The position numbers and the translations under genes were made by a program. The notes below the pieces were generated by a model. It was not told the origin of the DNA and made no database searches. It worked only from the letters and a program-made list of their open reading frames with translations. Of a stretch of 46,601 nt of DNA, positions 1 to 46,601 are shown in pieces (within the stretch, counting starts at the first letter, position 1; each line of letters starts with the position of its first letter). The stretch is taken from positions 1 through 46,601 of the forward strand of contig JAGAEN010000014.1 of NCBI GenBank assembly GCA_017613135.1, in the 5' to 3' direction. The DNA comes from Candidatus Saccharimonadota bacterium (GTDB taxonomy: Bacteria; Patescibacteriota; Saccharimonadia; Saccharimonadales; Saccharimonadaceae).

Positions 1-429
1 AGAATAGGTAGTATTACTATCTATGGTACCTAGTGCATAGCCCCAGACATTATCATTAAACTGAGACAAAGTAAGATTAGAAGAAGATGATAGATTATCA
101 AATACTGTGCTAGAAGAAGCATTGGTTAATTTATCATTAGTGTAGGTAGTGCCATCACCAACTTTAGCAGACAGAGTATAGCCTGCGATATTATTAGTAG
201 CCACATTAATAGTAATAGTATTACTATACGCAGAACTACCTGGCGTGAGATTAGGAATAATCAGGGCATTAGAGGATAAATTAATGGCAAGAACCGGTTC
301 AAAGGTGAATGATACGCCGACGTTGTTTTGGTAGCCAAGCCCAGATGCACCCCGCGCCAATATCACTAGCTCGAGCACCATCCCCCCGATTATTATATTT
401 ACTTTTCGAAAAACACTTTTCACCTTCAT
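1..429 (-). CDS. Surface protein, N-terminal part (cut by left edge)
   Basis: The first 143 codons of a gene that runs off the left edge; reading leftward from the ATG at 429 there is no stop. The protein starts with a short basic stretch and a hydrophobic segment (about residues 10-27), then a Ser/Thr/Asn-rich beta-type region with the phrase FTFEPVLAINLSS followed by LTPG and an SNTITINVATN stretch. This opening resembles the N-termini of secreted FISUMP-type surface proteins of Saccharibacteria; that resemblance is from memory. An extended -10 (TGCTAAAAT, 436-444) lies 6 bases before the ATG, so the mRNA should be leaderless. The C-terminal domain is not visible. Confidence 0.7.
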   Translation of the reverse strand, partial: MKVKSVFRKVNIIIGGMVLELVILARGASGLGYQNNVGVSFTFEPVLAINLSSNALIIPNLTPGSSAYSNTITINVATNNIAGYTLSAKVGDGTTYTNDKLTNASSSTVFDNLSSSSNLTLSQFNDNVWGYALGTIDSNTTYS

Positions 430-435
430 ACCACC

Positions 436-444
436 ATTTTAGCA
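436..444 (-). promoter_or_regulatory. Extended -10 promoter of left-edge surface gene
   Basis: TGCTAAAAT on the minus strand ends 6 bases before the ATG at 429, placing transcription start at or next to the start codon. No clear -35 was identified. Confidence 0.55.
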
Positions 445-474
445 CAACTATTATAAAACGCAACAATTTTGCAT

Positions 475-502
475 AAAAAATCCCCGGCTTATCAGCCGGG
501 GG
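475..502 (-). terminator. Rho-independent terminator after the 129-aa membrane protein
   Basis: Stem CCCCGGCT/AGCCGGGG (482-489 with 494-501), 4-base loop, followed on the minus strand by a run of six T (480-475). It lies just downstream of the stop at 511. Confidence 0.85.
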
Positions 503-510
503 ACGTCCAT

Positions 511-900
511 TTAGTCACAATCTACCAAAGCAGCGTCGAGCATCCGGAGCCACATTCTCTTCTCCTGAAGATCTCTCTTACAGAGCGAAGAAGAAATTTT
601 TCCCACGAAGTACAGCACCACGCCATACAGAAGCGTAATAACCAGTACGGCGAGCCAAGCTCCCCAGAAAGCTGCGTTATCACTGCCGCCACTTTGCTTG
701 GCAAACCAGTTCATCAGAACTTCGCTATTAAGCAGCAAGACTGCCATCAGGAATGCGCTGAGTATTATCGATGCAAAAGCGAAGAACCGATCCACGAACC
801 TTCTCTTGATATTGAGATTATTGTTCAGGTAGTACTTCTCCGCCCCAAGCACGATCATCACCAGCATTGCGACAAACATATAGACGATAATGAAACCCAT
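511..900 (-). CDS. Small multi-span membrane protein of unknown function
   Basis: A 129-residue protein with three clear hydrophobic segments: residues 3-20, about 36-58 and about 78-102. The cytoplasmic-looking tail is basic. I do not recognise a family and no catalytic motif stands out. It is monocistronic: an extended -10 at 964-972, a leader of about 57 bases ending in a strong AAGGGGG ribosome binding site, and its own terminator at 475-502. Its leader resembles that of the 109-aa gene at 34234-34563 (same TGATATAATGG and a G-rich RBS followed by A-rich spacer), hinting at similar expression control. Confidence 0.7.
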   Translation of the reverse strand: MGFIIVYMFVAMLVMIVLGAEKYYLNNNLNIKRRFVDRFFAFASIILSAFLMAVLLLNSEVLMNWFAKQSGGSDNAAFWGAWLAVLVITLLYGVVLYFVGKISSSLCKRDLQEKRMWLRMLDAALVDCD

Positions 901-963
901 TTTTTTCTACCCCCTTATGGATTTTTACTTAGGTTTTAGCATTTCGCTCAAGCCTACAATACC

Positions 964-972
964 ATTATATCA
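964..972 (-). promoter_or_regulatory. Extended -10 promoter of 129-aa membrane protein
   Basis: TGATATAAT on the minus strand, just outside the stop of the FKBP gene (1001). It implies a leader of roughly 57 bases with a G-rich ribosome binding site. Confidence 0.65.
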
Positions 973-1000
973 CATATGGTTATTTTTGTCAATAGTTATA

Positions 1001-1717
1001 TTACATTTCAGCGTCGTAATCAATGCCATAGTAAGCATATTGAAGCTTCATATAAGCCGTATCTAGTTCCTCAGCCAAGGTTTTCAGGATCCCCTCCTTT
1101 GCCTTCGTCATCACTAAGAACTTCAGTGGCTTATTATACCCACCGCAAATCTCCATTTGGTCACCATAGGCTAGTTCGCTTGGAATCGTAATTTCCCGCA
1201 CGCCATTAATCCGCATCCCTTCGACCCCCAGATTCCATCCCTCAATCATCCCCATAGACGCATCAAGAATCTTCGCAAAGGCCGTCGGATTAGCATTATC
1301 ATCAAACGACGAGTCAAACACCGACTCATCCGCACACCAACCAACATAATATGCTAGGTAATCACTATCCCCCTCAGCCAACTTCTTACCATCGCCCTTT
1401 AATAAATCTCGCGTCTGCACCCCGCCAGTATTCGCCGATGCTTCATTATAGGCCTTCACCTCTGACTTATACGCAACAAATTTACTATAGTCGCCCTTCG
1501 TCGCCTCTTTGAACTCGGCTAATTTAGCATTGTAATTATTCTCGTACTCGAGAATTTTGGCTTCGTCAATTTGCGATTCATTCGAACCACCTTTGCTCGC
1601 TCCACCGTTAATAATAATCGCAGCGTAACTCGCAATAATTGATCCGAGCATTATCACCGCGATTACGATAATAAAAAACCTTTGTTTTGGGCTAGTCTTT
1701 AACTCTTTCTCTTCCAT
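1001..1717 (-). CDS. Membrane-anchored FKBP-type peptidyl-prolyl isomerase
   Basis: A 238-residue protein: short cytoplasmic N-terminus, one membrane segment (about residues 14-37), a Glu/Lys-rich linker (about 50-95) that may be helical, then an FKBP-like domain (about 100-238). The FKBP signature is seen in the FDSSFDD stretch, the MIEGWNLGVEGMRINGVREITIP core and the LAYG motif. FKBP domains catalyse cis-trans prolyl isomerisation; with this topology it would act outside the membrane on exported proteins. It sits just downstream of the rplO terminator with its own promoter, so it is not part of the ribosomal operon. The two cysteines, in the WCAD and EICGG stretches, could form a disulfide. 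Confidence 0.85.
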   Translation of the reverse strand: MEEKELKTSPKQRFFIIVIAVIMLGSIIASYAAIIINGGASKGGSNESQIDEAKILEYENNYNAKLAEFKEATKGDYSKFVAYKSEVKAYNEASANTGGVQTRDLLKGDGKKLAEGDSDYLAYYVGWCADESVFDSSFDDNANPTAFAKILDASMGMIEGWNLGVEGMRINGVREITIPSELAYGDQMEICGGYNKPLKFLVMTKAKEGILKTLAEELDTAYMKLQYAYYGIDYDAEM

Positions 1718-1726
1718 AATAGATAT

Positions 1727-1735
1727 ATTATACCA
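1727..1735 (-). promoter_or_regulatory. Extended -10 promoter of FKBP gene
   Basis: TGGTATAAT on the minus strand, 9 bases before the ATG at 1717. The predicted mRNA has at most 2-3 untranslated bases. Confidence 0.6.
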
Positions 1736-1754
1736 GAAAAACTGAAAAGAAGCA

Positions 1755-1839
1755 CAAAAAACCGACGGGTGACGGACTTCGGGGGTCCCCCATTCGAGCC
1801 TGACGAGAATGGGGGAAGAAGTCCGGCAGGACCCGTCGG
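1755..1839 (-). terminator. Very long nested terminator hairpin after rplO
   Basis: Three nested perfect stems on one axis: CCGACGGGT/ACCCGTCGG (1762-1770 with 1831-1839), CGGACTTC/GAAGTCCG (1773-1780 with 1818-1825) and CCCCCATTC/GAATGGGGG (1787-1795 with 1807-1815). On the minus strand they are followed by a T run (1761-1755). The structure closes the rplF-rplR-rpsE-rplO unit. At 78 bases it is much longer than the other terminators in the window and GC-rich compared with its surroundings. Confidence 0.85.
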
Positions 1840-1850
1840 AAATCTTGGGC

Positions 1851-2309
1851 TTATTTCTTAGCTGGTTTTTTAAGTATTTCTACTTGCTTGAAAGAACCGC
1901 CAGCTTTTTTAATTGCCGCGATTGCTGATTTCGAAGCGAATTGCGTTTCGAGATCAATCTTTGCCGTGAGTTCACCACGAGTGATGATTTTCACTTTCAC
2001 AAATGGGCTCGAAATCAAGCTTGCTTCCGCTAATGCGTAGTTATCTACTTTGCCTTTCAAATCATTCAATCTGTCAGTATAGATAACCTCTGCCTTTGGA
2101 TGAAAACTCTTAAAACCTTTAAGTTTTGGCACTGCCTGCATAATAGCACGCTGGCCACCCATAAAGCCGGCTGGCATTTTGTAGTGACCAGTACGAGCCT
2201 TCTGACCCTTGGTGCCACGACCAGCAGTCTTACCTTGACCAGCCGAGATACCACGACCCTTGCGGGATGGGCGAGTGTTCTTTTCAACCTTCAAATCATT
2301 GTATTTCAT
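1851..2309 (-). CDS. rplO: 50S ribosomal protein L15
   Basis: A 152-residue L15, a late-assembling protein of the large subunit. The Gly/Arg/Lys-rich N-terminus (KGRGISAGQGKTAGRGTKGQKAR) and the GFMGGQ segment are diagnostic. Its start overlaps the rpsE stop as TAATG, indicating translational coupling. In most bacteria rpmD (L30) lies between rpsE and rplO and secY follows; here L30 is absent from that position and a strong terminator plus an unrelated gene follow instead of secY. A 2-3 residue lysine tail ends the protein. Confidence 0.97.
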   Translation of the reverse strand: MKYNDLKVEKNTRPSRKGRGISAGQGKTAGRGTKGQKARTGHYKMPAGFMGGQRAIMQAVPKLKGFKSFHPKAEVIYTDRLNDLKGKVDNYALAEASLISSPFVKVKIITRGELTAKIDLETQFASKSAIAAIKKAGGSFKQVEILKKPAKK

Positions 2310-3100
2310 TATTTGGTCTCCTTCTTAGTAGCAGCCTTTTTCGCTGGAGCTTTCTTGGCTGGAGCTTTCTTGGCTGGAGCTTTCTTGGCTGGAGTCTTCT
2401 TAGCAACTGGCTTTTCAGCCTTCGCCTCAGCCTTCACTGGAGCCTTTGCGATCTTCTCAGCCTTCGCTGGAGCCTTCTCTTCCAATTTCTCTTGCTTACG
2501 GCCAGTCCATTCCTTGCGTGGCACCTGAGCTTTGAGCCCTTCGATTACCGCGTAAGCAATATTTACCTTATTGGTGCTCCCGAGCGACTTCGAAATCAAA
2601 TTCTTCACGCCCGTAAGACCCATAATCGAACGCACCGTACCGCCAGCGATAATACCAGTACCAGGCGCAGCAGGCTTGAGTAGTACATCTGCACCAGTCA
2701 CCTTAGTACGAGTTTCGTGGCAAATCGTTTCGCCGTCCATATTAAAGGTAATCATTGTCTTCTTGGCTTTGCGACCAGCTTTTGCTACTGCAGTCGTCAC
2801 GTCGTTGCCTTTGGCTACACCGATACCGACTTTGTTTTTGTGGTTGCCAATCGCAACCAATGCTTTAAAGCGCATCCGGCGACCACCAGCCACAGTACGT
2901 GACACGCGGTCAACGGCAATAGTAATTTCGTCATATTCTTTTGGTAAGACATCAGCCTTGACCCGATCGCGACGATTTTTGCGATCCATTTTCTTACCGG
3001 AAATGTCGCGCGTCACTTTGGTCGCGGCGACTTTGTCTTCCATTTTGAGAGTCCCGGATTTGTTAATTACTCTCGGAGCTTTTTTATCAGTTTCTGGCAT
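2309..3100 (-). CDS. rpsE: 30S ribosomal protein S5 with long Lys/Ala-rich tail
   Basis: A 263-residue S5, far longer than the usual ~165. The conserved core runs from about residue 50 to 205, with the GGRRMRFKALVAIGNHKN and AAPGTGIIAGG motifs. An N-terminal extension of about 45 charged residues precedes it and a C-terminal tail of about 50 residues is built from Lys/Ala/Pro. The tail contains four near-identical AKKAP units encoded by 15-bp tandem repeats (about 2342-2400). S5 supports decoding accuracy and translocation. The tail could contact rRNA or be slippage-prone low-complexity sequence. Two bases separate it from rplR. Confidence 0.97.
   Translation of the reverse strand: MPETDKKAPRVINKSGTLKMEDKVAATKVTRDISGKKMDRKNRRDRVKADVLPKEYDEITIAVDRVSRTVAGGRRMRFKALVAIGNHKNKVGIGVAKGNDVTTAVAKAGRKAKKTMITFNMDGETICHETRTKVTGADVLLKPAAPGTGIIAGGTVRSIMGLTGVKNLISKSLGSTNKVNIAYAVIEGLKAQVPRKEWTGRKQEKLEEKAPAKAEKIAKAPVKAEAKAEKPVAKKTPAKKAPAKKAPAKKAPAKKAATKKETK
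2342..2400 (-). repeat. 15-bp tandem repeats in rpsE tail
   Basis: Four head-to-tail copies of a 15-bp unit around GGAGCTTTCTTGGCT (plus strand); the last copy has one change. Each encodes AKKAP in the S5 C-terminal tail. Arrays of this kind can change copy number by replication slippage without breaking the frame. Confidence 0.9.
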
Positions 3101-3102
3101 AA

Positions 3103-3432
3103 TTAAAACTCCAGTCCTTCCTTGCGAGCCGCATCGGCAAGTGCCGACATCCGACCTGCATATAATTTACTTCCGCGATCAAAGACCACTTTCTTCACCT
3201 TCGCAGCTTTAGCCTTCTTGGCGATTTCTTCACCAATTTTCGCGGCCTTTTCCGTCTTGGTACCAGTCATTTTGGCGCCCACGGTTGTAGCATAAGCAAG
3301 CGTAGTCTTCTTATCGTCATCAATCACCTGTGCTGTAATGTGTAGGTTAGAAAAATGTACTGAAAGTCTTGGCCTTTCGCTCGTGCCGTGAATTTTCGCA
3401 CGAGTTCTTTTTGCTCTATATTCACTTTTCAT
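3103..3432 (-). CDS. rplR: 50S ribosomal protein L18
   Basis: A 109-residue L18, the protein that binds 5S rRNA in the central protuberance. The HGTSERPRLSVHFSN segment near the N-terminus and the C-terminal VFDRGSKLYAGRMSALADAARKEGLEF block are typical. Its start overlaps the rplF stop as TAATG. Length and position (between L6 and S5) are canonical. Confidence 0.96.
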   Translation of the reverse strand: MKSEYRAKRTRAKIHGTSERPRLSVHFSNLHITAQVIDDDKKTTLAYATTVGAKMTGTKTEKAAKIGEEIAKKAKAAKVKKVVFDRGSKLYAGRMSALADAARKEGLEF

Positions 3433-3968
3433 TATTTCTTCCCTGCCTTTCCAGCCTTGCGGATGATTACCTCATCTACATATTTGATGCCTTTGCCCTT
3501 GTATGGCTCTGGTTTCTTGAGACTGCGGATTTCCGCGGCAACTTGCCCGACTTTTTGCTTATCGATGCCAGACACCGTGATTTCCATTTTATTGGTGGTC
3601 AGCTGGATGCCTTCAGGAGCTTTATATTTCACTGGATGTGAAAAACCAAGCGCCATTTCGATAGACTGTCCACCGCCTGATAGACGGAAGCCTACACCGT
3701 TAATTTCTAGTTTTTTCTCGTAGCCTTTGGTTACGCCTTGCACAGCATTATTGAGTAATGCGCGTTGAAGACCGTGCCAAGCCCGAGACTTTGGTTCGTC
3801 ATCCTTGCGGGTAACGACAATTTGAGTGCCTTCTACCTTAGTAGTGGTATTTGGCTGAACCGGGACTAAGAGCTGACCTTTAGGCCCAGCGACAGTAATC
3901 TCTTTGTCGCCGACCGTGATTGTCACTCCCGCCGGAATCTCGATGGGTTGTTTTCCGATACGACTCAT
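3432..3968 (-). CDS. rplF: 50S ribosomal protein L6
   Basis: A 178-residue L6 of normal length, starting MSRIGKQPIEIPAGV, with the tandem L6 folds and the signature PEPYKGKGIKY near the C-terminus. It helps form the factor-binding region. Here it is the first gene of a four-gene unit with its own extended -10 at 3998-4006 and an AAGGGAA ribosome binding site. In nearly all bacteria it directly follows rpsH; in this window rpsH lies about 21 kb away with EPS and adhesin genes in between. Confidence 0.97.
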   Translation of the reverse strand: MSRIGKQPIEIPAGVTITVGDKEITVAGPKGQLLVPVQPNTTTKVEGTQIVVTRKDDEPKSRAWHGLQRALLNNAVQGVTKGYEKKLEINGVGFRLSGGGQSIEMALGFSHPVKYKAPEGIQLTTNKMEITVSGIDKQKVGQVAAEIRSLKKPEPYKGKGIKYVDEVIIRKAGKAGKK

Positions 3969-3997
3969 AATTTTCCCTTATTGTTAATATCCTTGCC

Positions 3998-4006
3998 ATT
4001 ATATCA
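3998..4006 (-). promoter_or_regulatory. Extended -10 promoter driving rplF-rplR-rpsE-rplO
   Basis: TGATATAAT on the minus strand about 30 bases before the rplF start. Its presence is what allows the distal spc genes to be expressed after separation from rpsH. Confidence 0.65.
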
Positions 4007-4042
4007 CAAATCCCCCTAAAAGTAAATACTAAACACTAAAAT

Positions 4043-4750
4043 TTATGCCGCAATAATTCTGCTTGGATTTTTGACCAGAAGTTGCTGTAATTCATGCTCG
4101 CTATAATACTTCGATAGTTTTTTCTGCGCCAACAGAATCTCATCTTTTTGTCCTGCGTGATGAATGTCGCTACCAAAAGTAAAGACCATCTTGTTTTTGA
4201 TGAGTTTTTTCACAGTTTTCTTCGCGCCTTTGCCATATTTCCCAAGAATACTTGCGATGTTACACTGAAGTAACACCCCCGCTGCGTAAAGCTCCTTCGC
4301 CACTTCAAAATCTTTCTGGATAATCGCATATCTTTCCGGATGCGCCAAAATCACCTTGCCGCCCGCATCTTTTAAATCACGCAAAATATCTTTGTAATTC
4401 GGGTATTCTTCATCCAGCGGCAATTCCACTAACAAATATCGACTGCCATTTAAACCCGAAATCTTCCCTGATTTTAAAAGTCCCAAAATATTATTATCTA
4501 TATATATCTCGTTACCTAGATATAAATTAACCTTCACGCCCTCTTTTTCTAAGGTTTTCTTCACCACTGACAGCACCCGCTGATTCTGCGCCTTTGGCGA
4601 TACGTAATTCGTATCCGCTACATAATGCGGTGTCGCAATAATATCTGTCACGCCTTGAGCCATCAATTTCCGCACTATTGCCACGCTGCCGGCCAGCGAC
4701 TTCGGCCCGTCATCCACGCAAGGCAAAAAATGTGAGTGAATATCAATCAT
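4043..4750 (-). CDS. CpsB/YwqE-type PHP-domain tyrosine-protein phosphatase
   Basis: A 235-residue PHP-family metallophosphatase. Metal ligands are visible as HSH in the N-terminal MIDIHSHFLPCVDDGP, the TPHY motif near residue 41, the AHPERY motif near 136 and GSDIHH near 193. Family members dephosphorylate BY-kinases and so tune capsule polymer length or export. It follows the BY-kinase gene by one base, forming the classic kinase-phosphatase pair. It acts in the cytoplasm on the kinase's C-terminal tyrosine cluster; that substrate is inferred from family and context. Confidence 0.92.
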   Translation of the reverse strand: MIDIHSHFLPCVDDGPKSLAGSVAIVRKLMAQGVTDIIATPHYVADTNYVSPKAQNQRVLSVVKKTLEKEGVKVNLYLGNEIYIDNNILGLLKSGKISGLNGSRYLLVELPLDEEYPNYKDILRDLKDAGGKVILAHPERYAIIQKDFEVAKELYAAGVLLQCNIASILGKYGKGAKKTVKKLIKNKMVFTFGSDIHHAGQKDEILLAQKKLSKYYSEHELQQLLVKNPSRIIAA

Positions 4751-4751
4751 T

Positions 4752-6107
4752 TTATTTATCGTTGCCGTAATAGTAACTATTATAATACTTCGATGAAGTA
4801 CGGTTCACCATATTGAAAACCAATCCAGCAATATTTGCACCAACTTTATTAAGCGCATCTTTCGTAGCAATCAAATCCGGCTTAGCCGTCACGCCATCAC
4901 GCACCACAATTAGAGTCTCATCCATAAAGCTCGACAAAATCACCGAATCTGCTAGACCACCTACCGGCGCACCATCAAAGATGATGATATCATAATAACT
5001 CTTTAGTATCTTAATTAAATCTTTGTTTTTCTTAGAAGCAAGTAGCTCACTCGGATTTGGCGGATAAGTACCACAAGTGATAATGTTTAAATTCTTAACT
5101 TTAGTTGGGTTTATATAATTACCAAAATCCTTTAAATTGCCAGCTAAAAGATTAGATAATCCTCTAGAATTCGAAAGATTAAACAGCCGATGTACACGAC
5201 CTTTTCTCAAATCACAGTCCACGAGCAATACTCGCTTATCTGCTTGTGCAAACGAAATCGCAAGATTTGCTGCCACAAAACTTTTACCTTCGCTTGCGTT
5301 AGTTGAAGTCACTAATACAGTTTCAAGATTCTTGTCTACTGCAGTAAACTGTAAATTCGTTCGAAGACTTTTGATGTTTTCACTCACGATAGCTTTCGGT
5401 AATCGCTCTGCAATCAATTCGTTAGCTCTTCTACCCTTTGACTCACTTTTTGAAATTCTTCCTGTCACCGGCAAACCAATCGTCTTTTCGATATCTTCAC
5501 TATACTTAACTGTATCGTCGAAATAAAACCTGAGAAATGCCACACCAGCCACCGCTAACGCCGCAATCACTACCGCAAGAATCACATCACGCGTCGTAGT
5601 GTTATTTGCTGGAGCTTCCGGCGTCGCCGCGATACTTAACTGCGTAGTGTTTTCAATTTTGTAAATATTCTTGATTTCTTCCGCCGAGACAGTAGCAATC
5701 TCATTCGCAATCTTTGCCGATAGCTGCGCATCTGGGTTTTTTACCGAAATCGCCAAAATCGAAGTATCATTGACTGGCTTAATCGATACATTACCGCTCA
5801 AATCCTTCACGGTATATCTAAGTCTCAGATTCTCAATCACCTTATTCAGCACCAATTCACTTTTCGCGATTTCGCTATAAGTCGAAGCTAGCTTCTGGCT
5901 TGCATTAACGTCATTTAAGGTCGCCGCCGAGCCATCCCAGCTATCCGACTTCGCAATCACTACCGTAGTTTGTGCTTGGTAAATCGGCTTCTTGATTGAA
6001 GTGTCGTAAAACAGCACCCCGCCCACCGAAAACGCAATCACTACGATAAACGCCAAAATATAGCGCTTCAAATATCTAAAAAAATCTCCAATATTTATTT
6101 CTTCCAT
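4752..6107 (-). CDS. Polysaccharide copolymerase fused to BY-kinase (Wzc/CpsCD-like)
   Basis: A 451-residue fusion of a Wzz-type chain-length domain and a bacterial tyrosine kinase. The N-terminal part has membrane segments at about 16-35 and 172-193 flanking an extracellular region. The kinase has a Walker A (NASEGKSFV, Lys275), Walker A' (LLVDCDLRKGR) and Walker B (IIIFDGAP, Asp378). The C-terminus carries a tyrosine cluster (YYNSYYYGNDK), the usual autophosphorylation site. It would control assembly and length of the surface polysaccharide made by the neighbouring locus. It has its own promoter (6128-6136) and an AGAAGGG ribosome binding site, so it can be regulated apart from the glycosyltransferase operon. 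Confidence 0.92.
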   Translation of the reverse strand: MEEINIGDFFRYLKRYILAFIVVIAFSVGGVLFYDTSIKKPIYQAQTTVVIAKSDSWDGSAATLNDVNASQKLASTYSEIAKSELVLNKVIENLRLRYTVKDLSGNVSIKPVNDTSILAISVKNPDAQLSAKIANEIATVSAEEIKNIYKIENTTQLSIAATPEAPANNTTTRDVILAVVIAALAVAGVAFLRFYFDDTVKYSEDIEKTIGLPVTGRISKSESKGRRANELIAERLPKAIVSENIKSLRTNLQFTAVDKNLETVLVTSTNASEGKSFVAANLAISFAQADKRVLLVDCDLRKGRVHRLFNLSNSRGLSNLLAGNLKDFGNYINPTKVKNLNIITCGTYPPNPSELLASKKNKDLIKILKSYYDIIIFDGAPVGGLADSVILSSFMDETLIVVRDGVTAKPDLIATKDALNKVGANIAGLVFNMVNRTSSKYYNSYYYGNDK

Positions 6108-6127
6108 TTTTTTATCCCTTCTTTCTT

Positions 6128-6136
6128 ATTATAACA
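6128..6136 (-). promoter_or_regulatory. Extended -10 promoter of BY-kinase/phosphatase pair
   Basis: TGTTATAAT on the minus strand, 20 bases before the ATG at 6107, with an AGAAGGG ribosome binding site between. Confidence 0.65.
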
Positions 6137-6162
6137 TAAGCGGATGGAAAAATGAATAGTTT

Positions 6163-7218
6163 TTAAGCTTCTTTATAAAATTCTTTATACCACTCCGCAA
6201 ACTTGCGTAAACCATCGCGTAGCGAAGTATGTGGTCGGAACCCAAAATCTTTCTCTAACTCCGAGGTATCCGCGTAAGTCACCGGCACATCGCCTGGCTG
6301 CATTGGCACTAGTTCCTTGTGTGCTTCAAAATCATAATCTTCTGGCAAAACTCCTGCGCGAATCAATTCCTCTTGCAAAATCTGCACAAAATCCGACAAA
6401 TTCTCCGGGTTAGAATTACCAATATTGTAAATCTTGTATGGCGGCAGAGGTAAACCATCCTCGCCTTGCTTTTTCTCCGGCGCCTTTGCCATCACCCGCA
6501 TCACGCCTTCCACAATGTCGTCGATATAGGTAAAATCTCGCTTACAATTTCCATAGTTAAAAATCTGAATCTTCTCGCCCTTGATGAGTTTATTGGTGAA
6601 TCCAAAATACGCCATGTCCGGCCGTCCAGCTGGCCCATAAACCGTGAAAAACCTCAAGCCAGTCGAAGGAATATTGTATAGCTTAGAATACGCATGCGCG
6701 AGAAGTTCGTTTGACTTCTTCGTCGCGGCATACAAGCTCACCGGATTGTCTACTTTATCGTCCGTCGCGAATGGCACCTTTTTGTTGCCACCATACACTG
6801 ACGACGACGATGCGTAAACTAAATGCTCTGGCTGGTAGTGCCGACACGCTTCAAGTATATTATAAAATCCAATCAAATTCGCTTCGATATACACATCAGG
6901 ATGGTCGATAGAATATCGCACTCCAGCCTGCGCTGCAAGATTCACCACGATGTCCGGATGATACTTTTCAAACACGGCCGTTACCGCTTGCTTTTCCGCC
7001 AAATTTCCTTTGATAAAGGTGAAATTCTTGTACTGCTCCAAATCTTTCAAACGGTATTCTTTTAATCTCACGTCATAATAATCGTTAACAGAATCAAACC
7101 CAATCACTCTCGCTTCCGAGTTTTCCTCACAAACTCGCTTCGCAAGATACCACCCAATAAACCCCGCCGCCCCGGTGATAAGTATAGTTTTATTCTTAAA
7201 ATCAACACTTTTATTCAT
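6163..7218 (-). CDS. UDP-glucuronate 4-epimerase-like NAD-dependent epimerase
   Basis: A 351-residue extended SDR enzyme. The nucleotide-binding motif GAAGFIG (Gly16, 19, 22) opens the protein; the SSSSVYG segment and YAATKK (catalytic Tyr and Lys) follow, as does the RFFTVYGPAGRPDMA motif typical of UDP-glucuronate epimerases that make UDP-galacturonate. A longer reading from 7308 is possible, but the family N-terminus and an extended -10 seven bases upstream fix the start at 7218. It supplies a sugar nucleotide to the EPS locus. It lies behind two terminators that close the flippase operon and has its own, apparently leaderless, transcript. Confidence 0.88.
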   Translation of the reverse strand: MNKSVDFKNKTILITGAAGFIGWYLAKRVCEENSEARVIGFDSVNDYYDVRLKEYRLKDLEQYKNFTFIKGNLAEKQAVTAVFEKYHPDIVVNLAAQAGVRYSIDHPDVYIEANLIGFYNILEACRHYQPEHLVYASSSSVYGGNKKVPFATDDKVDNPVSLYAATKKSNELLAHAYSKLYNIPSTGLRFFTVYGPAGRPDMAYFGFTNKLIKGEKIQIFNYGNCKRDFTYIDDIVEGVMRVMAKAPEKKQGEDGLPLPPYKIYNIGNSNPENLSDFVQILQEELIRAGVLPEDYDFEAHKELVPMQPGDVPVTYADTSELEKDFGFRPHTSLRDGLRKFAEWYKEFYKEA

Positions 7219-7225
7219 AAAACAT

Positions 7226-7234
7226 ATTATAACA
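7226..7234 (-). promoter_or_regulatory. Extended -10 promoter of epimerase gene (leaderless)
   Basis: TGTTATAAT on the minus strand, 7 bases before the ATG at 7218, so transcription should begin at the start codon. There is no room for a ribosome binding site. Confidence 0.65.
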
Positions 7235-7446
7235 TATCTCTCGACTTTTTCGACCCCCCATACACTATATTCAAAACACATCAGGAAATACCTACGCCCT
7301 AGTCGCAAAACTAAGAAACATTTTTATTCAGAACAAGACATTATGAATTCATTTCTCACCAAATTCAAATCCAAAACGGGGACTTGGCCAATTTCATACA
7401 TATTCTCCTTTACCACATTTCATCAGTATTAATTGATGTTTGCCCA
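7235..7446. other. Gene-poor stretch between EPS terminators and epimerase promoter
   Basis: About 210 bases without a convincing gene. On the minus strand a 25-codon reading frame (7324-7401, starting MYEIGQVPVLDLN) follows an AAAGGAG sequence only 3 bases away. Its opening vaguely recalls MazF-type toxins, but it is too short to be functional as such. It may be a remnant, a small peptide or chance. Confidence 0.4.
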
Positions 7447-7447
7447 T

Positions 7448-7471
7448 AAAAACTCCTATTTATTTTAGGAG
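7448..7471 (-). terminator. Second terminator behind flippase operon
   Basis: Stem CTCCTA/TAGGAG (7453-7458 with 7466-7471) followed on the minus strand by TTTTT (7452-7448). Confidence 0.7.
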
Positions 7472-7506
7472 ACCCTATTGTACCCACAAAATAATTCAAC
7501 CATTTT

Positions 7507-7539
7507 AAAAACCCTCGTGCTCGCATAAATTAACACGAG
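7507..7539 (-). terminator. First terminator behind flippase operon
   Basis: Stem CTCGTG/CACGAG (7514-7519 with 7534-7539) followed by GG and TTTTT on the minus strand. It lies 14 bases after the flippase stop. An alternative GCTCG/CGAGC pairing exists in the same place. Confidence 0.65.
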
Positions 7540-7552
7540 CAAATTACAAGGA

Positions 7553-9064
7553 CTATTTTTTCTTCCGTTTTATCATTCTCTTCGCTTTTTCCAACACTGC
7601 CATAAACTCTTTCTTATAACACGCAAAAAACAACACAAATGACACCACTGTAGCAATCAAAAACACAATCAACGCATTCAAAATCCACGTTATATACCCA
7701 TCTGGTATCGCTAAGTTTACGAAATCAACTATAACAATCGCAATGATAGTCGCAACGGTGGCAACCAATATTTTCCCTATACTTGCCCACGAGGTTCTCT
7801 TTAAAACGTATTTATTCGCGTGATAAACAAATTCAACCGTGCGAATCAACATCGCCACAATCGTACCAATAGCTACGCCAATTAACCCAAAATTAAACAC
7901 CAATGTCACCGACAAAACAATATTGACTATTGCTTCAGCCCAAGCACCTTTTCGGGTTTGTTTAAAATGCCCAGCAGCTAAAGTAATAGAACTATAGGGT
8001 GTCCTTAACGCCCATATAAATTCACTTGCAACAAGCAAATATCCAAATACTGGTCTTACATAATCAACATCTGTCACACCTTTCATATACACCTGTACGA
8101 ATGGAGTAATCAAGACAAACGTGCAAGTGAAAACAGTCGCAATAATCATAAAAAACAACAATTCAAACACAGAAAACTTTTTCTTAAGATTATCATCCTC
8201 ATCTTTTGCAATCATATCACCAAAAGATGCGTCAAGTCCATTAATTAAGGACTGTACTATCTTTTTTATTCCAGCTACTACTAGAGAATATACGGAATAC
8301 ACAGATACTTCTGTAAGTGTTGAAAAGATAGTCAAAACCGCAACATCAGTGTTCCCATGAATTACTGCAGCAATATGCTGTGCCAAACCATCCCATTTTT
8401 GTTTAATTGGGTAGTCATTTGATGCTGTGTTAAATCGTATATCATACTTTCGTTTGACATACATATTTTGCGCCAATGGCCTAATAATAAATAATAAACC
8501 AGTAATGAGTTTTATCATTAATACGCTGCAACCTAACAATGCCATCACGACTACCGCTATAACACTCATAATATAGGTCACAATTTGAATAATCGATACT
8601 ACATATGTTTTTTGTTCTGCCTGTAAAAAGATTCTGTATGTCATACCGAAATAGTATTCAGCGAAAGTACTAATACCAATAATAATTACAAGCGATATGG
8701 TAAAAATCGCATTAAAATCTGCTCTCGCAATCAAAGGGAAAACGAAGCAAAGAATAATAATATATAAAATAAATATTAAAGCTATCCTACGAAAAAATTT
8801 TTCAGAAGTTTTTAATATGCTAGCAATCGCAGCATTATCTTTTTTTGCAATAGGTCCATACAAAGTCGCCTTGACAACAGGCCCAAAACCAGATTCGAGC
8901 AGTGAAATGTAAGCCAAAAACTGCGTAATAGATGCAATTAAACCATTCACATCGGAACCAAAGTAATCAATTATTATCTTTGGAACAACAAAACCATATA
9001 TGATAATAACCACTTGCAAGATTAAATTACTAAAAATATTATATAGTGCCTTTTTGCTTCTCAC
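7553..9064 (-). CDS. Wzx-type polysaccharide flippase (MOP superfamily)
   Basis: A 503-residue integral membrane protein with about 12-14 hydrophobic segments across its length and a basic C-terminus. The N-terminal KKALYNIFSNLILQVVIIIYGFVVPKII and the GSDVNGLIASITQFLAYISLLESG segment fit Wzx/RfbX-like lipid-linked oligosaccharide flippases. It would move undecaprenyl-linked repeat units to the outer face for polymerisation by the Wzy-like protein encoded upstream. It is the last gene of the EPS operon, 3 bases after the acetyltransferase, and is followed by two terminators. Confidence 0.9.
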   Translation of the reverse strand: MRSKKALYNIFSNLILQVVIIIYGFVVPKIIIDYFGSDVNGLIASITQFLAYISLLESGFGPVVKATLYGPIAKKDNAAIASILKTSEKFFRRIALIFILYIIILCFVFPLIARADFNAIFTISLVIIIGISTFAEYYFGMTYRIFLQAEQKTYVVSIIQIVTYIMSVIAVVVMALLGCSVLMIKLITGLLFIIRPLAQNMYVKRKYDIRFNTASNDYPIKQKWDGLAQHIAAVIHGNTDVAVLTIFSTLTEVSVYSVYSLVVAGIKKIVQSLINGLDASFGDMIAKDEDDNLKKKFSVFELLFFMIIATVFTCTFVLITPFVQVYMKGVTDVDYVRPVFGYLLVASEFIWALRTPYSSITLAAGHFKQTRKGAWAEAIVNIVLSVTLVFNFGLIGVAIGTIVAMLIRTVEFVYHANKYVLKRTSWASIGKILVATVATIIAIVIVDFVNLAIPDGYITWILNALIVFLIATVVSFVLFFACYKKEFMAVLEKAKRMIKRKKK

Positions 9065-9067
9065 GCC

Positions 9068-9592
9068 TCACCTCTTTTTTGAATATGGTATAAATCTATT
9101 ATCAAGAATTTCCTTATGCTCAATCAATCTAAATTTTGAGCCAACAACTGTTGCATTATCCGGAACATCCTTAGTGACAACAGTATTTGCTCCGATTCTA
9201 ACGTTGTTTCCAATTTTTACATTTCCAATAATTTTAGCGCCTGTACCTATATAACAATTTTTTCCAATTGTAGGAAAGCCCTCATTTTTTGAATCCGGCA
9301 AAGCATTACTACCAATTGTAACCTGATGAAATATCACACATCTATCTCCAATAATTGCACCATTTGAAATGAATACCCCACTCAATCCATGAGGGTAGAT
9401 AATATTATTACTAATTGCTTTAGATAAAGGTAAAAATGACTGCATTTTAAATAATAGGCGTCTATACCGAATAACCAATACTAAACGAAGCGGTTTAAAA
9501 GATGTTTTTTGAATTTTTCCCCTTAGCCTTATAATCCTATTTGTATTACGATTCATGTAATCATTATTTAATAATGAATTGACTCCCATCAT
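9068..9592 (-). CDS. Serine-acetyltransferase-like hexapeptide acyltransferase
   Basis: A 174-residue protein with a C-terminal left-handed beta-helix built of hexapeptide repeats (GAIIGDRCVIFHQVTIG, then the IGKNCYIGTGAKIIGNVKIG and VRIGANTVVTKDVP repeats, about residues 75-155). The candidate catalytic His lies in the FHQVTIG motif. In capsule loci such CysE-like enzymes usually O-acetylate sugars or N-acetylate amino sugars; which applies here cannot be read from sequence. Its start overlaps the stop of the TupA-like gene as ATGA. Confidence 0.85.
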   Translation of the reverse strand: MMGVNSLLNNDYMNRNTNRIIRLRGKIQKTSFKPLRLVLVIRYRRLLFKMQSFLPLSKAISNNIIYPHGLSGVFISNGAIIGDRCVIFHQVTIGSNALPDSKNEGFPTIGKNCYIGTGAKIIGNVKIGNNVRIGANTVVTKDVPDNATVVGSKFRLIEHKEILDNRFIPYSKKR

Positions 9593-10497
9593 GACCCTTT
9601 CTTTTCTAATGGTAGTTTTAACATTCTTCCAATTTTCTCATCCCATTCTTCTGGGTTGAATTCTTCCAATCCGCTCCCTGGATAAAAAGTGAACTCCCCA
9701 AAATACAATTTACCATTTATCTCATACCAATCCATTCTGACAAAGGGAATCCCTTTCGATAATAGCTCGGAAAGTTCGATCATCTTTTTGAGATTAACTG
9801 GCTTTTTGATTGGTTTATTCGAAGAAGGATAATGGCGAGTAAACGGCAATTGTTTCCACTTTAAATCAAAAAAAGTTACTTTCAAACCACCATTAAAACG
9901 ATCGGTACATGTAAAAATCATTTTAGCTATTCCGTCGAAGCACATTACCTTATAATCAGTTAAGCCGTTATTTTCTTTATCCTCCATGTATTTTTCTATT
10001 ATTATCCTAGGTTTAACATTTTTGTATGGCCATTCGCGGTGCGCATAATAATAGTTCCGCTTTAAGCTTTTATTGATTGTTCTCTTAGCTTCTTCCAAAT
10101 CTAGTTTCGATTTATCTCTGCATATTACCAAGCCACCAGAGTCATGCGTACATTTTATTACAAATTGTTTTGGCAATTGCCCAAATTCAATATCATCGAA
10201 CTTATCATAAATCCCAATTGTAGGTATTATATACTCTTCGCCAATTTGGTCAGCTACATATTTCTTTATTTCGTACTTATCCACCATCATGGTATAAATA
10301 TCCTTCCTGTCATATAGTTTCAGCCACTGCAGTTTCTCATTAAAAGTTTTTACATTTTTTAAATCTAATCTCTTGTGAAATACTAAGTAATATTTCTTCT
10401 TTATGTACTTTTCATCGCTCATATTGTTTAATAAACCCAGACGCGAAAGGCAACGGAAACGCGTCAATCGATCGAATAAAATGTCTTTAACTCTCAT
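9589..10497 (-). CDS. TupA-like ATP-grasp protein of EPS synthesis
   Basis: A 302-residue protein matching the TupA-like ATP-grasp family (teichuronopeptide biosynthesis type). Visible marks are FNEKLQWLKLYDRK and the DKYEIKKYV helix near the N-terminus, the FVIKCTHDSGG ATP-binding turn, IIEKYMED, and the C-terminal FVRMDWYEINGKLYFGEFTFYPGSG with metal-binding acidic residues. Family members are thought to join amino acids or similar groups to a polysaccharide; some are annotated as glycosyltransferases. It ends in TGA within an ATGA overlap, good evidence that UGA is a stop in this organism. It overlaps the polymerase gene by 11 bases. Confidence 0.88.
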   Translation of the reverse strand: MRVKDILFDRLTRFRCLSRLGLLNNMSDEKYIKKKYYLVFHKRLDLKNVKTFNEKLQWLKLYDRKDIYTMMVDKYEIKKYVADQIGEEYIIPTIGIYDKFDDIEFGQLPKQFVIKCTHDSGGLVICRDKSKLDLEEAKRTINKSLKRNYYYAHREWPYKNVKPRIIIEKYMEDKENNGLTDYKVMCFDGIAKMIFTCTDRFNGGLKVTFFDLKWKQLPFTRHYPSSNKPIKKPVNLKKMIELSELLSKGIPFVRMDWYEINGKLYFGEFTFYPGSGLEEFNPEEWDEKIGRMLKLPLEKKGS

Positions 10498-11734
10498 CCC
10501 TATTTCCCTTTTCTTCTTCCAAATTAGTTAATAGCTTCTGTGTCGTTATTGTTGAAACAATTATAGGAACATACCACATACATTGAGCCGAAAAAGTAAC
10601 TGCACTCCAATCTATTAGGAATATTATCAATATCAGTATTCCAGATAAGATAGCAATTGAATGATTATTACTGTTCATTTTTTTCTTCCTATTGTTTACG
10701 AGATAAATAATATTCCTTACTATAATTGAATAGTATAACAATAAGCCAAAAAAACCAAATGAACATAACAACTCAATATAATTATTATGCGAATAGCCAT
10801 ACCCGGTAGTAGTTCTTGATGCAAAGAATCCCCATCCACCACCAAAAACCGGATGCTCTGGTATCAATTCTAACCCCTCTTTTATCATTGTCTCTCTCAT
10901 ATCGGTCGAATAAGAATACTCGCTTTTGGCATAATCTTCCACAAACATCGTTGAAACCATTTTTTCAACCCTTTTACCCATAACATTGTAAAAAGCTGGT
11001 ATAGAAAACAAACCAACAACGGCCAATACCGATGCGGCTCCAATTAGTAACCACTTCGTAATTTTATCCTTATTGAAGCAAAGATACATCACAACGTTTG
11101 CTATCAGTATTAATAACACTTTTTTTGAACCAGTTAGAAGACCGAGAATCATTAGTATCATAAAAAACAATAGGTTTCTCTTGTCTTTCGTCTTCAAATA
11201 AAACCATGAGTGAAATGTCGCAAGAATACCCATGTTATATCCGACTGTATTAACATTATCACTTAGCCCACCACCAATTCTACCAGAATTTGCTATTATT
11301 ACTGCCCCTTCATTTATAACTAAATATGCTATTGAAAAAATACTTATATATAATAGAACCTTCTTGAGCATTTTTATATTATTACTCATAGTCAAATAAT
11401 CTAAGCAAATATACAAAGAAATGTTTTCCATCAATCTAAGTAATAACGAATCCCACGAGAAAACACCACTCTTTCTTATAAAGAATCCATAAATAAAATA
11501 CATCGCATAGACCAAAATCACCCATGCAAAAAAGAACTTATAATTATGCTTTTGTTTCAAACTATCTTTCATTATCGCGCATAAAACCGTAAAAATAAGA
11601 CCAATAGTAATAAGAATAGTATATATTGGCATAGTCCCCGACTTATAAAAACAAATTTCCGCCAGCATGATTAAAAAAATACTAAATGATGCGCAGAAAC
11701 GTTTTGTCAATATTAAATCATGCCCATTCTTCAT
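10487..11734 (-). CDS. Wzy-like O-antigen/EPS polymerase
   Basis: An integral membrane protein of about 415 residues with about ten hydrophobic segments and a large hydrophilic loop in the second half. The loop contains HPVFGGGWGFF and the GYSHNNYIELLCSFGFFG motif typical of the O-antigen ligase/polymerase superfamily. It would polymerise lipid-linked repeat units outside the membrane. I place the start at the ATG at 11734; a TTG at 11746 is also possible. It overlaps the GT4 gene by 17 bases. The segment is strongly AT-rich compared with the ribosomal genes, as is common for capsule loci acquired horizontally. Confidence 0.87.
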   Translation of the reverse strand: MKNGHDLILTKRFCASFSIFLIMLAEICFYKSGTMPIYTILITIGLIFTVLCAIMKDSLKQKHNYKFFFAWVILVYAMYFIYGFFIRKSGVFSWDSLLLRLMENISLYICLDYLTMSNNIKMLKKVLLYISIFSIAYLVINEGAVIIANSGRIGGGLSDNVNTVGYNMGILATFHSWFYLKTKDKRNLLFFMILMILGLLTGSKKVLLILIANVVMYLCFNKDKITKWLLIGAASVLAVVGLFSIPAFYNVMGKRVEKMVSTMFVEDYAKSEYSYSTDMRETMIKEGLELIPEHPVFGGGWGFFASRTTTGYGYSHNNYIELLCSFGFFGLLLYYSIIVRNIIYLVNNRKKKMNSNNHSIAILSGILILIIFLIDWSAVTFSAQCMWYVPIIVSTITTQKLLTNLEEEKGNRDES

Positions 11735-12803
11735 TTTTTCCAGCAACTTTCTTTATCCAATTATACCATTTCTCGAAAACTTTATTTGGATTATGCTTTT
11801 CCATCGATTCTTTTGCGGCTTCACCAATCATCTTTGACTTTTTATCATCCGACAACAAATTATCCATAGCCCTAGCTAACTCATTCTCGTTCTTAGCAGG
11901 AACTATTATCCCATTCTTACCATTTTTTATTATATCGGACACTCCACCCGGAGCCCAATCAGTTGATATGCACGGCAAACCAATAGACATAGCTTCCAAC
12001 AAAGCATTAGGCATCCCTTCATAGTCAGAACTAATAACAAATAAACGTGCATCTTTTATCTCATTTATTACATTGTCCGATTCTCCCATCAATAATACTT
12101 GATGACTTAAACCAAATTTCTTAATCATATCATCAAGGTCCTTCTTTTGTTCGCCGCCACCATAGATTTTAAGTTTTACACTAGGATACTTGTCTTCTAT
12201 TAAGCTAAACGACTTAATCAATAGTTTATAATTTTTTTGCGGATGCAATCTCCCTACTGCGACAATATCGCCATCATCTCTCAAAGATCTCCTTATCGTT
12301 TTATCAATAAAAACTGGATTTGGTATTATTATACTTTTAGATTGAATTTTTTTACTAAAAAAACTTCTAGCCGCACTCGTCTGGAATACAAATCCGTCAA
12401 CTTTTTTGAATGAAAAATGCCTTATTAACCCCCGCAGCCCAGAATAATGACTATTCGACGGATCACATCTTTCAGAATAAATAATTTTTCCTCTTATTTT
12501 TTTACTCATTGCCGCCACCAAATAAATAGGTTGCAACCAAAAACTAATAGTGACATCCGGTCTAATATTTTTTAAAGCTTTTTTAATACTGAAATATTCG
12601 TCTATTATACCAACCACTCTGCTATTCTTTTTTTCAATATTAATAACCTTTATTCTTTTATCAATTTCAAATTCTTTTTTTATCGCTCCTAGTATCATCA
12701 GTGTTACATCGCAACCCAGATTCGCCATCGCATTAGCAATTAAGACCGATTGCTTCTGTGCTCCTCCCACACCATGAATATAAGCTATAAATACTATTTT
12801 CAT
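11718..12803 (-). CDS. GT4-family glycosyltransferase
   Basis: A 361-residue GT-B enzyme. The N-terminal GGAQKQSVLIANAM motif and the C-terminal nucleotide-sugar site (VAVGRLHPQKNYKLLIKSF, then SSDYEGMPNALLEAMSIGLPCISTDWAPGGVSDII with its E-x7-E) are clear GT4 features. It would add one sugar to the lipid-linked repeat unit on the cytoplasmic face; donor and acceptor are unknown. It ends in TGA inside the overlapping polymerase gene. Confidence 0.92.
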   Translation of the reverse strand: MKIVFIAYIHGVGGAQKQSVLIANAMANLGCDVTLMILGAIKKEFEIDKRIKVINIEKKNSRVVGIIDEYFSIKKALKNIRPDVTISFWLQPIYLVAAMSKKIRGKIIYSERCDPSNSHYSGLRGLIRHFSFKKVDGFVFQTSAARSFFSKKIQSKSIIIPNPVFIDKTIRRSLRDDGDIVAVGRLHPQKNYKLLIKSFSLIEDKYPSVKLKIYGGGEQKKDLDDMIKKFGLSHQVLLMGESDNVINEIKDARLFVISSDYEGMPNALLEAMSIGLPCISTDWAPGGVSDIIKNGKNGIIVPAKNENELARAMDNLLSDDKKSKMIGEAAKESMEKHNPNKVFEKWYNWIKKVAGKNEEWA

Positions 12804-12812
12804 TACGACAAC

Positions 12813-14975
12813 CTACTTTCTTCTTTCTTTTATTCTTTCTACAACATCGTTTATTGCGGGAAAATTCATGCAAACTTTGCAACCGTAGTTAAGCATATGT
12901 AAAACATCTTTGTCCCTCATCGATGAATATAACAGCTCAAACTCATGCGCCCCCTTAATCCTTTTTTGCTCCTTTTTGCTATACTTCTTTATTTTTTGCT
13001 GCTCGCGGTTCAAGAACGCTTTTTTAATCTCGATCAGCTTTTTTGTATCCGGCTTGTTTATCTCCGAGTCGGTATGTAGCTTAACTTTATATTCATCCAA
13101 TAGAACAAATTTAGAATCCTCTGCGGCATCCACCAAAAACTGAAGGTCTTGATGCCTCTTAAGTGTCTCATCGAACCCGCCAAATTCATAGATACTACTC
13201 CTTTTTATTAAAACTGTAGACGTATAAATCGATACCGCTCTCGACAGTATTTTAAATTGGATATCCTCTGTCGAATACTTTTGACATCGCCTTATTTCCT
13301 TACCATTCTTATAAGCTATCCATAGACACGAAACTACGTCTGCCTTTTCTTTCCTCAGCAGCTCTAATTGCTTTTCAATCTTATCTTTTTCCCATTCGTC
13401 ATCGTCATCCAGAAATGCAATAAACTCGCCCTTAGCTTCCTTTATCCCATAGTTTCTCGCTACCGCACCATTAATATGTACCGGCTGGACAATAAGCCTT
13501 ACTCTCGCATCTGCATAAGTTTTCATCAACCGCTTGAGTTTTCTATCCCACTCATCACCTTTTTCGTTATCATCCACAATCAATACTTCAATCTTCTTAT
13601 ACGATTGATTTAGCACGCTATCAATCGCGCGCTTCAATGTGTCGCTTCTTTTGTATGATGGTATTACACAAGAAACCAAACCTTTTGTTGCCTCTTTTGG
13701 TATTTCTTCTGGGTTAATTAGTGTGTGCGGAAGCTGTAATCTTATATTATTGATTACGTATAAACCCCTCTTCCCTTCGAAACAACCGTCGAAACAAATC
13801 TTATCACCGTCTCTACTCCATCTTGGATGAAGATCGCAGCGCGTATCATTATCATACTTAAATGGTGATTCTACCTTCGCAACCTCAATACATGTATTAT
13901 CGCCAAGCACTCTGACGGTAGATATTCGGTTTCTGTCTGGATAAGTATCTGTCACAACATACTTCTTATCCGGAGAATAGCTTGGGTGCCCATCCATAGT
14001 CAAGAAATCCCATTTTCTATCATAATCCTTGCTCTTATCGTTCACTAAATAATAACCATCGGTTTTACCTTTTCTACAATAGGCAATTATCTCATTATTA
14101 TTCTTCCAATAACAATGCGAAACCATATCATCGTCAGAAAGATTATAAAGATTCTTACCATCAATATCGCAGGTCAGTAATCTGCTGAATTTTTTACCAC
14201 CCTTAAGCCAACGATGAATAACCATAAAACGCTCACCATTCGGACTGAGCATCAAGTGGTTAACTTTATGCTCCATTTTTTCCATTTCTGGACGATGCTC
14301 GAAATCATAGAGCTGTTTATACGTTAATATTGGAGTTATTTCTTTTGTGTACATATTTATTCTCCATACACATGGACCATCAGGAATATTCTCTCCTTTT
14401 GTCTTATCTTCCAAGTTAGAATAACCATATCCAGGGCGCAACCTGTGCAAACGTGCAAAATCCAAAGTTAACGCAATCTTGCCATCGTCAGAAACGGTAT
14501 AAAACGGCATATCATACACGTTTTCTCTTTTAGTTTTCAAATCCAAGACAACGCCACAATACTTACCATCCCTAAAATCATTGTAAAATATTTTAGATTT
14601 AAAGTCCGGGCCAAGCCACCCAGCCATACAACCTTGCTGAACATTCCACGAATGCGTAGTAGCAAGTTTATTTATAGAATTATTATTCCGCGTGTCAATT
14701 AAGACAATATCCGCCGGCTCCTTTGGGGCAACATTTTTTGATGTCTCCATCGCACGAAGGCAAAGCATATATCTACCAGATGAATCCCAGGGTGATTTAT
14801 CGTAATAACCAAAAAAGTACTCATACCTATCATTTGGCGTAACTCTTTCAATGATACCTTCTGACCTTGGCTTTTTGGAGATAACGCAAAAAGTACCCTG
14901 ATATATTCTCTTCGCAATCTTTTTTATAACTGGGAATCTTCTTAACACGTTATTGGCTTTTTGCTCTATACCCAT
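12813..14975 (-). CDS. Beta-propeller domain fused to GT2 glycosyltransferase
   Basis: A 720-residue two-part protein. Residues about 25-430 form a repeat-rich, Trp/Asp/Gly-rich region resembling TolB or oligogalacturonate-lyase-type propellers, with recurrent blade phrases such as YYDKSPWDSSGRYML, HLMLSPNGERFMVIHRW, HPSYSPDKKYVVTDTYP and HPRWSRDGDKICFDG. Residues about 435-720 are a GT-A glycosyltransferase family 2 domain (VSCVIPSYKRSDTLKRAIDSVLNQSY, VDDNE, and the metal-binding FLDDDDEW). No signal peptide is present, so both parts should be cytoplasmic. The propeller may bind the acceptor glycan or a partner enzyme. It lies in the middle of the EPS operon, one base after the preceding gene. 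Confidence 0.85.
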   Translation of the reverse strand: MGIEQKANNVLRRFPVIKKIAKRIYQGTFCVISKKPRSEGIIERVTPNDRYEYFFGYYDKSPWDSSGRYMLCLRAMETSKNVAPKEPADIVLIDTRNNNSINKLATTHSWNVQQGCMAGWLGPDFKSKIFYNDFRDGKYCGVVLDLKTKRENVYDMPFYTVSDDGKIALTLDFARLHRLRPGYGYSNLEDKTKGENIPDGPCVWRINMYTKEITPILTYKQLYDFEHRPEMEKMEHKVNHLMLSPNGERFMVIHRWLKGGKKFSRLLTCDIDGKNLYNLSDDDMVSHCYWKNNNEIIAYCRKGKTDGYYLVNDKSKDYDRKWDFLTMDGHPSYSPDKKYVVTDTYPDRNRISTVRVLGDNTCIEVAKVESPFKYDNDTRCDLHPRWSRDGDKICFDGCFEGKRGLYVINNIRLQLPHTLINPEEIPKEATKGLVSCVIPSYKRSDTLKRAIDSVLNQSYKKIEVLIVDDNEKGDEWDRKLKRLMKTYADARVRLIVQPVHINGAVARNYGIKEAKGEFIAFLDDDDEWEKDKIEKQLELLRKEKADVVSCLWIAYKNGKEIRRCQKYSTEDIQFKILSRAVSIYTSTVLIKRSSIYEFGGFDETLKRHQDLQFLVDAAEDSKFVLLDEYKVKLHTDSEINKPDTKKLIEIKKAFLNREQQKIKKYSKKEQKRIKGAHEFELLYSSMRDKDVLHMLNYGCKVCMNFPAINDVVERIKERRK

Positions 14976-14976
14976 A

Positions 14977-15795
14977 TTAAACCGCCTTCCTTAAAATTTT
15001 TTTATATACAAGTTTTTGTAACCAAATCGGCATACAGAATAATGCCAATTGTGCCGTTGCTACAGTAAAATAGTCATTAAGCGACGAAAAACCAATTTTA
15101 TAACCATTTCTTCGAATTTTAATTAATAATTTAGTATTAACCCAGCTCTTTCTTTTTCGATATGTGTCATCATCGAACCTAAATAAAAGTAAATATTCAT
15201 TTATATTTTCCGCCATACAACCATCGTGAAGCATTCTTATCCACAAATCAGTATCCTGATTTTTCCTATAATCTCCATATCCACCAACCTTGAGAACACT
15301 AGATTTTTTGTACATTACAGTAGGGTGGTTAAAAGGATCCCTTCTTCTTGCATATTTATGAATCTCATCGTTATTTAAAGGCACATCTCGACGACCAACT
15401 ATATTTCCTACCTCCCCAGAAAACTCTTTAACCAGACAACCGACAATATCGAGATTATTATTTGATATAAATCTCGAAACTTGTTTCTCACATCTTGTTG
15501 GATCAGAAATATCATCAGCGTCCATTCTTGCAATTAATTCATTTTTGCATTCTTTTATTCCTTCATTCAATGCTAAACCTAAACCAACATTTTGCCTCAG
15601 TTGAATGTCTTTTATGAACCTAAAACTTTTTTTTCTGTCATCAATTATTTTTTGAAGTTTTCTAGGTATAGGCCCATCCTTGACCAATACAATTTCATCA
15701 GGTTTCACGGTTTGGTTAATCATGCTATCTAATGCTAGACCTAAATAACTCGGGTTATCGTTTTTATACAATGACATTAACACGCTATATTTCAT
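14977..15795 (-). CDS. GT2-family glycosyltransferase
   Basis: A 272-residue GT-A enzyme. It starts MKYSVLMSLYKNDNPSYLGLALDSM, with VLVKDGPIP and the metal-binding ARMDADDIS motif, then the RRDPFNHPTVMYKK segment common in capsule GT2 enzymes. A C-terminal hydrophobic stretch may sit at the membrane. It would add an early sugar to the repeat unit. It overlaps the phosphoglycosyl transferase gene by 11 bases. Confidence 0.9.
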   Translation of the reverse strand: MKYSVLMSLYKNDNPSYLGLALDSMINQTVKPDEIVLVKDGPIPRKLQKIIDDRKKSFRFIKDIQLRQNVGLGLALNEGIKECKNELIARMDADDISDPTRCEKQVSRFISNNNLDIVGCLVKEFSGEVGNIVGRRDVPLNNDEIHKYARRRDPFNHPTVMYKKSSVLKVGGYGDYRKNQDTDLWIRMLHDGCMAENINEYLLLFRFDDDTYRKRKSWVNTKLLIKIRRNGYKIGFSSLNDYFTVATAQLALFCMPIWLQKLVYKKILRKAV

Positions 15796-16522
15796 TCTTA
15801 ACTCCAGATATAGTTTTTATCCTCTTTTTTGGTCTTAAAACTGAGATAACCGTAAGAACACATATTTTAAAATCTGTTAAAACGCTAAAATCTCTTAAAT
15901 ACTTAAGGTTAATTTGCATTTTAAGTGGTAAAATTTTGTCAACATACACATCATCAACATCGTGATTCTTATTTACGTATTTTTTTATTATTTGGTCCTC
16001 GTCCTTAAACACAATACTAGCATAAGACGTCACGCCGGCTCTCATCAGTAGCGTTGCCTTCATCTCGTCATTATAAGCATCAACATATTTTCTAACCTCC
16101 GGCCTAGTGCCCACAAAAGACATATCCCCGGCTATAATATTTATAAGTTGCGGAATTTCATCAAGCCGAACCTTTCTGATAATTCTTCCAACCCTAGTAA
16201 CTCTTTTATCATTTTCGACCGTCGCAAGTGGCCCGATTTTATCAGCATTTTGCACCATCGTTCTAAACTTAAAAATTTTAAACGTCCTATTATAAATAGT
16301 CACTCTTTCTTGCCGATAAAAAACTGGGCCTTTTGAATCTATTTTTATCACCACAGCCAGTATCAAAAAAATCGGAGAAAAAAACACTAAAAGAACCACC
16401 CCAAAAATAAGATCCAACATCCTTTTAATAAACAAACTCATCCGTTTCTTCTTCAAAAGACTATAGTATTTTCTTACTCTTGCATTTCGTAGCTCTTTAG
16501 GCAGTTTTTCCCATTCTCTCAT
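15785..16522 (-). CDS. Polyprenyl-phosphate sugar phosphotransferase (PglC/WcaJ-like)
   Basis: A 245-residue monotopic phosphoglycosyl transferase. It has one N-terminal hydrophobic helix (about residues 33-56) followed by the small-PGT core: KRMLDLIFG, GPVFYRQERV, FKIFKFRTM, VRKVRLDEIPQLINIIAGDMSFVGTRPE. It should transfer a sugar-1-phosphate from a UDP-sugar to undecaprenyl phosphate, starting each repeat unit. The upstream CapD-like and DegT-like genes suggest an amino-deoxy sugar substrate in the style of PglFEC; the exact sugar is not decided by sequence. The N-terminal 25 residues before the membrane helix are unusually basic. Confidence 0.92.
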   Translation of the reverse strand: MREWEKLPKELRNARVRKYYSLLKKKRMSLFIKRMLDLIFGVVLLVFFSPIFLILAVVIKIDSKGPVFYRQERVTIYNRTFKIFKFRTMVQNADKIGPLATVENDKRVTRVGRIIRKVRLDEIPQLINIIAGDMSFVGTRPEVRKYVDAYNDEMKATLLMRAGVTSYASIVFKDEDQIIKKYVNKNHDVDDVYVDKILPLKMQINLKYLRDFSVLTDFKICVLTVISVLRPKKRIKTISGVKNEI

Positions 16523-16523
16523 G

Positions 16524-17753
16524 CTAGACCAACTCTTTTACGATCTCATTATATGTTTTACAAATATACTTTACTTCTTCGTCTGATAGTTTTGTGTGAA
16601 GAGGCAAAGTAATTTCGTTGTTATATAAATTGTAAGCATTTGGATAATTTTTTATATCAAATCCCAAATTCTTATATGCTGTATGCATTGGCAAAGGTTT
16701 ATAATGAACATTTGAAGCAATCCCAGCTTCCGCGAGTTTGATTATTATCTCGTTTCTTTTACCTTCATCTGCTCCCTTAACCCTAGTTAGCATCAGATGC
16801 ATACTCGAAACGCTATCGCCGTCTTTATGCGAGATTAATTCGATTCTCTTTTTATCCAAAAGATCATTGTAAAGTTTAATAATCTCTTCTCTTCTTTTTA
16901 GCAAATCTGGATACCTATCTAACTGCACTAAACCAATCGACGCCATAATATCAGTCATATTACACTTATGCCCCAAATACACAATGTCATATTCCCAGGC
17001 TCCTAGCTTACTTTTCGCTAAAGCATCCTTAGACTGTCCATGCAACGACCAAAGCATAAACTCCTTATACAGTTTTTCATCATCCAAACCATCTACATGC
17101 CTCCAGGTCACCGCTCCGCCTTCTGCAGTAGTTAAATTTTTAACAGCATGAAATGAAAAACTCGTAAAATCTGCAACACTTCCAGCTTTTTCCCCTTTAT
17201 ACGTCGCACCAAATGAATGTGCCGCATCGGCAGCCACAATAATTCTACCAAATAGCTTTTGAATATCATTACTGGCTCTAAATAGTTCTTTCTTCTTTTC
17301 GACTATTTTAAAAATCCTATCATAATCACACATCACGCCAGCAATATCGACCGGAATAATCACCTTAGTTTTTTCAGTTATTGCTTTTTCAAGAGCATCG
17401 TAATCCATCTCGTAAGAATCTTTCTGCGTATCAACCAACACTATCTTAGCACCCACGTGATTGATTACACTCGCCGAAGCCGTATAAGTATAGGCACTTG
17501 TTATCACCTCATCACCAGGCCCAACGCCTAAAATCTTTAATACTAATTCTTGGCAAGCAGTGTTTGAATTTAAACAGACTGCTTTTTTTGTACCACAATA
17601 CTCAGCAATTTTTTCTTCAAACTCCTTGGTCTTTGGTCCAGTCGTAATCCACTCCGAACATACGGCCTCAAATACCGCCTCCGCTTCCTTTTTCGTCATA
17701 TCCGGGGGAGAAAACTGGATACATACTTTTTTAAAATCTTCTGTTTTTTTCAT
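16524..17753 (-). CDS. DegT/DnrJ/EryC1/StrS sugar aminotransferase
   Basis: A 409-residue PLP-dependent aminotransferase. Marks are LNSNTACQELVL, GDEVITSAYTYTASA, the cofactor-contacting VAADAAHSFGA and the Schiff-base lysine in SFHAVKNLTTAEGG. It would aminate a 4-keto sugar nucleotide, most simply the product of the CapD-type dehydratase encoded immediately upstream (ATGA overlap with that gene). It is slightly longer than family average through an insertion of about 20 residues after the DYDRIFKIVEKKKELF helix. Confidence 0.93.
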   Translation of the reverse strand: MKKTEDFKKVCIQFSPPDMTKKEAEAVFEAVCSEWITTGPKTKEFEEKIAEYCGTKKAVCLNSNTACQELVLKILGVGPGDEVITSAYTYTASASVINHVGAKIVLVDTQKDSYEMDYDALEKAITEKTKVIIPVDIAGVMCDYDRIFKIVEKKKELFRASNDIQKLFGRIIVAADAAHSFGATYKGEKAGSVADFTSFSFHAVKNLTTAEGGAVTWRHVDGLDDEKLYKEFMLWSLHGQSKDALAKSKLGAWEYDIVYLGHKCNMTDIMASIGLVQLDRYPDLLKRREEIIKLYNDLLDKKRIELISHKDGDSVSSMHLMLTRVKGADEGKRNEIIIKLAEAGIASNVHYKPLPMHTAYKNLGFDIKNYPNAYNLYNNEITLPLHTKLSDEEVKYICKTYNEIVKELV

Positions 17754-19378
17754 TTTTGCTCCTTTTCTCTTTTATCAATTTTATACGTACTCACCATTTT
17801 TGCAACCTTTTCTTTTATGCTGTCATTGTTTTTATACGCCACTTTGACCAACTCGTCTAAATCATCAAGAAACGTCGCCGAAATTCTAATTGGTCTTCCA
17901 ATGTGAATCAGCTTATTTGGCGTAGCCTTCAGCCCTTCTTCTTCCATCAACATCTCTTCATACAGTTTCTCGCCCGGCCTAAGCCCCGTAATCACAATTT
18001 TGATATCCTTTCCCGGCTCCAAACCTTTATACCTAATAATCTGTTTCGCCAAATCGTAAATTTTCACCGGCTTACCCATATCTAACACAAAAATCTCACC
18101 ACCCTCTGCATACACCGAGGCCTGCAAAATCAAATTCACTGCTTCTGGTATTGTCATAAAATACCTTGTAATATCTCGGTGCGTTACCGTCACTGGTCCA
18201 CCATTATCAATTTGTTTCAAGAATAGTGGAATCACTGAACCATTGGAGCCAAGTACATTACCAAATCTCACTGCCACAAAATTTGTCTTTGATTTTCTAT
18301 CATATGCCTGTACTATCATTTCGCAAATCCGCTTTGAAGCCCCCATAATATTAGTCGGGCGAACAGCCTTGTCCGTACTAACTAACACAAATTTAGAAAC
18401 ACCATATTTGTCCGCCAATTTAACCGTATTCAAAGTCCCGAGACAGTTATTCTTAATTGCCTCATTTGGGCTAACTTCCATCAGTGGCACATGCTTGTGT
18501 GCTGCCGCATGATAAACTTGGTCTGGATGATATTCCTTAAATACTTTTTCAAGCCGCGGATAATCCCGTACCGACCCAATTATCGTCTGCAAATTAAGCT
18601 CTGGGAAGTTGCGATATAGTTCTTGTTGAATTTCGTAAGCATTGTTTTCATAAATATCAAATATAATTAAAAGTTTCGGCCCAGCCTTGGCAATCTGCCG
18701 ACAAAGTTCCGAACCAATCGAGCCACCGCCACCCGTCACCAAGATTGTCTTACCGGCCAAATTACTCGTAATCTCATCGTCATTCACTACAATTTGATCT
18801 CGACCCAAAAAATCCTCATATTTAATCGGACGAATATGCTTCGCAATATCCTGAGTATCTCCATCCATCACCAAGCAAAACGCCGGCAAAATACTAATTT
18901 CACATTTCGTCTTCTGACATTCAGCCACAATCTTAGCAATTGATTCCTTGCTAGCCGACGGCATTGCAATAATAATTTTCGCTATATCATATTTTTCAAC
19001 CATAGCCTTAATCTGACTACGATTCCCCACTACAGGTATTCCGCGCATTCTTGTACCGCGTTTTCTTTTGTCGTCATCAATGATACACCGCACTCGCAGA
19101 TCATCATACTTGCTATTACGGCTCATTTCGCTAATCAACATGCTAGCGGCTTCACCCGCACCAATAATCATCACATTATTAGAACGGTTCCTCGAAATAG
19201 CTTTTAGTACCGCTCTATTAATCCGATAGGAATAGCGCACCCCACATGTTAGAAACATCAAAAGCACTGCGAAAATATACCAAAAACTTCTTGGCACTGC
19301 AAGTCCAAGCGCACTTTTATACAAGAAAATTATAAAATCTGCCGCTACACAAGAGCCGAGTACTGATAGTAATTCCAT
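17750..19378 (-). CDS. CapD/PglF-type nucleotide-sugar 4,6-dehydratase, C-terminal 542 residues
   Basis: Contains the last membrane segments, a first Rossmann domain (MIIGAGEAASML) and the full catalytic SDR domain: TGGGGSIGSELCRQI for NAD(P), STDKAVRPTNIMGASKR in the active site, and RFGNVLGSNGSVIPLF. It should convert UDP-GlcNAc to a 4-keto-6-deoxy sugar, feeding the DegT enzyme. The reading frame upstream continues, in the same frame, through four codons and a TGA (19391-19393) into the fragment at 19391-19624, which supplies the missing first two membrane helices. An ATG at 19378 could restart translation, but I see no ribosome binding site. The catalytic half shows no decay. Confidence 0.85.
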   Translation of the reverse strand: MELLSVLGSCVAADFIIFLYKSALGLAVPRSFWYIFAVLLMFLTCGVRYSYRINRAVLKAISRNRSNNVMIIGAGEAASMLISEMSRNSKYDDLRVRCIIDDDKRKRGTRMRGIPVVGNRSQIKAMVEKYDIAKIIIAMPSASKESIAKIVAECQKTKCEISILPAFCLVMDGDTQDIAKHIRPIKYEDFLGRDQIVVNDDEITSNLAGKTILVTGGGGSIGSELCRQIAKAGPKLLIIFDIYENNAYEIQQELYRNFPELNLQTIIGSVRDYPRLEKVFKEYHPDQVYHAAAHKHVPLMEVSPNEAIKNNCLGTLNTVKLADKYGVSKFVLVSTDKAVRPTNIMGASKRICEMIVQAYDRKSKTNFVAVRFGNVLGSNGSVIPLFLKQIDNGGPVTVTHRDITRYFMTIPEAVNLILQASVYAEGGEIFVLDMGKPVKIYDLAKQIIRYKGLEPGKDIKIVITGLRPGEKLYEEMLMEEEGLKATPNKLIHIGRPIRISATFLDDLDELVKVAYKNNDSIKEKVAKMVSTYKIDKREKEQK

Positions 19379-19390
19379 AATTGAAGCATA

Positions 19391-19624
19391 TCACCAAACC
19401 GAAGTATAAAGCCCCGCCACGGCGAAAACTAAAACCACAATCAAACAATCTACCGGCAACCAATTCACTACCGGATCGAAATGATTTGCCGGCACTTCCT
19501 GAAAATCAAAACGAAGATACAGAGCGAGCAGTGAAGCTACAATCACCGAAACCACATCAAAAAACACTAGCACAGCAATCTTAAAGGGCTTCTTTTCTAG
19601 AATATTCAAAATCTTACTTTTCAT
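19391..19624 (-). pseudogene. N-terminal 77 codons of the CapD-type dehydratase, ended by in-frame UGA
   Basis: Encodes two membrane helices (about residues 15-40 and 55-75) and ends AGLYTSVW before TGA. Intact family members continue the phrase as a Trp-Arg-Tyr-Ala-Ser run, and here the codons after the stop read Tyr-Ala-Ser-Ile. The TGA therefore most simply arose from an arginine CGA by one transition. The split product would be a two-helix peptide plus the catalytic part. The gene either tolerates reinitiation or readthrough, or is a recent pseudogene. It is the first gene of the EPS operon. Confidence 0.8.
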
Positions 19625-19668
19625 GCAAACGTTCTCGCAAATAGTTGCACTGTTTTATCCACTTTTAA

Positions 19669-19715
19669 TTGCAATTATTCTATTATATTTTACCACCCTA
19701 TCTTAATAATTGCAA
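19669..19715 (-). promoter_or_regulatory. EPS operon promoter flanked by inverted repeat (candidate operator)
   Basis: An extended -10 (TGGTAAAAT, 19687-19695 on minus) lies between the two arms of a perfect 11-bp inverted repeat, TTGCAATTATT (19669-19679) and AATAATTGCAA (19705-19715). A second possible -10 (TATAAT) overlaps at 19682-19687. The arrangement suits a dimeric regulator spanning the promoter; no regulator gene is present in the window. Confidence 0.5.
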
Positions 19716-19742
19716 ATTCAAACGCTAATCCCACCCTAAACC

Positions 19743-19777
19743 AAAAATACCACTATACATTATAATATAGTGGTATT
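19743..19777 (-). terminator. Terminator after the giant adhesin gene
   Basis: Perfect 12-bp stem AATACCACTATA/TATAGTGGTATT (19746-19757 with 19766-19777), 8-base loop, followed on the minus strand by a T run. Confidence 0.8.
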
Positions 19778-19802
19778 CGATATTGCCGAGAATTGTACTA
19801 CC

Positions 19803-22800
19803 CTACGCTTCCTTTTTATTTTTCTTGAACAACGCGATCAAGAAGAGTAACACCGTCGCACCAAACGCTGTACCAGCAATTGAAGTATTTACCGCGCCAG
19901 CTGACTTATCCGCTGTCATTCTACCAGTATCCGGAGTACCTGGGTTCTCGCCCTTGCCGCAACCACCAAACGAGCAAGGATCGGTACTGGTATTAATAAT
20001 CTCAAACCCATCTGTCAAATTACCACTAATCTCCGCCAAATAACCATCCAAATCCCCTTCCTCTATCGTATATTCAATTTCTTCACCATTTGCGTTCTTA
20101 TAAAGGCCAGTGAAAGTATGCGTCCAGACACCTTCTGAATTTTTAGCGACTGGCACCGTTTGCAATTCTTCACCGTTAGCCAGTAGTTTCACCATAATCA
20201 CCGTCGGCCTATTGCCAAGCAAATCATCACCATCTTCCCAAACCTTCACCACCGTAATCTTACCGTCATTGTCGGAATCATCATCTTCTTCGTTAATCAA
20301 AGCTGGTATATGCTTGTTGGTAAACGTAGTTTTACCATCTTCGGTTTCCACTTTAGTTTGCTCATAATCGCCAGTCACTTTTTCAACTACTGAATACGTC
20401 AGTGTTTCATTCTTTCCATTGACTCTTGGCAAGTTTTCCCACTTATAAGACCAGGAGTCACCAGTAAGCTCTTTGGTATCAACTTTAGACCCATTCGCCA
20501 TCAAATCAACGCTGAGCTTGGTTGGGCGAAGACCATCACGGTCATCGTCATCATCCCAAATCTTAGCCACTTCATACTCCACATCAGCAATTGCTGCATA
20601 GGTATTATTAATCGTGAACTTTACAGCTTTGTCTTTGGCCAAAGCCTTCGTGGCGCCATTATCGCCAGTAGTCGTCAAAGTAAATGATTCTTTGAATTCA
20701 CCACCTTTTTCTTCTACGGTATAGTCGCCGGTTGGCACATTCTTCAAGACATACGTACCTTTACCATTGCCAATCGTAAAGTCTGAAAAAGGAATATTCT
20801 TGGTTTCAAAATCATCTGGACCACTCACAGTAAACACGAGATCGCTTTCTTTTAATACATTCTCATCAATTCCAGAGAAAGTTTTCTCAATCGTCAGTGA
20901 TTTAGCTTCGCTACGCTTGTTTTCCAGAATAAACATTCTTTCTTCTTTGTTCCAAACATAATGCTTGTTACCAGAAGCCGTAAAGGTAAAGGTCTTACTG
21001 TAAGTATTGGTTAAAGTAGTTTCATTTACAGAAACTAGGCCGCTTTCAATAACAACTTCGAGATTGGCCTTGTCGCCATCTAGGTCGTAACCATCTTTGG
21101 CTACAGTTTCGATAATCTCGTAGTTCTTGGTTTCGCTACTAACTAGTTGGTTGGTTGGAATCTCTACCAGAATCTTACCATCCTCACCAGTCGTGAATTC
21201 TTCGCCATTGACTGTGAATTTCACGCCAGAAAGTGGATTGCCATTCTTATCAACCTTCTTGATTGAGAAGTCGGTCGAACCATTATAAAGTGAAGTGGCT
21301 GGAGTCCAAGTATTAGTAATAATCCAATCGCCAGTGTTCTTTTCCGCGTGAGCGTCCCACTTACCATTCACCGCTTTTTTACCATCTTCAGTTTCGTCAG
21401 TGCCGTATTCAATGAACCCATCAGCCGAAGTACCAAAGATATTGGTTTCTCTGACCGTGTATTCAATTTCTTCACCTTGATTGTACTTGTTAAGACCATC
21501 AATCTTCTTACACCATTCCGTACACTCGCCTTCTACCTTATCAGTTGACTTGATAGTGATATTTTGGTTCACACCACCACCAGTAAGATTCACAGTGATT
21601 GAATCCGGAATAGTCTTTTCACCTACCCAAGTCTTTTTAATTAACACGCTCGTCTTAGCTGGAGTGTGGGTGTTGGTAAAGGTGGTTTTGCCAGTTTCAG
21701 TCTTGGTGTTAGTCAAAGTATAATCAGTACCTACTAATTTTTCTACTACTGAGTAAGTTAATGGCTCAGCATTTTCATTAGCCTTTGGCAAGTTTTCCCA
21801 CTTATAAGACCAAGAGTCACCAGTGAGCTCTTTAGTATCAACTTTAGAACCATTCGCCATTAAGTCTACACTAAGTTTTGTTGGGCGAAGATTATCTCGG
21901 TTGTCATCATCATCCCAAATCTTCTCCACTTCATAACTCACGCCAGTCACTGCCGTATAAGTATTGTCAATCGTAAATTTAACATCTGAGTTCTTAGACA
22001 AAGTCTTGGTTTGCTTGCCACCGGTAGTCGTCATCGTAAACAACCCATCAAATGTACCACCTTTTTCCTCCACGGTATAATCACCAGTTGGCACATTTTG
22101 AAGTACAAAGGTACCTTTGTTGCCGCTCACATTAAATTCCGAAAAAGCAATTACTTTCTTAGTGAAATCTTCTGGACCAGTTACCGTAAAGGAAAGGTCA
22201 CTTTTCTTCAAAGCCTCTGCCGAAACACCTGAGAAAGTTTTTTCAATCGTAAGAGTTTTTGCCGTACTTCGATTGTTCTTCAATATGAACATTCTTTCTT
22301 CTTTATTCCAAGTGTAATTCTTGTTGCCAGAAGCTGTAAAAGTAAAGCTCTTGTTATATGTATTCGTAAACAAACTGCCACTTGAAGTGACCGAAGCAAG
22401 CGCACTAGAAATCACCACTTGGAGGTTCGCTGCATCACCATCAAGATCATAGCCATCCTTAGCCACAGTTTCAATTATCTCATAGTTTTTAGTCTCTTCA
22501 CGTACTAATAAGTTCGCCGGGATTTCAATCGTTATTTTACCATTTTCGTCTGTGATTTTTTCTTCACCATTCACGGTAAATTTCACACCAGAAAGTGGGT
22601 TACCGTTCTTATCAATTTTCTTGATTGAGAAGTCGGTTGAACCATTAAATAGTGAGTTTGCTGGAGTCCAAGTGTTGGTGATAGTCCAAGTACCTGCGTT
22701 CGAAACCGTACTTGCGTCCCATTTACCATTGACTGATTTTTTACCATCTTCAGTTTCATCAGTGCCATATTCAATAAATCCTTCTGCTGAAGTGCCAAAA

Positions 22801-25007
22801 ATGCTGGTTTCTCTCACGGTATAAGTAATTGGTGTACCTTGGTTTTCATACTTCAAAAGTCCCTCAATTTTCTTGCACCATTCCGTGCACTCGCCATCCA
22901 CTTTGTCCGTTGCTGAAATTGTAATATTTTGGTTGACATTTCCACCGGTCAAATTCACAGTAATTGAATTTGGCAACTTAGTAGCTCCACCCGCCCAAGT
23001 CTTCTTAATTAATACACTCGTAGTTTCTGGAATATGAGTATTCGTAATCGCATTGCCAGAAATCGTTGCTGTGTAATTACTGTCACTTGTAAATGGCGTA
23101 CAGCTAATTACCCCGCTTGTCGCAGTAGAACAATTCTTAGCCTCCACTACCACATAATTAATCTCTGTATTGTTACGATATTTTGGCAGATTATTAAATG
23201 GATAGCTACTACTATTGTCTGCACTTACTTCTTGATAATCTACATAATTATTACCATCTTTTAGCGCCACATATAGCTTATCACTACCGCTCGTATACTT
23301 ACTTCTTAAACCATCGCGGTTACTATCGTCGCTCCAGGTCTTTGTTGCCGTTATGTCTTTTATTTCATAAGTGTTCTTGATGACAATGTGCACCACTTGG
23401 TTTGCTTGATCAGAAACAATTTTAAATGTATTACCATCTGGATACGTTACTTTATAGTTCTCAAACTTAATCGTGCTGTTTTCTGGCACCCAATTTGCTT
23501 CAGTCACAGTATATTCTGTGCCAATTGCAATTGGTACCGTCACTGGCACAATATGTTGCGAACCAGACTTCACCGAGAAAGTTTCATCTACTCCCGAAAT
23601 GTTAAAATGGAATTCCTGACCATCCGGAAGTTTAGTCTCCACACCATCCTTTACTTGCGTTAATACTTTTTCAATATTCACCTTAAATGGTCGTGCTGAA
23701 GGTGTTGGGAAATAACCTTCACCTTCACCGTTATTGTAGGTAATTTTTGCTTCTTCATTCAAAGCAAAGTATGAATCAGCATTGTCATCGTCTACTGGTA
23801 AATCTGTCGTAAAATCTACCACGTAAGATTTTTCCGCATAGAACTTACTGCCATCTTCCGTCAAATGAAAATCTTTAGCTTCTAGATTCCAAGTAAAGCT
23901 ACCATTGTTTTCACCCATTGTCACACCAGTCGCGGTTGACACTACTACGCCTTCGCCCATCACGTCTTCAATTTGTGCACTCTTAATCAAAGAAGAAATC
24001 TCGCCAGCAATCTCATCAAAAATTTGTTTCAAATTTGCTTCCGTAGCGGTTTTGGCCTTACCTGGGCTAGCCATACTATTAAGTGTGCTGTTGCCCCAAG
24101 TTCCGGCATTCAAAGCAATCGTATATAGAGTATTACCAGTCGCTTTATAGAAATTTGCTTCCGCAATTGCTGAATTACCATGATTATAATAGTAATCACG
24201 ATTCCATCCACCAATATATGTGCTACCAGCCCAGTCCCACATTTCTGCACCATCTGGCTGCGAATTTAATCTACTACCATCACCTACTGTGGTATTATAA
24301 TCAAATTTATCCGCTGAATTCATTACCTTAAACTGATAAATATTACTATTTGAAATCGCCGAATTCCCACTCACTAAATCATTACTAGCGCTAAAGTTTT
24401 TAATTCCGTAACTATAGCTTGGTGCACCATCCGAAAGGAGAATAATGGTTCGGTAATTTGCTGGAGTTGAAACACCCTCAAGCACCTGTCTTGCTGTCCT
24501 TAAACCTGCCTGCGTAAAGGTACCACCACCATTTTGGCTAATACTACTTATTGCGCTGTGAATTGTTTGATAAGAAGAGGAGAAACCATTTGAGACATTT
24601 TGTACGCTATCTCCATACGAGATAACCGCAATTCTATTTAAAGTATTGCCTTCTGGCAATAATTGTTTTGCGAGCGAATCAGCTGCCGCTTTAGCATTAG
24701 TCAGCTTAGTGCCATTCATACTGTTTGAGCGGTCGATCACGATTACCGTGTCAGACGTCTTTTCCGTCTTTGGTGATTCTACTCGAAGCGTAATTTTATA
24801 TCTATTGACGTAACCTTCTACCGGCTCTGCGTTTTTCGAAAGAATAATTCCGGTCCCCACTCCGTCCTTCATTATTTCCACCGGCGCTTCATTTTGGATG
24901 ATTGGTTGTTCATCACCCTCCGCCGCCATTACTGGTAATACCCCACCAAGATTATACCCTGCCATTATAAAGGCAAGAACTGCATAAAACAGCCTTTTTA
25001 ACTTCAT
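19803..25007 (-). CDS. Giant VWA/Cna_B cell-surface adhesin with sortase-type signal
   Basis: A 1734-residue secreted protein. A Sec signal peptide (residues 1 to about 29) precedes a von Willebrand A domain (about 80-345) with the MIDAS motif DRSNS at Asp92-Ser96. Many Cna_B-type beta domains follow (about 430-1665), marked by KTW or KIWDDDDNRD starts. The C-terminus has TPDTG (1691-1695), a hydrophobic helix and a KKNKKEA tail, a sortase-like signal with Thr in place of Leu. A 456-residue block is tandemly duplicated (from about 663 and about 1119). The layout matches Gram-positive pilus-tip adhesins, whose Cna_B domains often carry isopeptide bonds. It is monocistronic with its own promoter, AAGGAG site and terminator. 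Paired cysteines (GECTEWCKK in each copy, CSFGGC near the end) suggest disulfides. Confidence 0.9.
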   Translation of the reverse strand: MKLKRLFYAVLAFIMAGYNLGGVLPVMAAEGDEQPIIQNEAPVEIMKDGVGTGIILSKNAEPVEGYVNRYKITLRVESPKTEKTSDTVIVIDRSNSMNGTKLTNAKAAADSLAKQLLPEGNTLNRIAVISYGDSVQNVSNGFSSSYQTIHSAISSISQNGGGTFTQAGLRTARQVLEGVSTPANYRTIILLSDGAPSYSYGIKNFSASNDLVSGNSAISNSNIYQFKVMNSADKFDYNTTVGDGSRLNSQPDGAEMWDWAGSTYIGGWNRDYYYNHGNSAIAEANFYKATGNTLYTIALNAGTWGNSTLNSMASPGKAKTATEANLKQIFDEIAGEISSLIKSAQIEDVMGEGVVVSTATGVTMGENNGSFTWNLEAKDFHLTEDGSKFYAEKSYVVDFTTDLPVDDDNADSYFALNEEAKITYNNGEGEGYFPTPSARPFKVNIEKVLTQVKDGVETKLPDGQEFHFNISGVDETFSVKSGSQHIVPVTVPIAIGTEYTVTEANWVPENSTIKFENYKVTYPDGNTFKIVSDQANQVVHIVIKNTYEIKDITATKTWSDDSNRDGLRSKYTSGSDKLYVALKDGNNYVDYQEVSADNSSSYPFNNLPKYRNNTEINYVVVEAKNCSTATSGVISCTPFTSDSNYTATISGNAITNTHIPETTSVLIKKTWAGGATKLPNSITVNLTGGNVNQNITISATDKVDGECTEWCKKIEGLLKYENQGTPITYTVRETSIFGTSAEGFIEYGTDETEDGKKSVNGKWDASTVSNAGTWTITNTWTPANSLFNGSTDFSIKKIDKNGNPLSGVKFTVNGEEKITDENGKITIEIPANLLVREETKNYEIIETVAKDGYDLDGDAANLQVVISSALASVTSSGSLFTNTYNKSFTFTASGNKNYTWNKEERMFILKNNRSTAKTLTIEKTFSGVSAEALKKSDLSFTVTGPEDFTKKVIAFSEFNVSGNKGTFVLQNVPTGDYTVEEKGGTFDGLFTMTTTGGKQTKTLSKNSDVKFTIDNTYTAVTGVSYEVEKIWDDDDNRDNLRPTKLSVDLMANGSKVDTKELTGDSWSYKWENLPKANENAEPLTYSVVEKLVGTDYTLTNTKTETGKTTFTNTHTPAKTSVLIKKTWVGEKTIPDSITVNLTGGGVNQNITIKSTDKVEGECTEWCKKIDGLNKYNQGEEIEYTVRETNIFGTSADGFIEYGTDETEDGKKAVNGKWDAHAEKNTGDWIITNTWTPATSLYNGSTDFSIKKVDKNGNPLSGVKFTVNGEEFTTGEDGKILVEIPTNQLVSSETKNYEIIETVAKDGYDLDGDKANLEVVIESGLVSVNETTLTNTYSKTFTFTASGNKHYVWNKEERMFILENKRSEAKSLTIEKTFSGIDENVLKESDLVFTVSGPDDFETKNIPFSDFTIGNGKGTYVLKNVPTGDYTVEEKGGEFKESFTLTTTGDNGATKALAKDKAVKFTINNTYAAIADVEYEVAKIWDDDDDRDGLRPTKLSVDLMANGSKVDTKELTGDSWSYKWENLPRVNGKNETLTYSVVEKVTGDYEQTKVETEDGKTTFTNKHIPALINEEDDDSDNDGKITVVKVWEDGDDLLGNRPTVIMVKLLANGEELQTVPVAKNSEGVWTHTFTGLYKNANGEEIEYTIEEGDLDGYLAEISGNLTDGFEIINTSTDPCSFGGCGKGENPGTPDTGRMTADKSAGAVNTSIAGTAFGATVLLFLIALFKKNKKEA
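20290..23022 (-). repeat. Tandem 1,368-bp duplication inside the adhesin gene
   Basis: Two copies of a four-domain block, beginning at the SVLIKKTW phrase (codons at about 23,015 and 21,647) and ending at the TNTHTPA/TNKHIPA phrase. Long stretches are nearly identical in protein, for example KLSVDLMANGSKVDTKEL in both copies. Differences between copies are spread along the length, so the duplication is not brand new. Confidence 0.85.
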
Positions 25008-25037
25008 AGCTTCTCCTTCTTCGCTCTAGTTTTCTAC

Positions 25038-25046
25038 ATTTTATCA
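25038..25046 (-). promoter_or_regulatory. Extended -10 promoter of adhesin gene
   Basis: TGATAAAAT on the minus strand, 30 bases before the ATG at 25007, with an AAGGAG ribosome binding site in between. Confidence 0.6.
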
Positions 25047-25088
25047 CTTCGACCATCAGGGGTCAACCTTAAGCATCATTTATAAAAC

Positions 25089-25120
25089 AAAAAAACTCAC
25101 CCCTGTATAACAGGGGTGAG
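25089..25120 (-). terminator. Terminator after rpsH closing the S10/proximal spc unit
   Basis: Perfect 10-bp stem CTCACCCCTG/CAGGGGTGAG (25096-25105 with 25111-25120), 5-base loop, followed on the minus strand by seven T. An AT palindrome (about 25124-25145) lies between it and the rpsH stop. Confidence 0.9.
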
Positions 25121-25148
25121 CCACCATATATTATATATAATATATGTA

Positions 25149-25550
25149 TTACCAGACTCGGACGAGAATTTCGCCACCAAGACCGGCTTTTTTCGCTTCG
25201 CGACCAGTCATTAAGCCCTTAGACGTAGATACAATTACCATACCACGACCAGACTTGACTACTGGCAAATCACTAGCCGAAGAATACACGCGACGACCAG
25301 GCTTGGAAACCTTCTCGATTTCATTTACCTTCGCCACAGTACCTGGCTCATTAATTACCACGTGAAGCATCCCGCGCGGTGTGCCATCGACTACATCATA
25401 GGAAGCCACATAGCCATTCTTAGCTAATACTTCCACAATAGCGACTTTGAGCTTCGACACCGGTACGAGAATTTCGTTTTTGCCAACGTTTACCGCGTTA
25501 CGGATGCGGGTAATGAAATCGGCAATTTGATCTGTAGTTGCAATAGACAT
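25149..25550 (-). CDS. rpsH: 30S ribosomal protein S8
   Basis: A 133-residue S8, the 16S central-domain binder that organises small-subunit assembly. The DQIADFITRIRNAV start and the C-terminal GMVIVSTSKGLMTGREAKKAGLGGEILVRVW are typical. It follows rpsN by 15 bases with its own ribosome binding site. It is the last gene of the S10/spc transcript here; a terminator follows instead of rplF. Confidence 0.97.
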   Translation of the reverse strand: MSIATTDQIADFITRIRNAVNVGKNEILVPVSKLKVAIVEVLAKNGYVASYDVVDGTPRGMLHVVINEPGTVAKVNEIEKVSKPGRRVYSSASDLPVVKSGRGMVIVSTSKGLMTGREAKKAGLGGEILVRVW

Positions 25551-25565
25551 ATTTTCTCCTTTCTC

Positions 25566-25835
25566 CTACCAGCTGCTCTTAGTTACACCAGGAATTTCGC
25601 CTTTTGAAGCTTTTTCCCGGAAGTTAATACGTGATAAACCAAATCGGCGCATATAACCGCGTGGACGGCCATCCAACATATCACGATTTTTGAGCCTTGT
25701 CACGGACGAATTGCGTGGAAGCTTTTGCAAACCTTCCAAATCACCGGCGGCTTTTAGCTCAGCGCGTTTAGCTTTATATTTTTCGTACATTTTGCGCCGC
25801 TTTTCATCACGAAGCACTGCAGATTTCTTAGCCAT
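25566..25835 (-). CDS. rpsN: 30S ribosomal protein S14, long zinc-free form
   Basis: An 89-residue S14 with the C-terminal [40 protein letters not shown] core. It lacks the CxxC pairs of the short zinc-binding form. Start overlaps the rplE stop (TAATG). It belongs to the head of the small subunit. Confidence 0.95.
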
Positions 25836-26440
25836 TACTTCGCTCCTTTCTCAAACGGCATTCCAAAGAGTTCTAGCAATTTGTAGCTTCCTTCCTTTGA
25901 ACCATTTTTAATAATAAACGTTACTTCAAGACCGTGAAGCACTGCTGCATCTTCGAAAGTGATTTCTGGGAACACAGTTTGCTCTTTCAGCCCTAAATTA
26001 TAATTACCTTGTTTGTCAAAAGCCGTGCTAGACACGCCGTGGAAATCACGTACGTGTGGCAAAGCGACATTAATCAAACGATCCACAAATTCGTACATCT
26101 TGTCATTACGAAGAGTAGTGAGATAGCCAACTGGCGCTCCCATACCTTTACGAATTTTGAAGGTTGCAATTGATTTCTTTGCTAGTCTCGAAGTCGGTGC
26201 TTGACCAGTAATTTTCGCGAGGGTAAGTTCCACCGTCTCGGTAAATTTCTTGTCTTCACGCTTCTTGCCTACACCAGAAGAAACAATTACTTTTTTGAGT
26301 TCTGGTACTTGATTGATGTTTTTAAGTCCCAACTCTTTTTGGAGTTTTGCCTTCAGCTCTGTATTATAAAGGGCTTTCAGGCGTGGTTGTGCGCTTACGG
26401 TCTTAGCCGTCGATTTCGCAGCCGTTTTCTTTTCCGCCAT
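25835..26440 (-). CDS. rplE: 50S ribosomal protein L5 with Ala/Lys N-terminal extension
   Basis: A 201-residue L5, which binds 5S rRNA with L18. The core has [42 protein letters not shown] and [13 protein letters not shown]. About 22 extra residues rich in Ala, Lys and Thr precede the usual start. The ATG used overlaps the rplX stop (TAATG), which supports the extended start. Confidence 0.96.
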
Positions 26441-26712
26441 TACTTAGCTCCTTTCTTGGCTTTCTTAGCTTTTTTGTCAGCCTTTTTGGAAGATTCTGCT
26501 TCCTTGACCAATTTCAAATTCGACAAATCAATTCCCACGTGAATCGTCTTCTTACCACCATTTGGGTTGAAATACGATTTCTTCAAATGGCGCTCGACAA
26601 TGCCAATGCCTTCGAGGCAGGCTTTGCCGTTTTTGCGGTCCACACGGACAATTTTTGCTCCTTTGCCTTTGTTGTCACCGGCAATGATTTTTACAGTATC
26701 ACCAATTTTCAT
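26440..26712 (-). CDS. rplX: 50S ribosomal protein L24 with lysine-rich tail
   Basis: A 90-residue L24, an assembly initiator. The KOW motif is visible at the N-terminus (KIGDTVKIIAGDNKGKGAKIVRVD), followed by NPNGGKKTIHVGIDLSNLKLV. The last 17 residues are almost only Lys and Ala. It directly abuts rplN. Confidence 0.95.
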   Translation of the reverse strand: MKIGDTVKIIAGDNKGKGAKIVRVDRKNGKACLEGIGIVERHLKKSYFNPNGGKKTIHVGIDLSNLKLVKEAESSKKADKKAKKAKKGAK

Positions 26713-27081
26713 TTAGAGTACCTCCGGTGCCAAGCTAATAATTTTATTAAAACCAAGGTCACGAAGCTCACGAGGAATCGGACCAAACACACGTGTACCA
26801 CGTGGAGTCTTATCTTCGTTTACGAGCACTGCCGCATTTTCGTCAAACCGAATGGTCGAACCATCTGGACGGCGAATTGGCTGGACTGTTCTCACAATCA
26901 CTGCCTTCACCACGGCTTTTTTCTTCACGCCACCAGTTGGCGAAGCATCTTTTACTGAACAAGTGACGATGTCACCTACACGGGCATACCGTGCACGAGT
27001 GCCACCAAGCACGCGGATCACTCCGAGCTCCTTAGCGCCACTGTTGTCAGCAACTTTTAATCTAGTTTCTTGCTGTATCAT
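26713..27081 (-). CDS. rplN: 50S ribosomal protein L14
   Basis: A 122-residue L14 of standard length, with [31 protein letters not shown] and the [31 protein letters not shown] block. It forms part of the intersubunit bridge region. It directly abuts rpsQ. Confidence 0.97.
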
Positions 27082-27426
27082 TTACTTATCCCCCTCTTCT
27101 GCCTTTTTATCAGCAGCTTTCTTATCCGCGCCAACTTTTTCTGGCATCTCTACGGTGTTGACATCTTCTTTGAGTTCAACAGTACCGTGAGATTTTTCCA
27201 AAATTTTGACAAGCGTATAAGCCTTAGTTTTTGACAAAGGCCGAGTCGCCGCGATTTCTACGCGGTCGCCAATTTTGGCCTCGTTCTTTTCATCATGGGC
27301 AGTGTATTTACGAGTCTTCGTGTATTGCTTGCGATAAAGTGGATGAGTTTCGCGAGATACAATCGCTACGGTAATGGTCTTATCACGCTTATCGGAAGTC
27401 ACTACCCCTACTAATGTGTGTGCCAT
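27082..27426 (-). CDS. rpsQ: 30S ribosomal protein S17 with charged tail
   Basis: A 114-residue S17, longer than the usual ~85. The OB-fold core has VGVVTSDKRDKTITVAI, HPLYRKQYTKTRKYTAHDE and EIAATRPLSKTKAYTLV; a 30-residue Lys/Ala/Glu/Asp-rich tail follows. Only one base separates it from rplP, so rpmC (L29), which normally lies between them, is missing from this place. Confidence 0.95.
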   Translation of the reverse strand: MAHTLVGVVTSDKRDKTITVAIVSRETHPLYRKQYTKTRKYTAHDEKNEAKIGDRVEIAATRPLSKTKAYTLVKILEKSHGTVELKEDVNTVEMPEKVGADKKAADKKAEEGDK

Positions 27427-27427
27427 T

Positions 27428-27847
27428 TTAGAACTCCTCTTTCTTAATTATTTTGCATTTCACTGGCAACTTGTGTGACGCAAGGCGAAGAGCCTCTTTG
27501 GCCTGCTCATCGGTCACGTCAGCGATTTCAAACATCACTGTGCCAGCCTTTACTTTCGCCACAAAGAATTGTGGTTCACCTTTACCAGAACCCATTTTTA
27601 CATCAAGTGGTTTCTTGGTTACTGGTGTATGTGGGAAAATCCGAATCCAGATTTTACCACCACGCTTAATATAACGCGTAATCGCTTGACGAGCCGCCTC
27701 AATTTGCTTTGAGTTGACACGCTCATTGTCAAGTGACATTAGGCCATAGTCACCAAACGCTACGGTATTGCAACGAGTGGCTACGCCTTCGTTTTTACCT
27801 TTGCGAACCTTGCGGTGCGCAGTCTTCTTTGGAAGTAAAATCGCCAT
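27428..27847 (-). CDS. rplP: 50S ribosomal protein L16
   Basis: A 139-residue L16 of standard length, near the peptidyl transferase centre. Typical segments are LLPKKTAHRKVRKGKNEG, FGDYGL, GGKIWIRIFPHTPVTKKPLDVKMGSGKG and the VMFEIADV region. One base separates it from rpsC. Confidence 0.97.
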   Translation of the reverse strand: MAILLPKKTAHRKVRKGKNEGVATRCNTVAFGDYGLMSLDNERVNSKQIEAARQAITRYIKRGGKIWIRIFPHTPVTKKPLDVKMGSGKGEPQFFVAKVKAGTVMFEIADVTDEQAKEALRLASHKLPVKCKIIKKEEF

Positions 27848-27848
27848 A

Positions 27849-28475
27849 TTATTTCTCCCCCTTGTAGATCCAAACTTTCACGCCGACGATACCAGCAATT
27901 GTTGGTGCGTGATGGCAGTAAAAGTCGATATCTGCTCTTAAAGTATGTAGAGGCACGGAACCTTCAATGAATTTCTCCCGGCGAGACATCTCGGCGCCAT
28001 TTAGACGACCAGATACCTCAATACGTACACCCTTGGCACCTGCATTCATCGTTGATTGCAGAGCCATTTTGACGGCACGACGGAAGTTCATCCGCTTACC
28101 GAGCTGGAAACCAATGTTTTCCGCTACGAGTTTAGCATTTAATTCTGGTTTCTTGACCTCTTCTACGTTAATACGTACTGGCCCCGAAACGATTTTCTCA
28201 AGTTCTTTCTTGAGTTCATTGATGCCAGCGCCTTGCTTACCGATTACTGCGCCTGCTTTCGCAGTCAAAATTGTAACCGTAGTAAGATTGGCGGAGCGTT
28301 CAATGTTGATTCGCGCGATAGTTGGGCGATTTTTGTACCGCTCTTCGATCATTTCACGAATCTTCACGTCTTCCACGAGCCAATGACGAAAGTCGCTCTT
28401 CCTGGTAAACCACTTAGAAGACCAGTCCTTGCTCACTTGGAGACGGTAAGAGATGGGATTAACCTTCTGACCCAT
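27849..28475 (-). CDS. rpsC: 30S ribosomal protein S3
   Basis: A 208-residue S3. It starts MGQKVNPISYRLQVSKDWSSKW, contains a KH domain (LTTVTILTAKAGAVIGKQGAGINELKKEL) and the C-terminal RREKFIEGSVPLHTLRADIDFY region that lines the mRNA entry channel. It lacks the longer acidic or basic tail of many S3 proteins, unlike several neighbours that gained tails. Confidence 0.97.
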   Translation of the reverse strand: MGQKVNPISYRLQVSKDWSSKWFTRKSDFRHWLVEDVKIREMIEERYKNRPTIARINIERSANLTTVTILTAKAGAVIGKQGAGINELKKELEKIVSGPVRINVEEVKKPELNAKLVAENIGFQLGKRMNFRRAVKMALQSTMNAGAKGVRIEVSGRLNGAEMSRREKFIEGSVPLHTLRADIDFYCHHAPTIAGIVGVKVWIYKGEK

Positions 28476-28476
28476 A

Positions 28477-28908
28477 TTACTTTTTCTCCTTTTCAGCCTT
28501 CTTTACAGCTGGCTTCTTAACTTCTTTAGCTTCAGCTGGTTTCTCGGCTTTCTTTACTTTTTCTTCGCCGGCGACCTCGACGAAAATGTTGCTTGAAATT
28601 TTCTCAAATGGAAGAGCTCTACCACGAGATGCTGGTACATACCGACGCATTCTGGTACCGCTCGTTACGAAAATTCGGGCGATTCTAATGGTCTTCGGAT
28701 CAATCGAAACCTTAGAATTATTTAGTAGATTTGCATTAGCTGATTCAATAGCTTTAAGGACTGCCCGAGCCGCTCGGCGTGGGGTGTTTTCAAGAATCAC
28801 CACTGCGTCAGCGACATAGCGATCACGTACAAGCGATGCTACGATGCTAGTCTTTCTTGGCAATGAATCGATGCCTTTTTCATAGGCGTGTGCGAAATGA
28901 GTACTCAT
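28477..28908 (-). CDS. rplV: 50S ribosomal protein L22 with Lys/Ala/Glu tail
   Basis: A 143-residue L22. The core includes RKTSIVASLVRDRYVADAVVILENTPRRAARAVLKAIESANANLLNN and the tunnel-lining loop ending in SGTRMRRYVPASRGRA. About 30 extra C-terminal residues rich in Lys, Ala and Glu follow. Start overlaps the rpsS stop (TAATG). Confidence 0.96.
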   Translation of the reverse strand: MSTHFAHAYEKGIDSLPRKTSIVASLVRDRYVADAVVILENTPRRAARAVLKAIESANANLLNNSKVSIDPKTIRIARIFVTSGTRMRRYVPASRGRALPFEKISSNIFVEVAGEEKVKKAEKPAEAKEVKKPAVKKAEKEKK

Positions 28909-29201
28909 TAGTTAGCTCCTTTCGCGGCTGCAGCCTCAGCGGCTTTCTTACCACCGTGGCGCTTAAACTTACGAGTTGGCGCAAATTCGCCAAGCTTGTG
29001 ACCGACCATATTTTCAGAAACAAACACTGGCACGTGCATTTTACCATTATGAACGGCAATCGTCCGGCCCACCATTTCTGGTGAAATCGTCGACTGGCGT
29101 GCCCAAGTCTTAATTACGGTGCGATCCTCGCTGGAGAGAGCGGCAACTTTCTTCGCGAGTTTGTAGTCTACAAATAGACCTTTCTTCAGACTCCGAGACA
29201 T
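28908..29201 (-). CDS. rpsS: 30S ribosomal protein S19
   Basis: A 97-residue S19. [42 protein letters not shown] and [21 protein letters not shown] are classic. A short Ala-rich tail ends it. It overlaps the rplB stop (TAATG). Confidence 0.97.
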
Positions 29202-30037
29202 TATTTCCTCTTTCCTTCGTGGCGACTGCGCACGATCATTTTATTAGTTTTCTTATTATGACGAGTACGGTAACCAAGCGTGAGTTGACCCCAAGGTGTA
29301 CGAGGAGCCTTACCCGAACCGTGACGACCACCGTCACCACCACCGTGTGGGTGATCCGTTGCGTTCATCACGACACCACGTACCGTCGGGCGAATACCCT
29401 TGCGACGACGACGACCCGCAGCACCGATTTTCACATTTTGATGCTGAAGGTTTGAAACCGTACCAATTGAAGCTTCACAAGCGAGGAGTACTTTACGCAC
29501 TTCGCCAGAAGGCATTCTAAGCGTGGCATAGCCATCTTCCTTTGCCATCAGCTGTGCTTGCGCACCAGCAGCGCGTACCATTTGTGCGCCTCTACCAGGA
29601 GTAAGCTCAATTGCGTATACAAAAGTACCTACTGGAATATTTTCAAGTGGCAGACGATTGGAATCTTCGACTTCAATCTCGTTACCAGTCTTAAAAGTAG
29701 TACCCTTCGTCATTTTCGTGTCAGCAAGTACATAATAATATGTACCGTTTTGGTCTTTCACCCGAGCAATTCGTGCCGAGCGATTTGGATCGTATTCGAT
29801 TTCCTCAACTGTCAAAGTAAGATCCTTTGGCAAATTGTAGGTCATAATACGATAGTGGCGCTTCACACCACCACCACGGTGACGCACCGTGATGCGACCT
29901 TGGTTGTTCTTACCCGCTTGTTGCTTTTTGGCCACGAGCAAAGACTTCATTGGCTTATTGGTCGTAATTTGATCATAATCCTCAGTTGTCTTTTGGCGTT
30001 GCGCCGGCGTAATCGGGCGATATGCTTTAATAGCCAT
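29201..30037 (-). CDS. rplB: 50S ribosomal protein L2
   Basis: A 278-residue L2 of standard length, a primary 23S rRNA binder next to the peptidyl transferase centre. Signature segments are [30 protein letters not shown] and the [19 protein letters not shown] region containing the conserved histidine. Start overlaps the rplW stop (TAATG). Confidence 0.98.
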
Positions 30038-30441
30038 TACTTATTCTCCTTACCTGCATTCTTGTCGGCTTTTTTGGCTTTTTTATCGGCCTTAGCCTCC
30101 TTTGCGCTGGTTTTATTATCTTCTGGTTCTTCGAATACTTTAATCGAATCGCCTTCTTTCAAAGTTACATAAGCGAACTTCTTGTCTTGACGGTGAGTAA
30201 TACCAGGATAAGCGTGCTTACCCTTGCTAAATTTAGTCTTCTTACCGTTACGAATCAAAGTCCGAACATCTGTAACTGTGACATTAAATTCTTTTTCCAC
30301 CATCTTGATTACTTCTTGCTTAGAAGTCGAAAGCTTCACTGGGAACACGTAGGTTCTCTTAGCTTGTTCAAGATAGGTTTTTTCTGTAGCACGTGGTTCA
30401 ATCATATGAAGTGCCACCTTTGCGGTTTTCTTCTCTGCCAT
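30037..30441 (-). CDS. rplW: 50S ribosomal protein L23 with Lys/Ala tail
   Basis: A 134-residue L23, longer than the usual ~95. The core has IEPRATEKTYLEQAKRTYVFPV and NVTVTDVRTLIRNGKKTKFSKGK; a tail of about 30 residues dominated by Lys and Ala follows. L23 sits at the tunnel exit where SecA, SRP and trigger factor dock, so the tail would lie on the ribosome surface there. Confidence 0.95.
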   Translation of the reverse strand: MAEKKTAKVALHMIEPRATEKTYLEQAKRTYVFPVKLSTSKQEVIKMVEKEFNVTVTDVRTLIRNGKKTKFSKGKHAYPGITHRQDKKFAYVTLKEGDSIKVFEEPEDNKTSAKEAKADKKAKKADKNAGKENK

Positions 30442-30442
30442 T

Positions 30443-31039
30443 TTACTTATCTCCCTTCAACCACTTCGTGGTAGCCTTGAGCGCTGCATCCGAGAAAACA
30501 ATCGCATCAGCGTTCATGATATCAAATACGTTGAGATAAGTCGCACGTACTAATTTAACATTTGGAAGATTGTTGGTCGAACGAAGCACTTCTGGAGTCT
30601 TCTCCGCCGCCACTACGAGCACATACTTGCCCTCGAGTTTCATATCTTTCAAAATCTTAGCTGCGTCTTTGGTCTTGCCAGTGAGTTTAACCTCTGCTGG
30701 TAATATGCGTACCGCTTTTTCAGCATTTTTCATTGAAAGTGCTTGCTTTACAGCTTGTTGTTTAGCGCTGCGTGAGAGTTTCTTGGTGAAATTCTCTTCG
30801 CCAGTGCGACCAAAGGCCACACCACCGTGCCGCCAAATCGGGTTACGGGTAGAGCCGAAACGTGCCCGACCAGTACCTTTTTGCTTCCAAGGTTTCTTGC
30901 CACCACCAGACACTTCACCACGCTTCAAAGTTTTAGCGTGCGAAGAGCGTGAGTTTGCAAGATACGCATCGTAAGCGAGTTTCACTAGTTCGTGGTTTTC
31001 TACGGAAAGACCAAACACTTCTTTATCTAAAGTTGCCAT
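30443..31039 (-). CDS. rplD: 50S ribosomal protein L4
   Basis: A 198-residue L4. The conserved SRSSHAKTLKRGEVSGGGKKPWKQKGTGRARFGSTRNPIWRHGGVAFG loop reaches into the exit tunnel. In E. coli L4 autoregulates the S10 operon through its leader; whether it does so here is unknown, but the operon does have a structured leader. Confidence 0.96.
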   Translation of the reverse strand: MATLDKEVFGLSVENHELVKLAYDAYLANSRSSHAKTLKRGEVSGGGKKPWKQKGTGRARFGSTRNPIWRHGGVAFGRTGEENFTKKLSRSAKQQAVKQALSMKNAEKAVRILPAEVKLTGKTKDAAKILKDMKLEGKYVLVVAAEKTPEVLRSTNNLPNVKLVRATYLNVFDIMNADAIVFSDAALKATTKWLKGDK

Positions 31040-31040
31040 A

Positions 31041-31661
31041 TTACTCCTTTCCCTCCACGACTACGATGCCTTTTTTCGGACCTGGCACAGCACCTTTAAG
31101 GCCAATCAAATTGTTCGCCGCGTCAATATACGCTACGACCAAATTCTTGACCGTCACGGTGTCGTGACCCATCCGACCAGACATTCTTTTGCCTTTAAAT
31201 ACTTTTTGTGGATACATCGAGCCGATAGAACCGACTTTTCTGATATCGCCCTTGAAGCCGTGCGTATTGCGGGATTCTTGGAAATTCCAACGCTTAATCG
31301 TACCAGCATAGCCTTTACCCTTGCTAGTACCCGTCACAGCTACCTTGTCACCCAATTTAAAACTCTCAACCGTGAGTGAGTCGCCGAGTTTCATTCCGTC
31401 AGGAAGCGCTTCCACGCGGAATTCTTTGAGGACTTTAGGTTTTACATTTTCTCCAGCCTTTTTCACGTGGCCGGAAACCGACTTGCTCAGATTCTTACCC
31501 TGACCATATCCCACCTGCACAGCATTATAACCGTCGGTTTCGACAGTTTTTATCTGAGTCACTGTGCAAGGGCCAGCTTGAAGGATTGTAACCGGAGTCA
31601 CAACACCATCTTCACCGATGATCTGAGTCATACCAATCTTGGTGCCGAGAATGACTTGCAT
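31041..31661 (-). CDS. rplC: 50S ribosomal protein L3, first gene of the operon
   Basis: A 206-residue L3. Signature parts are LGTKIGMTQI, SKGKGYAGTIKRWNF, and RKVGSIGSMYPQKVFKGKRMSGRMGHDTVTVKNL. It is the first gene of the S10/spc unit; rpsJ (S10) does not precede it in this window, since prfB ends just upstream of the promoter. An AAAGGAAAGG ribosome binding site precedes the ATG. Confidence 0.97.
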   Translation of the reverse strand: MQVILGTKIGMTQIIGEDGVVTPVTILQAGPCTVTQIKTVETDGYNAVQVGYGQGKNLSKSVSGHVKKAGENVKPKVLKEFRVEALPDGMKLGDSLTVESFKLGDKVAVTGTSKGKGYAGTIKRWNFQESRNTHGFKGDIRKVGSIGSMYPQKVFKGKRMSGRMGHDTVTVKNLVVAYIDAANNLIGLKGAVPGPKKGIVVVEGKE

Positions 31662-31836
31662 TTCTTACCTTTCCTTTAATTTTTAGTTGTTGTTTGCTGG
31701 TAATCCAGCACTCCACGCCCCTGTAAGGCGTAATGTGAGTTTTGCCTCTGTACAACAGGCAAAACAGCACTATTAAAACTAGACTTTTAGGCTGGTTTCC
31801 TATTCGGACCTCTCCTTATGTCTAGATAACAATACT
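31662..31836 (-). ncRNA. Structured leader of the S10 operon (candidate cis-regulatory RNA)
   Basis: About 170 bases between the promoter and rplC hold four stem-loops. From 5' to 3' on the minus strand: a long-range stem CTAGAC/GTCTAG (31820-31825 with 31779-31784) enclosing a purine-rich internal region; an 11-bp stem around GTTTTGCCTGT (31739-31765); ACGCC/GGCGT (31715-31731); and GCTGG/CCAGC with a 4-base loop (31696-31709). The ribosome binding site follows. Ribosomal operons are often controlled by their products through such leaders; I cannot assign this one to a known family. Confidence 0.55.
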
Positions 31837-31845
31837 ATTTTAGCA
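31837..31845 (-). promoter_or_regulatory. Extended -10 promoter of S10/proximal spc operon
   Basis: TGCTAAAAT on the minus strand, immediately downstream of the prfB stop (31852). It drives rplC through rpsH. Confidence 0.6.
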
Positions 31846-31851
31846 CACTTT

Positions 31852-32925
31852 TTAGAAATTTTCAAGATATTTATCGATAAAATTATCAATTTTGCCATCT
31901 AAGACCGCATCTGGGTCAGTTTCTTCGTAATTTGTGCGAGTATCTTTCACTAATTTATACGGCTGCAATACATAATTTCTAATTTGCTGGCCCCAACCTG
32001 CCGACTCACCAGCCCGGAGCTCGCCAATCGTCGCGGCGTGTTGCTCCATTTGCATCTGCGCTAACTTACCGCGCAAAATCTCCATCGCCTTTTCCTTGTT
32101 TTGAAGTTGTGAACGCTCATTTTGAATCGCCACCACCGTATTGGTTGGAAGATGCGTAATTCTCACCGCTGAATTAGTCGTGTTTACTGATTGCCCACCA
32201 TGCCCACCAGAATGATATACGTCAATTCGTAAATCTTTTTCATCAATTAAAACTTCCGTGTCCGCCTTAATCACCGGCAAAACTTCAATCAGTGCAAACG
32301 AAGTCTGCCTTAAGTTTTGCGCATTAAATGGTGAAAGCCTCACCAGCCGATGCACTCCGTGTTCGGATTTCAAAGTACCATACGCATTCGCTCCGCTCAC
32401 CTCGTACACCGCCGTTTTAATACCCGCTTCTTCGCCTTCCACTTTTTCAATCAGGGTCGCCTTAAATCCGTGCCTTTCAAAAAACCTAAGATACATCCTT
32501 TCGAGCATCCCCGCCCAGTCCATCGCTTCCGTACCACCCGCACCAGACGTAATTCTCATAATCGCATCATTTTTGTCATACGGGCCCGTAAATCGCAAAG
32601 ATTTTTTCAAATTATCAAAATCACGCTCCATTGCGCCGAGCTGCTCCGCCATTTCATCTTTCAAACTTTCATCCGACATTTGAATTAACTCGCCCATATC
32701 ATTAATCTGAGTTTTAAGAAGCACCCAATCTTGCACTTCTTCATTTAGACGCGCCAATTCCTGGTTTTTTTCGGTCGCTTTTTTTACATCTTTCCAAATC
32801 TCCGGCTCCGCCACTTCTTTCTCTAGCTCTGCTACTTCCACCAATTTATCATCAATCGACAATTTTTCATAAACCTTCAAAAAACTACCGTGAAGTTCTG
32901 TCAACCGTTTCCTTAATTCGTCCAT
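31852..32925 (-). CDS. prfB: Peptide chain release factor 2
   Basis: A 357-residue RF2. The stop-codon recognition motif SPF is present (VRLSPFNAQN) and so is the catalytic GGQ (HSGGHGGQSVN). It releases peptides at UAA and UGA, which argues that UGA is a stop in this organism. The usual +1 programmed frameshift near codon 25 is absent: one uninterrupted frame runs from MDELRKRLTEL. It overlaps the upstream hypothetical gene by 13 bases and may be cotranscribed with it. Confidence 0.96.
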   Translation of the reverse strand: MDELRKRLTELHGSFLKVYEKLSIDDKLVEVAELEKEVAEPEIWKDVKKATEKNQELARLNEEVQDWVLLKTQINDMGELIQMSDESLKDEMAEQLGAMERDFDNLKKSLRFTGPYDKNDAIMRITSGAGGTEAMDWAGMLERMYLRFFERHGFKATLIEKVEGEEAGIKTAVYEVSGANAYGTLKSEHGVHRLVRLSPFNAQNLRQTSFALIEVLPVIKADTEVLIDEKDLRIDVYHSGGHGGQSVNTTNSAVRITHLPTNTVVAIQNERSQLQNKEKAMEILRGKLAQMQMEQHAATIGELRAGESAGWGQQIRNYVLQPYKLVKDTRTNYEETDPDAVLDGKIDNFIDKYLENF

Positions 32926-34196
32926 CTTGTTATCTTTCGCACCCCACCATTTTCATACATTACAGCCTTATTTCTTGTCTGTGCCACTCTTAACCCACCG
33001 CGATCCGGATCACTTTCTGCGCCATTCATAAAACTATCTGCCGCAGTCATGATCCCATTATAAGTTGCATCATAGTGAAAATCAGAATCTCGTCTGTTGG
33101 GGTCTCTAAACAGCTGTTCTAGTATCGTCACCCTACCAGCATCGTCGCTCTGACTTATTTCGCTCATCACATCTGCCGGCAACATACCTCTTTTTTGCAT
33201 TGCGTCAATTGTTAGTAATGCACTTTTTCTTAATGCTACGTTAGTGAGATCCCTTACAACTTTCAGCTTTTCTTTTGCTAAAACGAATTCCGGACGATTT
33301 TTATAGCTTCTCGGCATCATTTTTATCATCATTTCTGCCTGACGGTTAATTTCGGAAATGACTTTAAACTGCGTAGTAACAGTTCTGGGGTCATCGTTGA
33401 TTATCTCTACGCTTTTTGGTTCATATTTTTTGCGTTCACTATTATAAGTAAAATCATATTGTCTAATTGAATCAGCCATCTCGCCATTTATCCCAATCAC
33501 AAACCTAGGAATTAGGTCGATTTTGCGCTTATCATGCCCGCCCGTCTCTTTATTTTTCACTGGATTAGTATAAAAATCCAACTGCGAAAAACCAAAAGGT
33601 GCCGGCTGCTGATAATTGTCTTTTTCGTTATTTGATCTCGAAATCTTCTCCGCAAAATATTCCGTTGCTTCTCTTTTTGCAACCGCTCTAGGTAACCGTT
33701 CATCTTCTTTCCAGGTGGTAGCATCAATCCCAATTTCAATTTGATTACCGGCATCTGGGTATTTTCCGCAAAGCATCGGGCCCAAAACTATTGTTGCCAC
33801 AGAATCAATTTTGTGCCGCCAATCATCAAAACGACGAGTCGAAGTACTTGTTGCACGAAAATCCCATCTACCATCTTTTAAGGTATCCCCCAACCACCCT
33901 AACCTAGCAATACCATAATTAGTTAATGACTCCAGTACCTCGGCATTTTTGACGTTTGGACCTTTTTCAGATTTTTCTCTTTCTAAATAGTATTCCTCGC
34001 TTTCAACCACATGATACAGTTTTTGTTCGTTATGAACACCACCCCAACCATCGTCAACTAGTTTCTGATACCGCTTTCGAATACGCTCTTTACGATCAGC
34101 CAAAGCGGTTCCCCCTAATTTTCTATCCGTAAATCTTTTTCTATCACCTTGTTCTTCACGATCAAGATTTTGCAAAGCTAATTTTTCAGTATTCAT
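32913..34196 (-). CDS. Hypothetical protein of 427 residues
   Basis: I do not recognise this protein. It has a charged N-terminus (about 1-70, rich in Arg, Lys, Glu), a central region with IEIGIDATTWKEDERLPRAVAKREATEYFAEKI and LDFYTNPVKNKETGGHDKRKIDLIPRFVIGI, and a helical C-terminal third. There is no signal peptide or membrane segment, so it should be cytoplasmic. The start at 34196 is chosen because an extended -10 (TGGTATATT) lies 7 bases upstream; a longer reading from 34247 would overlap that promoter and the preceding terminator. Its end overlaps prfB by 13 bases, suggesting coupling. Confidence 0.65.
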   Translation of the reverse strand: MNTEKLALQNLDREEQGDRKRFTDRKLGGTALADRKERIRKRYQKLVDDGWGGVHNEQKLYHVVESEEYYLEREKSEKGPNVKNAEVLESLTNYGIARLGWLGDTLKDGRWDFRATSTSTRRFDDWRHKIDSVATIVLGPMLCGKYPDAGNQIEIGIDATTWKEDERLPRAVAKREATEYFAEKISRSNNEKDNYQQPAPFGFSQLDFYTNPVKNKETGGHDKRKIDLIPRFVIGINGEMADSIRQYDFTYNSERKKYEPKSVEIINDDPRTVTTQFKVISEINRQAEMMIKMMPRSYKNRPEFVLAKEKLKVVRDLTNVALRKSALLTIDAMQKRGMLPADVMSEISQSDDAGRVTILEQLFRDPNRRDSDFHYDATYNGIMTAADSFMNGAESDPDRGGLRVAQTRNKAVMYENGGVRKITRWTN

Positions 34197-34203
34197 AGTA
34201 CTA

Positions 34204-34212
34204 AATATACCA
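34204..34212 (-). promoter_or_regulatory. Extended -10 promoter of 427-aa gene and prfB
   Basis: TGGTATATT on the minus strand, 7 bases before the ATG at 34196, implying a leaderless transcript. Confidence 0.55.
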
Positions 34213-34220
34213 TACACCAT

Positions 34221-34247
34221 AAAAAAGTGCCACCTACACGGTGGCAC
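34221..34247 (-). terminator. Terminator overlapping the end of the 109-aa gene
   Basis: Perfect 8-bp stem GTGCCACC/GGTGGCAC (34227-34234 with 34240-34247), 5-base loop, six T on the minus strand. The ascending arm contains the last codons of the gene and the stop codon lies in the hairpin. Confidence 0.85.
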
Positions 34248-34563
34248 GAAGCGACGGATGCGCCTTCATAAAGTTCATAATTTCAGTAGTCAAATCCTCA
34301 AGTATTCCTTCCTCGAATTGGCGCACCAAATGGCACTCCACTTCCACAACCCCAAAGTTATAGTCATTTTCATTCGAAATGACCCGAACACTTTGAGCAG
34401 TTTGCTCTGCGTTTTTGTCCACGAGTTCGAGCAAATCATGGTAGCCGATGCTATACATCGCCGGTTCAAAGAAAATCCGAACCATAGATTCCCCGATCTT
34501 TTCCCACATGATCGGCTCGCGCTCAAACATATTAAACTTGCTTAAGGTACTCACTTTCTTCAC
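34234..34563 (-). CDS. Small soluble hypothetical protein (109 residues)
   Basis: A soluble acidic protein with no recognised motif; the middle (YHDLLELVDKNAEQTAQSVRVISNENDYNFGVVEVECHLVRQFEEGILEDLTTEIMNF) looks like an alternating alpha/beta fold. It is monocistronic with its own extended -10 (34592-34600), a strong AGGGGGTG ribosome binding site and a terminator. The leader resembles that of the 129-aa membrane protein gene at 511-900. Confidence 0.65.
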   Translation of the reverse strand: MKKVSTLSKFNMFEREPIMWEKIGESMVRIFFEPAMYSIGYHDLLELVDKNAEQTAQSVRVISNENDYNFGVVEVECHLVRQFEEGILEDLTTEIMNFMKAHPSLRATV

Positions 34564-34591
34564 CCCCTATCAATAGTGACAATATAACTCC

Positions 34592-34600
34592 ATTATATCA
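34592..34600 (-). promoter_or_regulatory. Extended -10 promoter of 109-aa gene
   Basis: TGATATAAT on the minus strand about 28 bases before the ATG; a G-rich ribosome binding site lies between. Confidence 0.6.
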
Positions 34601-34641
34601 CAAGATGCTAATTTTGTCAAGTAGAAAACCATAAAAATAAT

Positions 34642-34667
34642 AAAAACGGCCCTTGCGGGCCAGTTTT
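34642..34667 (-). terminator. Bidirectional-looking terminator after the 83-aa gene
   Basis: GGCCC/GGGCC stem with a 4-base loop (34648-34661), T-rich on both sides. It lies right behind the TAA at 34667-34669. Confidence 0.75.
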
Positions 34668-34918
34668 TATTGTGTGAGGTGCCAAGAGAGGTCGCATGAG
34701 TTGAACTCAAGCGTCATTTTCTCCCGACCAACCAGAACGTCGAATATGTGCAGCGTCGCTTGCCCCGCGAAGTGTATCCTGGTGCGAAGCAGTTCTGTCA
34801 CTTCGGTTTCTTTTTGCCCCCGTCGCCGAAAGGTTAGCGGCTGGCAAGGCGTCATTTCGTAACCGAAAAGCGCCATCACCTCGACCCGTTCTGTTTTATT
34901 TTTGTTAAAGTTTTTCAT
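34667..34918 (-). CDS. Small basic hypothetical protein (83 residues)
   Basis: A protein of unknown function with a basic N-terminus and a beta-rich body (PLTFRRRGQKETEVTELLRTRIHFAGQATLHIFDVLVGREKMTLEFNS). No family is recognised. The ATG follows an AAAGGAG ribosome binding site by 5 bases. The notable part is upstream: a folded leader of about 115 bases, which makes post-transcriptional control plausible. It ends in its own terminator, so it is a single-gene unit. Confidence 0.6.
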   Translation of the reverse strand: MKNFNKNKTERVEVMALFGYEMTPCQPLTFRRRGQKETEVTELLRTRIHFAGQATLHIFDVLVGREKMTLEFNSCDLSWHLTQ

Positions 34919-35034
34919 AAAGACTCCTTTAAATTAATTTATTAGAGTCATTTATGTGAGCCCACATTTATTAGGCTCGTAGTTACGGGCATAAATGACG
35001 CTACCCGCAACCTTAAACTTTTCTCATTGCCAGT
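34919..35034 (-). ncRNA. Folded leader of the 83-aa gene (candidate cis-regulatory RNA)
   Basis: A 10-bp inverted repeat GTCATTTATG/CATAAATGAC (34947-34956 with 34990-34999) encloses a second stem GAGCC/GGCTC (34958-34962 with 34974-34978). GC-rich segments on either side (CGGG/CCCG) allow a competing fold with the 5' part. The start codon and ribosome binding site follow about 30 bases later. This is a seen structure; a ligand or protein effector is conjecture. Confidence 0.45.
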
Positions 35035-35040
35035 GACCGA

Positions 35041-35049
35041 AGTATAGCA
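35041..35049 (-). promoter_or_regulatory. Extended -10 promoter of 83-aa gene
   Basis: TGCTATACT on the minus strand, giving a leader of about 115 bases. Confidence 0.5.
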
Positions 35050-35071
35050 TGAGACACTTCTATTTTACCAT

Positions 35072-35174
35072 AAAAAATCCCTCGCTTATAAAGCGAGGGT
35101 AAGCCCCCACGTTTAACGTGGGGTGAAATCTCCCGCAGTTAACGGGAGTAAATCTCCCACTTTATAAGTGGGAG
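35072..35174 (-). repeat. Array of four consecutive hairpins
   Basis: Four hairpins in about 96 bases with different stem sequences but the same design: GC-rich base and a TTATAA or TTAA top. They are CCCTCGCTT/AAGCGAGGG (35079-35099), CCCCACG/CGTGGGG (35105-35123), CTCCCG/CGGGAG (35130-35148) and CTCCCACTT/AAGTGGGAG (35154-35174). Linkers are 5-6 bases, A/T-rich. On the minus strand the array follows the stop of the 274-aa gene and ends in a T run (35077-35072), so at least the last hairpin can terminate transcription. Confidence 0.8.
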
Positions 35175-35197
35175 CCGGTGGCCATGAGCTAAGACGT

Positions 35198-36022
35198 CTA
35201 TTCTTCGCTCATCTCGGCCTCGCGAAGCAAGCGACGCATCCTTTTGATGGTCTTGTCTCTCGGCGCCTTACTCTTTGGATATTTTACAAAATCCTGAATA
35301 ATACTCGCCGAAATCATCTTGCCGGAACCCTTGATTTCCCATGGTATTGTGGCTATACCGAATCTTTTGAGTTTTTCAATTTCCAAATCCGCAATGACGG
35401 GCTTAAATCCAAAATTCTCCTCATCTTCAGGACAGAGCACATCCAGCCCGTCCAAAATGTGTGAAGTTTTCGGATCCAACATCAGCTCCCATAGCGAATT
35501 GGTCCAGCGGAATAGCCAGAACATCGAGTATTCACAGCTCCATTCCGACACTAGTTTTGCATTGCTCTTCTTAAGCCACTTTAAATAGCGCTTTTTTTCG
35601 CAAAATCCTGAGCTTAACCAAGAAAAGTCAAGTACATACCTTCCGCCATGTTGGATATTAAACTCTACCCAAGCATGGAATTTTTTCGTTCCATCGGAAT
35701 CATATAGCATCCCTTGATACAAAACCGCCGTTGGGTTGTCTTTCATGATAAGCATCGCAAGCGGTGCCCACCAACAACTCATACTTACATTGGCCCAATC
35801 CTGAATACGATAGAGGGCCTTCGTTTTGATGATTTTTTTCATACTCAACCCAGAGAAATATAGTCCTTCTACCGAGTTTATCAGATTCGTTAGGTATTTT
35901 CGGGATTTTGAATCCTTAGATACCCTCCATACCGCCAGAATCACCGCGATTGAGAAAACCGTTAGGATGATTAGCGGTACGACTTTGTCGCAACTACCTT
36001 GTCCCCCCAAGCAAATCACCAC
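35198..36022 (-). CDS. Membrane-anchored papain/transglutaminase-like protein (putative)
   Basis: A 274-residue protein with one N-terminal membrane segment (about residues 14-32) and a soluble domain. A possible Cys-His-Asp triad is seen as SCWWAPLAM (Cys83), FHAWVEF (His116) and YVLDFSW (Asp132). This spacing and the HAWVE phrase recall McjB-type lasso-peptide proteases and other transglutaminase-like folds. The downstream half is Trp-rich and basic at its end. The GTG start at 36022 is tentative. A consensus promoter (TTGACA, 18 bases, TGCTATAAT) and a small hairpin in the leader precede it. Function is inferred from motif spacing only. Confidence 0.6.
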   Translation of the reverse strand: MVICLGGQGSCDKVVPLIILTVFSIAVILAVWRVSKDSKSRKYLTNLINSVEGLYFSGLSMKKIIKTKALYRIQDWANVSMSCWWAPLAMLIMKDNPTAVLYQGMLYDSDGTKKFHAWVEFNIQHGGRYVLDFSWLSSGFCEKKRYLKWLKKSNAKLVSEWSCEYSMFWLFRWTNSLWELMLDPKTSHILDGLDVLCPEDEENFGFKPVIADLEIEKLKRFGIATIPWEIKGSGKMISASIIQDFVKYPKSKAPRDKTIKRMRRLLREAEMSEE

Positions 36023-36062
36023 CTTATTAATATTCTAGGGCTTATGGAAGCCCTATCTCTTA

Positions 36063-36092
36063 ATTATAGCACAAAACGGCATTATTGTCAAT
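36063..36092 (-). promoter_or_regulatory. Consensus promoter of the 274-aa gene
   Basis: TTGACA (36092-36087), an 18-base spacer and TGCTATAAT (36071-36063) on the minus strand. Its -35 overlaps that of the divergent dus promoter. Confidence 0.75.
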
Positions 36093-36113
36093 ATAACCAC
36101 CCTGTGTTATAAT
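36085..36113 (+). promoter_or_regulatory. Promoter of dus (leaderless)
   Basis: TTGTCA (36085-36090), a 17-base spacer and extended -10 TGTTATAAT (36105-36113). It ends 6 bases before the ATG at 36120, so the transcript starts at the start codon. Confidence 0.75.
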
Positions 36114-36119
36114 GTGAAA

Positions 36120-37154
36120 ATGATTTGGAATGAGCTAAAAACACCATTTTTGATTTTGGCGCCCATGGAAGGAGTCACTGATATCGCCTTTCGCCAAGTA
36201 ATTGCGCATGCTGGTCGTCCGGATCTCTTTTTTACGGAGTTTACCAATGTCTCGTCTTACGCCTCTGAAAAAGGCCGCCATAATGCTTTAGAGAGGCTTG
36301 CAATTGCCCCCACCGATTCACCTATTATCGCTCAAATTTGGGGTAAAAACCCAGAACATTTTGCCACTTGCGCCGCTGCATTAGAAGATCTCGGTTTTTC
36401 TGGTGTTGATCTCAATTTTGGCTGTCCAGATAAAAATGTCAACCGGGCCGGCGGTGGCGCCGCTATGATTAAGACCCCTGAGCTCGCTATCGAATGTTAC
36501 CGTAACGCTAAGGCCCACACCAACCTTCCAGTCTCTATCAAAACCCGTCTCGGCTGGGCCAAACCCGAAGAATATACTGAATGGCTCTCAACCTTACTCG
36601 ACGAACACCCAGCAGCCCTCACCGTCCACCTCCGCACCAAAAAAGAAATGAGCAAAGTCCCTGCCCACTACGAGCTCATCCCTGACATTGTTAGACTTCG
36701 CGACCAAATTAGTCCCGAAACCAAACTCATCATCAACGGCGACATCAAAAATAAAGCCCACGCTCTGGAACTTCATAGACAGTATCCTGAAATCGATGGC
36801 TTTATGATCGGCCGCGGCGTCTTCCAAAATCCATACTGTTTCACCGACCATACCCCCACCCAAGAAGAACTAATGGAGTTATTGAAATACCACTTGGATT
36901 TGTATGAACAGTACGCAAATAATGCTTTGAGGAGCATAATCGCCGACGGGGCGATTACGGAGCGACCGAAGCCCGTGACGACGGGCCTGAGGGAGCGTTC
37001 CGAAAAGCATTATTTGCGTACTGCCCCATACGAACCTTTGAAACATTATTTCAAAATCTACATCAACAATTTTCCCGGAGCCTCGGACCTTCGCGCCAAA
37101 CTAATGGAAACTCATAGCGTAGAAGAGGCTAGAAAGGTACTTTTGATAGCATAA
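36120..37154 (+). CDS. dus: tRNA-dihydrouridine synthase with in-frame insertion
   Basis: A FMN enzyme that reduces uridines in tRNA. Visible motifs are APMEGVTDIAFRQVI at the N-terminus, NFGCPDKNVNRAGGG with the catalytic cysteine, SIKTRLGW, and IDGFMIGRG near the phosphate-binding loop. I start it at the ATG at 36120 rather than a GTG at 36114, because that GTG abuts the -10 and would lie upstream of the transcript. Residues about 264-301 (NNALRSIIADGA through YLRTA) do not belong to the family and are encoded by a palindromic element (36909-37023). Length is 344 residues; without the insertion it would be about 306. Specific subtype (DusA/B/C) is not assigned. Confidence 0.92.
   Translation: MIWNELKTPFLILAPMEGVTDIAFRQVIAHAGRPDLFFTEFTNVSSYASEKGRHNALERLAIAPTDSPIIAQIWGKNPEHFATCAAALEDLGFSGVDLNFGCPDKNVNRAGGGAAMIKTPELAIECYRNAKAHTNLPVSIKTRLGWAKPEEYTEWLSTLLDEHPAALTVHLRTKKEMSKVPAHYELIPDIVRLRDQISPETKLIINGDIKNKAHALELHRQYPEIDGFMIGRGVFQNPYCFTDHTPTQEELMELLKYHLDLYEQYANNALRSIIADGAITERPKPVTTGLRERSEKHYLRTAPYEPLKHYFKIYINNFPGASDLRAKLMETHSVEEARKVLLIA
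36909..37023 (+). mobile_element. Palindromic element inserted in frame in dus (RPE/MITE-like)
   Basis: Perfect 20-bp terminal inverted repeats, CAGTACGCAAATAATGCTTT (36909-36928) and its complement (37004-37023), enclose 75 bp that are much GC-richer than the gene around them. Two internal arms fold from it: TAATCGCC/GGCGATTA (36937-36957), and CGGAGCG paired with CGTTCCG (one GU pair) with GCCCGT/ACGGGC inside (36971-36986). The whole would form a three-way junction as RNA. No stop codon is introduced. Confidence 0.7.
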
Positions 37155-37320
37155 TGAGATTTAGACCAGATTTGTTTGCGTAAAAATTACAACTCAACAA
37201 TGAAAAAATCTCCCATAGCGAGTTTACGAGCGAATAAGGAGATTTTTTCTTGACTTGTGTTGTAATTTTTACAGGCAAACAAGTCCTAGCTATCAAAAGT
37301 ACCTTTCTAGCTTCTATGCT
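37117..37320 (+). repeat. 204-bp inverted repeat between dus and murD
   Basis: Outer arms 37117-37150 and 37289-37320 match over about 32 bases with one substitution and one 3-base gap. Middle arms contain TTGTTTGC and TAAAAATTACAAC (37172-37193 with 37259-37282). The inner arm is AAAAAATCTCC/GGAGATTTTTT (37203-37213 with 37238-37248). The left outer arm includes the last 11 codons and stop of dus; the right outer arm touches the murD -10. Confidence 0.85.
37203..37248 (+). terminator. Probable terminator of dus
   Basis: AAAAAATCTCC/GGAGATTTTTT stem at the centre of the larger inverted repeat, with a run of six T on the plus strand. The 24-base loop is long for a terminator, but the longer flanking stems may help. 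Confidence 0.5.
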
Positions 37321-37325
37321 ATAAT
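37317..37325 (+). promoter_or_regulatory. Extended -10 promoter of murD (leaderless)
   Basis: TGCTATAAT, followed by 6 bases and the ATG at 37332. Its TGC belongs to the right arm of the 204-bp inverted repeat. Confidence 0.65.
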
Positions 37326-37331
37326 AGGTTT

Positions 37332-38585
37332 ATGAAAATCGCATTATTAGGTTACGGCAAAGAGGGTAAAGCCGTCAAAAAATATTTTAAAGACCATTTT
37401 GAAAACATAAAAATCGACATTTTCGAGAACTTCACCTTTGAAGAAATTTCCAAGAAGGATTATTCATCCTATGATATATTATTCCGCAGCCCTTCCGTCC
37501 CACCACTACATCTAAAAAACGAATCCAGCGTCACCAAATATTTCTTCGACCACTGCCCTTGCCCCATCATCGGCGTCACCGCCACCAAAGGCAAAGGTAC
37601 CACTTGCTCGTTTATTAAATCACTGCTTGACGCCCACCACGAAGACGCTTATCTCGTCGGTAACATCGGCGAGCCGGCTATCGATATCTTAGACCAGCTA
37701 AAACCAAACTCGGTGGTCGTTTATGAAATGTCCAGTTTCCAACTTTGGGACCTCGGAAAATCCCCCCATATTGCCATTATTGGTCACTTGGAACCAGATC
37801 ATCTTAATGTTCATAAAGATTACCGAGACTATTTGAACGCCAAGAAAAACATTTGTCTTCACCAGACCAAAGAAGATTATTGTATTTATTATAAAGATAA
37901 TCTTGAAACCCTAGAGCTCGTCCGCGACTCTAAAGCCAAAAAAATCGGCTACCCGTACCATATTCCAGACGAAATTAGAAATGTCATACTTCTCCCTGGC
38001 GAGCACAATGTAAATAACGCTATCGCCGCCATCACAGCCGTAGCCTGTCTCAAAAATATCTCACCAGCCGAATATTTAAGAGATTATAAAACTGAGATTA
38101 TTCAAGGCCTTGAAAACTTCCACGGCCTGCCTCACCGCCTAGAATTCCTCCGCGAATTAAATAATGTCAAATATTACGACGATAATTTTGCCACCAACCC
38201 TTCTTCGACTAAAGTCGCCGTCGACGCCTTCCCAGACGATAATCTCGTTCTAATTCTCGGTGGTCGCGATAAGACTAATTACGAAGACCTCCCCGAAATT
38301 AGAGACATCTTAAAAGCCCCACAAATCAAGCGCGTAATTTTAATCGGTGAATCCGGCCACGAACTCGCTAAAAAATTCCCTGACCCTCGCTACCGCCTAG
38401 CCAACACTCTTTCTGCCGCCGTCTTCGCCGCTCGTCTCGAAGCCGAGGCCATCACCAGTGATACCACCAACAAAGACCAAAACACCATCATCATTATGTC
38501 CCCCGCCGCCGCTTCGTTCGATATGTTTGAAAACGTCTATGACCGTGGCGCTCAGTTTAAAAATTTAATCTCGTCTCTAAATTAG
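37332..38585 (+). CDS. murD: UDP-N-acetylmuramoylalanine-D-glutamate ligase
   Basis: A 417-residue Mur ligase. The ATP loop GVTATKGKGTTCSF, the substrate segment GNIGEPAIDIL, YEMSSFQLWDL and IIGHLEPDHLNVHKDYRDYLNAKKNI match MurD; the C-terminal domain has HRLEFLRELNNVKYYDDNFATNPSST and LILGGRDKTNYEDLP. It adds D-glutamate to UDP-MurNAc-L-Ala in peptidoglycan synthesis, so this organism makes at least part of its own wall precursor. It stands alone rather than in a dcw cluster and its 3' end overlaps the convergent M16 gene by 29 bases. Confidence 0.92.
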   Translation: MKIALLGYGKEGKAVKKYFKDHFENIKIDIFENFTFEEISKKDYSSYDILFRSPSVPPLHLKNESSVTKYFFDHCPCPIIGVTATKGKGTTCSFIKSLLDAHHEDAYLVGNIGEPAIDILDQLKPNSVVVYEMSSFQLWDLGKSPHIAIIGHLEPDHLNVHKDYRDYLNAKKNICLHQTKEDYCIYYKDNLETLELVRDSKAKKIGYPYHIPDEIRNVILLPGEHNVNNAIAAITAVACLKNISPAEYLRDYKTEIIQGLENFHGLPHRLEFLRELNNVKYYDDNFATNPSSTKVAVDAFPDDNLVLILGGRDKTNYEDLPEIRDILKAPQIKRVILIGESGHELAKKFPDPRYRLANTLSAAVFAARLEAEAITSDTTNKDQNTIIIMSPAAASFDMFENVYDRGAQFKNLISSLN

Positions 38586-39828
38586 AAATCAAAGCCTTCT
38601 CCACCGATGACACTGTGGCAAAGCCTTTAATTCCCGACCCCGCAAATTCCCGCGCGAGCTCAATCATTAGCCCACGGTCAATCGAGCGAATCAAATTCGG
38701 CATATTGTCATACTTTTCCACTGACTCATTGGTAAAATAGTTTTCCGCATAATAATCCGCAATCTGCCCCACCGTCTGCGCACCCATTTGCAAACGCCCC
38801 AGCGCATATAATCTCGCCGCTTCAAAATCCGCATCCGACACTTCGCCATTTAAAACCTTCATCATTTCCGTCTGAATCAGCGCAAATAGTTCCTCCGCAT
38901 TCTCCACATTAACTTCCCCATCAAAATCCCAATACGAATTATGCGCATTTGAAGCAATCGAACTCCCCATCCCATAGACCAACCCCCTTTTCCTCGCCAT
39001 TCCAAAAATCTTTGAATTCGTTGTCCCATTCAAAATATGGTTGAGGCAGTTCATCGCAAACACTTCCTTTGGCTCCAGGTGCCTAGGCGTCACCAAAGAA
39101 AACCCAAAAGTAATGTTCGACGCATCCTTTCTTCTAATCGACACCGCCTCCGAAGAGTGTAAATCTGCTCGCGGTATCTCAAATTTCTCGCCTTCTTTCA
39201 ACGGCCACGCTTCTAATTCACGAATTATTTTGTGCTTTCGCCCGTGAATTTTACCCGCAATAATAAACAACATATTTTTCGCCGTGTGTGTCCGCCGGTA
39301 ATGCTCCCGAATATCTTTAAGTTCAATATTGGCAATCGTTTTAATCCGCTCCGGCAAATCCAAAATATCTTCCCCCACCGCCTGCTGTACCCTCGGCCAA
39401 AGCAAACGATAATAATCATTCATATATCCCGTAAGTTCCGACTTCACGTTTGCTTTTTCTGACTTTAGTTCCTCTTCATTAAACCGCGGCTCACAAATCG
39501 ACAACCGTTGAAGCCCCATAATCCTATCCCACTCAAAATCCGCACATTCCGTCTCATAACACACCGAAATATCTGATGTCCACGCATTATGATAGGCGCC
39601 ATTTTTAGTAAATTCCGCCTCAAATGCCTGCTCGTCTTTATACTTCGCATTAGCCCCAAAAGCCAAATGCTCTACCACGTGCGGTATTTCATACACTTCG
39701 TGATTTTTAGCATACATCATCCCGGCTCTAAATTGCACCCGCGTCGACATCACACTCGCCCCCGGTATGTCAATCAGAAGCCCCCGCGCACCGTTTTTAA
39801 GTTGTACCTCTTCAACTGTATGTTTCAT
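38557..39828 (-). CDS. M16-family zinc peptidase
   Basis: A 423-residue insulinase-like (pitrilysin clan) peptidase. The inverted zinc motif HxxEH is intact (HVVEH, His50, Glu53, His54), and the third ligand candidate lies in KSEKANVKSELTGYMND. The C-terminal half is the usual degenerate second domain without zinc ligands. No signal peptide is visible, so it is probably cytoplasmic. It begins 18 bases after secA without a clear ribosome binding site, so it is likely expressed from the secA transcript. Substrate unknown; signal-peptide or small-peptide turnover is possible given the neighbour. Confidence 0.9.
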   Translation of the reverse strand: MKHTVEEVQLKNGARGLLIDIPGASVMSTRVQFRAGMMYAKNHEVYEIPHVVEHLAFGANAKYKDEQAFEAEFTKNGAYHNAWTSDISVCYETECADFEWDRIMGLQRLSICEPRFNEEELKSEKANVKSELTGYMNDYYRLLWPRVQQAVGEDILDLPERIKTIANIELKDIREHYRRTHTAKNMLFIIAGKIHGRKHKIIRELEAWPLKEGEKFEIPRADLHSSEAVSIRRKDASNITFGFSLVTPRHLEPKEVFAMNCLNHILNGTTNSKIFGMARKRGLVYGMGSSIASNAHNSYWDFDGEVNVENAEELFALIQTEMMKVLNGEVSDADFEAARLYALGRLQMGAQTVGQIADYYAENYFTNESVEKYDNMPNLIRSIDRGLMIELAREFAGSGIKGFATVSSVEKALISNLETRLNF

Positions 39829-39846
39829 ATCAACAAATTCAGTAAA

Positions 39847-42519
39847 TTATTTTTTCCGCTTTGACTTAGATTTTGATTTCTTCTTCTTAGAGCCGGATTT
39901 TTTACCAGTCTTAAGAGCTCTCTTCGGCACTGGGTGTGCTCCTGGCGTCTTTTTCTTAAACTCTGAATCTAGATTTCTCTCACCTTTTGAAATTTCATTC
40001 ACGCCCCGCTCGGTTTGTGATCCCGCCATCTTGGTAAGCTCGGATTCGTATTCCTCACCGTCCGTCACATTATCTGCCGCCGCCTCCGAAGGAGTAATCG
40101 AGAGCAAAATCTTCAAAACTTCCTCGCGCAAATTCCTCTGCAACCCATCAAACAACTTCTGCGACTCCGAGCGATATTCCACCAAAGGATCTCTTTGCCC
40201 TACCGAGCGCCAATGAATCCCCTCGCGCAGATGTTGCATATTTTCAAGGTGTTGCATCCACAAAGTATCAAGCACTTTAAGATACACTTCGCGCTCCACT
40301 TTCCGCATCGTCTCTGCGCCAAATTCCGCTTCCTTGTCTTTATAAGTCTCTTCAATCGCTTCAAGCGCCAATTTCTTACGGTCTTTTTCTTTACGCTTCA
40401 ACCCAATTTCATGAATTAAATCATCATCAAAATCAAATACCGCCTTAAACTCCTTATCAAAATTCTTATTTACTCGCGATGAAAACTCCGTTAACATCTC
40501 CGCTTCATCCCGCATCAACCTCTGAATTTCTTTATAAATATCCTCACCTTCAAGAATCTTCCGACGCATCATATACACTACTTTGCGGTGACGATTAATC
40601 ACGTTATCGTATTGCACCACGTTTTTCCGAGAGTCAAAGTTAAATCCTTCGATGCGTTTCTGCGCCGCTTCGAGTGTCTTTGAAATCGCCTTAGTTTGAA
40701 TTGGCGTATCTTCTGGCACCCCGAGTCTCGTCATCAACATCTTCACTCTATCGCCTTGGAAAATTCGCATCAAATCATCTTCGCAAGACACAAAGAATTG
40801 TGTCGTCCCTGGATCACCTTGCCGACCACCACGACCTCTGAGCTGATTATCTACTCGCCTCGAATCATGTCTTTCCGAACCAATCACCACGAGACCACCT
40901 AATTCTCTTACGCCTTCACCGAGTTTAATATCGGTACCACGACCTGCCATATTAGTCGCAAGCGTAATCGCGCCCTTCTCACCAGCTTTTGCAATAATCG
41001 CCGCCTCACGCTCATTATTCTTTGCATTCAAAAGCTCATATGGTAAGCCAAATTCATCCAAATACCGCGCAATTTCTTCATTATTTGCAATCGAGCCCGA
41101 GCCTACTAGCACCGGCTGACCTTTTTCGTGATATTCCTTCACCGCCTCGGCAATCGCTTTTAACTTCCCAGCCTTAGTTTTATAAATCAAATCGTCCTTA
41201 TCCACCCGAATAATCGGCTTATTGGGTGGAATCTGAATCACATCCAGAGCATAAATCTGCTGGAACTCCTCAGCCTCCGTAAACGCCGTACCAGTCATAC
41301 CAGACAGTTTCTTATACAAACGGAAGAAATTCTGGAACGAAATCGTCGCGAGAGTCATCGACTCTTGCTTCACCACCACACCTTCCTTAGCTTCAATCGC
41401 TTGGTGCAAACCTTCATTGTATCGCCGACCCTGCATCAACCGCCCAGTATGCTCGTCTACAATAATCACTTCGCCCGAATTCGTCACTACATAATCCTTA
41501 TCACGCTTAAATAGCACTTCCGCGCGAATTGCTTGCTCGAGATGATAAACCAGTGGTGTATTCTTCGTAGAATACAGATTGTCTACTCCCAAAATCTGCT
41601 GGACTTTTTCAATTCCTTTATCAGTCAATGTCACCGAGCGTCGCTTCTCATCAAGAATATAATCTTCTGGCGTGAGTCTAGCTGCCACCTTTGCAAATTG
41701 ATAATATGCTTCCGGATTATCGCCCGCCGGCGCACTAATAATGAGTGGCGTCCTTGCCTCATCAATCAGAATCGAGTCTACCTCATCCACAATCGCAAAA
41801 TTTAACTCTCGCTGACGGAGATATTGTACTTCCGAAGTCATATTATCACGAAGATAATCAAACCCAAACTCATTGTTCGTCCCGTAAGTAATGTCAGCAT
41901 TGTAAGCCTCTTTTCTCGTACAAGGCTTCAAATGGACAAATCTCTCATCATCATGCTCGTCATTTTCGTACTCACGATCATAAATAAACGAAGCCTCATT
42001 AATAATCACCCCCACCGACACGCCCAGAAAATCATAAATCGGCCCGTTCCAGCCCGCATCACGTTGCGCGAGATAATCATTCACCGTCACTACGTGTACA
42101 CCGTGCCCCGTGAGAGCATTAAGATATGCCGGGAGCATCGCCACGAGAGTTTTACCTTCACCCGTCTTCATTTCCGCCACCGCGCCTTCGTGAAGCACCA
42201 TACCACCAATCAACTGTACATCATATGGCCTGAGACCCAAAATACGCTTCGATGCTTCTCTTGCCACTGCAAACACCTCGGGCAAAATATCATCGAGCGA
42301 TTTTTTCTCCAAAATCTTCTTAAACTTCTCCGTCTGCGCCGCGAGCTCCTTATCACTCATCTTCTCATACTTTGGCTCTAATTTATTAATCTCTTGTGCC
42401 CTCTTCCATAGCCGTCTTAGGATTTTTTTCTGCGCGTCACCAAACACACCCTGCAAAAATTTAGTTAATGCGGTCTTATCAGCCAACTTATCGGTCGGTT
42501 TCTTTTCTTTTTTAGCCAT
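39847..42519 (-). CDS. secA: Preprotein translocase ATPase SecA
   Basis: An 890-residue SecA of normal length. Walker A MKTGEGKTLVAMLPAYLNAL, DEAD-like VDEVDSILIDEARTPLIIS, and motifs ATNMAGRGTDIKLG and GRGGRQGDPG are all present; the preprotein crosslinking and helical scaffold domains follow. The C-terminal zinc finger (CxC...CH or CC) is missing and replaced by a strongly basic Lys/Ser/Arg tail of about 30 residues. SecA powers export of the surface proteins in this window. secY is not nearby. It follows hpf, as in many Gram-positive bacteria. Confidence 0.97.
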   Translation of the reverse strand: MAKKEKKPTDKLADKTALTKFLQGVFGDAQKKILRRLWKRAQEINKLEPKYEKMSDKELAAQTEKFKKILEKKSLDDILPEVFAVAREASKRILGLRPYDVQLIGGMVLHEGAVAEMKTGEGKTLVAMLPAYLNALTGHGVHVVTVNDYLAQRDAGWNGPIYDFLGVSVGVIINEASFIYDREYENDEHDDERFVHLKPCTRKEAYNADITYGTNNEFGFDYLRDNMTSEVQYLRQRELNFAIVDEVDSILIDEARTPLIISAPAGDNPEAYYQFAKVAARLTPEDYILDEKRRSVTLTDKGIEKVQQILGVDNLYSTKNTPLVYHLEQAIRAEVLFKRDKDYVVTNSGEVIIVDEHTGRLMQGRRYNEGLHQAIEAKEGVVVKQESMTLATISFQNFFRLYKKLSGMTGTAFTEAEEFQQIYALDVIQIPPNKPIIRVDKDDLIYKTKAGKLKAIAEAVKEYHEKGQPVLVGSGSIANNEEIARYLDEFGLPYELLNAKNNEREAAIIAKAGEKGAITLATNMAGRGTDIKLGEGVRELGGLVVIGSERHDSRRVDNQLRGRGGRQGDPGTTQFFVSCEDDLMRIFQGDRVKMLMTRLGVPEDTPIQTKAISKTLEAAQKRIEGFNFDSRKNVVQYDNVINRHRKVVYMMRRKILEGEDIYKEIQRLMRDEAEMLTEFSSRVNKNFDKEFKAVFDFDDDLIHEIGLKRKEKDRKKLALEAIEETYKDKEAEFGAETMRKVEREVYLKVLDTLWMQHLENMQHLREGIHWRSVGQRDPLVEYRSESQKLFDGLQRNLREEVLKILLSITPSEAAADNVTDGEEYESELTKMAGSQTERGVNEISKGERNLDSEFKKKTPGAHPVPKRALKTGKKSGSKKKKSKSKSKRKK

Positions 42520-42540
42520 AAATCACTCCAATCTCTTTTT

Positions 42541-42549
42541 ATTCTAGCA
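42541..42549 (-). promoter_or_regulatory. Extended -10 promoter of secA
   Basis: TGCTAGAAT on the minus strand, about 21 bases before the ATG, with a TTGGAGTG ribosome binding site between. Confidence 0.55.
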
Positions 42550-42551
42550 CA

Positions 42552-42914
42552 TTAGTGCTTCTTTATAAAGAGATTTTTTAGACTATGTTTCTTGCGATGC
42601 GGTTGCATCTCCAACTTATAGCGCCGGATCTGTCCAGTTAACTTTGCTTCCACCAAATCCGCCCCAGCAAAAATGTTCGTGCACTCATCACGTGCCGCAA
42701 TCACCTTACCACCTGGGATTTCCATTGCCGCCGAAATCTCATATTTTTCTGCCTTACTCTTACCAATTTCCGTAACTATTACTTTTGCCACCACATCTTT
42801 TTTAAACCCACGTGGCAAGTAACGGTCAAGTTTCCCGATTCGCTTCTCCACATATTTCCGAAATGTTTCTTCTACCTTAAACCCATTTCCGGTGATTTCA
42901 ATTTTTTCTATCAT
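42552..42914 (-). CDS. hpf: Ribosome hibernation-promoting factor, short form
   Basis: A 120-residue protein of the HPF/YfiA family. The opening MIEKIEITGNGFKVEETFRKYVEKRIGKLDRY and the ATG-proximal beta-alpha fold match; the long C-terminal dimerisation domain of long HPF is absent, leaving a basic tail. It should bind the small subunit in resting cells. It has an AAAGGAG ribosome binding site and lies 47 bases after serS, with which it may be cotranscribed; the hpf-secA order is conserved in Firmicutes. Confidence 0.9.
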   Translation of the reverse strand: MIEKIEITGNGFKVEETFRKYVEKRIGKLDRYLPRGFKKDVVAKVIVTEIGKSKAEKYEISAAMEIPGGKVIAARDECTNIFAGADLVEAKLTGQIRRYKLEMQPHRKKHSLKNLFIKKH

Positions 42915-42961
42915 TTTTTCTCCTTTTTTACATTACCTCTGTTATTTTCGGGACATTTGTC

Positions 42962-44206
42962 TCAAATCTCCGTCTTCCCACCAAGATACGGTCTCAAAAC
43001 TTCCGGAACCGTGAGTTTCCCGCCTTCTTTCGCGTAGTTTTCGAGCATCACCACGAGCGCCCGTGCTAGCGGTATCGCTGTCCCATTCAAAGTATGTACA
43101 AATTCCACCGTGCCATCTTTGCGTCGTACCCGCACGTTACAAGCTCGCGCTTGAAAATCTGTACAGTTTGAACACGACGTAATCTCCTGATATTTCTGAT
43201 TTACCGGCGACCAATATTCCATATCGTACTTTTTCGCTGCCGGCGCCCCGAGGTCCCCCGCTGCAATATTAATAATATGGTACGGAACGCCCAGCCCCTG
43301 CCAGATTTCCTCTTCAATTTGAAGAATCTTCCCGTGCATTTCCTTTGACTGCTCCGGCAAACAAAACACATACATCTCTAGTTTATTAAACTGGTGCACC
43401 CGGAAAAGCCCGCGCGTATATTTCCCATAAGTCCCCGCCTCTTTTCTAAAACACGCCGAATAACCTGCGTACATTAGAGGCAACTTATCTTCATCAATAA
43501 TCTCATCCATATGATAACCAGTGAGTGGCATTTCCGCCGTCGCAATCATCGCGAGATCTTCCCCTTCAATATAATACTCATCAGACTGTTCTGAAGTCCG
43601 CGGGTTAAATCCACACCCCTCAAGCACCCTTGAAGACACCATATCTGGCACCGTCATATAAGTAAATCCATGTTCTAGAACTTTGCTTATCCCATACTGC
43701 AACAACGCATTTTCCAGCAAAGCCAACTCGCCTTTTAGGTAATAAAACTTCGCTCCTGCGACTTTCGCCCCCCGCTCAAAATCTACCCAGTCCCGGCTCA
43801 CCGCATAATCCAAATGATCCACTCCAGTAGTGTGATTTTCACCCCACTTCTTCACCTCCACCGAACATTCCTCTCCCCCTAGTGGCACATCATCAAAAAT
43901 CACATTCGGCACCGCCTTCACCATAGTTGAAAGTCGCCCTTCAACCTCCGACAATTTCTCTTCTAATTCCGCAAGTTCCGCCTTGATTTTCTTCCCCTCT
44001 TCGATTAGCTCCGGCGCTGGCTTACCACCTTTCATTTTCCCCGCAATTTCATTCCGCCGCGCTCTTAATTCTTCTACTAAAACAAGTATTTTTTTCCGCT
44101 CACCATCTAGTCGCACCACTTCGTCGACGTCAATCTTATAGCCTTTTTCCTTGGTAGACTTCTCCACCAAAGCGAGATTCTCTCTAATAAACTTCACATC
44201 TAACAT
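42962..44206 (-). CDS. serS: Seryl-tRNA synthetase
   Basis: A 414-residue class II synthetase. An N-terminal coiled coil (about residues 30-100) that clamps tRNA-Ser is followed by the catalytic core: TAEMPLTGYHMDE, motif 2 ACFRKEAGTYGKYTRGLFRVHQFNKLE, ITSCSNCTDFQARACNVR, and motif 3 NGTAIPLARALVVMLENY. It charges tRNA-Ser. Its extended -10 (44214-44222) overlaps the ksgA stop and sits 7 bases before the ATG, so the mRNA should be leaderless. Confidence 0.97.
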   Translation of the reverse strand: MLDVKFIRENLALVEKSTKEKGYKIDVDEVVRLDGERKKILVLVEELRARRNEIAGKMKGGKPAPELIEEGKKIKAELAELEEKLSEVEGRLSTMVKAVPNVIFDDVPLGGEECSVEVKKWGENHTTGVDHLDYAVSRDWVDFERGAKVAGAKFYYLKGELALLENALLQYGISKVLEHGFTYMTVPDMVSSRVLEGCGFNPRTSEQSDEYYIEGEDLAMIATAEMPLTGYHMDEIIDEDKLPLMYAGYSACFRKEAGTYGKYTRGLFRVHQFNKLEMYVFCLPEQSKEMHGKILQIEEEIWQGLGVPYHIINIAAGDLGAPAAKKYDMEYWSPVNQKYQEITSCSNCTDFQARACNVRVRRKDGTVEFVHTLNGTAIPLARALVVMLENYAKEGGKLTVPEVLRPYLGGKTEI

Positions 44207-44213
44207 ATATATT

Positions 44214-44222
44214 ATTATAGCA
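44214..44222 (-). promoter_or_regulatory. Extended -10 promoter of serS (leaderless)
   Basis: TGCTATAAT on the minus strand; it contains the ksgA stop codon (44215-44217) and ends 7 bases before the serS ATG. Confidence 0.7.
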
Positions 44223-44949
44223 CGTTTTTGTATAGCCGCTGATAATCGGATAAATGTAAATCAGCTGGTCTCGCATCTCTTGATAAACCTAGTTTATCAA
44301 AAATCAAGATAAGCTCTTCTTTCGACTTATGTCCCGCAAGATTATGTATTAGTTTCTTTCTCGGTGCCTTAAACGCTAACTTTATAAAGTCCATCACCGC
44401 GTCCGACACCACTGGCGCGTGGGGCGTTAGGACCAACACCTGCGAATCCACCTTCGGTGGTGGCGTAAACTCACCCTTTAGAACCACCGGCCCGAGCTCC
44501 ACCTCCGCCCGATTTTTCACAAATAAGGATAGCACTGTCTCTTTTTCCGACGCCACCCGCTCCGCCACTTCTTTTTGCATCAGGAGCACCACTTTCTCCG
44601 GCAGTACCTCCGCCGTCAGCACCTTCTCGATAATCGGACTAGTAATATAATACGGGATATTCCCCGCCACCTTATAACCAGCTGGCATCTTGCTAAAATC
44701 AAATTTCAAAATATCCCCATTCACCACTTCCAGATTTTTCCCTGGAAATGACCCTGGGAGTTTCCGCGCTAAATCTGCGTCAAACTCCACCGCCACAATC
44801 TTTTTAAATCTCCGAAAGAGCGACGACGTCAAAGTCCCTAACCCCGGCCCGATTTCAAGACATATCTCACCACCGCCCGTGAGTTCAGCAATTTCTTCCA
44901 AAATCACTCGGTTATTTAACCAGTGCTGGCCTAGCGCTTTATTGACCAT
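44215..44949 (-). CDS. ksgA: 16S rRNA (adenine1518/1519-N6)-dimethyltransferase
   Basis: A 244-residue KsgA/RsmA. The start MVNKALGQHWLNN matches the family; an upstream in-frame reading to 45018 would overlap the previous gene by 80 bases and has no family support. SAM motif I is EIGPGLGTLTSSLF and motif IV NIPYYITSPIIEK. It methylates two adjacent adenines in the 16S 3' hairpin, a late small-subunit checkpoint. It overlaps the G5-3D gene by 11 bases, a neighbourhood also seen for yabE/rpfB and ksgA in Gram-positive bacteria. Confidence 0.95.
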   Translation of the reverse strand: MVNKALGQHWLNNRVILEEIAELTGGGEICLEIGPGLGTLTSSLFRRFKKIVAVEFDADLARKLPGSFPGKNLEVVNGDILKFDFSKMPAGYKVAGNIPYYITSPIIEKVLTAEVLPEKVVLLMQKEVAERVASEKETVLSLFVKNRAEVELGPVVLKGEFTPPPKVDSQVLVLTPHAPVVSDAVMDFIKLAFKAPRKKLIHNLAGHKSKEELILIFDKLGLSRDARPADLHLSDYQRLYKNVL

Positions 44950-46024
44950 TCCGATTCGTCCAATCCGTCGCGAGATCAAACTGCTCCGGGTTCGTATCAG
45001 CAAAAGTCCCTGTATCATACACCCGCCCAGGACCTAGCGACGTCTCCACCACCGAGCACCGCGGATAACGTGACAAATTTGCCGCCACCAACACATATCC
45101 TTCGGCATCCACCTTCACCCCATCATCTCGCACAGTATAATAAGCCTTCACCCCACATTCCCGCGCCGCAATCACCATTACCCCCCGCATCGGCAAATCA
45201 TAATAAGTCTCCTGCCGCTCAACAATTGTCCCATCCGACTTCCGCACCGTATAGCGATTTCTCCCTCTACTTCTCGTAAGTGGCGTCCTTTCAATCTCGC
45301 TCGCTCCCACTGCCACAATCTTCGTCACCGGCTCCCTTTTAACTTCTTCACCAATTAACTCCCGCTTCACTTCAGCCCCATTTTCATAAAACACTTCGTA
45401 GTTTAATACTTTAAGCCCTACCTCCCCGAGCTGTCTCACCTCTTTTTCTCCCGGCGTCATATTGTAATCTTTTATAATCTTCTCCGGGAACATGATTTCT
45501 TCCTCTACCGTCACCATCCTCCCACCATTTCGCACAATTTCATAAATTTCTACCATACCCGCTTCTAGAAAACTCGTGTTTCGCATCAAATTTACCTCAT
45601 CTCCATCGTAAATCGTAAAGCCACTCGTCCGCGCAATCGTCTTCGCATCATAGCTCGATGCCATCACATATTTTTCCACCGCCCCATCCTTTAAAATCAC
45701 CGGCCTTGCCCGATAAATATTTATAAAGTAATTATTGCTATCAATCACACTTTTAAGCTCAGGCTCTACCGTATCTGCCTCACCAAGTACTACTCCTGCT
45801 CGCTCCAGCACTTTCTCCACCGTTATCGCGCCACTTTTTACTACCAATCTCTCTGACCCATCATAAATATTCACAAAATATTCTCCGGTGTCTAACACTA
45901 TCTCGCCGTCACTATCTGCATAAGTTCTCTGCCGCCCCACTATATAAACTGAACCAAAAACCACCACCAAAATCAAAGTCACCAAGACAAAAAGCAGTTT
46001 GTCAATGCTCTTATCAAGCCTCAT
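44939..46024 (-). CDS. YabE/Rpf-like protein: DUF348, G5 and 3D domains
   Basis: A 361-residue envelope protein. One N-terminal membrane segment (about 9-30) anchors it; two ubiquitin-like DUF348 units (about 45-150) follow, then a G5 domain (about 185-265, ending in TPLTRSRGRNRYTVRKSDG) and a C-terminal 3D-like region (YYTVRDDGVKVDAEGYVLVAANLSRYPRCSVV through YDTGTFAD and FDLATDW, with the conserved Asp residues). The 3D fold is that of MltA-type peptidoglycan lytic enzymes; G5 binds glycans. It probably remodels peptidoglycan in growth or division. Its -10 lies 6 bases before the ATG. Confidence 0.85.
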   Translation of the reverse strand: MRLDKSIDKLLFVLVTLILVVVFGSVYIVGRQRTYADSDGEIVLDTGEYFVNIYDGSERLVVKSGAITVEKVLERAGVVLGEADTVEPELKSVIDSNNYFINIYRARPVILKDGAVEKYVMASSYDAKTIARTSGFTIYDGDEVNLMRNTSFLEAGMVEIYEIVRNGGRMVTVEEEIMFPEKIIKDYNMTPGEKEVRQLGEVGLKVLNYEVFYENGAEVKRELIGEEVKREPVTKIVAVGASEIERTPLTRSRGRNRYTVRKSDGTIVERQETYYDLPMRGVMVIAARECGVKAYYTVRDDGVKVDAEGYVLVAANLSRYPRCSVVETSLGPGRVYDTGTFADTNPEQFDLATDWTNRNGQ

Positions 46025-46030
46025 ACCTCC

Positions 46031-46039
46031 ATTATACCA
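46031..46039 (-). promoter_or_regulatory. Extended -10 promoter of the G5-3D gene
   Basis: TGGTATAAT on the minus strand, then the six bases GGAGGT, then the ATG at 46024. The six bases look like a perfect Shine-Dalgarno sequence but are too close to the ATG, and probably upstream of the transcript, so they may act in DNA. Confidence 0.65.
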
Positions 46040-46063
46040 CCTTTTTATTTAATACAAAATCAG

Positions 46064-46100
46064 CAAACTTTATAAAGTTTGTCAAAGTTTATAAAGTTTT
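46064..46100 (-). repeat. Two 18-bp palindromic repeats upstream of the G5-3D promoter
   Basis: A perfect palindrome CAAACTTTATAAAGTTTG (46064-46081) and a close copy CAAAGTTTATAAAGTTTT (46083-46100), 19 bp apart and about 25 bp beyond the -10. This looks like a paired binding site for a DNA-binding dimer. Confidence 0.6.
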
Positions 46101-46208
46101 TGAGAAAGTTTTAGGCGGAGGGGCTATTCCGGAGGCTCGGAAGGAGGAAGAGACAGAAACAGAAAGACTGGACTCTTACTCGCCTCACTGGATGCTACCC
46201 GCTACGGG

Positions 46209-46601
46209 CTAAGAACCAGCCACGCAGCGGACTGTGTTCCCGTAGTACTTGTAGCCGCTACTCGTCCCGGGGCGGACGTCGTTACTGTAGAGGTACAGGT
46301 AGTACGCGCCGCTGCGATTGTACGCCGAGGACGACCAATAGTACCCGCGACTGCTACGACTGCCCGCCTGCGCGCCATCCCAGAGCCCGGAGTAAACAAA
46401 GTTATTTGGGAATGAACGCCACTTAACAGACTGAGTAGAACCTGCGGTGCTATCCTGGTTTTGACCAGTACCACCCATCACTCGGTCTAGGTAGGAGAAG
46501 CCACCTACACGCCAAGTACTGCTGGCTTCTTGGTTGTCTAGTTCTCCAGTAGATGTATAGCCTAGTGGTAGATGCCAGTTAGATGGGCAGATGGAAGTAC
46601 C
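46209..46601 (-). CDS. FISUMP-domain surface protein, C-terminal part (cut by right edge)
   Basis: The last 130 codons of a gene that begins beyond the right edge; the frame is open to base 46601. It carries the end of a FISUMP domain: SICPSNWHLPLG at the left, then WRSFPNNFVYSGLWDG, GYYWSSSAYNRSGAYYLYLYS and the closing YYGNTVRCVAGS. FISUMP domains are typical of secreted proteins in Fibrobacter, Bacteroidetes and Saccharibacteria; the function is unknown. The two cysteines (ICP and VRCV) are conserved in the family. It stops at TAG with nothing after the domain, so the anchor must be elsewhere in the protein. Confidence 0.88.
   Translation of the reverse strand, partial: GTSICPSNWHLPLGYTSTGELDNQEASSTWRVGGFSYLDRVMGGTGQNQDSTAGSTQSVKWRSFPNNFVYSGLWDGAQAGSRSSRGYYWSSSAYNRSGAYYLYLYSNDVRPGTSSGYKYYGNTVRCVAGS

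Follow-up and report, generated by a model that had tools for sequence, protein, structure and literature searches.

Rickettsia palindromic elements (RPEs) carry one conserved peptide per element (PMC10969869), and their arms are reported to lose identity with time (PMC6649704, citing Claverie and Ogata 2003). Template switching has been proposed for the coding palindromes of nematomorph mitochondria (PMC6649704), and in yeast, template switching between inverted repeats homogenises the arms and inverts the spacers (PMC8604942). Intragenic REPs are on record in O. terrae and Thauera (PMC3733652). Because such intragenic repeats had thus already been reported outside Rickettsia, coding palindromes as such are not new.

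The window, that is the whole analysed stretch of 46,601 nucleotides, contains a palindrome inside dus. We think it probable that this palindrome is a non-autonomous selfish repeat that is translated within genes and whose arms are host-derived and kept matched by template switching. The gene and the palindrome are laid out as follows.

36120..37154, + strand: dus (tRNA-dihydrouridine synthase), the host gene (ORF; Pfam PF01207, E 1.7e-51)
36909..37023, + strand: palindromic element, the entire three-way-junction palindrome (fold z -12; covariance model match E 3.6e-35)
36909..36928, + strand: left arm, a copy-specific outer stem whose inner ~6 nt are conserved in the family
36931..37001, + strand: conserved core, 71 nt, common to the dispersed copies (BLAST matches to 17-99 of the query; core comparison)
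36937..36957, + strand: internal hairpin P2 (TAATCGCC/GGCGATTA), with compensatory changes among copies
36962..36996, + strand: internal hairpin P3
36972..36985, + strand: CCCGTGACGACGGG hairpin, common to the subfamilies compared, whose TGA/TAA closes the sole never-used frame
37004..37023, + strand: right arm, the exact reverse complement of the left arm

The sequence-only reading of this stretch had proposed a 115-bp block with perfect 20-bp arms and two internal arms; its coordinates proved exact, and 20 of 20 arm base pairs are complementary. Two GA dinucleotides flank the 71-nt core. As RNA, the palindrome is predicted to fold into a three-way junction with two internal hairpins, in line with the strong junction that had been suggested. 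Its MFE is -67.3 kcal/mol, whereas shuffled versions average -31.0 (z -12.1) and none of 200 reaches so low a value.

That reading had left the existence of other copies to genome searches, and these revealed copies dispersed in the same genome and in relatives. BLAST with the 115-bp block found ten more core copies in the window's own genome at E <1e-5, and a covariance model built on ten copies, in which 27 of 43 pairs show compensatory change, matched this genome 22-23 times, with 22 copies at E <1e-7. What recurs is the core of ~71-75 nt plus ~6 bp, not the whole 115 bp, and the ends of the family have no sharp definition. In a 60-genome sample, all 36 members of the genus contained matches, and the 24 genomes representing other genera of the order contained none; across the phylum (n=380, nine candidates scored per genome) strong matches were confined to the same genus, and other groups gave a few weak ones. 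The assemblies are all drafts, most of them from metagenomes. The named relatives with copies belong to Candidatus Saccharibacteria, Ca. Nanosyncoccus among them, and come mostly from ruminant guts. Judged by these sequence matches, the element is clade-specific, and its own genome is that of a Candidatus Saccharibacteria member of the ruminant-gut clade.

Related sequence was absent from the phage, plasmid and viral collections searched, and with zero matches there, carriage by phage or plasmid was rejected. Rfam returned no family at gathering score and two weak, chance-like matches. The Y1 (HUH) transposase (PF01797) is missing from 39 of 40 genus genomes, including this one, and identity with REP/RAYT systems was dismissed for that reason. 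Among the other inserts read, a longer palindromic family occurs in tsaD and tatD (L146, L162 and L186; protein ...SSAGLE...TSY.G...SN...MLQK...), with fold energies down to about -119 kcal/mol. In the tsaD insert of L151 the core is AT-rich and the family sequence is gone, yet the whole palindrome is still paired, and the truB copy (L008, 1500-1680) has an apparent second hairpin nested within the element.

Hosts in the window's genome include dus, argS (two copies), tsaD, valS, ileS (two copies), miaA, truB, tatD, der and a P-type ATPase; these names come from sequence, with a profile search for dus only. We counted a copy as coding when an ORF of 120 codons or more extends across it; this holds for 86 of the 102 distinct copies with usable flanks, in both orientations and in five frames. 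By source, the coding fraction was 17/19 in the own genome, 26/38 among model matches elsewhere and 43/45 in genes chosen in advance; the last group supplies 43 of the 86, and copies that are orthologous do not count as independent observations. With the shared hairpin as reference, 39 copies are read in frame +1, 23 in +0, 15 in -2, 5 in -0, 4 in -1 and none in +2. The +2 frame is closed by TGA/TAA in CCGTGACG/CCGTAACG, is stop-free in 4% of copies and is used by 0 of the 86. Excision from the mRNA or bypassing by ribosomes would make stops and frame irrelevant, so avoidance of the stop-containing frame makes translation the simplest reading: the element is most likely translated, rather than spliced out or bypassed. 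The same count indirectly weighs against a spliced intron or a translational bypassing element. The use of five frames and both strands also corrects the picture of a single encoded peptide. Since five unrelated peptides arise from the same DNA, it is the DNA, not the peptide, that spreads. The likeness to RPEs first noted at dus is thus borne out by dispersed copies, in-frame insertion in many unrelated housekeeping genes and empty orthologous sites. Neither of the outcomes that would have refuted it appeared, be it close homologues with this protein segment but no palindromy at the nucleotide level, or a lone copy combined with an ancestral alignment across the region.

At the boundary of thrS and miaA, one element (L006, 1480-1600) covers the thrS end and the probable miaA start codon, and may supply the miaA N-terminus.

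The reading frame of dus is open across the entire palindrome, as had been proposed. The Pfam Dus domain spans residues 11-249, and the insert sits in the linker to the C-terminal helices. In an alignment of 24 Dus proteins of relatives, 20 lack the segment, with gaps of ~28-38 columns after residue ~265, and three have a related segment. The ~38 residues first ascribed to the insertion are right for the palindrome itself and too many as a net gain, which is ~30-35 over empty relatives because an empty loop already contains 5-11 residues and because outer stem and host sequence overlap. The inserted residues were also modelled, as had been proposed: in an AlphaFold2 model built from the Dus alignment, residues 269-299 have pLDDT <50 between confident helices, and they are predicted to be disordered. 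The residues SEK in this dus were dropped as a candidate for host sequence, since SEK is the translation of the element's own conserved inner arm; the HYL that follows may be of host origin.

In dus, argS, tsaD and tatD, one and the same loop houses different inserts in different species. On a dus tree computed with the insert removed, ~15 changes between filled and empty are needed and well-supported branches force at least 5, where 'filled' is set by length and takes in L092 and L262, which are not palindromes of this kind. A single ancestral dus insertion was therefore rejected in its simple form. The dus genes of L071 and L244, which are 94% identical, have unrelated inserts in the same place; next to the insert the identity falls, which suggests its import by recombination. 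The closest filled/empty dus pairs are ~80% identical, so that the exact ancestral base at the insertion points is unreadable.

Short inverted repeats of at least 7 bp occur at 11 of 75 empty dus sites versus 11 of 675 control windows (Mann-Whitney p 1e-5). In one case, the empty L079 carries GAATATGAGAA/TTCTCATATTC, 11-bp arms identical to the outer arms of the filled L191. These repeats are most simply scars of core deletion; alternatively, they may be pre-existing palindromic targets. We also observed cores inverted in place at the dus site: the L237 core and the reversed L071 core are identical at 79 of 81 positions, and the core of L206 is likewise that of its sister L072 turned around.

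Sequence conservation in the family drops ~6 bp outside the core, and the stem beyond is copy-specific. In the window's genome, the second-site argS copy and the tsaD copy have identical 71-nt cores (0 differences) with unrelated arms, and recent duplication including the arms was rejected on this ground. The second-site argS copy and its G003 orthologue differ at 9 core positions, whereas their arms are clearly orthologous; a diverged core between orthologous arms points to core exchange between copies of one genome, and cores appear to be exchanged in this way.

The arms change together. Among argS orthologues from four species, 8 outer-helix pairs changed on both sides, a score reached by 0 of 500 shuffles. 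Among the dus copies, both partners changed in 13 pairs and a single partner in 1. Shuffles and slid controls fell short of the observed scores for argS and dus alike. This rarity of one-sided changes at dus argues for arm-to-arm copying and against stepwise compensation. The 5' arm repeatedly shows a 1-nt bulge close to where the conserved stem gives way to the copy-specific one (L018-L061 and others), in intergenic copies too; it could be a recognition feature.

Directly downstream of dus lies a second palindrome, followed by another gene.

37124..37315, + strand: second, unrelated palindromic element (fold z -14.4; inverted repeat)
37124..37150, + strand: its left arm, the 3' end of the dus coding sequence (host)
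37151..37288, + strand: its core, multicopy in the genus
37289..37315, - strand: its right arm, an inverted, non-coding copy of the dus 3' end (27 nt, 96%; 23 nt exact)
37332..38585, + strand: murD-like ORF, the downstream gene (ORF, named from sequence)

The second element shares its architecture with the dus palindrome, a repeated core between copy-specific arms, whereas the two cores are unrelated. Other copies of its core have their own arms of 20-30 bp. Among the copies read, this core (TAATGAGATTTAGACC...) is mostly intergenic, and in L333 and L336 TAATGAGATTTAGACC occurs twice, on either side of the left arm, as if a recombination or insertion site had been duplicated. In the tatD gene of L189, a 22-bp stem begins in conserved host codons for HPDEAD, which are common to L188 and largely to L185; the reverse complement of these codons forms the other arm. 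On the nucleotide evidence, copying of an arm from the host is clear in two cases, the second element at the dus 3' end and L189 tatD; for the remaining copies, we infer that the arms have a host origin as well. Host origin is clear in so few cases because most genes vary in the arm as well as in the host loop. A tentative extension, possible and somewhat doubtful, is that we are dealing with a new mobile repeat whose insertion copies the host flank in inverted form by snap-back synthesis, with several unrelated cores of this clade, genic and intergenic, sharing this mechanism.

In the explanation that we favour, the conserved core of a short, non-autonomous selfish repeat would spread to new places. 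Within genes, it would survive only with a length that is a multiple of three, in a stop-free frame and in a tolerant loop, and would there become a translated, disordered insert. The frame statistics, the empty sites and the structure model support this outcome, of which translation itself is the part that we infer. The outer stem would consist of host sequence and its inverted copy, rather than being a fixed part of the repeat, and DNA template switching between the arms during replication would keep them complementary. Template switching would also explain the core inversions and the concerted change of the arms, and loss by deletion could leave short palindromic scars at some empty sites. 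The in-place inversions and scar-like palindromes fit DNA template switching better than RNA selection. The 1-nt bulge on the 5' arm is unaccounted for by simple homogenisation and counts against this explanation.

Among the alternatives, the one that survives best, unlikely as we judge it to be, is that the folded single strand moves, recognised by its structure like an integron attC site, with the arms made once by snap-back copying at insertion. The conserved 1-nt bulge would then be a recognition feature, and its recurrence on one arm, intergenic copies included, fits such a role. So do the fall of conservation near the core/arm boundary, the presence of an unrelated intergenic element with the same architecture and copy-specific arms of 20-30 bp, and the two arms copied from the host, that of the dus 3' end and that of L189 tatD. 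However, orthologous arms keep changing together after insertion, for which one event is insufficient, and no recombinase is linked to the elements, the Y1 transposases being absent from nearly all genus genomes as noted above.

It is improbable that the palindrome is kept by selection for mRNA structure, be it for regulation, processing, splicing or ribosome bypassing. In favour of it, the fold is very stable, covariation is strong and the core contains a conserved G-U pair. Yet both orientations occur, so that no one RNA is made, and cores invert in place. In a strict count, which is small and noisy with local arm alignments that are partly poor, single arm mismatches on the mRNA strand comprise 25 G.U and 25 A.C; a looser count anchored at the junction gives 71 G.U to 54 A.C. 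The lack of a G.U excess in the strict count gives no sign of selection on the mRNA fold. Moreover, the stop-containing frame is never used, though removal from the mRNA would not require that, and Rfam holds no family that matches at gathering score.

The idea that the inserted peptide is selected because it serves a function in Dus and the other host proteins, which inserts at the same dus, argS, tatD and tsaD loops in several relatives might suggest, can be given almost no weight, since the same DNA encodes five unrelated peptides, the insert residues are predicted to be disordered and most relatives lack the insert.

The selfish repeat matched by template switching, as favoured here, would extend translated selfish palindromes, best known from Rickettsia, across a group of the tiny-genome Patescibacteria, where the affected genes include the essential argS, valS, ileS and tsaD, and also dus. 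It also brings together two puzzles: the survival of such repeats within proteins and the continued matching of palindrome arms. The richer genomes each give ~20 model matches and the species are many, which opens arm copying, core inversion and loss to comparative tests. A further consequence is that numerous annotated proteins of Saccharibacteria have loops that probably represent selfish insertions. In the literature searched, which covered few subscription papers, neither such elements in Saccharibacteria or Patescibacteria nor the combination of a translated selfish repeat with copy-specific, co-changing arms turned up.

Several known systems share part of this behaviour. Like MITEs, the repeat is small and non-autonomous with inverted terminal repeats; MITE terminal repeats are common to the copies, whereas here the arms differ between copies with identical cores. 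REP/BIME repeats with RAYT transposases and CGTC/GTAG-tagged palindromes are likewise short and sometimes intragenic (PMC3733652), whereas the cores described here are longer and genus-specific. Template switching as described in yeast (PMC8604942) predicts arms that change in concert and spacers that invert in place, and we observe both; the yeast cases are ordinary short inverted repeats, in contrast to the mobile repeat of Saccharibacteria. The coding palindromes of Nematomorpha mitochondria come close in their coding arms, which are kept identical, in their gain and loss and in the template switching proposed for them; no shared mobile core is reported for them, whereas here a conserved core is dispersed genome-wide (PMC6649704). 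Another close counterpart is the RPE, and the comparison is supported: the dus element works like one, a likeness of behaviour and layout that does not by itself imply family membership. Both are palindromic multicopy repeats of 100-150 nt, found in frame in housekeeping genes and in intergenic positions. The Saccharibacteria element resides in another phylum and uses both orientations and five frames instead of one peptide. Moreover, unlike RPE arms, which reportedly lose identity with time (PMC6649704), its arms are copy-specific, stay complementary and change together in orthologues.
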